A DNA stretch of 44,512 nucleotides. Source: an uncultured Desulfobulbaceae bacterium. Lineage in GTDB: Bacteria; Desulfobacterota; Desulfobulbia; Desulfobulbales; BM004. The notes beneath the pieces were generated by a model, which was given only the letters and a program-made list of their open reading frames with translations, had not been told where the DNA came from and ran no database searches. Positions 1 through 44,512 of the stretch are shown here, one piece after another; position 1 is the first letter of the stretch; the number at the start of each line of letters is the position of its first letter. A program made the translations under genes and the position numbers. The DNA lies in NCBI GenBank assembly GCA_945787325.1, contig CALZHP010000014.1, positions 1 through 44,512 of the forward strand, in the 5' to 3' direction.

Positions 1-22
1 ATATTTTCTTTTATAAAGTTAG

Positions 23-532
23 ATGGTTACTCTAGTAAATATGCTCTGCCAGTACATGTGTATTTGGGAAGTGAGAGAAAGATATTGGTATAATTCAAAT
101 TCAAATGTTTTAGCCAATACCAAGAACAACAAGGGCTTTACCTTGATTGAGATAATTGCAGTACTGGTAATATTGGGAATTTTAGCTGCGGTTGCTATCC
201 CAAAATTTTTTGATATGCAGGAAGCTACCGAGAAAAAATCACTTCATGTTGCACTTAATGACATGAAATCTAGGGCAGGTATGGTTTTCTCTAAATCCAT
301 GCTGGAGAATAACGGTGTGGCTCTTGCTGGAGATGTTGATAACTTTGACGACCTGGGTCTCGTAGGTGTACCTGACGTTCAGGCCGCTTATACTGATTTT
401 GCCGGGACATGGACCGGTGCAGGAACTACCGCAATTACTTATAGTTTACGAAATGGCAGCTCTACAGCCAGGTTTGTATTGACAGTTGGAGCAGCAACAA
501 CCGCACCTGCAGTGACGCTTATACTTCAGTAG
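23..532 (+). CDS. Type IV prepilin-like (MSHA/PilA-type) major or minor pilin; true start uncertain
   Basis: Class III/prepilin signal KG|FTLIEIIAVLVILGILAAVAIPKF followed by a Gly/Ala/Thr-rich pilin-like C-terminus; N-terminal 36 aa of the ORF may not all be translated. Confidence 0.85.
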   Translation: MVTLVNMLCQYMCIWEVRERYWYNSNSNVLANTKNNKGFTLIEIIAVLVILGILAAVAIPKFFDMQEATEKKSLHVALNDMKSRAGMVFSKSMLENNGVALAGDVDNFDDLGLVGVPDVQAAYTDFAGTWTGAGTTAITYSLRNGSSTARFVLTVGAATTAPAVTLILQ

Positions 533-644
533 TGATAAACTTTATATATTTCGTTACTCGAAATATATATGGAGACGTCTTGCTTTCATAACAATTGATA
601 TTTTCGCCTCTTTTTTTCTAGGCTATATTTGAATTTTCTTACAA

Positions 645-2720
645 TTAGTCTTCCTTGTGGTTGTTAACATATGATAGAATTGTTTTATTATCGGGTGAAT
701 AAGCAATAAAAAAGCTTTTCTTGCTAAGTTTATTCAGTTCTTTAATGATGTTATCAATGCTTTGTTCACTTAGAAGCTGACTAATTGTATTTTTCAATCT
801 TTCTTTTTCACCTGTAAGGCCATATATCTCAATAAGAGCAAAATTTGAGATAATATCTTTCGGCTGCTCTTCAAGAATTTTGTTCAAATAATACAATGCC
901 TTATTGTTGTTTCCTTCTTGGCGATAAGCTTCTGCAAGGATGCGCATTGTTTGAATTTGGTTATAACCATATTTTTCCAAAGCGGTAAGGCTTTCATTAA
1001 TTGCGTCTTTGTACTTACCTTCTTTTAGGAGAATGAGGGCAAAGTTGCTGTGGTAATTTGCTAAATGAGGAGTGTTTGAAATGGCTTTCATAATATTCTC
1101 ACGGGCAAGTTCTATTTCCCCTTTGTGAAGCATGGCTACAGCAATGCCAGCATAAACATCATTACTCTCTCCAGTTTTCTGCGCCTCCCTAAAATGCTTA
1201 AGGGCCATTTCTGAGTCTTCATTTATCATCAAATAATAAGAGCCAAGGTTGTAATGATAAATTACTTTTTCAGAGAGGTTTGCATAATTTTCTAACCTTA
1301 ATGCCTCTGAGAGTTCAACAATTGCAACTCGGTTTCTTTCGGAAAGGAGAAGTCTGCCTATTTCTCCGTGGGCGCGGCTGAGATTCGGTGACTTGGCCAG
1401 GATATTCAACCAGAAAAGTTTTTCATTTCTGAATTGCTTGTTGCGCATGTAAGCAGTATGCCCTTGGGTTGTTATTACAAAGCAGATCATGAAAATTAAG
1501 CCGATTTGTATAGTTTTTTTGGAGGCAAAATATTTCAGGAGTGAAAAGAGAAAAACAGCAATGAGAACGAAGAAAAACATGGAGGGCAGATAATTCCGGT
1601 GCTCATAGATAATTTCCAGGGGTAATATAGACCCCTCTATCAAGTGGTTGAGGAAAAAAAAGAGAATACAGAAGGAGATAAGAGGATGTCTGCGTGCCAT
1701 AAAGAGTGCAATAACAGGAATAGCAATAATAAGGATAATGGCCGGCAGGGTGGTCCAGGGCTCATATAAGCCTGTTGAGACAGGAAAATCATACAGAAAA
1801 GCAAGCCTGGAAGAAAGCGGATAAAGTAAAAGAGTAATATAAAAAAATATCACTCTTGGTTCAGTAAGAAGACGTTCAGTTAAAGTAAAAGGCCTCAGCT
1901 TATACCCATCGATTATTGCTGAGAAATTAGCGTGACTGAATCCAATTATCATCAATACCAGAATAGGGGCTATAAAAAACAGCAAGTTCTTCTTAACAGT
2001 TTTTTTGCATACACCTTGTATCAGGAAAAGATCAAAAAACAAGATGGTCAGCGGCAACATTACAGCGTTTTCTTTACTGGCAAAAGAACATAAAGCTGCG
2101 ATGGAGCATGCGGAATATAATAGTATTCGCTGGACGCGCTCTTTGGACAACCGGGCTTTCGAATAAAAGTACATGCTCATAATGTAAAAAAGAGCTGCCA
2201 TACTGGCCATCCTCTGAACAATGTAAGTTACAGCAGTGACCTGTATTGGGTGTGTTGCCCACAAGAATGTGCTTAGCAAGGCAATAGGGTATGCTGTTGT
2301 TTTATACTGGTCTTCAAAAAGTGGAAGCTGAAGGGTGTTATAGATAAGCAGAAAAAGAAAAACAGCAGTCAAGTAATGAGTGATAAAATTGAACGCATGG
2401 TAGCCGAAAACCTCTTTCCCCCCCAAAAGGTAGTTTAGAGCAAAAGTAAGGTAGGAGAGAGGTCTACTGATTTTTTTATGGCTTGTATCCATTCCATAGA
2501 AAGACCTTTTAATATCTTCCCAATGGAATGATTTTACATGGACATTAGGATTATCAACAATATTATTGAGATCATCAAATATCCAGGTTCCATTAAAGCT
2601 GTTACTGTAAATTAGTATGAGAGCGATGAAGAGTGTTATGAATGAGAAAATATACCCACCAGATCCTTGAAGCTGCCATTTGGTGTGAATGTTAAAACCT
2701 TCTTTGCTGGTAATCATCAA
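645..2720 (-). CDS. Polytopic membrane protein with C-terminal TPR repeats (GT-C/TMTC-like O-mannosyltransferase-type architecture)
   Basis: About 10 hydrophobic segments, FDDLNNIVDNPNVH near the N-terminus, then TPR-like helices (NYHSNFALILLKEGKYKDAINESLTALEKYGY, RILAEAYRQEGNNNKALYYLNKILEEQP). Confidence 0.75.
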   Translation of the reverse strand: MMITSKEGFNIHTKWQLQGSGGYIFSFITLFIALILIYSNSFNGTWIFDDLNNIVDNPNVHVKSFHWEDIKRSFYGMDTSHKKISRPLSYLTFALNYLLGGKEVFGYHAFNFITHYLTAVFLFLLIYNTLQLPLFEDQYKTTAYPIALLSTFLWATHPIQVTAVTYIVQRMASMAALFYIMSMYFYSKARLSKERVQRILLYSACSIAALCSFASKENAVMLPLTILFFDLFLIQGVCKKTVKKNLLFFIAPILVLMIIGFSHANFSAIIDGYKLRPFTLTERLLTEPRVIFFYITLLLYPLSSRLAFLYDFPVSTGLYEPWTTLPAIILIIAIPVIALFMARRHPLISFCILFFFLNHLIEGSILPLEIIYEHRNYLPSMFFFVLIAVFLFSLLKYFASKKTIQIGLIFMICFVITTQGHTAYMRNKQFRNEKLFWLNILAKSPNLSRAHGEIGRLLLSERNRVAIVELSEALRLENYANLSEKVIYHYNLGSYYLMINEDSEMALKHFREAQKTGESNDVYAGIAVAMLHKGEIELARENIMKAISNTPHLANYHSNFALILLKEGKYKDAINESLTALEKYGYNQIQTMRILAEAYRQEGNNNKALYYLNKILEEQPKDIISNFALIEIYGLTGEKERLKNTISQLLSEQSIDNIIKELNKLSKKSFFIAYSPDNKTILSYVNNHKED

Positions 2721-2832
2721 TTGTTTCGATTAGATAGTATTTAGTTGAAAATGAGATAAAATTTGGCGTTAATTATATATACAATGAGCACTTAATTACA
2801 AAGGTATAAAACATTTATTTACAATAATCAGA

Positions 2833-3369
2833 GTGCTGATGGATCAACAAAAAGAGAAAGAACTCATATTAGCTATAAAGAAAGGTGACCATTTGGCCTA
2901 TACGGCTATTGTTGAACATTATAAAGGGCCGATATTTAACCTCGCATACAGAATGACTGTAAATTATGAAGACTCAGCTGATCTGTCGCAGGAAGCATTT
3001 ATTAAAGCATACCAGTCAATCTCAAGTTTTGATACCTCCAGAAGGTTTTTCCCCTGGCTTTATGCCATCTGCTTGAATTTAGTCAAGAATTACCTGAAAA
3101 AGAAAGTTCATGCTTATGCCGATAACCCGCAAAAATCAATGATCTGGGATGAAGCAAACAATCCTGAAAAAATTGTTGGCAAGGCTCAAGAATCTGAAAA
3201 AATTAACTCCTGTTTGCAGCAAATATCACTGGATATGCGTGAGGCTATCGTATTGCGATTTTATCAAGACATGTCATTTGAAGATATTTCTGAAGTCCTT
3301 GGCATTTCACTGAGTGCTGCAAAGATGCGAGTGTATCGTGGTTTAGAGGAATTACGCACTTTATTGTGA
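2833..3369 (+). CDS. ECF-type RNA polymerase sigma factor (RpoE-like); start GTG 2833 or ATG 2839
   Basis: Sigma70 region 2 (DSADLSQEAFIKAYQSISSFDTSRRFFPWLYAICLNLVKNYLKK) and region 4 (REAIVLRFYQDMSFEDISEVLGISLSAAKMRVYRGLEELR). Confidence 0.93.
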   Translation: MLMDQQKEKELILAIKKGDHLAYTAIVEHYKGPIFNLAYRMTVNYEDSADLSQEAFIKAYQSISSFDTSRRFFPWLYAICLNLVKNYLKKKVHAYADNPQKSMIWDEANNPEKIVGKAQESEKINSCLQQISLDMREAIVLRFYQDMSFEDISEVLGISLSAAKMRVYRGLEELRTLL

Positions 3370-3502
3370 CTCAAAAACCAGAAACAAAAAGAATAATCCC
3401 CCCCTCCCTGTAATAAAATAACCCTCCTTGTGACTTTTTTCTAATCCCAATTGTATATGTAGTAAAGACTATGTCCGTAAACCCAGAAACCTAGGTTTAA
3501 AT

Positions 3503-4075
3503 ATGGAAGAATATCAAGACATTATTAATGCAATGAAATACGAAAAAACCGTGCAGCCACCTGAAAATTTTACAGGGCAGGTGATGTGCCGTATTAGCAA
3601 TATCCATCACGATGAGGCTAAAAGCACTATTTTGGGTGGAATTCTAGGAGCATCTGGGCCTGTATCCAGGACAGAGTGTTCTTTTTGTTTTTTAGTTACA
3701 GGAATTTTTTATCTCGTATTTGGTTTGATGCTTAAAGCAGGTATGAGAAATATACATTTAGAAAAAAATCTTATCCAGTGGATATGGATGCAGCCGTGGG
3801 TGGCTCTTGTTACAGCCATACTATTTATTACCTTGTCTTTTGTCCTCTTTTCAGGAGGGAGCAAGGCGATTAAAGCAGCAAGGCTTGGCATTATCTTTTA
3901 TGTCGGTTTTGCTGTTCTAAATGGTTTGGCGGTTCTTGTTATATCCAGCATTCCAGCCACGATTATTCTGAGTGCTCTTATTATATGTATTGGCGTAGTA
4001 TTCGGAATACTTCTTGAGAAAATGATTGATCAATGCCAGGGGCATATTACTGGGCCCAGAGGATATCGAATATGA
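3503..4075 (+). CDS. Small polytopic membrane protein, candidate anti-sigma factor partner of the upstream ECF sigma
   Basis: Immediately downstream of the ECF sigma gene; soluble N-terminus (YEKTVQPPENFTGQVMCRI) followed by several hydrophobic helices; no zinc-binding HxxxCxxC anti-sigma motif seen. Confidence 0.5.
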   Translation: MEEYQDIINAMKYEKTVQPPENFTGQVMCRISNIHHDEAKSTILGGILGASGPVSRTECSFCFLVTGIFYLVFGLMLKAGMRNIHLEKNLIQWIWMQPWVALVTAILFITLSFVLFSGGSKAIKAARLGIIFYVGFAVLNGLAVLVISSIPATIILSALIICIGVVFGILLEKMIDQCQGHITGPRGYRI

Positions 4076-4554
4076 AAAAAACATTTCAGGGCGAAAAAGG
4101 ATTCTCCCTAATTGAGGTTATTTCGGTAATGGTAGTTATTGGTATTGTAGGAGCAGTAGTACTATCACGGGGGCCAACTACTGATATTTTTGATCTTAAA
4201 ACTCAAACAGAAATTGTAAAAGGTCACCTCCGTTATGCGCAAGCAAAATCAATGAACAACGATTCGATATGGGGAATACGGTGTTTTGGGGGCAACTACT
4301 GGCTTTATAAGGATGGAAACTTTAACACCAAAGTAATTCTTCCCGGCGAGGACTCTACAGATTTAAACCTTGCAGCACGGAAAATCAGTATGCCGGTCTT
4401 TGCCGTTTCATATGACTCCTGGGGAATACCCTATACTGATCAGGCTGCCACAACAGTGCAAACAGGCGGGCCAAGGACAATTGTGGTGTCGTCAACAGGG
4501 AGCGCCCCTAATCAAACAATATCCATTACTGACAATACAGGGTTTGTAAAATGA
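4072..4554 (+). CDS. Prepilin-like minor pseudopilin (GspH/FimT type)
   Basis: EKG|FSLIEVISVMVVIGIVGAVVLSRG; likely start ATG 4072 inside ORF 4033..4554. Confidence 0.85.
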   Translation: MKKTFQGEKGFSLIEVISVMVVIGIVGAVVLSRGPTTDIFDLKTQTEIVKGHLRYAQAKSMNNDSIWGIRCFGGNYWLYKDGNFNTKVILPGEDSTDLNLAARKISMPVFAVSYDSWGIPYTDQAATTVQTGGPRTIVVSSTGSAPNQTISITDNTGFVK

Positions 4555-4967
4555 AAGGACCAAAAGGGAATATAATTAATGAACGCGACGGTTTTACTCT
4601 TATTGAACTCATAGTAACGCTAGTTGTCGCATCAATTCTTGGCACGATGCTTTTTCAGTTCATGGGGGTTGGTGTAACGCAAAGCGGTGTACCTCTTCAC
4701 TGGCTTCAGGAAGAGTATGAACTTTCAGAGGCTATAGAGCAGATCACTTCGGACTATAAAGATGCAATAAAGGGTCCCTCATTCAACCTGGCTAATTTCA
4801 AGTCGGCAATTGAAACTAACTATTCTGCATATATAGTCACCGCCCAAACAAAATACATTGACTTTGCCTGTACTACTGATTGCACCGAGTCCGGAATAAA
4901 CACTGACATTCTCAAAGTGCAGATAGAAAAAAACGATCAAAATATGACAGTTCTTTTTACTCAGTAA
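4551..4967 (+). CDS. Prepilin-like minor pilin
   Basis: DG|FTLIELIVTLVVASILGTMLFQFMG; ATGA overlap with previous CDS. Confidence 0.83.
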   Translation: MKGPKGNIINERDGFTLIELIVTLVVASILGTMLFQFMGVGVTQSGVPLHWLQEEYELSEAIEQITSDYKDAIKGPSFNLANFKSAIETNYSAYIVTAQTKYIDFACTTDCTESGINTDILKVQIEKNDQNMTVLFTQ

Positions 4968-4984
4968 CAGACGGCAACAAATAT

Positions 4985-5524
4985 ATGGGTACCAGTAAAC
5001 AGGAGAAGAATGTGAACAGAGAATCAGGATTTACTCTTATCGAAATGTTAGCAACACTCATACTTGTTTCTTTATTAGCAGTAGTTGCAGGAATGGGACT
5101 TGTTAAAGGCCTAGAAGGGTATTTGTTTGTTAAGGACACAACCGTCCTGACCCAAAAGGCTCAGATCGGTCTGGAAAGAATGCGCCGTGAACTCGTTGAA
5201 GTCTCCAATATAACCAGTATTTCAGGACCTCCTGTTACGCTAACATTTTCAACTCCATCAGGGAACAGGACAATTACTCATAATACGGGTAGCGCCGAAA
5301 TATTATTGGACGGCAATACCCTGTTGGACTACGTGAACAGCTTTAACGTCACATACTTAAAAAGTGTTGGCAACTGGGTACTGGGGACGGATGATATTAG
5401 GGACCTCAATGAAGTAACTATTAGTCTGGCGCTGGATCTTCCCGGAGGTGGAGCGGGTCCTCTTAGTTTCACAACTTCTGTAAATCCCAGAAATACGGGA
5501 AACGCAAATGCTCCAATTAATTGA
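4985..5524 (+). CDS. Prepilin-like minor pilin (PilW/GspJ-like)
   Basis: SG|FTLIEMLATLILVSLLAVVAGMGL N-methylation domain. Confidence 0.83.
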   Translation: MGTSKQEKNVNRESGFTLIEMLATLILVSLLAVVAGMGLVKGLEGYLFVKDTTVLTQKAQIGLERMRRELVEVSNITSISGPPVTLTFSTPSGNRTITHNTGSAEILLDGNTLLDYVNSFNVTYLKSVGNWVLGTDDIRDLNEVTISLALDLPGGGAGPLSFTTSVNPRNTGNANAPIN

Positions 5525-5539
5525 TGCAAACGTAATGAG

Positions 5540-5633
5540 TTTCGTGGTCATAAACAGGGCCTAAATTATTAATACATTACGTGCGCAATACCTGTCCGCA
5601 TCGTGTTGTTTTACGATGCCGACAATAAATTAG
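5540..5633. repeat. Interspersed 94-nt intergenic repeat, copy 1 (paired with 37645-37738)
   Basis: Aligned by eye with 37645-37738 (shared TCGTGGTCAYAAACRGGGCC, ACCTGTSCGCATCGTG, CGATGCCGACAATAAATTA); internal hairpin GCATCG/CGATGC. Confidence 0.75.
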
Positions 5634-5695
5634 ATGAATAGCGGTGAACTGGGCAAGTTATATTTTTCTATTAAGCCGGGATACAAGGAGCAGGT

Positions 5696-7765
5696 ATGGA
5701 GTGTCACATCATGGTTGAAAAAGTAAATCATAACCGGGGACAGAAGGGAAGCATACTTATCGGTCTGATTATCACCATGGCTGTATTTGCAGTTTTAAGT
5801 GCTGCGATTGTGCCCATGTTTTCCACTTCTCATCAGAACCAGGTTACGGCCAGCCAGGCTATGAAGGCCTACTATATGGCTGAATCCGGGTTTCGCTATG
5901 CTGCCAGTGAGTTTTTAAATGGTGGGGCCGGCGAAGTCCGCGATACTGTACTCACGAATCTGCATGGCAAAAATTATGCATTAGGTGCTGGTGGCGCAGA
6001 TGGCAGTTTCGATCTTAATGTCGAGTCGTATTATTATAATTCGCCAAATACACTTCCAACCGGTTCACTAGTAGCAAATGCTTTTGGTAATGTGCCGTCA
6101 GGAGTATCTACTACAACTGGTGTAACAGGATACCTTGCAGCTTTTAACGAGGGCAGTTTTGATGGGTTTTATACCTATAGTGGTTATACCCCCGCCAGCG
6201 GCAATATTACCTTTACAATCTCAGGCACGACAGGAACGGCAGGGGTACGCGTTTTCCCATCAGCCAGGGCTTATGGGAATGCTACAACATTGTCTGTTGC
6301 GACTACGGACGGAGAATTAAGCCTGTTTCCGTTAACAAACGGGACTTTTAGAGTGTATAACGACGCAACTAATAACGTTAAGCGTAATGCAACATTGTAT
6401 CGCTATGCTTCTCGTACAGGTAACCAGTTACAGAACATTTCAATAGTGGAAGGTAGCGATAGCCTGGGGACACTGCGTTTGCTAGACAATGACCTTGTTA
6501 TTCTACAGAGATATATAGATCTTACTTCCATTGGCAAGATTGGTGACAATAATGCCCCCTTTGTCTCACGGAGGCTTGTATACAGGACGCCGGTTTCTGC
6601 TATTGGCAACTTTGGTGGCGGATCAACCCCCCTGATTCCTCCCGACCCAATGGACAATAAGGATAACTGGTTGCCCAACAACAACCGTTTGGTCCATGGT
6701 GAGGCTGATATTGACAGCTCGCCACCTGGGGGGGGCGGGAATGCCTTGGTGGTTTCAAGAAGAAGTGGTTCTAATCATTTTGTTTTGCCGGCATCAAGCA
6801 TAATAAGCGATGCGCTTAAGGGGATATGGTCCTGGAATGGCGGCCTGAGTTATGATGCCCAGGTTAAGGTTCTAGCTACAACTAATATTAGTTATGGCGC
6901 CAGTATGTACTTCCGCAGACATCGGGAGCCTGGTGGTACTAACACCTCCTTCGGCATCTCTATAGTATACTTGAAAGATTATAATGATAGGAGTATCGAT
7001 GTTTATGCCGATAAATACCTCAGCGGGTCTTCCGCAAATAATAGCTCTAATAGTTGCTATAGGCATAGGAGTGATGCGGATCCAACTCCTTATTGTATTC
7101 TCGCAACCGGAACTCCATACCTGGTCCTGTGGAGAGATACAGCAGCAGGTCCCAGCAGTTTTAAAACTATCGCCTATTATGAGCTTCCAGGAACTAGCCC
7201 TTCTAACAATTACCCAGCTGAACCTCCCTATTGGCCAACTTTAATGGTGCGAATAAAAGAAAATCCTTCAGCGCCAAGCTACTGCGGTACACTTGCAGGT
7301 ACCAGAGTAAATGAATTACAGTTTTATTACAGTAAAAACGAAACAGGCAGTGGTGACTCAACAGCGACCAATACAACAAGGGTTGGTAATCTGAGAAATA
7401 CCGTTAATTGGCCGCCGGCCACAGGAGGGACAAACGTCTCAAATGACCATTTTACCCTTGTAAGTTGGAGCGGAGCCGGCACAGGAACAGGTCCGGCCTG
7501 GACCAATGGCAGCTACGAATTTGGCGATCCCGGAGATGGGACAAATACAGTTATCTGTACAAATGACAAACTGACAAACATATCTACATATGGCACAACG
7601 AGTGGTCCGGCGACAAATTTTCCGCCGGAAGTGGCATTAGCTGCCTTGGGGTCAAATATACAAAATCATATCTGGTTTGATGACTTTGCCATTCAGGTTC
7701 CAGGGAGTGGCGGCTCGTCTGCAACAGTGGGATTCCTTCCCGGGGGAACTGTGGAGCAGCCATAA
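5696..7765 (+). CDS. Large PilX/PilC-type pilus-associated protein with prepilin-like N-terminal segment
   Basis: N-terminus GQKGSILIGLIITMAVFAVLSAAIVPMFSTSHQNQ...YYMAESGFRYAASEF is PilX N-terminal-like; long Gly/Ser/Thr/Asn-rich extracellular-type C-terminal region. Confidence 0.75.
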   Translation: MECHIMVEKVNHNRGQKGSILIGLIITMAVFAVLSAAIVPMFSTSHQNQVTASQAMKAYYMAESGFRYAASEFLNGGAGEVRDTVLTNLHGKNYALGAGGADGSFDLNVESYYYNSPNTLPTGSLVANAFGNVPSGVSTTTGVTGYLAAFNEGSFDGFYTYSGYTPASGNITFTISGTTGTAGVRVFPSARAYGNATTLSVATTDGELSLFPLTNGTFRVYNDATNNVKRNATLYRYASRTGNQLQNISIVEGSDSLGTLRLLDNDLVILQRYIDLTSIGKIGDNNAPFVSRRLVYRTPVSAIGNFGGGSTPLIPPDPMDNKDNWLPNNNRLVHGEADIDSSPPGGGGNALVVSRRSGSNHFVLPASSIISDALKGIWSWNGGLSYDAQVKVLATTNISYGASMYFRRHREPGGTNTSFGISIVYLKDYNDRSIDVYADKYLSGSSANNSSNSCYRHRSDADPTPYCILATGTPYLVLWRDTAAGPSSFKTIAYYELPGTSPSNNYPAEPPYWPTLMVRIKENPSAPSYCGTLAGTRVNELQFYYSKNETGSGDSTATNTTRVGNLRNTVNWPPATGGTNVSNDHFTLVSWSGAGTGTGPAWTNGSYEFGDPGDGTNTVICTNDKLTNISTYGTTSGPATNFPPEVALAALGSNIQNHIWFDDFAIQVPGSGGSSATVGFLPGGTVEQP

Positions 7766-7792
7766 AACACACCACATTTTATTAATCCTAAG

Positions 7793-7844
7793 GGGCCATC
7801 CTGAATAAAGAAACATAAATAGGATGGCCCTTTTTCTTTTTTTT
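7793..7844 (+). terminator. Rho-independent terminator after the pilin cluster
   Basis: GGGCCATCCT (7793-7802) / AGGATGGCCC (7821-7830) followed by TTTTTCTTTTTTTT. Confidence 0.9.
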
Positions 7845-7872
7845 CTTGAAAAATGAAAAAAGGTACACTTGT

Positions 7873-8394
7873 ATGAGAGATATGGAAGAAATCATTTCAT
7901 CAAGTGATATAAGTGACCGTGTAAAAGAGCTGGGCAAGGTGTTGACCAGAGCGTACGCTAATCGCAGAATGTTTGTAGTGGGCGTATTAAATGGCGCCTT
8001 TATCTTCACCGCAGACCTTGTTCGCCAAATCAAAGTTCCGATTGAAGTGGACTTCGTTAGGATCGCAAGCTATGGTTCAGAAAGTACATCAAGTGGAAAT
8101 ATAAACCTGACAAAGGACATTGAGCTTGATGTCTCTGGCAAGGACATTCTTATTGTAGAAGATATAGTTGATACCGGGCAAACCCTTTATTACCTGAAGA
8201 AACACCTTGTGAAACGCAATCCAGCATCAATTCGAGTGTGTTCTTTTATCGATAAAAAAGAACGGCGCGAGGTAGATGTTCAGGTGGACTATGTCGGATT
8301 CGAAATTTCAGAAGGCTTTGTGGTTGGATACGGGCTGGATTACGCTGAGCAGTATAGGCATTACCCGGCTGTTTATCATCTTAAATCTGTTTAG
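7873..8394 (+). CDS. hpt: Hypoxanthine phosphoribosyltransferase
   Basis: PRT motif ILIVEDIVDTGQTL, VGVLNGAFIFTADLVRQI, VDYVGFEISEGFVVGYGLDYAEQYRHYPAVYHL; start likely 7873 with upstream AAAAGG (ORF opens at 7846). Confidence 0.93.
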   Translation: MRDMEEIISSSDISDRVKELGKVLTRAYANRRMFVVGVLNGAFIFTADLVRQIKVPIEVDFVRIASYGSESTSSGNINLTKDIELDVSGKDILIVEDIVDTGQTLYYLKKHLVKRNPASIRVCSFIDKKERREVDVQVDYVGFEISEGFVVGYGLDYAEQYRHYPAVYHLKSV

Positions 8395-8517
8395 CCTGAA
8401 TATTCATGAATAGAAAAGAGTTCATTTTTTTTGTGCTAATATTTTAGCATGAATCTTCCAATAATATTTAATTTCTAAATGAAAATTTTCACCAAGATTA
8501 GTAAATTGAAAACTATT

Positions 8518-8648
8518 CTATTCACCTTTCAAGCGAGGCGATCTTGCAGATTCTTCTGTGTTATTGGGCAATTCGCATACTAGAGTATAGCGATTAGCAC
8601 TCTTCCTTGAATTATCAGCAACCTCAACTCTTGAAATATTCAGCTTGG
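8518..8648. repeat. Interspersed repeat family 2, copy A (degenerate; paired with 24488-24618)
   Basis: CAATTCGCATACTagAGTATAGCGAttag hairpin core plus flanking similarity (TTGAAATATTCAGCTTGGC vs CGTGAAATATCCAGTTTAGG). Confidence 0.6.
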
Positions 8649-8653
8649 CTATT

Positions 8654-10009
8654 ATGAACTTAATTGATAAAGGCAGGAAGTATCTCTGGCACCCATACAC
8701 CCAGATGAAGGATTATGAAGAGCGCGACATGCTCTTTATAGACCGGGCAGACGGGCTGATGCTGTATGATCAGGTAGGTCGACCATACTTTGATACAATA
8801 TCTTCATGGTGGTGTATCTTGCACGGCCATAATCACCCGACTATTAAAGCTGCTGTTCATGCGCAGCTGGAAAAGCTCGAACAGGTATTGTTAGCAGGGA
8901 CAACACATGAACCTGCAATAATCCTGGCAGAGAAAGTGGTTTCAATTACACCACCAATCCTGTCAAGAGTGTTTTATTCGGACAATGGCTCAACTGCCTG
9001 TGAAATAGCTGTTAAAATGTCATTACAATACTGGCAGCACACCGGTAATCCTCAGCGTAGTAAATTCATCGGAATTGAACGAGGATATCATGGAGATACT
9101 ATCGGCACGATGAGTTTGGGTGGAGTTGGCGAGTTTCACGGTGCCTTTGCCGATATGATGTTTGAGTCCTATAGAATTCCTTCCCCGTACTGCTATCGTT
9201 GTCCCATGGGGCAGATTAAGGAAAGCTGTGATCTGCAATGTCTGCATCAGCTTGAAAATATTCTAGCAGAAAAAAGCAGCGAAATTGCAGGAATTATAAT
9301 GGAACCGCTTATTCAGGCGGCGGGGGGGATGATAGTCTACCCCGTTCGCTACTTGAAGAGAGTTGCCGAACTTGCCGGGCAGTATAATATTCATCTTGTT
9401 CTAGATGAAGTAGCAACGGGTTTCGGGCGCACAGGAAAAATGTTTGCCATGGAGTATGCGGGGGTGGAGCCTGATTTCCTCTGTATTTCGAAAGGATTGA
9501 CTGGTGGTGTCATGCCCCTGGCTGCAACGTTGACAACCGACGAAATATATCATTCCTTTTATGCCGACTACGCTGAAGGGAAAACCTTTTTTCATGGCCA
9601 TACCTATACTGGAAACCCAATTGGCTGCTCCGCCGGCTTAGGTTCAATGCAGGTGTTTGAGGAAGAGAAACCCTTTGAGCTTCTCAAAAAAACCATACCC
9701 CACCTGCACAACAGGATGGAGAGATTTCTGGATCTTCCATGGATCGGGGACCTGAGAAGGCTGGGCATGATTAGTGCCTTGGAACTCGTTAAGAATAAAG
9801 AAACCAAAGAAGGGTTCAGTACTGAAGAAAGAGTAGGGTGGAAGATTTACCTTAAAGGCCTGGAAGAGGGGGTAATTCTGAGACCCCTTGGTAATATTGT
9901 ATATTTATGGCTGCCGATATCAACCACAGTTGAAGAGATTGATGAAATAATTGAAAGAACCTGGAAGGTCCTATCAGACCCTCAAAATATATCCGGATGG
10001 TCTGTTTGA
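8654..10009 (+). CDS. bioA: Adenosylmethionine-8-amino-7-oxononanoate aminotransferase
   Basis: KYLWHPYTQMKDYEERD, SSWWCILHGHNHP, VLDEVATGFGRTGKMFA, FLCISKGLTGGVMPLAATLT, FFHGHTYTGNPIGCSAG. Confidence 0.96.
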   Translation: MNLIDKGRKYLWHPYTQMKDYEERDMLFIDRADGLMLYDQVGRPYFDTISSWWCILHGHNHPTIKAAVHAQLEKLEQVLLAGTTHEPAIILAEKVVSITPPILSRVFYSDNGSTACEIAVKMSLQYWQHTGNPQRSKFIGIERGYHGDTIGTMSLGGVGEFHGAFADMMFESYRIPSPYCYRCPMGQIKESCDLQCLHQLENILAEKSSEIAGIIMEPLIQAAGGMIVYPVRYLKRVAELAGQYNIHLVLDEVATGFGRTGKMFAMEYAGVEPDFLCISKGLTGGVMPLAATLTTDEIYHSFYADYAEGKTFFHGHTYTGNPIGCSAGLGSMQVFEEEKPFELLKKTIPHLHNRMERFLDLPWIGDLRRLGMISALELVKNKETKEGFSTEERVGWKIYLKGLEEGVILRPLGNIVYLWLPISTTVEEIDEIIERTWKVLSDPQNISGWSV

Positions 10010-10059
10010 TCTTTCTGTTGATCCTATATAATTCAGATAAATTAAAATGAGAGAAAGAA

Positions 10060-10722
10060 ATGAATGATAAAATTAAGATTGGCGTAGTTCTTTCAGGGTG
10101 CGGGAACAAGGATGGAGCAGAAATTCATGAATCAGTAATGACCTTGCTGGCAATTCACCGACACAATGCAGATTATCAGTGTTTTGCGCCTGATGTCCCT
10201 CAGCGGCATGTGTTGAATTTCATTACCGATGAAGAGATGCCGGAAAGTAGGAATGTTCTTATTGAATCGGCAAGAATTGCAAGAGGCGCGATAAAAGATT
10301 TAAAAGAATTTGATGCCGATTCGTTAGACGCGGTTATTTTTCCGGGCGGTCTTGGTGTCATAAAAAATCTTTCAACATGGATAACTGAGGGACCAGACTG
10401 TTCTATTAATGAAGAAGTTGTTAGGGTAGTCCGCAGTATGGCTGATAAGAAAAAACCTATAGGTGCTCTTTGCATCGCCCCGGTCATTATGGCAAAGATT
10501 TTGGGTGATGTTGAAGTGACTGTGGGTCAGGATGTCACCACAGCGGAAACTCTAGAAAAGATGGGTGCTCATCACCGTAAGACAACGCATGGTGAAATTA
10601 CCGTTGATCTGAAGGCAAAACTTGTTACAACACCATGTTATATGCTTGATGCACGTGTGGATCAGATTGCCGACGGCGCTGAAAAACTTGTGAAAGCAGT
10701 AATTGAGCTTATTGAAGAATAG
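10060..10722 (+). CDS. elbB: ElbB-like DJ-1/PfpI superfamily glyoxalase (isoprenoid biosynthesis-associated)
   Basis: GVVLSGCGNKDGAEIHESVMTLLAI, FPGGLGVIKNLS, PIGALCIAPVIMAKILG, MGAHH. Confidence 0.93.
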   Translation: MNDKIKIGVVLSGCGNKDGAEIHESVMTLLAIHRHNADYQCFAPDVPQRHVLNFITDEEMPESRNVLIESARIARGAIKDLKEFDADSLDAVIFPGGLGVIKNLSTWITEGPDCSINEEVVRVVRSMADKKKPIGALCIAPVIMAKILGDVEVTVGQDVTTAETLEKMGAHHRKTTHGEITVDLKAKLVTTPCYMLDARVDQIADGAEKLVKAVIELIEE

Positions 10723-10764
10723 CAAAAACTTATCTACATCAGTCGGGACAGTACTATTTACTGC

Positions 10765-12171
10765 CTACTTTCCAATACAGAAGCGCTCAAAAATCATATC
10801 CAGAATATCTTCCGTAGTTGTTACACCAACAATATAGCCAAGGTGATCAAGTGCGGTTTGCAACTCTATAGCAAGAAGATCTGGCGGCAAATTTAATTCA
10901 AGCCCTTCCACCACTTTTTCAGAAGCTTTCAGAGCGTTGATCAGATCACTTTTGTGGCGCAGGTTGGGAGCTCCCGAAAGTCCCGGGTCCCAAATTTCAT
11001 TGCCTCCTGTTATCACAGAAAAAATTAAATCCTCAAGTTTGCCAATACCTTCAAGATTTTTAGCTGAAATTGCAATGCGCGGATAATCAGGAAAGGATAT
11101 ATCGAATTCGGTGAAGTCACTTTCTGGTGCCAAATCAACTTTGTTAAGTAGGATGATTTTTTTGGCCTTGTATTCTTTTATGCTCTCGTACAGGTGATGG
11201 TCAGACGATGTGATGGGTTCGGACATATCAAGCATAAGAAGTACAAGGTCTGCCTCGGCGACCTTTGAACGGGCCCTTTTGATACCGAGCTCTTCAACGG
11301 TTTCCTCAGTTTCGCGGATTCCTGCTGTGTCCACAATTCGAACAGGCATACCTTTTATATTAATGACTTCTTCAATGGTATCCCTGGTTGTGCCTGGAAC
11401 AGGAGTTACCAGGGCCCGCTCCTCTTGGAGAAGCGTATTGAGAAGGCTTGATTTGCCAACATTGGGCCTCCCTAATATGACAGCGGAAATACCCTCTCGG
11501 TAAATTTTGCCCTGGTCAGCTGAAGCGATCAAATCAGTCAGAGGTTCTTGAACTTCAACAGTCAGTTGTTTTTTCAAGGCTGAAGGGTTGATTATCTCAA
11601 CATCTTCTTCAGGGAAATCAATAGCCACTTCAATAATACCACGAATTGCAACAAGGGAGTCGCGAATGGATGAAATCTTGTTATAAAGCCGGCCTTTCAA
11701 CTGGGATGTGGCCAGAGATAAACCTTCCCTGGTACGGGCATCAATCAGGTCAATAACAGCTTCTGCCTGAGTCAGGTCAATGCGCCCGTTAAGAAAAGCG
11801 CGCTTTGTGAACTCGCCAGCTTCAGCAGGTTGAGCTCCAGCAGTCAACACAAGTCGAAGTATTTCCTGCAGAACGAGATAGTTCCCATGGCTTTGTATTT
11901 CGACAACATCTTCAGCAGTATAGGTGTTTGGCGCTCGCATATAAGTAGCGAGAACTTCATCTATAGGATTGTTTGATTCCGGATTTACAATCCAGCCGTA
12001 ATACAATTTGTGGCTGGCAAAGGACTTTTGAGAATGTCGTGGCTGGAATATACGTTTTAGGATTGTAAGCGCAAGATCACCGCTTATTCGGATAATTCCT
12101 ATGCCGCCCTTTCCAGGAGAAGTAGCAATGGCAGCAATTGTAGGATCACTATGAACCGTTGCGTGTTTCAT
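10765..12171 (-). CDS. mnmE: tRNA uridine-5-carboxymethylaminomethyl(34) synthesis GTPase MnmE
   Basis: IAAIATSPGKGGIGIIRISG, G domain GRPNVGKSSLLN, VTPVPGTTRDTIEE, DTAGIRETEE, NKVD, C-terminal FCIGK. Confidence 0.97.
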   Translation of the reverse strand: MKHATVHSDPTIAAIATSPGKGGIGIIRISGDLALTILKRIFQPRHSQKSFASHKLYYGWIVNPESNNPIDEVLATYMRAPNTYTAEDVVEIQSHGNYLVLQEILRLVLTAGAQPAEAGEFTKRAFLNGRIDLTQAEAVIDLIDARTREGLSLATSQLKGRLYNKISSIRDSLVAIRGIIEVAIDFPEEDVEIINPSALKKQLTVEVQEPLTDLIASADQGKIYREGISAVILGRPNVGKSSLLNTLLQEERALVTPVPGTTRDTIEEVINIKGMPVRIVDTAGIRETEETVEELGIKRARSKVAEADLVLLMLDMSEPITSSDHHLYESIKEYKAKKIILLNKVDLAPESDFTEFDISFPDYPRIAISAKNLEGIGKLEDLIFSVITGGNEIWDPGLSGAPNLRHKSDLINALKASEKVVEGLELNLPPDLLAIELQTALDHLGYIVGVTTTEDILDMIFERFCIGK

Positions 12172-12252
12172 TTTCTGAACTAGGTGCGTGGGCGCCAGTC
12201 AGGCTTTGTGGTTTACTTCTACGGAGCTCATCAAGAACAGGAATGTGCCTCT

Positions 12253-13125
12253 TTATCCTGCTGACTGCCCCTGCTTGTTTTTTCTGCGTTTTGCTTGAGA
12301 GTTTCTTTTGCCTTTACCTGGTCGATAGATAAGTATTTTTTTGAAAAGACCTTCTCCTACACTCCTGCTTCTGATGTCCTTGTCTTCTTGCAGAGCCATA
12401 TGGACAATTCGGCGCTCAGAGGGGTTTAGGGAAGGTATTGATTTTGTTTTGCCATTTTCTTTTACTTCTTCAGCCAGTTTAAGTCCTAGCTTTTCAAGAT
12501 CTTTCATTCGACTTGCCCGGAAATTGCCTGCATCAAGGGAAAGCATTATTTTTTCAGACAATTTCTTGCTGAGCATTTTTCTGAGAAGATATTGAAGGCT
12601 GTCAAGTACCTTGCCATCATGGCCGACAATTCCTTCGATATTGTCGCCTTGGATGAGCCCCGTAATTGAATTGCCGTCCTGCAGGATAGATACCTCGGAA
12701 GGAAAGCCCATCAATTGCAAAACCTTCAGAAGCTCCTCTTGAATAGCACTAACAAATTCCGGGCCGTATTCCTTGTGCTCACTATGTGGTGCTTCGCTGT
12801 TATTATTTTCAGCAAGGGTTTCTTTCGGTTCAGCGGTAACCTCTTTTCGGGGTTTCTTTTTTCTTGAAGCTTTTTTCGGCGATTTGGCTGTTTTTTTTGT
12901 GCGTGCCTTTTTTTCAGAAACCGGTTGCTGTTCTTGAGATATATTCTCACCTTTAAGCGTGACTCGCAGTCGGGCATTTTGTCGGCACAACCCGAAAATA
13001 CCTGAAGAGCCGGTGCTGATTACTTCTATATTAAGATCTTCCTGTGATGCATTTAAACTATTACAGGCATTTTGTATTGCTTCAGCAATATCTTTGCCTT
13101 GAAATTCTTTTGTATTTGAAGACAT
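12253..13125 (-). CDS. jag: Jag/KhpB RNA-binding protein (Jag-N, KH, R3H)
   Basis: Jag-N like N-terminus (GKDIAEAIQNACNSLNAS...EVISTGSSGIFGLCRQNARLRV), Lys-rich linker, KH (GIVGHDGKVLDSLQYLLRKML), R3H (LNPSERRIVHMALQEDKDIRSRSVGEGLFKKILI). Confidence 0.92.
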   Translation of the reverse strand: MSSNTKEFQGKDIAEAIQNACNSLNASQEDLNIEVISTGSSGIFGLCRQNARLRVTLKGENISQEQQPVSEKKARTKKTAKSPKKASRKKKPRKEVTAEPKETLAENNNSEAPHSEHKEYGPEFVSAIQEELLKVLQLMGFPSEVSILQDGNSITGLIQGDNIEGIVGHDGKVLDSLQYLLRKMLSKKLSEKIMLSLDAGNFRASRMKDLEKLGLKLAEEVKENGKTKSIPSLNPSERRIVHMALQEDKDIRSRSVGEGLFKKILIYRPGKGKRNSQAKRRKNKQGQSAG

Positions 13126-13215
13126 ATTATTTCTCCAGAATCAGATAAGTCTGACTGTGCAGTTAACAAGACCTTTCAGCGTAAGCTAGGTAGTCCATTT
13201 GTTAAAAGGTGTTAA

Positions 13216-14874
13216 CTATGCTTCCTGGGTTGTTGGGCGATTAATCAAGTATTGTTGCCCGATGGAAAGAAGATTATTGATAAACCAGTAAAGCACTAGT
13301 CCCGAAGCAAAATTAAGAAACATAAACGTAAATATAACAGGCAGAAACATCATGATTTTTGCCTGTGTTGGATCGGCAGGGGAAGGTGTCATTTTCTGTT
13401 GCAAAAACATGCTACCACCCATCAAAAGTGTTAATACCGGAAGTCCTCCCAGGTATGGAAGATCAAATCCAATCCAAAGCCGGTCTGGTGCTGAAAGGTC
13501 TGTTATCCAGAGCATGAATGGTGCATGTCTGAGCTCAATTGCCTGCAACAGCACTTTGTAAAGGGCAAAAAATACCGGTATTTGTAACACCATCGGCAGG
13601 CAGCCACCGAGTGGGTTAACTTTGTAAGTTTTATAGAGATTCATCATTTCCTGGTTGAGACGCTGCGAGTCGTCCTTATATTTTTCTCGCAGCTTCTGAA
13701 CTTTTGGCTGAATCTTCTGCATATTCTTCATGGACTTCATGCCTTTCTGTGCAACCGGCCAGAGGATAATTTTGAAGAGAATTGTTACGAGTATGATAGC
13801 CACACCATAGTTATGCACATAGGTATACAGAAAGTTGAGCAGCTGAAGTGTTGGTTTTGCCACAAAGTCAAACCAACCAAAATTAATTATCCGATCCAGA
13901 TCGTTTCCTATACTTTTCAATATAGAAAGTTTTTTAGGACCGAAATATATCTTGTATTCATATGAGGCATGCCCTTGAACCGGAATCACGTCTGCTTTAC
14001 CTGAAAGAACTGAATTGACCTTTTCCCCAACCGCAGAAAGTTTAACATTTAAAGCTTCTTTTACTTCCGGGATAATTCCGGTCATAAAATAATTACCTTC
14101 ATAAGCGACCCAACTTATATTTCCGTTGACAACCTGACTTTTTTCCTCAATGTCGTCCGGTTTTATTTCCTGTAGCTTGCCATCGGCAAAAACAGCGGGC
14201 CCAGCGAAAAGGAATCTGTTCCCATCAGAAAAAGGTTTGTTGGCAAGTGTGAGATATGGTGAACCCTGCAGAGGTGTCTGGGATGCGTTATAAACATCTA
14301 TATTCATTCTGATTATATAGCTTTCAGCATCAAAGAGCAGGGTGCGGGTTATCTCTAAGCCCGACGACATGGAAGCCTTCATAGTAAGAGAACTTTTCTG
14401 TGTAGGACCTGAAACTGTAATCTGCTCTCTTTCAGCTTTGTAAACAGGAAATTCGGCTTTTTCCGGAACAACACCCCAGGAAAAGTATAGAGGCAGGTCA
14501 AAAGCCTGTTCAGTTTTAATGAGTTCTTTAAAATCGGAATCACCATTTATTGATTCCATATATTTTTTCAATTTAAAGCTTTTTATGCCGCCGCCAGCTT
14601 CAGAAACCAAAGCAGAAAATAGATCCGTTTCCACTCTGATGTCGCGCCCAGCCTGTTGTGGTATTGCAGATGGCTGTTGTGAAGTCAGGGTTGTCGGTGC
14701 GGGCTCAGCTACAGTTGGCATTGCGGGTGATTCCGGCAATGCCGGTACCTGGGTCTGTTGTTCTGTGGGTTTGGCTTGCTCCGGAGGGGGAGGTGGGGGC
14801 ACAAAGAAATATTGGTAGCCAATAAGAATTATAAAAGAAAGTACTATGGCCAAAAAAGCTCTAGTTGTATCCAT
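13216..14874 (-). CDS. yidC: Membrane protein insertase YidC
   Basis: MDTTRAFLAIVLSFIILIGYQYFF, periplasmic domain, MKSMKNMQKIQPKVQKLREKYKDDSQRLNQEMMNLYKTYKVNPLGGCLPMVLQIPVFFALYKVL. Confidence 0.97.
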   Translation of the reverse strand: MDTTRAFLAIVLSFIILIGYQYFFVPPPPPPEQAKPTEQQTQVPALPESPAMPTVAEPAPTTLTSQQPSAIPQQAGRDIRVETDLFSALVSEAGGGIKSFKLKKYMESINGDSDFKELIKTEQAFDLPLYFSWGVVPEKAEFPVYKAEREQITVSGPTQKSSLTMKASMSSGLEITRTLLFDAESYIIRMNIDVYNASQTPLQGSPYLTLANKPFSDGNRFLFAGPAVFADGKLQEIKPDDIEEKSQVVNGNISWVAYEGNYFMTGIIPEVKEALNVKLSAVGEKVNSVLSGKADVIPVQGHASYEYKIYFGPKKLSILKSIGNDLDRIINFGWFDFVAKPTLQLLNFLYTYVHNYGVAIILVTILFKIILWPVAQKGMKSMKNMQKIQPKVQKLREKYKDDSQRLNQEMMNLYKTYKVNPLGGCLPMVLQIPVFFALYKVLLQAIELRHAPFMLWITDLSAPDRLWIGFDLPYLGGLPVLTLLMGGSMFLQQKMTPSPADPTQAKIMMFLPVIFTFMFLNFASGLVLYWFINNLLSIGQQYLINRPTTQEA

Positions 14875-14946
14875 TAGTTGCGTTTCCTTCGTGTACCGGA
14901 ATTAGTGGTAAATTTTAAACAGACAGCTACTGAAAAAATCAGAAAA

Positions 14947-15279
14947 CTACTGCTCTACAGGGTCATATCCGCCTTTGTTAAATGGGTGACAGCGAATCAC
15001 CCGGCGAAAGGCCAGATACATCCCATGCCATACCCCATGGATGTTAATGGCGTCCATGGCATACTGCGAACAGGATGGAGTGAATCTGCAGCTTGGCGGT
15101 AATACCGGCGAAAGGAACAGTTGGTAGGCTCGAATGAGGGAGAGAAAAAAAAGAGACCCGATTTTATTTAGATGTCTTTCCAATTTAATCAGTATTTCTA
15201 GGCCATTTTGACTCAGGGAAACAGCATAAAATATCGTGCTGTTATGATCTTCAAATTTAACCGGTAGTTGCATTAACAA
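14947..15279 (-). CDS. yidD: Membrane protein insertion efficiency factor YidD (start uncertain)
   Basis: LIRAYQLFLSPVLPPSCRFTPSCSQYAMDAINIHGVWHGMYLAFRRVIRCHPFNKGGYDPV; N-terminal 40 aa of the ORF are atypical for the family. Confidence 0.92.
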   Translation of the reverse strand: MLMQLPVKFEDHNSTIFYAVSLSQNGLEILIKLERHLNKIGSLFFLSLIRAYQLFLSPVLPPSCRFTPSCSQYAMDAINIHGVWHGMYLAFRRVIRCHPFNKGGYDPVEQ

Positions 15280-15288
15280 TCAGTTGAG

Positions 15289-15705
15289 TTAATCGCTTTT
15301 AAAGAAAGATTTAAAAAGGTCGTTTTTTTTAAAAAGGTCTTCAACTGACTGTGTAATCTCTATCGGATTCTTAAGGTCAAAGCCCTTGCGCACAGTAAAA
15401 ATAATATCCATTTTCGGGAGATCGTCTTCTGAGCAATTCTCTACCGTGCCGGAACAAATACCCTTTTGCGGAAAGGTTTGGTTTAACCTGTAAAATTCCC
15501 TGATAATTCTTTTTGTCCTGTTCCTTCTGACTGCCCCTTTTACCTGACCATGGATACTTATTCCCAACCTGTTGGTGTCCACATTATTTGGGGTCAGAAT
15601 GATACTATAATTTCTACCTTGTAGCCGTTTGCCCTGCTGATAGACCCGCTTGTAATCCCTAGATTTTTTGAGTAATGATGATTTAGGAAGTGGGAAAAAT
15701 TTCAT
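15289..15705 (-). CDS. rnpA: Ribonuclease P protein component
   Basis: SSLLKKSRDYKRVYQQGKRLQGRNYSIIL, NRLGISIHGQVKGAVRRNRTKRIIREFYRLN. Confidence 0.95.
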   Translation of the reverse strand: MKFFPLPKSSLLKKSRDYKRVYQQGKRLQGRNYSIILTPNNVDTNRLGISIHGQVKGAVRRNRTKRIIREFYRLNQTFPQKGICSGTVENCSEDDLPKMDIIFTVRKGFDLKNPIEITQSVEDLFKKNDLFKSFFKSD

Positions 15706-15772
15706 GACTCAACGCTGGAGTCGGGTCCTGTTCATCGTACGCATATGCGTCAACCGCTTTGAAAAACCTGAG

Positions 15773-15913
15773 TTATCCTGAAACGGTTAACCGCTTACGC
15801 CCTTTTGCCCTTCGACTGTTAATAATTGCCCTGCCGGCTTTGGTTTTCATTCTTAGCCTAAAGCCGTGGGTTCTCTTACGTTTTGTGTTACTTGGCTGAA
15901 ATGTTCGTTTCAT
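15773..15913 (-). CDS. rpmH: 50S ribosomal protein L34 (46 aa; below the ORF-track cutoff)
   Basis: Hand translation of complement: [46 protein letters not shown]. Confidence 0.98.
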
Positions 15914-16220
15914 AATTTATTCCTTTTATAGCTGAGGTATTCAGATTTTGCTCCCAATGAAATTATTTTGGCAATTCAAAAAAGCTTCCGCAATTCTGCG
16001 GTTGGCAGCAAAAATCCTATCAGAACTTTGTTCACTCTATTCGATATATTGATTATACTATTACTTTTTGCTTAATAAGTATTATGGTATGGCGCTTGTT
16101 AATATTAGAAAAACGAACGGCATATTCTAATCAAAGAAGATAATTTGTGTCAATTAAATTAAAGACAGAAGTCTAATTTCGAGCTTTTTTCAAGTTATAA
16201 AGGTGCAAGGAGGCTTACCA

Positions 16221-16535
16221 GTGCCGGTTTATGAGTATGAGCATATTGGAAAAGGATGTTCCATTGGAAAGCAATTTGAGGTTACACAGTCGATTGCAAG
16301 TGACAAACTTACCAAATGCCCTGAGTGCGGCAGGAAAGTGAAACGTCTGATTTCTCTAGTTGCGATAAATACCCCTAAAACAAATTCGGATTTGAAAAGC
16401 CATGGATTTACGAAACTGGTCAAAAGGGACGACGGGGTGTACGAAAATGTAACCGCTACAAATAAGGAAAGCCGTATCTGGGATGCGAGCAAACCTGAAA
16501 CCATGCCAGATTTAAAGTCTAAAATCGGCGACTAG
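16221..16535 (+). CDS. FmdB-type zinc ribbon protein (GTG start)
   Basis: AAGGAGG SD then GTG: MPVYEYEHIGKGCSIGKQFEVTQSIASDKLTKCPECGRKVKRLIS; zinc ribbon C..CPECG. Confidence 0.88.
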   Translation: MPVYEYEHIGKGCSIGKQFEVTQSIASDKLTKCPECGRKVKRLISLVAINTPKTNSDLKSHGFTKLVKRDDGVYENVTATNKESRIWDASKPETMPDLKSKIGD

Positions 16536-16579
16536 TATGCAGCTGATAAGCTGACTTCAATATTTTTTTTGTAAAACCC

Positions 16580-18478
16580 ATGACAGATAATAAAAACGAA
16601 TATGATGTACTGGTGATAGGAGCCGGTCACGCAGGTTGTGAAGCAGCTCTTGCTGCTGCCCGCATGGGATACCGGACAGTGATCACCGTTATAAATGTCG
16701 ATACCATCGGTGCAATGTCCTGTAATCCAGCTGTCGGCGGCCTTGCCAAGGGCCACCTTGTGAAGGAGATTGATGCACTTGGTGGAGAAATGGCCAAGAA
16801 TATTGATGCAACCGGCATCCAGTTTAGGCGACTCAATACAAGCAAAGGCCCGGCAGTCTGGTCATCGAGAGCCCAGGCAGACCAATTGCTGTATCGTTCG
16901 CGAATGAAATCTGTTCTCGAGAAACAGGAAGGCCTCGAAATAAGACAGACAGTGGTTGACAGAATTCTGCTTGATGAAAAAGATAAGAGTGTTGCTGGAG
17001 TTGTCACTTCTCTTGATGAAGTGCTCCATGTCAAAGCCGTAGTGGTTGCAACCGGTACATTCCTGAGGGGGCTGATTCATATCGGGCTCAAGAATTTTCC
17101 GGCCGGACGCATGGGTGATCCACCATCTACCAAGCTTTCTCAATGGTTTGCGGAGACAGGTTTTACCCTGGGGCGCATGAAGACAGGTACACCTCCAAGA
17201 CTTGACGGGCAAACAATTGACTACTCTGATCTGGAGCCCCAATATGGGGATGAGCCTGCCAACTTTTTTTCTTTTTCCAGTGCTGAAAAATATCCTGCTG
17301 GCAACAATAATCTGCGGCAGGTTCCCTGCCACATTACACACACAAACACTCGTACGCATGACAATATTAGGGGCGGGATAGATCGGTCGCCAATGTACTC
17401 AGGCATTATAGAAGGGGTGGGCGCCAGGTATTGTCCCTCTATTGAAGACAAGGTTATGCGCTTTGCCGACAAGGACAGGCACCAAATATTCCTGGAGCCG
17501 GTTGGGATAGATACATTTGAAGTATATCCCAACGGAGTTTCCACCAGCCTTCCTCTTGATGTACAAATTTCCATGCTGCGCAGCATTAAGGGCCTGGAAA
17601 ATGTAAACATTATCAGGCCGGGTTATGCCATAGAGTACGACTATGTTGATCCCCTGGAGCTTAAATCGTCGCTGGAAACAAAAAGAGTTAAGGGGCTTTT
17701 CCTTGCCGGCCAGATTAATGGGACTTCCGGTTATGAGGAGGCAGCAGCCCAAGGGCTCATCGCCGGAATCAATGCTGTCCAGTATATTCGACGTGACGAG
17801 CCATTGATTCTGGATCGTTCCCAGGCGTACACCGGCGTATTAATAGACGACCTTATAACCAGTGGGACAAAGGAACCATACCGCCTGTTCACTTCCCGGG
17901 CAGAATACAGGCTTCTTTTACGTGAAGATAATGCCGACCTTCGCCTGCGGGAAACAGGGTACAAACTTGGTCTGGTGGACAAGAAGACATACTCTGCCTT
18001 TGAGAAAAAAAGAATGGACATTGATTCAGTTATTGAGAGGCTGAAGAGTATTACAGTCAAACCCGGTGAAGAAATCAATTCACGCCTTGATTCCCTGGGA
18101 AGCACCCCCCTGAAACAACAGGCTGCATTGACAGACTTATTACGCCGGCCGGAATTAACCTTTGATGATCTTGGCCCGTTGGCCGGAGTGGAGCTTGATG
18201 CTGCACAAAATATCATGCATGAAGTGCAGTTGCAGGTTAAATATCAAGGGTATATAGATAGACAAAACGAACAGGTGGAGCGATTCAAGAAGATGGAATC
18301 AGTTGCATTGCCGGAAAATATTCAATACCATGGGTTGGCCGGCCTTTCTAATGAAGTTGTTGAAAAGCTTGACAAGATAATACCCATGTCTTTGGGGCAG
18401 GCATCCCGAATTTCAGGAGTAACTCCAGCAGCAATCTCCGCCCTGCAGATTCATCTGAAAAAAGAGAAGTTGATTTAA
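16580..18478 (+). CDS. mnmG: tRNA uridine-5-carboxymethylaminomethyl(34) synthesis enzyme MnmG
   Basis: [79 protein letters not shown]. Confidence 0.98.
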
Positions 18479-18607
18479 AAAAGGCGTAAGGTATATGGCT
18501 TGGGGCGTAAGGCTAAATGATCGAGTTGATTGTTCAAAATGTTCTGTTTAATTATTTTCCTGAGCCCTTAAATATTCATTATTCACTTTTCATTATTCAA
18601 TTACAAA

Positions 18608-19414
18608 GTGCTCTCCTATCCACAAATTGACCCGGTGATTTTCAAACTAGGCCCACTTCAGGTGCGTTGGTATGGTCTGATGTATGTCCTGGGTTTTGTA
18701 GCATCATATATGCTGGTGCAGTATCAGATTAAGAAATTTAATCTGACCAAATTAGCCGAGCATTTTGAAAACCTGAACCTTATTTTGATTATCTGCCTTA
18801 TTGCAGGCGGTCGTCTGGGATATGTAGTTTTTTATAATCTTTCATATTATCTGCAGCATCCAGTCGAAATTCTGGCCACCTGGCAGGGGGGGATGTCTTT
18901 TCATGGAGCCCTGATCGGTCTGATAGCAGGTGGTTACATCTTTTGTAGACGTAACGCACTTAATTTTTGGGAAACGGCGGACGTTTATATAGTGACTACG
19001 CCAATTGGACTTGGTCTGGGTCGAATTGGAAATTTTATTAATGCCGAGCTTTTCGGTCGAGTTTCTGATGTGCCATGGGCAATGATATTTCCAGGCGGCG
19101 GGCCGTTGCCGAGGCATCCGTCCCAGCTCTATGAAGCTATGCTGGAGGGTGTTTTACTCTTTGTTATTCTCTGGTTTCTTAAAGGTTACACACATGGTGC
19201 TAAAAGATGGCCACATGGTGCTATGCTCAGTGTTTTCCTCATCTGTTACGGAATATTTCGTTATTTTGTGGAGTTGTTTCGTGAGCCGGATACACATCTT
19301 GGTTTCGTGTTAGCATCCTTCACCATGGGTCAGATCCTCAGTGGATTAATGATTCTTGCCGGGTGCATCCTCTTAGCCTGGCGGTGGAAATCTGATAATA
19401 AAGTCTCTGCTTAA
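18608..19414 (+). CDS. lgt: Prolipoprotein diacylglyceryl transferase (GTG start)
   Basis: GPLQVRWYGLMYVLGF, IAGGRLGYVVFYN, WQGGMSFHGALIG, GRIGNFINAELFGR, RHPSQLYEA. Confidence 0.97.
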   Translation: MLSYPQIDPVIFKLGPLQVRWYGLMYVLGFVASYMLVQYQIKKFNLTKLAEHFENLNLILIICLIAGGRLGYVVFYNLSYYLQHPVEILATWQGGMSFHGALIGLIAGGYIFCRRNALNFWETADVYIVTTPIGLGLGRIGNFINAELFGRVSDVPWAMIFPGGGPLPRHPSQLYEAMLEGVLLFVILWFLKGYTHGAKRWPHGAMLSVFLICYGIFRYFVELFREPDTHLGFVLASFTMGQILSGLMILAGCILLAWRWKSDNKVSA

Positions 19415-19418
19415 ACCC

Positions 19419-20867
19419 TCACTCAAACTCTAGGCTGACCGGGCAATGGTCGGAACCTTCTATTTCATTCAGGATTTCCGCATTCCGGACCCGTTTTTCA
19501 CTTTTCCTGTCGACACAGAAATAGTCAATACGCCAGCCGATATTTCTGGCGCGGGCGTTGAAACGATAACTCCACCAGGTGTAGTTGTCCGGGTCCTTGT
19601 TGAATTTTCTGAAAGTATCTATGTAGCCGTTTCCGATAAATTCATCCATCCAGGCGCGTTCCTCGGCAGTATACCCTGGATTTTTTTCGTTGGTTTTTGG
19701 GTTCTTCAAGTCAACCGGCTTGTGAGCTACATTATAGTCACCGCAAATGACCACGGATTTATCTTGTGCAAGATCATTGACAAAAGCCAGAAACTGGCGA
19801 TTAAAATCAAGTTTATAATCCATTCTGGTTAAACCGTGCTGGGCATTGGGAAAGTAAACATTGATAAAATAAAAATCAGCAAATTCCAGGGTAAGTACTC
19901 GGCCCTCCTGATCATATTCCTCAGTTCCAATGCCATTGATGACATTGAGCGGCGGCTTTCGGCTGTAAACGGCTACGCCGGCATAACCTTTGCGCACAGC
20001 CGGGTTCCAATACGAATGATAGCCGTTGATCTCTTTTAATGCTGTTGACAATTGATCGGGATGGGCCTTTATTTCCTGCAGGGCGATGATATCCGCATCG
20101 AGGTCCCGAACGATATCGGTAAAGCCTTTCTTTTCGACGGCACGTAAACCATTGACATTCCACGAGATAAAACGTTGCATATTTTGAGATTGTTTCTTTT
20201 TTGTTTTGTTGGGCAATCGGCGGGGAGTAACCCCGATTTTAGGACAATCGGCGGTAAGTATACAGCGGTCGCAATGAGGCGCCAATGGTTTGCAGGTTCC
20301 CTGGCCGAAGGCAACAAGCAGAGAATTTATGCGGATCCAATATTTTTCCGGCAATTTTTTCCGCAGGGCCATTTCTGTTTCCAGGGGTGTCTTGGTCTTG
20401 ACATATCCCCAGATATTCATGATGCGGTGAACATGGGTGTCAACACATATGGCCGGTTTATTGAAAGCCACCGAGACCACCAGATTGGCAGTTTTGCGAC
20501 CGACACCCGGAAGTTTAGTGAGTGGTTCAACTTCGGTTGGGATTTCATTATTAAACTTTTCCTTTAGAACCGATGGCAACTGTTTGAGGAAGCGTGCTTT
20601 ATTTTTGTAAAAACCTACGGGATAAATGAGTTTAGTTATTTCCTGCTCTGTGAGCAGAGCCAGCTCTTTAATATTTCGTGCTTTTTTAAACAACTTTGAA
20701 GTAGCTTTTGCAGTAGTCTCGTCTTTTGTTCTTGCGGAAAGAATAGTGGCAACAAGAATCTTGAAAGGCTCTTCGGTCTGCACGGCAATAAGATCCACCA
20801 CTGGGACATTGTAGGTTTTCACTTCTTCGCTTAATAACTCAATAAATCGGTCGATATCAACGGTCAT
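19419..20867 (-). CDS. Fusion protein: endonuclease III (Nth) N-terminal half plus exodeoxyribonuclease III (XthA-type) C-terminal half
   Basis: aa 1 to ~215: HhH-GPD LPGVGRKTANLVVSVAFNKPAICVDTHVHRI and 4Fe-4S C-x6-C-x2-C-x5-C (CKPLAPHCDRCILTADC); from MQRFISWNVNGLRAVEKKGF: IIALQEIKA, VICGDYNVAHKPVDL, RIDYFCVD, GSDHCPVSLEF. Confidence 0.93.
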   Translation of the reverse strand: MTVDIDRFIELLSEEVKTYNVPVVDLIAVQTEEPFKILVATILSARTKDETTAKATSKLFKKARNIKELALLTEQEITKLIYPVGFYKNKARFLKQLPSVLKEKFNNEIPTEVEPLTKLPGVGRKTANLVVSVAFNKPAICVDTHVHRIMNIWGYVKTKTPLETEMALRKKLPEKYWIRINSLLVAFGQGTCKPLAPHCDRCILTADCPKIGVTPRRLPNKTKKKQSQNMQRFISWNVNGLRAVEKKGFTDIVRDLDADIIALQEIKAHPDQLSTALKEINGYHSYWNPAVRKGYAGVAVYSRKPPLNVINGIGTEEYDQEGRVLTLEFADFYFINVYFPNAQHGLTRMDYKLDFNRQFLAFVNDLAQDKSVVICGDYNVAHKPVDLKNPKTNEKNPGYTAEERAWMDEFIGNGYIDTFRKFNKDPDNYTWWSYRFNARARNIGWRIDYFCVDRKSEKRVRNAEILNEIEGSDHCPVSLEFE

Positions 20868-20916
20868 TTTATAATCCTTTCGCCTTATATCCTTGATATT
20901 TCATGAAATATGCAGG

Positions 20917-21816
20917 CTATAAAAATTGGATGATATATCTTCCCGCCACCAGCACCATAATTATGCCGAGAATTAATTTAATAAGATGCTCTGGTACATA
21001 TCTCTGGCATTTCGCGCCAAAGTACATGCCCAGCAAACCTCCAATGCCGAAAAGAATACCAAGCAGCCAGTCAGGCGGCACCGTTTGGCCGTTATTGATC
21101 GGAATTGTGCTGTAAAATATTACGCCAGCAACCGATGTAATAAAGGTTCCGAACAACGCCGGTCCGGCAACGGCATAGACTGGAATATTCAGGATACTTA
21201 CACAGAACGGCGCAATAATCGCCCCGCCGCCAATACCATAGACACCGCCGATAATACCGACCACAAAAGTCAGGGAAGCCAGGGCCGGGATACTGAATGA
21301 GACCCTTTTGCCGCTGAAATCGAACTCCATGCGCCGTATGTTCCAGGTGACATTACTCACCGAAAAAGAGGGTTGAGTCTCAGGTGAAGATGGGAACGTC
21401 TTTATTTTAGTGATACCCTGGAAAAGACGAATGCCGATATACAACAGCACAACACCCACAAATAATTTGAAAACCCTAGGGTCCGGAAGATATATAACTC
21501 TGAAGTAATAACCAAGCAAAACTCCCGGTAATGTTCCCATAGTAATACAGGCAGCAAGCGGCCAGACCATACGCTGTTCACGAATATACCGGAGTATACC
21601 GCCTGGGGTTCCGACTATATTATAGAGAAAGTTTGTAGAACTTACTGAAGGGCTGGTAAAGCCCAGAACGCTCATCTGGAAGGGCATAATAAGAAAGGCC
21701 CCGGAAACGCCGGCCATAGAAGTGAAAAAAGAGATCACAAAGGCCACCAGTGGCGGGACAAATAAATAGGTTTCAACTCCGGAAACAGAGAAGACAATTT
21801 TGAACGTATCCAACAT
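20917..21816 (-). CDS. TauE/SafE-family sulfite exporter/permease
   Basis: Two-repeat polytopic protein with SMAGVSGAFLIMPFQMSVLGFTSPSVSSTNFLYNIVGTPGG and GGVYGIGGGAIIAPFCVSIL. Confidence 0.9.
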   Translation of the reverse strand: MLDTFKIVFSVSGVETYLFVPPLVAFVISFFTSMAGVSGAFLIMPFQMSVLGFTSPSVSSTNFLYNIVGTPGGILRYIREQRMVWPLAACITMGTLPGVLLGYYFRVIYLPDPRVFKLFVGVVLLYIGIRLFQGITKIKTFPSSPETQPSFSVSNVTWNIRRMEFDFSGKRVSFSIPALASLTFVVGIIGGVYGIGGGAIIAPFCVSILNIPVYAVAGPALFGTFITSVAGVIFYSTIPINNGQTVPPDWLLGILFGIGGLLGMYFGAKCQRYVPEHLIKLILGIIMVLVAGRYIIQFL

Positions 21817-22226
21817 ATCACTTTTCCAGAACAGCTAACATTGCATTGAAGTTTATAGACTTCTATTTAATAAATAACTTTAAACAATTTATATGTCCTT
21901 CCAGAAATGGAATGACATATCCATATCTACCATTATGAGTAAAAACTTTACAATAATTCCATTTTGTAAAGATTAAGTTGATGCAGTTAATGAGTTTTTT
22001 TTTATTTCTCGCTTGCATTCTCCGTGAGAGAGCATTATGAATAGCCACTCATTGGATGTGCTAATATTTTTGTGTTTTTAACACTATACCACATATATAC
22101 GTGTTTTATTTATTTTGAATTTGACAAGTACCATCTGATATCTTTGAAAATATCAATAGATTAAAAGTGGTTGCTGAAAAAAAGTTAAATTCAATACATT
22201 CAAAGATTTTAGGAGAGGAGGGAAGG

Positions 22227-23210
22227 ATGATGTTGAAAAAAATGTTTGGGAAGGTTGGAGGGATTTATGTGTTCCTTCTGTGTTCTCTGACCTTAAGCCC
22301 TGTGTGGGCCCTGGCCAGTGAAGTTTCAGCGGCATCACCGGTTCCGGTCGTTGACGGTGCGGATTGGTGGAAATGGCCGGTGATTCTGCTTGTTGTCACA
22401 TTCATAATGGGAATTATCGCCGTACTCGGAGGTGTTGGCGGCGGTGTGTTATTTGTACCAATAATCAGCGGTTTTTTTCCTTTTCACTTGGACTTTGTTC
22501 GCGGTACAGGCCTTCTCGTGGCACTTTCAGGGGCGCTTGCAGCAGGTCCAGGGCTTTTAAAGGCAAATCTTGCCAGTCTCAGGCTTGCTTTGCCGGTTGC
22601 ACTCATTGCCTCCACAATGGCGATAGTTGGCGCTATGGTAGGTCTTGCTCTGCCAACGCATATTGTACAGTTATGCCTCGGAGGAACTATCCTCGGTATA
22701 GTTGCTATTATGCTGACCGCTAAAAAATCAGAAGTGCCAGAAGTCCCTCAGGCCGACAATCTTTCATCGGCTCTCAGGATTTGTGGTATATATACTGAGG
22801 CTAGCACGAATCAGGAAATAAACTGGAAAGTTCACCGTACGCCAGCAGGTTTGTTTTCATTTATTATCATCGGCTTCATGGCCGGCATGTTCGGTCTTGG
22901 TGCGGGATGGGCCAATGTGCCTGTTCTCAACCTGATGATGGGTGCCCCTTTAAAAATCAGTGTTGCAACATCCAAATTCCTGCTATCTATCACAGATACT
23001 TCTGCTGCTTGGATTTACGTCAATAAAGGCTGCGTTATTCCAATGATGGTTGTTCCATCTCTCATTGGTATCATGCTTGGCTCTTTTGTTGGTGTCCGAC
23101 TGTTGAAAATTGCGAAGCCGACCTTCATTCGCTGGATGGTTATTGCAATTCTAGGATTTGCCGGATTAAAAGCATTGCACAAAGGCTTGACTGCCAGTGG
23201 CATTTTATAA
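22227..23210 (+). CDS. TauE/SafE-family sulfite exporter/permease (second, distinct paralogue)
   Basis: IAVLGGVGGGVLFVPIISGFFPFHLDFVRGTGLLVALSGALAAGPG and MAGMFGLGAGWANVPVLNLMMGAPLKISVATSKFLLS; SD AGGAGAGGAGGGAAGG upstream of ATG 22227. Confidence 0.9.
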   Translation: MMLKKMFGKVGGIYVFLLCSLTLSPVWALASEVSAASPVPVVDGADWWKWPVILLVVTFIMGIIAVLGGVGGGVLFVPIISGFFPFHLDFVRGTGLLVALSGALAAGPGLLKANLASLRLALPVALIASTMAIVGAMVGLALPTHIVQLCLGGTILGIVAIMLTAKKSEVPEVPQADNLSSALRICGIYTEASTNQEINWKVHRTPAGLFSFIIIGFMAGMFGLGAGWANVPVLNLMMGAPLKISVATSKFLLSITDTSAAWIYVNKGCVIPMMVVPSLIGIMLGSFVGVRLLKIAKPTFIRWMVIAILGFAGLKALHKGLTASGIL

Positions 23211-23236
23211 TAGCACGATGTAAGGAGGATTACCCA

Positions 23237-23683
23237 ATGAGTGAACATCAAATTACCAAGGAAGCAACGCAGGAACAGCTTTTATACGCAAATATTCTTG
23301 AAAAAGGCATGTTGATCGGCCTGATAATTATGTTTATCACCTTTGCTCTATATGTCTTAGGCATTGTGAAGCCGGTTATTCCGCTGGAACAGGTATCATC
23401 TTACTGGGCACAACCGGTTCATGAATATCTTGAAGCAATTAATAATAATTTCCTTCACATGGATCACCCGCCAACAGGCTGGGCATGGGTTGCCCTCATC
23501 GGCAAAGGCGACTTCTTAAACTTTTTACCAATAGCGATTCTTTCAGGTGTAACGATTGTATGTTACCTCGCTATTGTTCCTGGCCTCTTTGCCCGCAATG
23601 ACAAGGCCATGGGCATTATTACACTAGCTACTGCTGTAATATTATCATTGGCAGCAAGCGGCATCCTGGCAGTTGGCCATTAA
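23237..23683 (+). CDS. Small polytopic membrane protein (tentatively DUF1634-like), partner of the TauE permease
   Basis: Four hydrophobic segments; directly downstream and co-oriented with 22227-23210; family name tentative. Confidence 0.6.
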   Translation: MSEHQITKEATQEQLLYANILEKGMLIGLIIMFITFALYVLGIVKPVIPLEQVSSYWAQPVHEYLEAINNNFLHMDHPPTGWAWVALIGKGDFLNFLPIAILSGVTIVCYLAIVPGLFARNDKAMGIITLATAVILSLAASGILAVGH

Positions 23684-23710
23684 TATTCTTTACGTTTAGA
23701 GAACGAATTA

Positions 23711-23751
23711 AAAGGTAATGGTTTTGTATGCATGGACCATTACCTTTTTTA
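23711..23751 (+). terminator. Rho-independent terminator after the TauE operon
   Basis: AAAGGTAATGG / CCATTACCTTT followed by T run. Confidence 0.9.
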
Positions 23752-23963
23752 TTTACGGATCAAAAACTAAGCGGAACACTAAAGCAGGGGGAAACCTGAA
23801 TAGAGCTTTGAATTAGTGGCAGGACTTGGCAGGAAGTAACTTCATTTCATTCATGCATATCCAATATATAAATAACTCAGAGCACTGGTAAATCAGCCTG
23901 TTTTGTATTATTGTTCTAAATATAAGTACTTTTATAAAAAACTCTCATGGTTAAAACATAGTA

Positions 23964-24308
23964 ATGAGGCAAAATATGAGCGAAAAGAATAAAACTGCAA
24001 TTGATAAAGTTGAAGACACGATGGCCTGTACAGCTTACGCTGAAGCAGGAGAGCCTTGCCCGATAGATGGTGATGAAAAGAAAGGTGAAAAAAAAGAAAA
24101 GGGCCCGAAAGAATCAGTCGGGGACACGATGGCCTGCGCTGCTTATGCCGAAGCCGGAGAACCTTGTCCAATACATGGCGGGAAGAAGAAAGTTAAAAAA
24201 AAGGAAAAGGGTTCGAAAGAATCAGTCGAGGATACGATGGCATGTGCAGCTTTTGCTGAAGCGGGCGAGCCGTGTCCTATTGATAGTACCAAAAAAGAAA
24301 AAGACTAA
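23964..24308 (+). CDS. Small tandem-repeat protein, 3 x 36-aa Cys-containing units with Lys/Glu-rich spacers
   Basis: Repeated DTMAC[TA]A[YF]AEAGEPCPI[DH] separated by KKEKG.KES spacers; DNA period exactly 108 bp (24015, 24123, 24231). Confidence 0.8.
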   Translation: MRQNMSEKNKTAIDKVEDTMACTAYAEAGEPCPIDGDEKKGEKKEKGPKESVGDTMACAAYAEAGEPCPIHGGKKKVKKKEKGSKESVEDTMACAAFAEAGEPCPIDSTKKEKD

Positions 24309-24487
24309 CTTGATACTCGTTTTCAACTGCTACAATTAAACAACTGAAGGGAATTAGCCCGATTATTTCATGAGTAATTTTGAAAAGTTTGTATAACATC
24401 TTAATTTATCGACTGTTCCAGTAAATTGCCACAAGGTTTTTTTAAATCCAATTTGTACCAAACAGGTGAAGTATTATTTTATTCAAA

Positions 24488-24618
24488 ATAACTCACCCAA
24501 AGGGCGAGCCAATCAGGCCGAATCTACTTCGGTTCAAAGCAATTCGCATACTTCAGTATAGCGAATTGCTTTGAACCTCGTATCTTCAACCAACTTGACT
24601 CGTGAAATATCCAGTTTA
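24488..24618. repeat. Interspersed repeat family 2, copy B, containing a near-perfect 47-nt inverted repeat
   Basis: GGTTCAAAGCAATTCGC-ATACT-TC-AGTAT-A-GCGAATTGCTTTGAACC at 24531-24577; similar to 8518-8648. Confidence 0.75.
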
Positions 24619-25212
24619 GGAAACTATTTCAACTTTCCCGCTGTCAACATCATAAACACTTGGCACAACCTGTAACCTACCTGACTGGACTAAATCAGCC
24701 AGAACCGGTTCTGATGAAGTTAACTGGTCAGCTACGCTATTTGCCAGAGCGAATACCGCATTGGTGACTGGATCCCCTTGCTTATTTCTTGTTTCATTCA
24801 CAACTGGCTTAATTTTGTTCACGATATTGGCAATATGTCCTTCCACTCCAACCCCTGATACAGTAGCCGTCACCGCTCCACACTTTGTATGACCCATTAC
24901 CATAAGCAATGGAGTATGAAGATGAGCAGCGGCATATTCGATACTGCCCAGGGCTATGTCGTCTACGATATTGCCTGCGACCCGAATAACAAAAAGGTCT
25001 CCAAGTCCCTGGTCAAATATGATTTCCGGTGGCACTCTGGAATCAGAACAGGTTAAAACAATGGCAAAAGGCTGTTGGCCCCCTGAGAGGCTTTGGCGCC
25101 GAACTGAATCCTGATGCGGGTGGGTAAGACTGGAATCAATATATCTTTTGTTGCCCTCCAGTAAATTTTGCAAAGCCTGTTTAGCATCTGGGCCATTATA
25201 AGTATCACTCAT
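24616..25212 (-). CDS. Beta-class carbonic anhydrase
   Basis: GNKRYI, IVLTCSDSRVPPEIIFDQGLGDLFVIRVAGN, GSIEYAAAHLHTPLLMVMGHTKCGAV. Confidence 0.95.
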   Translation of the reverse strand: MSDTYNGPDAKQALQNLLEGNKRYIDSSLTHPHQDSVRRQSLSGGQQPFAIVLTCSDSRVPPEIIFDQGLGDLFVIRVAGNIVDDIALGSIEYAAAHLHTPLLMVMGHTKCGAVTATVSGVGVEGHIANIVNKIKPVVNETRNKQGDPVTNAVFALANSVADQLTSSEPVLADLVQSGRLQVVPSVYDVDSGKVEIVS

Positions 25213-25682
25213 TTCTCCCTCCTTATGCCTTGGCCTAAATTGATCATTTCAATTCAGGATTATTTAAAAAGGCATATTCATACTTAGTTGCATTCTCGCA
25301 TGTCAAGGAGAAAATATTTATTTACCTCGTGTTTTAGGAACATTATCGAGACCTTAAAGTGCAACTATTGTATTGGAGCTTGCAGGGCAGAATTGCTAAT
25401 GGCTTCAGCTGTGGACCAAAAAAGTTTTAAATGGATAATGGCTATTTGAGATAGCTGCTATTGGCGATAAAACCAAGATGAATGGCAGATAATGATGTTT
25501 GGAGTTTGGATAAACAAATACTATTATTGATAGCAGCAAGAAAAGATTTGGATCATGTCACATTAAGTGCAAATCAAGTGATAAACTTAACTACCGAATA
25601 GGAAGTGGAAAAGTTATCAAATATGATAAGATTATTCCTGTATAACGACATTAGCGGCAATTGTGATCTCATTAAGATTATC

Positions 25683-26099
25683 TTAATTTGATTTATTCAC
25701 CGCTTCTAAAAAGGCAGCCTTAAGCAATTCTTTTGGAGGCACCTCCGATACCCCGTATCTTCTTCAGGCTATTCCAAACTGATACGCATCACGTGCTGCC
25801 GGCTCTATATCCTGTCCATTTATCTGGATGGTTGGGCTGCCCAGATGTCTATGCATCTTTGCTTGTTCCCGTGTTGTAATAGCGACATACTCAAAATCGA
25901 TGGCAAGACCAAGTTCTTTGGCAGTGTTCTTGACCAAATCAATAGTAGGCTTAGTGGCACCGCACCGCTCTAAAGACGCAACTTTCACTTTGAGAGTTGA
26001 ACTGTTGCCGCTCTGGCCGCAGGCGACAACAAAAAGAAGGGTAACTGCTGCCATGGCTAGGATAGAAAGGTGATTCTTAGATTGCATATCTTTGTCCAT
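25683..26099 (-). CDS. Putative selenocysteine-containing thioredoxin-fold lipoprotein (138 aa if TGA at 25764-25766 is decoded as Sec)
   Basis: 111-aa ORF (lipobox LLFVVAC, SLERCGATKPTIDLVKNTAKELG, LGSPTIQINGQDIEPAARDAYQFGIA) then TGA, then in frame RRYGVSEVPPKELLKAAFLEAVNKSN*; resembles the C-R-x-Y...PP..L..A tail of small thioredoxin-like proteins with TGA at the Cys position. Confidence 0.65.
25735..25746 (-). promoter_or_regulatory. Candidate bacterial SECIS apical hairpin
   Basis: On the minus strand GGAG-GTGC-CTCC, loop beginning 21 nt after the TGA, loop starts with GU. Confidence 0.5.
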
Positions 26100-26604
26100 A
26101 ATGTATGCGCCCCAAAAGGCATAATGATTTATTGATATTAACCACTAACATTAAAATAAATTATACAACAACCGATTAAATATTACTTTAGTTACTTTAA
26201 GAAAGCCTTGCCAAAAAAGAAAATGCTAATAAACACCATTTCATTTCGCCATGTCCAATGGGTATCATAACAGGGAAAGTGTCGCAAATAAATCATGCTA
26301 GGGATAATAAGAACTGGTCAGACGCTACCCCAGACACTACTGACCGAAAACTCAATTAAAGCTTAGAGACAAAACAGCGCAAAGTGCTGGGAGGGGTAAA
26401 AGGACATGTTTTTGTGAATGAACCTGCAAGTTGAGTTAATTTGAATCCTGTTTTCAGGTTGCAAATCTTTTGCTTTTTGCATTAGCCATGGACCTCCATA
26501 CTTTTTCTATGGATTACATTATATAGTTGCGTTACAATGCCATACTTTTTTAACAGAAATGAATGAAGCGATTGGAGTCGCAATAGTCAGGACAGCTTGC
26601 AATC

Positions 26605-27084
26605 ATGCACTACATCTATACTTTTCTAATCATGCTTGTCTTCTGGGTGACGTTGTCCGGCAAGTTTGACCTCTTTCACCTGACCCTTGGCGTGATTTCC
26701 AGTGCACTGGTTTCCTGGATGTCTGCCGATCTTTTCATGCTTGATCCGAAGAAAAAGGGGCGGGTTGCCACAGCCTGCCGCTTTCTTGCTTATTTCCCCT
26801 GGTTAATTAAAGAAATATTCCTGTCTACCCTGCATGTAGCAATTCTTGCTCTTCATCCACGGATGCGTGAGGAGATTGATCCCACCATCGTCACTTTCAA
26901 AACCATCCTGAAGAAGGATATTGCTCGGGTCGCCCTGGCGAACTCCATTACATTGACGCCGGGAACTATTACTGTCAGGATTGTTGAGGATGTGTTCTAC
27001 GTCCATGCCATAAGCAGAAAAGCCGCTGCTGGTTTACCTGGAGAAATGGAACAACGATTGGCCAGGGTTTTTGAGGGAAGCTGA
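26605..27084 (+). CDS. mrpE: Mrp-type Na+/H+ antiporter subunit E
   Basis: FLIMLVFWVTLSGKFDLFHLTLGVISSALVSW..., ANSITLTPGTITVRIVEDVFYVHAI. Confidence 0.92.
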   Translation: MHYIYTFLIMLVFWVTLSGKFDLFHLTLGVISSALVSWMSADLFMLDPKKKGRVATACRFLAYFPWLIKEIFLSTLHVAILALHPRMREEIDPTIVTFKTILKKDIARVALANSITLTPGTITVRIVEDVFYVHAISRKAAAGLPGEMEQRLARVFEGS

Positions 27085-27085
27085 T

Positions 27086-27403
27086 ATGGAACAATTTTTT
27101 TTATTTATGGGCATAGGAATCTGCGTGTTGATGCTGCTCACTCTTTACCGGGTGGTGGTCGGACCCACCGTTATTGACCGGCTGATGGGTGTTAACGTAT
27201 TTGGCACCAAAACCACAGTGTTGTTGCTGATCATCGGTGTCATGTTTGATCGGCTTGACATGTTTATTGATATCTCTCTGGCCTATGCATTGCTCAACTT
27301 TATAGTAACAATCGCAACGTCTCGTTACTTTCAGCATCACAAAACATTAAGCGCAACCGGTTATGGTTACAGTTTTTCGAAAAGGGAGAAAAGTGATGAT
27401 TGA
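27086..27403 (+). CDS. mrpF: Mrp-type Na+/H+ antiporter subunit F
   Basis: LYRVVVGPTVIDRLMGVNVFGTKTTVLLLIIGVMFDRLDMFIDISLAYALLNFI. Confidence 0.92.
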   Translation: MEQFFLFMGIGICVLMLLTLYRVVVGPTVIDRLMGVNVFGTKTTVLLLIIGVMFDRLDMFIDISLAYALLNFIVTIATSRYFQHHKTLSATGYGYSFSKREKSDD

Positions 27404-27743
27404 TCTTCTGACTATACTGCTGCTGTCAATCGGCCTGTTCTCATTTTTTTCCACAACAATCGGTATCCTCCGGTTTCCGGATTTTTATTCGCGAATGCAT
27501 GCGGCCGGCAAGGGTGATGTGTTTTCGTCACTTTTAATTCTTGTCGGACTGGGTATATACTCACTGCACCATTTTACAGGTGCGTCTATTCTTGTCTTTT
27601 TAAAAATAGTCGCTATTTCAGTTTTTATTTTTCTGGCAAGTCCTACCGCCACCCATGCCATTGTTGACGCGGGGTACGAGTCAGGGGTGAAGCCATGGAC
27701 CAAGGATAAACAGGAGGAGGGCAGCGATGATCTGGCAACTTGA
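27396..27743 (+). CDS. mrpG: Mrp-type Na+/H+ antiporter subunit G
   Basis: IGLFSFFSTTIGILRFPDFYSRMHAAGKGDVFSSLLILVGLGIY. Confidence 0.92.
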   Translation: MIDLLTILLLSIGLFSFFSTTIGILRFPDFYSRMHAAGKGDVFSSLLILVGLGIYSLHHFTGASILVFLKIVAISVFIFLASPTATHAIVDAGYESGVKPWTKDKQEEGSDDLAT

Positions 27744-28749
27744 CCTTCTGATATTGTCTCTTATTGTCCTCTGCGCTCTGGCCACCATATCAGTCAAGGA
27801 TCTGTTCAGTGCGGCCATTATTTTCGGGGCTTACAGCTTTCTCATGTGTTTGCTGTGGACAGAAATGGGCGCGGTGGATGTGGCTTTTACCGAAGCATCT
27901 GTTGGGGCCGGTGTCAGTACGGTTCTTTTTGTCGCAGCCGTGTTCCGTACCACCCGGAAGGTCAAAGATCGAGGAGTAAAACGTTACTGGACCAAAGGTG
28001 TTGGGTTGTTGGCGGCAACTTCTGTCGGTGGTGTATTGATTGCTGCTGTAGGTGATTTCCCGGGATTTGCCGATCCCCTGTCACCGGCCAGCACCCACCT
28101 TTCCCCTTATTTTATCACCAATACTCTGACTGATACAGCTGTTCCCAATATTGTTACATCAGTACTTGCGGACTACCGGGGATACGATACCATGTTTGAA
28201 ACAGCAGTTATTTTTGCTGCTGGGCTTGCGGTAATTGCTATTCTTCGACGTTCTAAAACCGGTGTGCAACATGAATCGCGAGAGAAGGTCATACTGTCCG
28301 AAGGATACGAGGATACGATAATTCGTTTGGTAGCCAGGAAAATGGTGCCCTTTATGCAGCTTTTTGCCCTCTATGTTCTTGCTCACGGACATCACAGTCC
28401 GGGCGGGGGGTTTCAGGGTGGCGTTATTCTTGGGGCAAGTTTTATCCTTATTGCAATCAGTTATGATATGAAAATGCTGCTGGGCCGCATGAGCGAGAAA
28501 TGGAATGTGTTGCTAGGCAATATCGGGGTGCTGGTCTACGCCGGTATCGGTTTTGTGTGCCTTCTATTGGGGGCTAATTTTCTTGATTATTCTATACTGC
28601 ATCGTATTCTTCCTGCAACAGACGAGATCATGGCACGTTCGCACGGCATGCTTGGTATTGAAACCGGTGTTGCCATTGCAGTCTCGGCCATTGTCGTCTC
28701 GCTCTACGTCAATATAGCATCGCAAGGGAAACATGATAAAGGCCTGTAA
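27727..28749 (+). CDS. mrpB: MbhD/E-like (DUF4040, MrpA C-terminal type) fused to MrpB/MnhB domain
   Basis: N-terminal CALATISVKDLFSAAIIFGAYSFLMCLLWTEMGAVDVAFTEASVGAGVSTVLFVAAV; C-terminal MnhB VARKMVPFMQLFALYVLAHGHHSPGGGFQGGVILGASFILIAIS. Confidence 0.88.
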   Translation: MIWQLDLLILSLIVLCALATISVKDLFSAAIIFGAYSFLMCLLWTEMGAVDVAFTEASVGAGVSTVLFVAAVFRTTRKVKDRGVKRYWTKGVGLLAATSVGGVLIAAVGDFPGFADPLSPASTHLSPYFITNTLTDTAVPNIVTSVLADYRGYDTMFETAVIFAAGLAVIAILRRSKTGVQHESREKVILSEGYEDTIIRLVARKMVPFMQLFALYVLAHGHHSPGGGFQGGVILGASFILIAISYDMKMLLGRMSEKWNVLLGNIGVLVYAGIGFVCLLLGANFLDYSILHRILPATDEIMARSHGMLGIETGVAIAVSAIVVSLYVNIASQGKHDKGL

Positions 28750-28794
28750 TATATTACACCACAGCATTGAAAATTGAGGCAACGATAAGACGTT

Positions 28795-29178
28795 ATGGAA
28801 TATATACTCGCCAAGTATAACTACTGGATCTATATACTATTGATGATGATCGGCCTGTATGCCATGATCGCTAAAAATAACCTGGTCAAGAAAGTCATTG
28901 GCATGTCAATCTTTCAAACTGCCATTATCGTATTTTATGTTTCCATCGGAGCAAAACGCGGGGCAAGCATACCTATTATTGCTCATGGCCACGGCCATGA
29001 TGTTATCGCTACTGCTGTTTCAGCAGCAGAATACGCTAATCCGTTACCGCATGTTTTGATGCTGACCGCCATCGTTGTGTCCGTCGGAACCCTTGGTGTG
29101 GCACTTGCCGTTTGCCTGGCTATTTATCGTCGATACAACAGTCTCGAAGAAGATGAAATCCTGGAGCAGCTTCGATGA
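28795..29178 (+). CDS. mrpC: Mrp-type Na+/H+ antiporter subunit C (NuoK-like)
   Basis: YNYWIYILLMMIGLYAMIAKNNLVKKVIGMSIFQTAIIVFYVSIG...PLPHVLMLTAIVVSVGTLGVALAV. Confidence 0.92.
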   Translation: MEYILAKYNYWIYILLMMIGLYAMIAKNNLVKKVIGMSIFQTAIIVFYVSIGAKRGASIPIIAHGHGHDVIATAVSAAEYANPLPHVLMLTAIVVSVGTLGVALAVCLAIYRRYNSLEEDEILEQLR

Positions 29179-30671
29179 TCGCATCTGAACAGGCTGTTGC
29201 CCTTATGGTTGTCCTGCCGCTTTTGAGCGCCCTGGTAATCAATATGGCAGGATGGTTTGACCGGCGTCTCTGTTTTCCTATAGCCCTGTTTGCCTTGCTT
29301 GGGTCGTGTTGCTCTGCCTTTATTACAGTGTCTCGAGTAATAAAATCCGGTGTAATACATTACCGGCTTGGCGGCTGGGCGCCTCCCATGGGCATTGAAT
29401 ATGTAGTTGACCACCTGAACGCCCTAGTGCTGGTTATTATTTTTGTTGTAAGTCTGCTGGCGCTTCTATTTTCCTATAAAAGTATACAGGTCGAACTTCC
29501 TGAAAAAATTCTGCAGTTTTATACACTATATTTGCTTTTGGTAGCCGGCCTGGCCGGTATGACCATTACCGGTGATGCTTTTAACCTGTACGTGCTAATG
29601 GAGATTTCGGCTCTTACCTCGTACGCGCTCATTGCCCTGGGGGATAAAAGGGCCCTGGTGGCCAGCTTTAACTACATCATTCTCGGTACAATCGGTGCCA
29701 GTTTATATCTTCTCGGAGTCGGCCATCTATACATAATGACCGGCTCGCTTAATATGGCAGACTTGCAAACTATATTACCGGCGCTTCTTGATGCACGGGC
29801 TATTGCTGTGGCTTTTGTCCTGGTCATGGGTGGTGTGTGGGTCAAGATGGCCTTCTTTCCGATGCACGGCTGGCTGCCAAATGCATATTCGTATGCGCCT
29901 TCCTCCACCAGCTGTCTGGTGGCGCCGCTGATGACGAAAGTTTCTGTCTATATCATGATCCGTATGATGTTTTCGGTCTTTAACCCCAACTATATTTTCG
30001 TATACCTAGATTGGGGAAGGCTGGTTGTGCCCCTGGCCACAGTTGCAATTATATTTGGCTCCATCTCGGCCCTGGCCCAGAAGGATCTGAGAAAAATGCT
30101 CACCTATATAATCGTTGCCGAAGTCGGCTACATGGTAGGTGGTGCATGGCTTGCCAACGTAACCGGGCTGACAGGTGCCATCTATCATATCCTGGCTGAT
30201 GCCATGATGACCCTCTGTCTCTTTATGGTTGTCGGTGCCATAATCTATAAGCTCAAAGATTCATCTATGGATTCCATGGAATTCATTTTCCGGCGCATGC
30301 CGGTCACCTCGGTGGTTTTTGTAATTGGCGCCTTTGCCATGATCGGCATTCCGCCGACCTGCGGATTTTTCAGCAAATGGTACCTAATCAGTGGTGCCAT
30401 TGAGACAAGCCAGTGGCATTATATCTTCGCGCTCCTTTTTTCCAGTCTGGTGAATGCGTTCGTTTTTTTCAGACTGTTTGAAATAGGCTTTTTCGGCAAA
30501 AAACCGGCTGATGGGCATGATCACCATGCCCCCGAAATAGCCGTCTCCGAAGCCCCGGTCACCATGCTTGTGCCAATGGTATTAACTGCTTTATCCCTGA
30601 TTGCTATTGGTATATACACTAACGAAATTGTAACCGTGCTAATTACTAAAACTTTGCCGGTCGGATTATAA
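29175..30671 (+). CDS. mrpD: Mrp-type Na+/H+ antiporter subunit D (NuoL/M/N-like)
   Basis: GDAFNLYVLMEISALTSYALIALGDKRALVASFNYIILGTIGASLYLLGVGHLYIMTGSLNMADL; KMAFFPMHGWLPNAYSYAPSSTSCLVAPLMTKVSVY. Confidence 0.92.
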   Translation: MIASEQAVALMVVLPLLSALVINMAGWFDRRLCFPIALFALLGSCCSAFITVSRVIKSGVIHYRLGGWAPPMGIEYVVDHLNALVLVIIFVVSLLALLFSYKSIQVELPEKILQFYTLYLLLVAGLAGMTITGDAFNLYVLMEISALTSYALIALGDKRALVASFNYIILGTIGASLYLLGVGHLYIMTGSLNMADLQTILPALLDARAIAVAFVLVMGGVWVKMAFFPMHGWLPNAYSYAPSSTSCLVAPLMTKVSVYIMIRMMFSVFNPNYIFVYLDWGRLVVPLATVAIIFGSISALAQKDLRKMLTYIIVAEVGYMVGGAWLANVTGLTGAIYHILADAMMTLCLFMVVGAIIYKLKDSSMDSMEFIFRRMPVTSVVFVIGAFAMIGIPPTCGFFSKWYLISGAIETSQWHYIFALLFSSLVNAFVFFRLFEIGFFGKKPADGHDHHAPEIAVSEAPVTMLVPMVLTALSLIAIGIYTNEIVTVLITKTLPVGL

Positions 30672-30855
30672 ATGCAACTATTCATCAGCACCCCATTTAT
30701 GAGCGATCAGGCCATCCAGCATAACAGCGAAGCGGTGTCTGCTACTATAGCCGGATGGCATGCTTTCACATATCTGGAGCACTGCTGAACAGTTTTAGCT
30801 TTTTGAGTGTTTAATATATTTCAATTTATACAGATTAGTTACTTATAGGAAGAAT

Positions 30856-32331
30856 ATGCACCCACCATTCCCAACAGCAACCCCGCTTCTTGCAATATGC
30901 TCCTCGCTTGTTGCAGTGCCGCTCATTGCCTTAAGCGGTAAAAAGCCCAACCTGCGGGAATTCTGGACACTTCTGGCGGGTGCGATCAAATTCTGCCTGG
31001 TTATTTCAATGGCAGGGTGGATCCTTGCCGGTAATACACATACCTTTGAGTTGTGGCAATTTTTACCAGGTCTTTCCATAAAACTTACGGTTGACGGATT
31101 TGGAATGCTCTTTGCCTTGGTTGCTTCGTCCTTGTGGATTCTCACCTCGGTTTATTCCATCGGCTATATGCGGGGTCTTAATGAACATGCCCAGACCCGT
31201 TACTTCTGCTTTTTTGCTTTATCGTTGTCGGCAACTATCGGTGTTGCTTTTTCCGGCAACCTTCTCACTCTCTATCTTTTTTACGAACTCCTGTCCTTAT
31301 CAACCTATCCGCTGGTAACACATCACCAGGACACCGAAGCCCGCGGTGGCGGCCGCAAATATCTTGCCTACCTGTTAAGCACTTCAATCGGTTTAGCACT
31401 GCCAGCTATGCTGGTCACCTATTCCCTTGCTGGCACTCTGGATTTCAACGTATTAGGCATATTCCCGGAAGCCACAGCCAAAAGCACCCTGCTGGTCCTG
31501 CTTGTCATGTTTATTTATGGATTCGCCAAGGCCGGTGTCATGCCATTCCACTCATGGCTGCCCGGCGCAATGGTGGCACCGACTCCGGTAAGCGCTCTGC
31601 TGCACGCCGTGGCAGTTGTAAAAGTCGGAGTATTCAGTATCGGCAGGATTCTCACTGGCATTTTTGGCATTAATCTGCTGGCTGCCCAGAACCTCAACAC
31701 CGTGGTTTGTGTAATCGCGGGCTTTACAGTAATCGTATCTTCCCTTATTGCTTTGTCGCAGGACAATTTGAAGCGAAGGCTCGCTTTTTCAACGGTTGGC
31801 CAGCTTTCCTACATCATTCTCGGAATAGGACTTGCCTCAATATTGGGGGTTCAGGGCGGCATGTTGCACATTGCCATGCATGCCTTTGGCAAGATAACCC
31901 TGTTCTTCTGTGCCGGCGCTATTTTTGTGGCAACCGGCAAGAAATATATATCGGAAATGGTAGGTATCGGGCGACGCATGCCTTACACCATGTTCGCCTT
32001 TTTTCTTGGCTCGTTGTCGGTTATCGGATTACCACCGGCCGGCGGTCTTATCAGTAAATTTCTTATGGTGCGCGGTGCTTTACAGGCTGACCTCTGGTGG
32101 GTACTGGTCATTTACCTGGTAAGTTCCTTTTTGAATGCCGCCTATTTTCTGCCGATCGTTTATAAGGCTTTTTTCTGCTCTGAGGAAGAAGCCCTTTTTG
32201 AAAAGAAAGTTGACGAGGCCCCCATGTGCTGCGTGCTTCCGCTGACCATAACCGCAGGAATATCCATAGGGCTGTTTTTTTATCCGAATCTGTTTTATAG
32301 CCTGGCCCAAATTGCCATAGCTATGCCATAG
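30856..32331 (+). CDS. Second NuoM/N/MrpD-like proton-translocating subunit
   Basis: GNLLTLYLFYELLSLSTYPLVTHHQDTEARGGGRKYLAYLLSTSIGLALP; KAGVMPFHSWLPGAMVAPTPVSALLHAVAVVKVGVFSI. Confidence 0.9.
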   Translation: MHPPFPTATPLLAICSSLVAVPLIALSGKKPNLREFWTLLAGAIKFCLVISMAGWILAGNTHTFELWQFLPGLSIKLTVDGFGMLFALVASSLWILTSVYSIGYMRGLNEHAQTRYFCFFALSLSATIGVAFSGNLLTLYLFYELLSLSTYPLVTHHQDTEARGGGRKYLAYLLSTSIGLALPAMLVTYSLAGTLDFNVLGIFPEATAKSTLLVLLVMFIYGFAKAGVMPFHSWLPGAMVAPTPVSALLHAVAVVKVGVFSIGRILTGIFGINLLAAQNLNTVVCVIAGFTVIVSSLIALSQDNLKRRLAFSTVGQLSYIILGIGLASILGVQGGMLHIAMHAFGKITLFFCAGAIFVATGKKYISEMVGIGRRMPYTMFAFFLGSLSVIGLPPAGGLISKFLMVRGALQADLWWVLVIYLVSSFLNAAYFLPIVYKAFFCSEEEALFEKKVDEAPMCCVLPLTITAGISIGLFFYPNLFYSLAQIAIAMP

Positions 32332-32377
32332 GCAGGAAAAATATATTCTTGATTATATAGACAAGGAAAGAGAGAGT

Positions 32378-32536
32378 ATGAGCGAAGAAATTAAAAGGAA
32401 TGAAAAAGGTGAAATCGAAGTCCTTGGTCATTCACCCTGGCCGGGATATCGTAAAGCATTCTACGTCGCCTTTACACTCGGCATTATATATCTGTCACTG
32501 GCATTCAGTGGATTGTTGTCAGGAGGAGGACACTGA
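32378..32536 (+). CDS. Small single-TM membrane protein within the Mrp operon (52 aa)
   Basis: Hand translation MSEEIKRNEKGEIEVLGHSPWPGYRKAFYVAFTLGIIYLSLAFSGLLSGGGH*; SD-like GGAAAGAGAGAG; stop overlaps next ATG (TGATGG). Confidence 0.75.
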   Translation: MSEEIKRNEKGEIEVLGHSPWPGYRKAFYVAFTLGIIYLSLAFSGLLSGGGH

Positions 32537-32781
32537 TGGAAGAGAAACAGGGTTGGTTTGATTCAAATAAGAACCTTGTCTTATTTCTTCGTATCTTTTA
32601 CGCATCTCTCGTAGTGTTGCTGGGGATTGATTTTTTTATAGAAAAACACCCGGATTTTGCTTTTGATGGCGCACCGGATTTTTTTGCCGCCTACGGATTT
32701 ATATCTTGTGTCATGCTGGTTCTGATTGCCAAGGTTCTGCGTATGTTTCTGATGAAGGATGAGGATTACTACGATGATTGA
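32536..32781 (+). CDS. Small two-TM membrane protein within the Mrp operon (81 aa)
   Basis: MEEKQGWFDSNKNLVLFLRIFYASLVVLLGIDFFIEKHPDFAFDGAPDFFAAYGFISCVMLVLIAKVLRMFLMKDEDYYDD; overlaps both neighbours by a few nt. Confidence 0.8.
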   Translation: MEEKQGWFDSNKNLVLFLRIFYASLVVLLGIDFFIEKHPDFAFDGAPDFFAAYGFISCVMLVLIAKVLRMFLMKDEDYYDD

Positions 32782-34540
32782 GCTGCCTCCAGCTATATTT
32801 TTTCTTATTGCGGCAGTCATTGCTCCGATCCTGCCGGGCAGCCTGCGCAAGGTTGTCCTGCTGGCCACACCGCTTATAGCCCTTGCCGTAGTCCACTCTA
32901 TCCCGGAAGGACCGCATTTCGAATTTACTTTCTTTGATATCGATTTGGTTATGGCCAGGGTCGACCGGCTTAACCGTGTTTTTGGCTACATTTTCTGTAT
33001 CATCAGCTTTCTGGCAGTACTTTTCTCCCTACAAAACAACCATAAAGTTGAGGCATCATCGGCAATGATCTATGCCGGTAGTGCCTTGGGCGTCACATTT
33101 GCCGGTGACTTTTTCAGCCTGTATGTTTTTTGGGAGCTCATGGCTGTTGCTTCAACTTTTGTGATCCTGGCATCCCCTGATCAACGTTCAAGTAAGGCGG
33201 CTTTCAGGTATGTTCTGGTCCATCTCTGCGGTGGGCTATTTCTCCTTGCTGGTATAATTTTTCGACTGCATGAAACCGGTTCTGTTGCTGTTGAGTTTGT
33301 CGGACTCACTGGATTGTCTTCATGGCTCATTTTTATAGGCATTGCGGTTAATGCAGCGATTCCACCATTGCATGCCTGGCTCAAAGATGCCTACCCGACT
33401 GCTTCGTTCACCGGCGCAGTATTCTTGAGTGCTTTTACAACCAAGAGTGCCGTGTACGTTATGGCACGAACCTTTCCAGGTACTGAAATGTTGATCTGGC
33501 TCGGAGCGATCATGACCTTTGTGCCGATCTTTTATGCAGTACTGGAAAACGATATCCGCGGGGTGCTTTCCTACAGTCTGATCAATCAGGTCGGCTTTAT
33601 GATGTGCGGTATAGGGATAGGTACGCCGTTGGCGATCAATGGTGCGGTCAGCCACGCCTTTGCCCATATTCTTTATAAAGGATTGCTGTTCATGAGTGCT
33701 GGTGCCGTACTGTACAGGACAGGTAAGATAAAGTGCACCGATCTGGGCGGCCTTTACAAGTACATGCCCTTTACCTGTATCTGCTGCATTGTCGGAGCTG
33801 CCTCGATCAGTGCATTCCCGCTATTTTCGGGTTTTGTCAGCAAGTCTATGATTGTCAGTGCTGCGGGTCATGGCCAGTTGCTGGTGGTCTGGCTGATGTT
33901 GCAGTTTGCCTCTGCTGGTGTTTTTCATCATGCCGGGATCAAGGTGCCGTTTTTTATGTTTTTTGGCCATGATTCCGGTCTGCGTCCTAAAGAAGCGCCA
34001 TGGAACATGCGGATTGCCATGGGGATGGGAGCATTTCTCTGTATCGGTATCGGCGCTTTTCCTCAGCCACTCTACAATATCCTGCCATTCCCGGTTGATT
34101 ATGTGCCTTATACCGGTGCCCATGTGGTCGGGCAATTGCAGATCCTGATGTTCGGAGCCCTTGCTTTTGCGTTGTTGATGCTCTCAGGCATCTACCCGGC
34201 AGAGATAAGATCCATTAATCTTGATACTGACTGGTTTTACCGTAAGGGCTTTAAAGGCCTCTATAATCTTGCTGATCAGGGATTAAACAGCATTAATGAA
34301 ATATGTAACCGCATCATTGCTCAAGGTTGGACAAAAAAACTGAACACTTTCTTTCAGCAGGGACCTGGAAATATCAGCATGATTTTCTTGAAACCGATCT
34401 GGCGGGTATCCGGTATTTCACAGGATGATCAGGATCAGCGGGCAGCAAAGTTATTAGAAAAATTTCGCCATTCCAGCTTTACTATTGGCAATACGGCTCT
34501 GTTTACTGCTGTTTTGCTTCTATTGCTTATATTATTATAA
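32774..34540 (+). CDS. Third NuoL/MrpA/MrpD-like proton-translocating subunit with long C-terminal extension
   Basis: GDFFSLYVFWELMAVASTFVILASPDQRSSKAAFRYVLVHLCGGLFLLAGIIF; NAAIPPLHAWLKDAYPTASFTGAVFLSAFTTKSAVYV; C-terminal ~150 aa ending in a terminal TM helix. Confidence 0.9.
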   Translation: MIELPPAIFFLIAAVIAPILPGSLRKVVLLATPLIALAVVHSIPEGPHFEFTFFDIDLVMARVDRLNRVFGYIFCIISFLAVLFSLQNNHKVEASSAMIYAGSALGVTFAGDFFSLYVFWELMAVASTFVILASPDQRSSKAAFRYVLVHLCGGLFLLAGIIFRLHETGSVAVEFVGLTGLSSWLIFIGIAVNAAIPPLHAWLKDAYPTASFTGAVFLSAFTTKSAVYVMARTFPGTEMLIWLGAIMTFVPIFYAVLENDIRGVLSYSLINQVGFMMCGIGIGTPLAINGAVSHAFAHILYKGLLFMSAGAVLYRTGKIKCTDLGGLYKYMPFTCICCIVGAASISAFPLFSGFVSKSMIVSAAGHGQLLVVWLMLQFASAGVFHHAGIKVPFFMFFGHDSGLRPKEAPWNMRIAMGMGAFLCIGIGAFPQPLYNILPFPVDYVPYTGAHVVGQLQILMFGALAFALLMLSGIYPAEIRSINLDTDWFYRKGFKGLYNLADQGLNSINEICNRIIAQGWTKKLNTFFQQGPGNISMIFLKPIWRVSGISQDDQDQRAAKLLEKFRHSSFTIGNTALFTAVLLLLLILL

Positions 34541-34618
34541 TTCCACAAGTACTCTTTTTACACTTTCATTAATTAAAGACGGTAATTGATCCTGCGGGCG
34601 TAAATGTATGGGAGTTTG

Positions 34619-35950
34619 TTAAATTGGGTTAATTCTGCCCCAGGGTACACGGTCTATGATCACAGGAAGCTGTTCAGTTGATAGCCCGATCTTTTTAATC
34701 CTCTCTGGGAGGAGCTCTCTGTCAAAGGAACCTATTTGTAAACCCGCCTGAAACGTTGAGGCAATTATGTTTGCAAGATAAACAATATGTGTAAGTTCAG
34801 AGTGTTCTGAAGATTGTTCAGGTTTATGGTGAAACACGATTACATCTGTGAGGTTTTTTGGCAGTTTCCATTTTTCAGCGAGTCTTAATCCCGCTTCCTG
34901 GTGATCAGTTCCCAGTATTTTCTTCTCAAGTGAAACTATTTCTATATTTCCGTAACTGTTGTCTTTATAGAATTGAGGTAGGGATCTGGCAATATACTGG
35001 TCCAATACTACTTTGCCAATATCGTGCAAAAGGCCTGCCGTATAGGCGGTTCCCGGCTCCGCTCTTCCAGTAAATGACGAGATGACTTTTGCAATGTTAG
35101 CCACACAAAGGGCGTGTAGAAACATGCCACCCCTCATAAGAGAGTAGCCGCCTTCCTGCTCACCATAAAATGCATCAACGGATGCAGAGATCACAATTTC
35201 AAGTAGATGGTTTTCTCCAAGTAAAACGAGTGCCCGTTCTATAGAGTCAATCTTGAATTTCGCTCCAATAACTGGTGAATTGCTGTGTTTGAGAACTGTC
35301 GCACCGATAACCTGATCTCGGCTTACCTCGTCCGCCAGGTTTTTGATGTTGTAATCATCATCCCTAATAAGGTTGATAACTTTCAGAGCAATCTGGGGAA
35401 TAGGTTTCGTTTTGTTGATTGCCTCGTCAAGCTGTAATTGACTTATCTTCTTGAACTTTTTGGTGTCTGTTGTGTTTACTGAGGGAGAAATCGGTTTGAT
35501 AGCCGCTTCCCAGGTTTTGGTGCTCAAGGTTAGATTGGAACCAAAGATACCGCCTGTCTCTGACATGATGACAGGTATATCCTCTTCCTTAAGAATTTCG
35601 GATACAATTTCAGTGGTTCGCCCGCCAATATTGAGGGCCATATCCTGTTTTGACACAGGACCGAGAAGTGATCCTCCAGCGACAACAGCTTCAAGCTTAT
35701 CGGCACCTGATTTTCTGAGCTTCTTTATGAAATACGGAAGCCCCATTGAAGCATAGTTTTCAGGCTGCCATGATGTAGAGGTGCCGGAAGGTTCCGGTAG
35801 AAGAAGATGGATTATGCCGCCTATTGAATTTTCTTTATCATACAGTGCAACACCCACGCAGGTGCCCAGGAGCGCCACCAGAAGCTTTTCTTTAGTGTCC
35901 TCAATTGCGAAGTCGCCTGCAGAGATATATTCTTTAGGAAGTAAGCTCAT
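34619..35950 (-). CDS. CheD-like domain fused to C-terminal HDOD domain
   Basis: N-terminal CheD-like LLVALLGTCVGVALYDKENSIGGIIHLLLPEPSG...VVAGGSLLG..NIGGRTTEIVSEILKEEDIPVIMSETGG; C-terminal HDOD KPIPQIALKVINLIRDDDYNIKNLADEVSRDQVIGATVLKHSNSP...YTAGLLHDIGKVVLDQ. Confidence 0.88.
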   Translation of the reverse strand: MSLLPKEYISAGDFAIEDTKEKLLVALLGTCVGVALYDKENSIGGIIHLLLPEPSGTSTSWQPENYASMGLPYFIKKLRKSGADKLEAVVAGGSLLGPVSKQDMALNIGGRTTEIVSEILKEEDIPVIMSETGGIFGSNLTLSTKTWEAAIKPISPSVNTTDTKKFKKISQLQLDEAINKTKPIPQIALKVINLIRDDDYNIKNLADEVSRDQVIGATVLKHSNSPVIGAKFKIDSIERALVLLGENHLLEIVISASVDAFYGEQEGGYSLMRGGMFLHALCVANIAKVISSFTGRAEPGTAYTAGLLHDIGKVVLDQYIARSLPQFYKDNSYGNIEIVSLEKKILGTDHQEAGLRLAEKWKLPKNLTDVIVFHHKPEQSSEHSELTHIVYLANIIASTFQAGLQIGSFDRELLPERIKKIGLSTEQLPVIIDRVPWGRINPI

Positions 35951-36055
35951 CCATACCCCTGTTCATTTAGAATTCTGATAAGTTCACATAGATGATACTA
36001 TTACATCATGGCCATCAGATGGCAATTCCTTAATTAAAAAATGATCATTTATTTG

Positions 36056-36940
36056 TTATAATTCTTCCGGAGTGAATGTGATAACTTCGTTTATTGATGA
36101 AGCACCCCATAAAATCATCGCCAGGCGGTCAACACCAAGTGCAATACCAGCAGCTTCAGGCATTCTTTCAAGATCAGCAAGGAATTTTTCAGGAATAGGC
36201 GACTTTCTGCCCTGAGAATTGATAATATAGCTATCTTTTTCAAATCGAGCACGTTGATCGCTGGCATCAGTCAGCTCGGAAAAACCGTTAGCTATCTCTA
36301 TTCCGTTAATATAAAGCTCGAATCGTTCGGCTATAGCCGAGTTATCTTTTCGTAATTTTGCCAGGGCTCCCAATTCTGCAGGGTAATCATAAAGAATTGT
36401 TGGGGAAGTTAAGCCAAGTTGAGGTTCAATATGGAGACAGAGGTTTTCTTCAAAACTACCTTTTATTAAGCATTCCTCCAAGCCGATGGGTGAGTACTTT
36501 TCAAATGCTTCATCAACAGTGAATTTTTCCGATGTTTTTTTCAAGTGTTGAATGGCCGTGTTATTTATCGACAGTGATTCAACTAAAAACGAAAGAAGAT
36601 TCTCGCAATCCTTAATCAGATCATTATAATCGCTATTAATCCTATACCACTCCAGCATTGTAAACTCTGGTAAGTGAAAATTCCCGCGCTCACCTTTTCT
36701 AAAGCATTTACATATTTGGAATATTTTTTCGCTGCCGTTGGCCAAAAGGCGTTTCATGCACAGCTCTGGTGATGTTTGTAGAAAGAAGTCGCCTGATAGC
36801 TCCGGCTCTATATATATTTCGGGTGCAGGCGCTGGAATACGAATAGGAGTGTCTACCTCCAGAAAGTCCTGTTCCAAAAAAAAGTGTCGGAGGTTTTGAA
36901 TCAGGGAGGCCCGTTTTCTGAGGTTATGAATATCGAGCAT
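36056..36940 (-). CDS. epmA: EF-P lysine aminoacylase EpmA (GenX/PoxA/YjeA)
   Basis: Class II LysRS-like core without anticodon domain: FFLEQDFLEVDTPIRIPAPAPEIYIEP, LQTSPELCMKRLLANGSEKIFQICKCFRKGERGNFHLPEFTMLEWYR, GIALGVDRLAMILWG. Confidence 0.95.
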   Translation of the reverse strand: MLDIHNLRKRASLIQNLRHFFLEQDFLEVDTPIRIPAPAPEIYIEPELSGDFFLQTSPELCMKRLLANGSEKIFQICKCFRKGERGNFHLPEFTMLEWYRINSDYNDLIKDCENLLSFLVESLSINNTAIQHLKKTSEKFTVDEAFEKYSPIGLEECLIKGSFEENLCLHIEPQLGLTSPTILYDYPAELGALAKLRKDNSAIAERFELYINGIEIANGFSELTDASDQRARFEKDSYIINSQGRKSPIPEKFLADLERMPEAAGIALGVDRLAMILWGASSINEVITFTPEEL

Positions 36941-37035
36941 GGCTCAATCTGTGAATTGTTTAAACATTAAATGAGGGCTTTAGAAAAAACCCCAGTAATT
37001 ATGAAAGTGATATGGAAGTAGCAGATATAAGGTAA

Positions 37036-37596
37036 TTATTTTACTCGTGTCATATATTCTCCTGTACGGGTGTCGATCTGGATTTTATCTCCTTCCTCAA
37101 CAAAGGGCGGGACCTGGAGCACAAAACCAGTTTCAACAGTAACTGGTTTTGTATCCGATCCTGATGTGTCCCCTTTAGCCCAGGGATCTGCCTGTGTTAC
37201 AGTGAGATTTACAAAATTGGGAAGAGTAACTCCGATCGGTATGTCGTTAAAGAGTAGAACCTGCACTTCCATGTTATCGATGAGGAATCGGATGTCATCA
37301 CCCAATTGTTCTTTACTGATGGGGAATTGTTCGTAGTCCTTAATATCCATGAAATGATACTCGTCTCCCTGCGCATAAAGAAACTGCATGGTTCTTTCCA
37401 TTAACGGCGCTTTTTCAAATTTATCATTCGAGCGGTATGTCCGGTCAAACTGGTTGCCGGTCAGCATGTTTCGAAGCTTTGTCCTATAAAGGGCCTGTCC
37501 CTTTCCAGGCTTGGAAAACTGGAAATCTGTTACAATATAAGGTTCGCCGTCAATCTGGATTTTAAGGCCTTTACGAAGGTCTGAAGCACTGTACAT
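37036..37596 (-). CDS. efp: Translation elongation factor P
   Basis: YSASDLRKGLKIQIDGEPYIVTDFQFSKPGKGQALYRTKLRNMLTG; C-terminal KIQIDTRTGEYMTRV. Confidence 0.97.
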   Translation of the reverse strand: MYSASDLRKGLKIQIDGEPYIVTDFQFSKPGKGQALYRTKLRNMLTGNQFDRTYRSNDKFEKAPLMERTMQFLYAQGDEYHFMDIKDYEQFPISKEQLGDDIRFLIDNMEVQVLLFNDIPIGVTLPNFVNLTVTQADPWAKGDTSGSDTKPVTVETGFVLQVPPFVEEGDKIQIDTRTGEYMTRVK

Positions 37597-37644
37597 TTTT
37601 GAAACTCCATAAAAGTGATGGTTGTTATTGATTCAATCTTAAAT

Positions 37645-37738
37645 TTCTCGTGGTCACAAACGGGGCCAGGTAATATTAATATATTTCGGGCCCAAAACCT
37701 GTGCGCATCGTGATTTGTCCGATGCCGACAATAAATTA
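37645..37738. repeat. Interspersed 94-nt intergenic repeat, copy 2 (paired with 5540-5633)
   Basis: See 5540-5633; hairpin GCATCG (37705-37710)/CGATGC (37720-37725). Confidence 0.75.
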
Positions 37739-37967
37739 TTTAAAACAAAGCATTTAACTATCCAGGTAACTTTTTTGCAACAACGAACCTGCAAATTAGT
37801 CTACCTATATGACTTTTTCTTGAACTTAACAGAAGCTATTCTGTCTTTCAGAAAATGTATGCCTTTTTGAATTTTATCTACCAGTGAAATCTTTATTTGT
37901 TTTCAAGAGCAGGTTAGATTAATAAATTTGTCTTCTTATCCGCGAATTAAAAAAAGAGAAAATCATA

Positions 37968-38462
37968 ATGATTAGAATTGGCGTCCTTTCAGATACTCAT
38001 CTTTCTAGACCTACAGACCTTTTTGTTGATCAGGTTGCAGCTTGTTTTTCAGATGCAGATGTTATTTTTCATGCCGGTGATCTTACAGATCTTTCAATAT
38101 TAAGTGTATTTAAGGGCAAAGAGGTTCATGCTGTTCATGGCAACATGTGTGTACATGACGCATATAAATCCCTGCCGAGAAAGAAGATTGTCGAAATACG
38201 CGGTTTCAGATTTGGCATAACTCATGGTGCTGGCTATTTTATGAATATTGAAGAACACTTATGGGATGCGTTTGACCTGGTGGACTGTATTGTCTATGGC
38301 CATACACATCGACCTGTTTGTCATAAAAAAGGGGCTGTGCTTTTTGTTAACCCGGGAAGCTTTGTAACCAAAAGCCGTTATGGTACGCCAGGTACATATG
38401 CAACTATAGACGTTGGCGATAAACTTATTGGGAAAATTCACGAGGTGAGGGTAGGGCGATGA
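37968..38462 (+). CDS. YfcE/MJ0936-family metallophosphoesterase
   Basis: IGVLSDTHLS, VIFHAGDLTD, VHGNMC, ITHGAGY, VYGHTHRP, FVNPGS. Confidence 0.93.
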   Translation: MIRIGVLSDTHLSRPTDLFVDQVAACFSDADVIFHAGDLTDLSILSVFKGKEVHAVHGNMCVHDAYKSLPRKKIVEIRGFRFGITHGAGYFMNIEEHLWDAFDLVDCIVYGHTHRPVCHKKGAVLFVNPGSFVTKSRYGTPGTYATIDVGDKLIGKIHEVRVGR

Positions 38463-38956
38463 AAAATCTCTGGACACCCTGGCGTATGGCTTACATACTC
38501 GGTGAAGAAAATGAGGCTCAAGGGTGTCTTTTCGAGTCGGGCAGAGGAAAGTCATTTGATAGGGAACAACTGGTCCTGTATCGGGACAATCTTGTTACAG
38601 TCCTTATGAACCGTTTTCCTTATGCAAATGGCCACTTACTGGTAGCTCCAACTCGTCATATAAGCGATATAAGTGATCTGAACATGGAAGAAAATGCAGC
38701 GCTTATGCTGATGCTGCAAAAAGGTGTGACAATTCTAAGGAAACACTTGAATCCAGACGGAATGAATGTCGGGTTAAATTTAGGTGAAGTTGCCGGGGCG
38801 GGCATAGCGGATCATTTACATTTTCATATTGTACCGCGTTGGAATGGTGATCATAATTTTATGACCGTTTTGGCAGATGTTCGGACAATACCTGAGCACA
38901 TTGAGAGAACTTTTGATACTCTTCTTCCAGACTTTCAGGTTTTTCTTGAAAAATAA
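38459..38956 (+). CDS. HIT-family nucleotide hydrolase/transferase (Ap4A-type)
   Basis: LWTPWRMAYI, NRFPYANGHLLVAPTRHISDISDL, GLNLGEVAGAGIADHLHFHIVPRWNGDHNFM (HIT triad). Confidence 0.94.
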   Translation: MKNLWTPWRMAYILGEENEAQGCLFESGRGKSFDREQLVLYRDNLVTVLMNRFPYANGHLLVAPTRHISDISDLNMEENAALMLMLQKGVTILRKHLNPDGMNVGLNLGEVAGAGIADHLHFHIVPRWNGDHNFMTVLADVRTIPEHIERTFDTLLPDFQVFLEK

Positions 38957-39080
38957 ATGATAGCTGACATTTGTATAAAATAAGGAGTGGTTTTAGCTTT
39001 TTCTTATATGCTGAATGCGTTATTGTCAGTTTCTCTTTGAGGGTCCTTTTTATTTCATTAATTAGAATAGATTTGTAACG

Positions 39081-41747
39081 ATGACCAAGCCAGCCAAAGT
39101 AACTCCGATGCTTCGACAGTATATGGAGATTAAAGAGCAGTATGAAGATACGATCCTTTTTTTTCGTATGGGCGACTTTTATGAGATGTTTTTTGAGGAC
39201 GCAGTAACAGCATCTCGTGTTCTTGGAATCACATTAACTTCCCGCAGCAGCAAGTCTGATGAAAATAAAATACCAATGTGTGGTGTACCTTTTCACGCAG
39301 TTTCCGGCTACCTTACGAAAATGGTGAAGGCGGGTTTTCGCGTGGCAATTTGTGAACAGGTCGAAGATCCACGAGAGGCCAAAGGTGTTGTTAAGCGTGA
39401 AGTTGTCAGGGTCGTTACACCGGGTTTGGTCACTGAAGAGCAGTTGCTTGATGACAAGACAAACCGCTATCTGGCCGCAGTGAGTGTTCCGAGGATAAGT
39501 AAGAAAAATAAAGAGTTTGGGATAAGCCTTCTTGATATTACAACTGGAGAATTCCTGGTTACGGAACGTGTTGAAATTGGAGAAGTTATTGATGAGTTGA
39601 CTAGGATGTCGCCCTCTGAAATACTTTTGGAAATTGGAAAACCTGAAGAAAAAAATATTATTGCTGAAAGTCTTGAACAGTTTCTGCCCGACGTGTGCCT
39701 GACCTACAGGCCCTCTCATACATTTCAGCTGGATACAGCCAGGGAAACATTACTTGATCATTTCCAGACAGTTAACCTGGCAGGATTCGGTTGTGAAGAT
39801 ATGCCTTATGGAATAAGTGCTGCAGGTGCCCTGCTCGATTATATCCTGGAGACTCAGAAAACGGATATATCCCACGTTGAGCGGCTTGTTCCCATTGATC
39901 TGGCCAATGTTCTTCTTATAGATGATTCATCGCGTAGAAATCTTGAGATTGCGCAAACAATTGTTGGCGGCAAACGTGAAGGGTCTCTCCTGCATACATT
40001 AGACTATACCTGTACACCGATGGGAGCAAGACTTCTGAGGCGCAGACTGCTTTTTCCCTTACGTGATGTGGATAGTATTAATGCACGTCTTATGACTGTA
40101 GAGCAGCTTTTTCGTGATGCTAGTCTAAGAGAAAATCTTCGCGATACGCTTTCCAGGGTTTACGATCTTGAGCGATTAAACAGTAGAGTTGTGCTTGGGC
40201 GTGCCAATGCCAGGGATCTAACTGCAGTTAAATATTCATTTGCTCAGCTCCCTGAAATAAAAAATATGCTCAAAATGTTTGAGGAAGGGCTGCTTAAAGA
40301 AATATCAGATGAAATTGATGACCTGAGCGATTTGAGACAGTTGATTGATTACGGCATCAGGGAGGATGCCGTTGTCTCCTTGCGTGAAGGTAATATCATC
40401 AAAGAAGGATTTAATGAAGAGCTTGATGAACTGATAGCTGTTCTTCGAGATGGTAAACAGATGATTCTGTCCCATGAAGCAAAGGAAAGGGAACGTACAG
40501 GTATTGCCAAACTCAAGATAGGTTTCAACAAGGTCTTTGGTTACTATCTTGAAGTGAGCAAAGGGCAGCTTGCAAACGTACCCGACTATTTCATACGCAA
40601 ACAAACCTTGGTGAATGCGGAGCGGTACATCACTCCGGAGTTAAAGGAATTTGAAAATAAAGTTATGGGGGCGCAGGATAAGCGCCTGGAACTAGAATAC
40701 AAGCTGTTTTCAGAAATTAGGGATAAGGTGGCGGAAAAAAGCGCCGCCATTATCCATGCAGCAGCACAGATTGCCCGGTTAGATGTTTTCACCAGCCTTG
40801 CAGAAGTTGCGCGGCGTAACAGGTATGTGTCTCCCTTAGTAAATGAAGGTGATGAAATTACCATAATAGAAGGTCGTCATCCAGTTATTGAAAAGTCACT
40901 CCCTCCCGGAAAGTTTGTGCCTAACGATGTGCATCTTGATCAGCATAGTGAAGAAGTGCTTATTATAACCGGTCCTAATATGGCTGGAAAATCAACCATC
41001 CTTAGGCAGACAGCATTAATTGTTCTCATGGCGCAGATGGGAAGTTTTGTGCCGGCAGAGGAGGCGGAAATAGGTGTTGTAGACCGAATTTTTACACGTG
41101 TTGGTGCAATGGATGATCTTCGAAAAGGACAGTCAACTTTTATGGTTGAGATGAACGAGACAGCAAATATTTTGAATAATGCTACTGAGAAAAGCCTAGT
41201 CATTCTAGATGAAATCGGCCGAGGAACGAGCACCTTTGATGGCTTGTCAATTGCTTGGGCAGTGGCAGAAGACCTTGTAGAAAAAAATGGAAAAGGAGTC
41301 AAGACGCTTTTTGCAACACACTATCACGAACTTACAGAGTTATCCCTGACTCACAAAAGAGTAAAGAATTACAATATTGCAGTAAGGGAATGGAACGATG
41401 CCATTATTTTTCTGCATAAACTGATGAAAGGCGGTACTAATAGAAGCTATGGAATACAGGTGGCATCACTGGCCGGTGTGCCCTCAAAAGTTGTTGATCG
41501 GGCTGGAGAAATTCTTCGCAATATTGAAAAAGGTGAGTTGAATCCTCAAGGTGAACCGCGTATAGCATCAGACGGGAAAAGATATTCTGATGATATGAAA
41601 AAAGCCGAGGAGCAGCCAAGCCAATTGTCGCTTTTTGGAGGTTACGAAGATCCTGTTAGAGAAAAAATTAACAGTCTTCAGCTGGAAAATTTGACTCCTT
41701 TAGAGGCACTTAATTTATTATTTGAGCTCAAGAACATGAACAAATAG
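39081..41747 (+). CDS. mutS: DNA mismatch repair protein MutS
   Basis: KVTPMLRQYMEIKEQYEDTILFFRMGDFYEMFFEDA; Walker A ITGPNMAGKSTILRQTALIVLMAQMGSFVPA; LDEIGRGTSTFDGLSIAWAVAEDL. Confidence 0.98.
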   Translation: MTKPAKVTPMLRQYMEIKEQYEDTILFFRMGDFYEMFFEDAVTASRVLGITLTSRSSKSDENKIPMCGVPFHAVSGYLTKMVKAGFRVAICEQVEDPREAKGVVKREVVRVVTPGLVTEEQLLDDKTNRYLAAVSVPRISKKNKEFGISLLDITTGEFLVTERVEIGEVIDELTRMSPSEILLEIGKPEEKNIIAESLEQFLPDVCLTYRPSHTFQLDTARETLLDHFQTVNLAGFGCEDMPYGISAAGALLDYILETQKTDISHVERLVPIDLANVLLIDDSSRRNLEIAQTIVGGKREGSLLHTLDYTCTPMGARLLRRRLLFPLRDVDSINARLMTVEQLFRDASLRENLRDTLSRVYDLERLNSRVVLGRANARDLTAVKYSFAQLPEIKNMLKMFEEGLLKEISDEIDDLSDLRQLIDYGIREDAVVSLREGNIIKEGFNEELDELIAVLRDGKQMILSHEAKERERTGIAKLKIGFNKVFGYYLEVSKGQLANVPDYFIRKQTLVNAERYITPELKEFENKVMGAQDKRLELEYKLFSEIRDKVAEKSAAIIHAAAQIARLDVFTSLAEVARRNRYVSPLVNEGDEITIIEGRHPVIEKSLPPGKFVPNDVHLDQHSEEVLIITGPNMAGKSTILRQTALIVLMAQMGSFVPAEEAEIGVVDRIFTRVGAMDDLRKGQSTFMVEMNETANILNNATEKSLVILDEIGRGTSTFDGLSIAWAVAEDLVEKNGKGVKTLFATHYHELTELSLTHKRVKNYNIAVREWNDAIIFLHKLMKGGTNRSYGIQVASLAGVPSKVVDRAGEILRNIEKGELNPQGEPRIASDGKRYSDDMKKAEEQPSQLSLFGGYEDPVREKINSLQLENLTPLEALNLLFELKNMNK

Positions 41748-42013
41748 CCTAGGTGTATTCTGTTAAGCCGGTCCCTTCCAGATATCTCTAATCCCGCAAT
41801 AAATCAGACTAAATATCGGAAAAACAGCAAATTAATCAAATTTTTCCATAGCCTTAACGAGCTGTTATTATTGGAGAAAGCTTGTTTTGCTGGGCTTGCG
41901 GAGCTCGGAGAAGCTTAAAGGGTTGATATTGTTGATTTTTTGTTTTATAGTTTTCAGCAAGTTTATTAAGCAGGTTTTTTCCCTTTGAAAAGGGAGTTTT
42001 TTTCCACCTTCGA

Positions 42014-43771
42014 GTGCTAATGGACATGCATGAGATTGTCACCCCACGGCAGGTCGTAAACTTTCCTGCTACATCTCGATTCATTTTGTGTAATCGTGCC
42101 TTAATTGTCGGCATATTGCTTGCAATTTTCTTATCACTATCCTTTTCTGTGTTGAGTAATTCAGCATTTGCTTCTGAAAAGGAAGAAGCCTTCACTAACC
42201 TAGAGAAACAATATCTCGTTTCTAAATACTATTATAATAACCTGTCTGGCAAACCTGATTTTGGCAATAAACGCTCAAACTGGGAAAAAGGTATCAGACC
42301 ATTCAGGAAGATATATCTGGCCCGTCCTAAGGAAGCTTTAGCGCCTTATTGTCTATATACAATGGGTCGAATGTACCAGGTAATGTACACCCGTTTTCGA
42401 GTCACATCAGATCTAGATGAGGCTATAACGTATTTCAAGGATGTTGTTTCTATGTTTTCTAAACATAGACTCGCTGATGATGCTTTATATTTACTTGGCA
42501 GAATATATCTTGTGAATAAAAAAGATAGCGACCAGGCAGCAGAATATTTTGCCAAAATTATTAATTTACACCCGAAAGGGGACATGGTAGCGAGAGCGTC
42601 ATCAGAGCTAAAAAAGATGAAGTACGTCGTTGAGGTCCCTGTCAAGTCAAATCCCGTAAAAAATGCAAAATCAAATTATAAGACCAGCATTCTACCTATT
42701 AAACACTGGTCAACAGATGAGTATACCCGTGTTGTTATAAATGCGACATCTCCAACCCAATTCCGGGCAAACTTGCTGGAAAAGGTAGGTAACCACCCAA
42801 GAAGACTCTATATTGATTTTTCTGGCAGCAAGATCAAAAAAGAGGACTGTTCGCCAATCCCCATCCAGGATGGTTTATTGAAACGAGTGAGGGCGGGACA
42901 GTTTTCCAAGGATACGGTGCGTGTTGTATTAGATATTGAATCTATTTCTAAATACAAGATATTCAGCCTGCAAGATCCATTTCGTGTAATTATTGATGTC
43001 AAGGGAGAAAGTAGCAATAAACAAGATGTTGCAGCATCACATGATAAAAATATGAAAAGTGATAGCTCTCTTTCACTTGCACAACAACTTGGTCTTGGAA
43101 TCAGAAAGATTGTAATTGATCCCGGGCATGGCGGCAAAGATCCTGGGGCTATATCACCGACTGGTTTAAAGGAAAAACATGTAGTGCTTAAAGTTTCAAA
43201 AATGTTAGCACAGAAGCTGCGCCGGGAACTGGCTTGTGAGGTTGTGTTAACCCGTACAAGGGATGTATTTATTCCTCTTGAAGAGCGAACGGCAATCGCA
43301 AACATGTCAAAAGGAGACCTATTCATTTCTGTTCATGCAAACGCCAATCCCTCACCGAATGTCTGGGGGGTAGAAACGTATTTTCTCAATTTGACGACAA
43401 ACGAAGATTCAATGCGAGTAGCAGCGAGGGAAAATGCGACTTCAGCAAGCAAGATGAGCGATCTTCAGAATATTCTTTCGAGCCTTATGATGAAAACAAA
43501 AATTAAAGAATCGGCTAAGCTGGCACAATATGTCCAAACTAATATGGTAAATGGGTTGCGGCTCAAAGATCTTGGAGTGAAACAAGCACCATTTTATGTG
43601 CTCATTGGTGCAGAAATGCCGGCGATCCTTTCGGAGGTCGCCTTTATCAGCAATCCATCTGAGGCACAGAAACTGCGAGATGAAAGATATCTTTCAGCGA
43701 TAGCAACTCAGATTGCCTCTGGTGTTACCCGCTATGTAAAAGATTCAAGCCTTGCCCTTCTTGACTATTAG
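42014..43771 (+). CDS. N-acetylmuramoyl-L-alanine amidase with AMIN and Amidase_3 domains and N-terminal TPR-like region
   Basis: AMIN-like YTRVVINATSPTQFRANLLEKVGNHPRRLYIDFSG; Amidase_3 IRKIVIDPGHGGKDPGAISPTGLKEKHVVLKVSK, LFISVHANANPSPNVWGVETYFLN, PAILSEVAFISNPSEAQKL. Confidence 0.95.
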   Translation: MLMDMHEIVTPRQVVNFPATSRFILCNRALIVGILLAIFLSLSFSVLSNSAFASEKEEAFTNLEKQYLVSKYYYNNLSGKPDFGNKRSNWEKGIRPFRKIYLARPKEALAPYCLYTMGRMYQVMYTRFRVTSDLDEAITYFKDVVSMFSKHRLADDALYLLGRIYLVNKKDSDQAAEYFAKIINLHPKGDMVARASSELKKMKYVVEVPVKSNPVKNAKSNYKTSILPIKHWSTDEYTRVVINATSPTQFRANLLEKVGNHPRRLYIDFSGSKIKKEDCSPIPIQDGLLKRVRAGQFSKDTVRVVLDIESISKYKIFSLQDPFRVIIDVKGESSNKQDVAASHDKNMKSDSSLSLAQQLGLGIRKIVIDPGHGGKDPGAISPTGLKEKHVVLKVSKMLAQKLRRELACEVVLTRTRDVFIPLEERTAIANMSKGDLFISVHANANPSPNVWGVETYFLNLTTNEDSMRVAARENATSASKMSDLQNILSSLMMKTKIKESAKLAQYVQTNMVNGLRLKDLGVKQAPFYVLIGAEMPAILSEVAFISNPSEAQKLRDERYLSAIATQIASGVTRYVKDSSLALLDY

Positions 43772-43887
43772 CAATGATTACATGGGGTTGTTTTTCTTTT
43801 AATTATATGTGTTGCATGGGGTTAAATAATGTTTAGTTTATAAGGGGATGGAGAGTAGTAATACCTTCCTTCTTTTTCTCCTCCTTT

Positions 43888-43920
43888 TGGCAGGGCCAAC
43901 TTGGCCCTGCCATTTTTTTT
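43888..43920 (+). terminator. Rho-independent terminator after the amidase gene
   Basis: TGGCAGGGCC-AACTT-GGCCCTGCCA followed by TTTTTTTT. Confidence 0.93.
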
Positions 43921-43990
43921 GGGAAGTGAAAGTTGAACTGGTGGCGCAAATATTAAGATCACCCTGTCTGGTTTAGTAATTAAGGGAATT

Positions 43991-44373
43991 ATGAAAAACA
44001 TAATTATTGTCTCATTTGTGACGGCTGTTTTGTTCATGATGTTAATACCAGCCTATGCAGTGCGTCCAACACAGCGCTTAGACTTAAAACAAATGTTTGC
44101 CGATTCCTAAATTTCAGTCATATTCGCAAGGGAGCAAGATCCTTTAAAGAAGTATGCTTGAGTTGCCATAACGAGGAATTTGATAATGGTTTGCGTGGGA
44201 TGCTGGTTTTTATCCAAGAGCTTTCAGCCCGGACAAATGAACGCAAATTATTACTGAAAAATATCCCAAATGTGCCCAGGATGTCTCCTGGGATTCCTCT
44301 AAAGATGAATTCTGCTGAATGTAGTTTAATGCGCCCCAGTCTGGGGATACTAGATTACTTTAACATGGTGTAA
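43991..44373 (+). pseudogene. Probable frameshifted/degenerate secreted c-type cytochrome
   Basis: Frame 1 from ATG 43991: MKNIIIVSFVTAVLFMMLIPAYAVRPTQRLDLKQMFADS*; another frame continues FLNFSHIRKGARSFKEVCLSCHNEEFDNGLRG... with a CxxCH haem motif but no start. Confidence 0.5.
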
Positions 44374-44512
44374 TGTTCGTATTAATGGACGGAATACTAC
44401 TGAAAATCCCGCGTTTATTATTCTTTATGTATATGTTATTATTGGCTGTACCCTGCGCAACGAAGTACCAGAAAATGGACAGGAATGGGGATATGATAAA
44501 AAGTATCTTCCT
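44374..44512 (+). CDS. Partial ORF running off the window, possible lipoprotein
   Basis: MFVLMDGILLKIPRLLFFMYMLLLAVPCATKYQKMDRNGDMIKSIF...; hydrophobic stretch followed by Cys; truncated. Confidence 0.35.

Follow-up and report, generated by a model that had tools for sequence, protein, structure and literature searches.

Locus and reading frame

The window, meaning the whole 44,512-nt stretch of DNA analysed here from an uncultured Desulfobulbaceae bacterium, carries on its minus strand a reading frame that opens with ATG at 26099, closes with TAA at 25685-25683, and contains a single in-frame TGA as codon 112 (25766-25764), with 111 codons before it and 26 sense codons after it. Readthrough of this codon would yield a product of 138 aa (...GSPTIQINGQDIEPAARDAYQFGIA-U-RRYGVSEVPPKELLKAAFLEAVNKSN). 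A sequence-only reading of the window had described this frame, which direct reading confirms, and had proposed that it encodes a new selenoprotein, namely a thioredoxin-fold lipoprotein in which selenocysteine (Sec) occupies a conserved Cys position. By length alone the 26-codon open run past the TGA is not unusual; the open runs behind other stops in the window measure 0–103 codons. The codons past the TGA match the tail of the protein's family in every relative examined, and the significance of this part of the frame therefore rests on homology. The case as a whole draws on homology, Sec machinery, and RNA structure. Features of the gene are collected in Table 1.

Table 1 Features of the predicted selenoprotein gene, in window coordinates.
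Feature	Position	Strand	Basis
DF-family selenoprotein gene (predicted)	25683..26099	(-)	138 aa with Sec112, plus TAA stop; NF049942 95.9 bits against a cut-off of 70
Lipoprotein anchor (predicted): N-terminal signal sequence with the lipobox LLFVVA-C27 at its end	26016..26099	(-)	sequence, by eye
Cys46, invariant first redox residue (putative)	25962..25964	(-)	34-row alignment; Sec in L045 and L047
Pro89 of GSPT, expected cis-proline of the thioredoxin fold	25833..25835	(-)	invariant in alignment; cis geometry expected from the fold
Sec codon TGA (codon 112)	25764..25766	(-)	invariant U/C column, [U/C]R-x-[Y/F/H] motif; 34-row alignment
Putative bacterial SECIS hairpin	25736..25754	(-)	8-bp stem GGGGUAUC/GGUGCCUC, apical loop GGA; fold and positional conservation

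Neighbours of the gene in the window include a carbonic anhydrase gene and genes for Mrp antiporter subunits. Genes of the Mrp-type Na+/H+ antiporter, along with related ones, form a run at 26605-34540 (+), with matches to MNHE and Proton_antipo_M, that is divergent from the gene of interest. Antiporter genes of a similar kind adjoin the DF gene of one relative (G001). A functional link through this synteny was considered and dropped because such genes do not lie beside the gene in two other relatives (G009 and G002). Also in the window, a 114-aa ORF at 23964-24308 (+) contains three copies of the tandem repeat 'DTMACxAxAEAGEPCPIxG' separated by Lys-rich linkers, and gave no Pfam match.

Membership in the DF family

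The readthrough protein scores above the cut-off of the NCBIfam model NF049942, "DF family (seleno)protein", along its entire length (model positions 1-96 of 96), and the model is likewise matched by all 34 aligned members. Xiao & Zhang (PMC12013277) described the family in 2025, under the name "hypothetical protein DF", from Desulfosediminicola flagellatus and reported Cys homologues, and a 2026 review of prokaryotic selenoproteins lists DF under NF049942 with one Sec (PMC13188914, Table 1). The NCBI model itself already labels the family as a (seleno)protein. In view of the NF049942 match and the 2025 description, the protein is not the founder of a new family, as the sequence-only reading had implied, but a new member of a known one. 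We estimate the probability that the gene encodes a selenoprotein of the DF family at roughly 95%.

The position occupied by Sec or Cys is common to DF and the window protein, which differs from the published protein in its added signal peptide, being a predicted lipoprotein. A second difference concerns distribution: no TGA homologue was found among other Sec-using bacteria in the original description (PMC12013277), whereas many were found in this analysis. What this adds to the published record is modest: a lipoprotein form and a broader occurrence of TGA homologues. With these findings, DF, published with Sec from one organism, gains support as a selenoprotein family of wide distribution in which Cys and Sec exchange and the hairpin is conserved; they also point to a membrane-anchored form of it. 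Without the DF model in annotation, the gene would be cut off just ahead of its putative redox residue.

Homologues and conservation of the Sec column

The sequence-only reading had made its case depend on homologues in which Cys or TGA aligns with codon 112, and such homologues are plentiful. Among 12 genomes of the same family, five (the window's own counted) have a DF gene, each with one internal TGA. Across the phylum, 23 of 395 genomes match above the cut-off, with TGA-bearing and uninterrupted genes mixed. The host genome contains a second DF-family lipoprotein gene (G000:C31:14965-15315, minus strand; L028/L058), whose product is 39% identical to the window protein and which also has TGA at the Sec codon. 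A related-locus search using the window protein alone returned only two weak loci, one from Acidimicrobiia (L064) and one from Bacteroidetes (L065).

Alignment of 34 located rows shows that the column of codon 112 is always TGA (25 rows) or TGT/TGC (9 rows), in keeping with the proposed Sec codon at a conserved Cys position. The Arg directly after this column is invariant, as are Gly87, Ser88, and Pro89, and so is Cys46 if Sec is counted in two rows. In the tree, 11 Sec proteins, the window protein among them, form a supported group (96/87), and three Sec/Cys changes are required over the whole topology.

Predicted product and role

Both the lipoprotein N-terminus and the thioredoxin fold suggested earlier stood up to closer analysis. 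A hydrophobic signal followed by a lipobox Cys is recognisable by eye, and a similar hydrophobic segment plus Cys precedes the domain in four relatives (L023, L024, L027, and L028, from G001, G002, G009, and the paralogue). The AlphaFold2 model has a mean pLDDT of 87, with values of about 93-98 over the domain, and its elements follow the order beta-alpha-beta-alpha-beta-beta-alpha. The nearest solved structures are thioredoxins (Foldseek against the PDB; best E-value 1.2e-3, TM-scores about 0.4-0.5), and a sequence profile match was obtained to the MJ0307 thioredoxin 1fo5 (E 4.5e-6). We hypothesize that the product is a thioredoxin-fold lipoprotein that is exported, lipidated, and anchored toward the periplasm.

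Cys46 lies at the N-terminus of helix 1, the site of the first Cys in CxxC thioredoxins. There is no CxxC motif, the single Cys46 being followed by GATK, and the protein scores only 16.1 bits against the 92.75-bit cut-off of the CxxC thioredoxin model TIGR00411. The AlphaFold2 model places Sec112 in a loop that leads from the beta-hairpin to the last helix. Residues 88, 112, 115, and 118 are assigned by DSSP as isolated bridges, which would be in line with a Sec segment that packs onto the Ser88-Pro89 face in the model. Cys46 and Sec112 probably constitute the redox pair and would do so by forming a selenenylsulfide. The Thioredoxin_3 / MJ0307-MTH895 thioredoxins (PF13192, TIGR00411; PDB 1fo5, 1nho, 1ilo) have the thioredoxin-like core in common with the window protein but lack the loop that carries its distant Sec112. 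The Sec.1/Sec.2 thioredoxin-like selenoproteins (PF13192; PMC13188914, Table 1) also share the fold; their Sec, however, sits in CxU/UxC, whereas that of the window protein lies 66 residues past its sole active-site Cys and belongs to a [U/C]RxY motif.

Gene neighbourhood offers a further indication of role. In one relative only (G002), the orthologue (L060:5100-4654, minus strand) is followed on its own strand, after one unassigned ORF of 150 aa, by genes resembling those for DsbB, DsbA, and TlpA. Periplasmic thiol redox is therefore our best guess, and the most likely function is that of a periplasm-facing thiol/selenol oxidoreductase using the Cys46 and Sec112 pair. A selenoprotein could instead use residue 112 for binding or delivery of a metal or metalloid (e.g., Hg, As, or Se) rather than for thiol-disulfide exchange. 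The lone Cys at the classical site would suit such a role, the structural neighbours include 2obk, a 'putative Se binding protein', and the DUF2703 model (PF10865) is matched at 22.9 bits, close to its gathering score of 23.6 but below it and thus outside membership. That match spans residues 42-100, where the Cys and GSPT lie, and leaves the Sec tail outside. We consider this role unlikely: metal-resistance genes are absent beside the gene in the window, and the sole informative neighbourhood, that of G002, belongs to Dsb/TlpA thiol redox. Returning to the oxidoreductase, we suggest tentatively, as an idea somewhat short of even odds, that the window protein belongs to a separate exported lipoprotein branch of DF in which an extracytoplasmic Sec partners a single Cys on a thioredoxin fold that lacks CxxC and is coupled to Dsb/TlpA periplasmic redox.

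Decoding of the TGA codon

Sec machinery in the host was the other point on which the sequence-only reading had staked its proposal, and it is complete. The same assembly encodes tRNA-Sec (selC; 75.3 bits, anticodon TCA), SelA (614 bits), SelB (373.5 bits), and SelD (333.5 bits), the full set expected of a genome with a bacterial selenoprotein gene. The host selD (L020; G000 contig 2, about 77,530-78,456) also counts as a selenoprotein gene: it has an in-frame TGA within the motif CGUAAK, the classical Sec site of SelD.

A putative bacterial SECIS hairpin follows codon 112, its stem beginning 9 nt and its GGA loop 17 nt past the TGA. The predicted fold energy is -9.8 kcal/mol, and the hairpin alone is no stabler than shuffled sequence (z -0.21). 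As this z-score is uninformative, positional conservation was used instead. Most of the 11 members of a short-tail group have the stem and a G[G/U] loop at the same place, with 90.9% of alignment cells paired compared with 38.6-56.8% when the partner was slid. Covariation is modest, with one compensatory change (C-G to G-C in G040), and the observed score was attained by 18 of 500 shuffles. Long-tail members, which have a peptide insertion here, mostly show, 21 nt past the TGA, a hairpin whose loop is of the GG[U/C] type. With its GGA loop at 17 nt and -9.0 kcal/mol, the window hairpin agrees with the bSECIS model quoted in PMC13188914, a rule of weak specificity that some Cys genes also satisfy somewhere in the stretch. 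In all likelihood UGA 112 is read as selenocysteine, by SelB with Sec-tRNA(Sec) and presumably under the guidance of this hairpin.

It is very improbable that the TGA is a true stop and the gene truncated or a pseudogene with a relic tail. TGA does normally end ORFs in this window (6 of 22), and the tail is short when taken on its own. Against this, the paralogue, four same-family genomes, and many further genomes of the phylum carry TGA at this codon, and the only alternative there is Cys; the host, moreover, has the machinery to decode it. Past the TGA, pN/pS is below 0.7 against close relatives (0.25-0.66 against the four same-family relatives, about equal to the values for the upstream part or a little higher), indicating that the tail is under coding constraint, although the value is higher, 0.95 over only 24 codons, against the in-genome paralogue. 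Decoding as Trp or Cys through code reassignment or suppression has the open frame in its favour and nothing beyond, and its likelihood is negligible, since the termination of those six ordinary ORFs by TGA shows a working stop and no global reassignment, the host has a UCA-anticodon tRNA-Sec with SelA, SelB, and SelD, and homologues show Cys at the column, never Trp.

Variants among the homologues

With the selenoprotein reading of codon 112 retained, two groups of homologues deserve mention. Two loci, L045 (G020) and L047 (G094), have two in-frame TGAs each (1525-1527 and 1723-1725), one in the column of the C-terminal Sec and the other in that of Cys46 (HTQGUPAK and YTQGUTAK), which suggests a double-Sec variant of DF; no clear bSECIS was seen past the first TGA of either. 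Four more distant homologues (L052, L054, L055, and L056) score about 45-52 bits, below the DF model cut-off, and carry TGA in the C-terminal Sec column, in contexts such as FTURVF, FTURLF, and VSURTY, possibly representing a separate selenoprotein subfamily.
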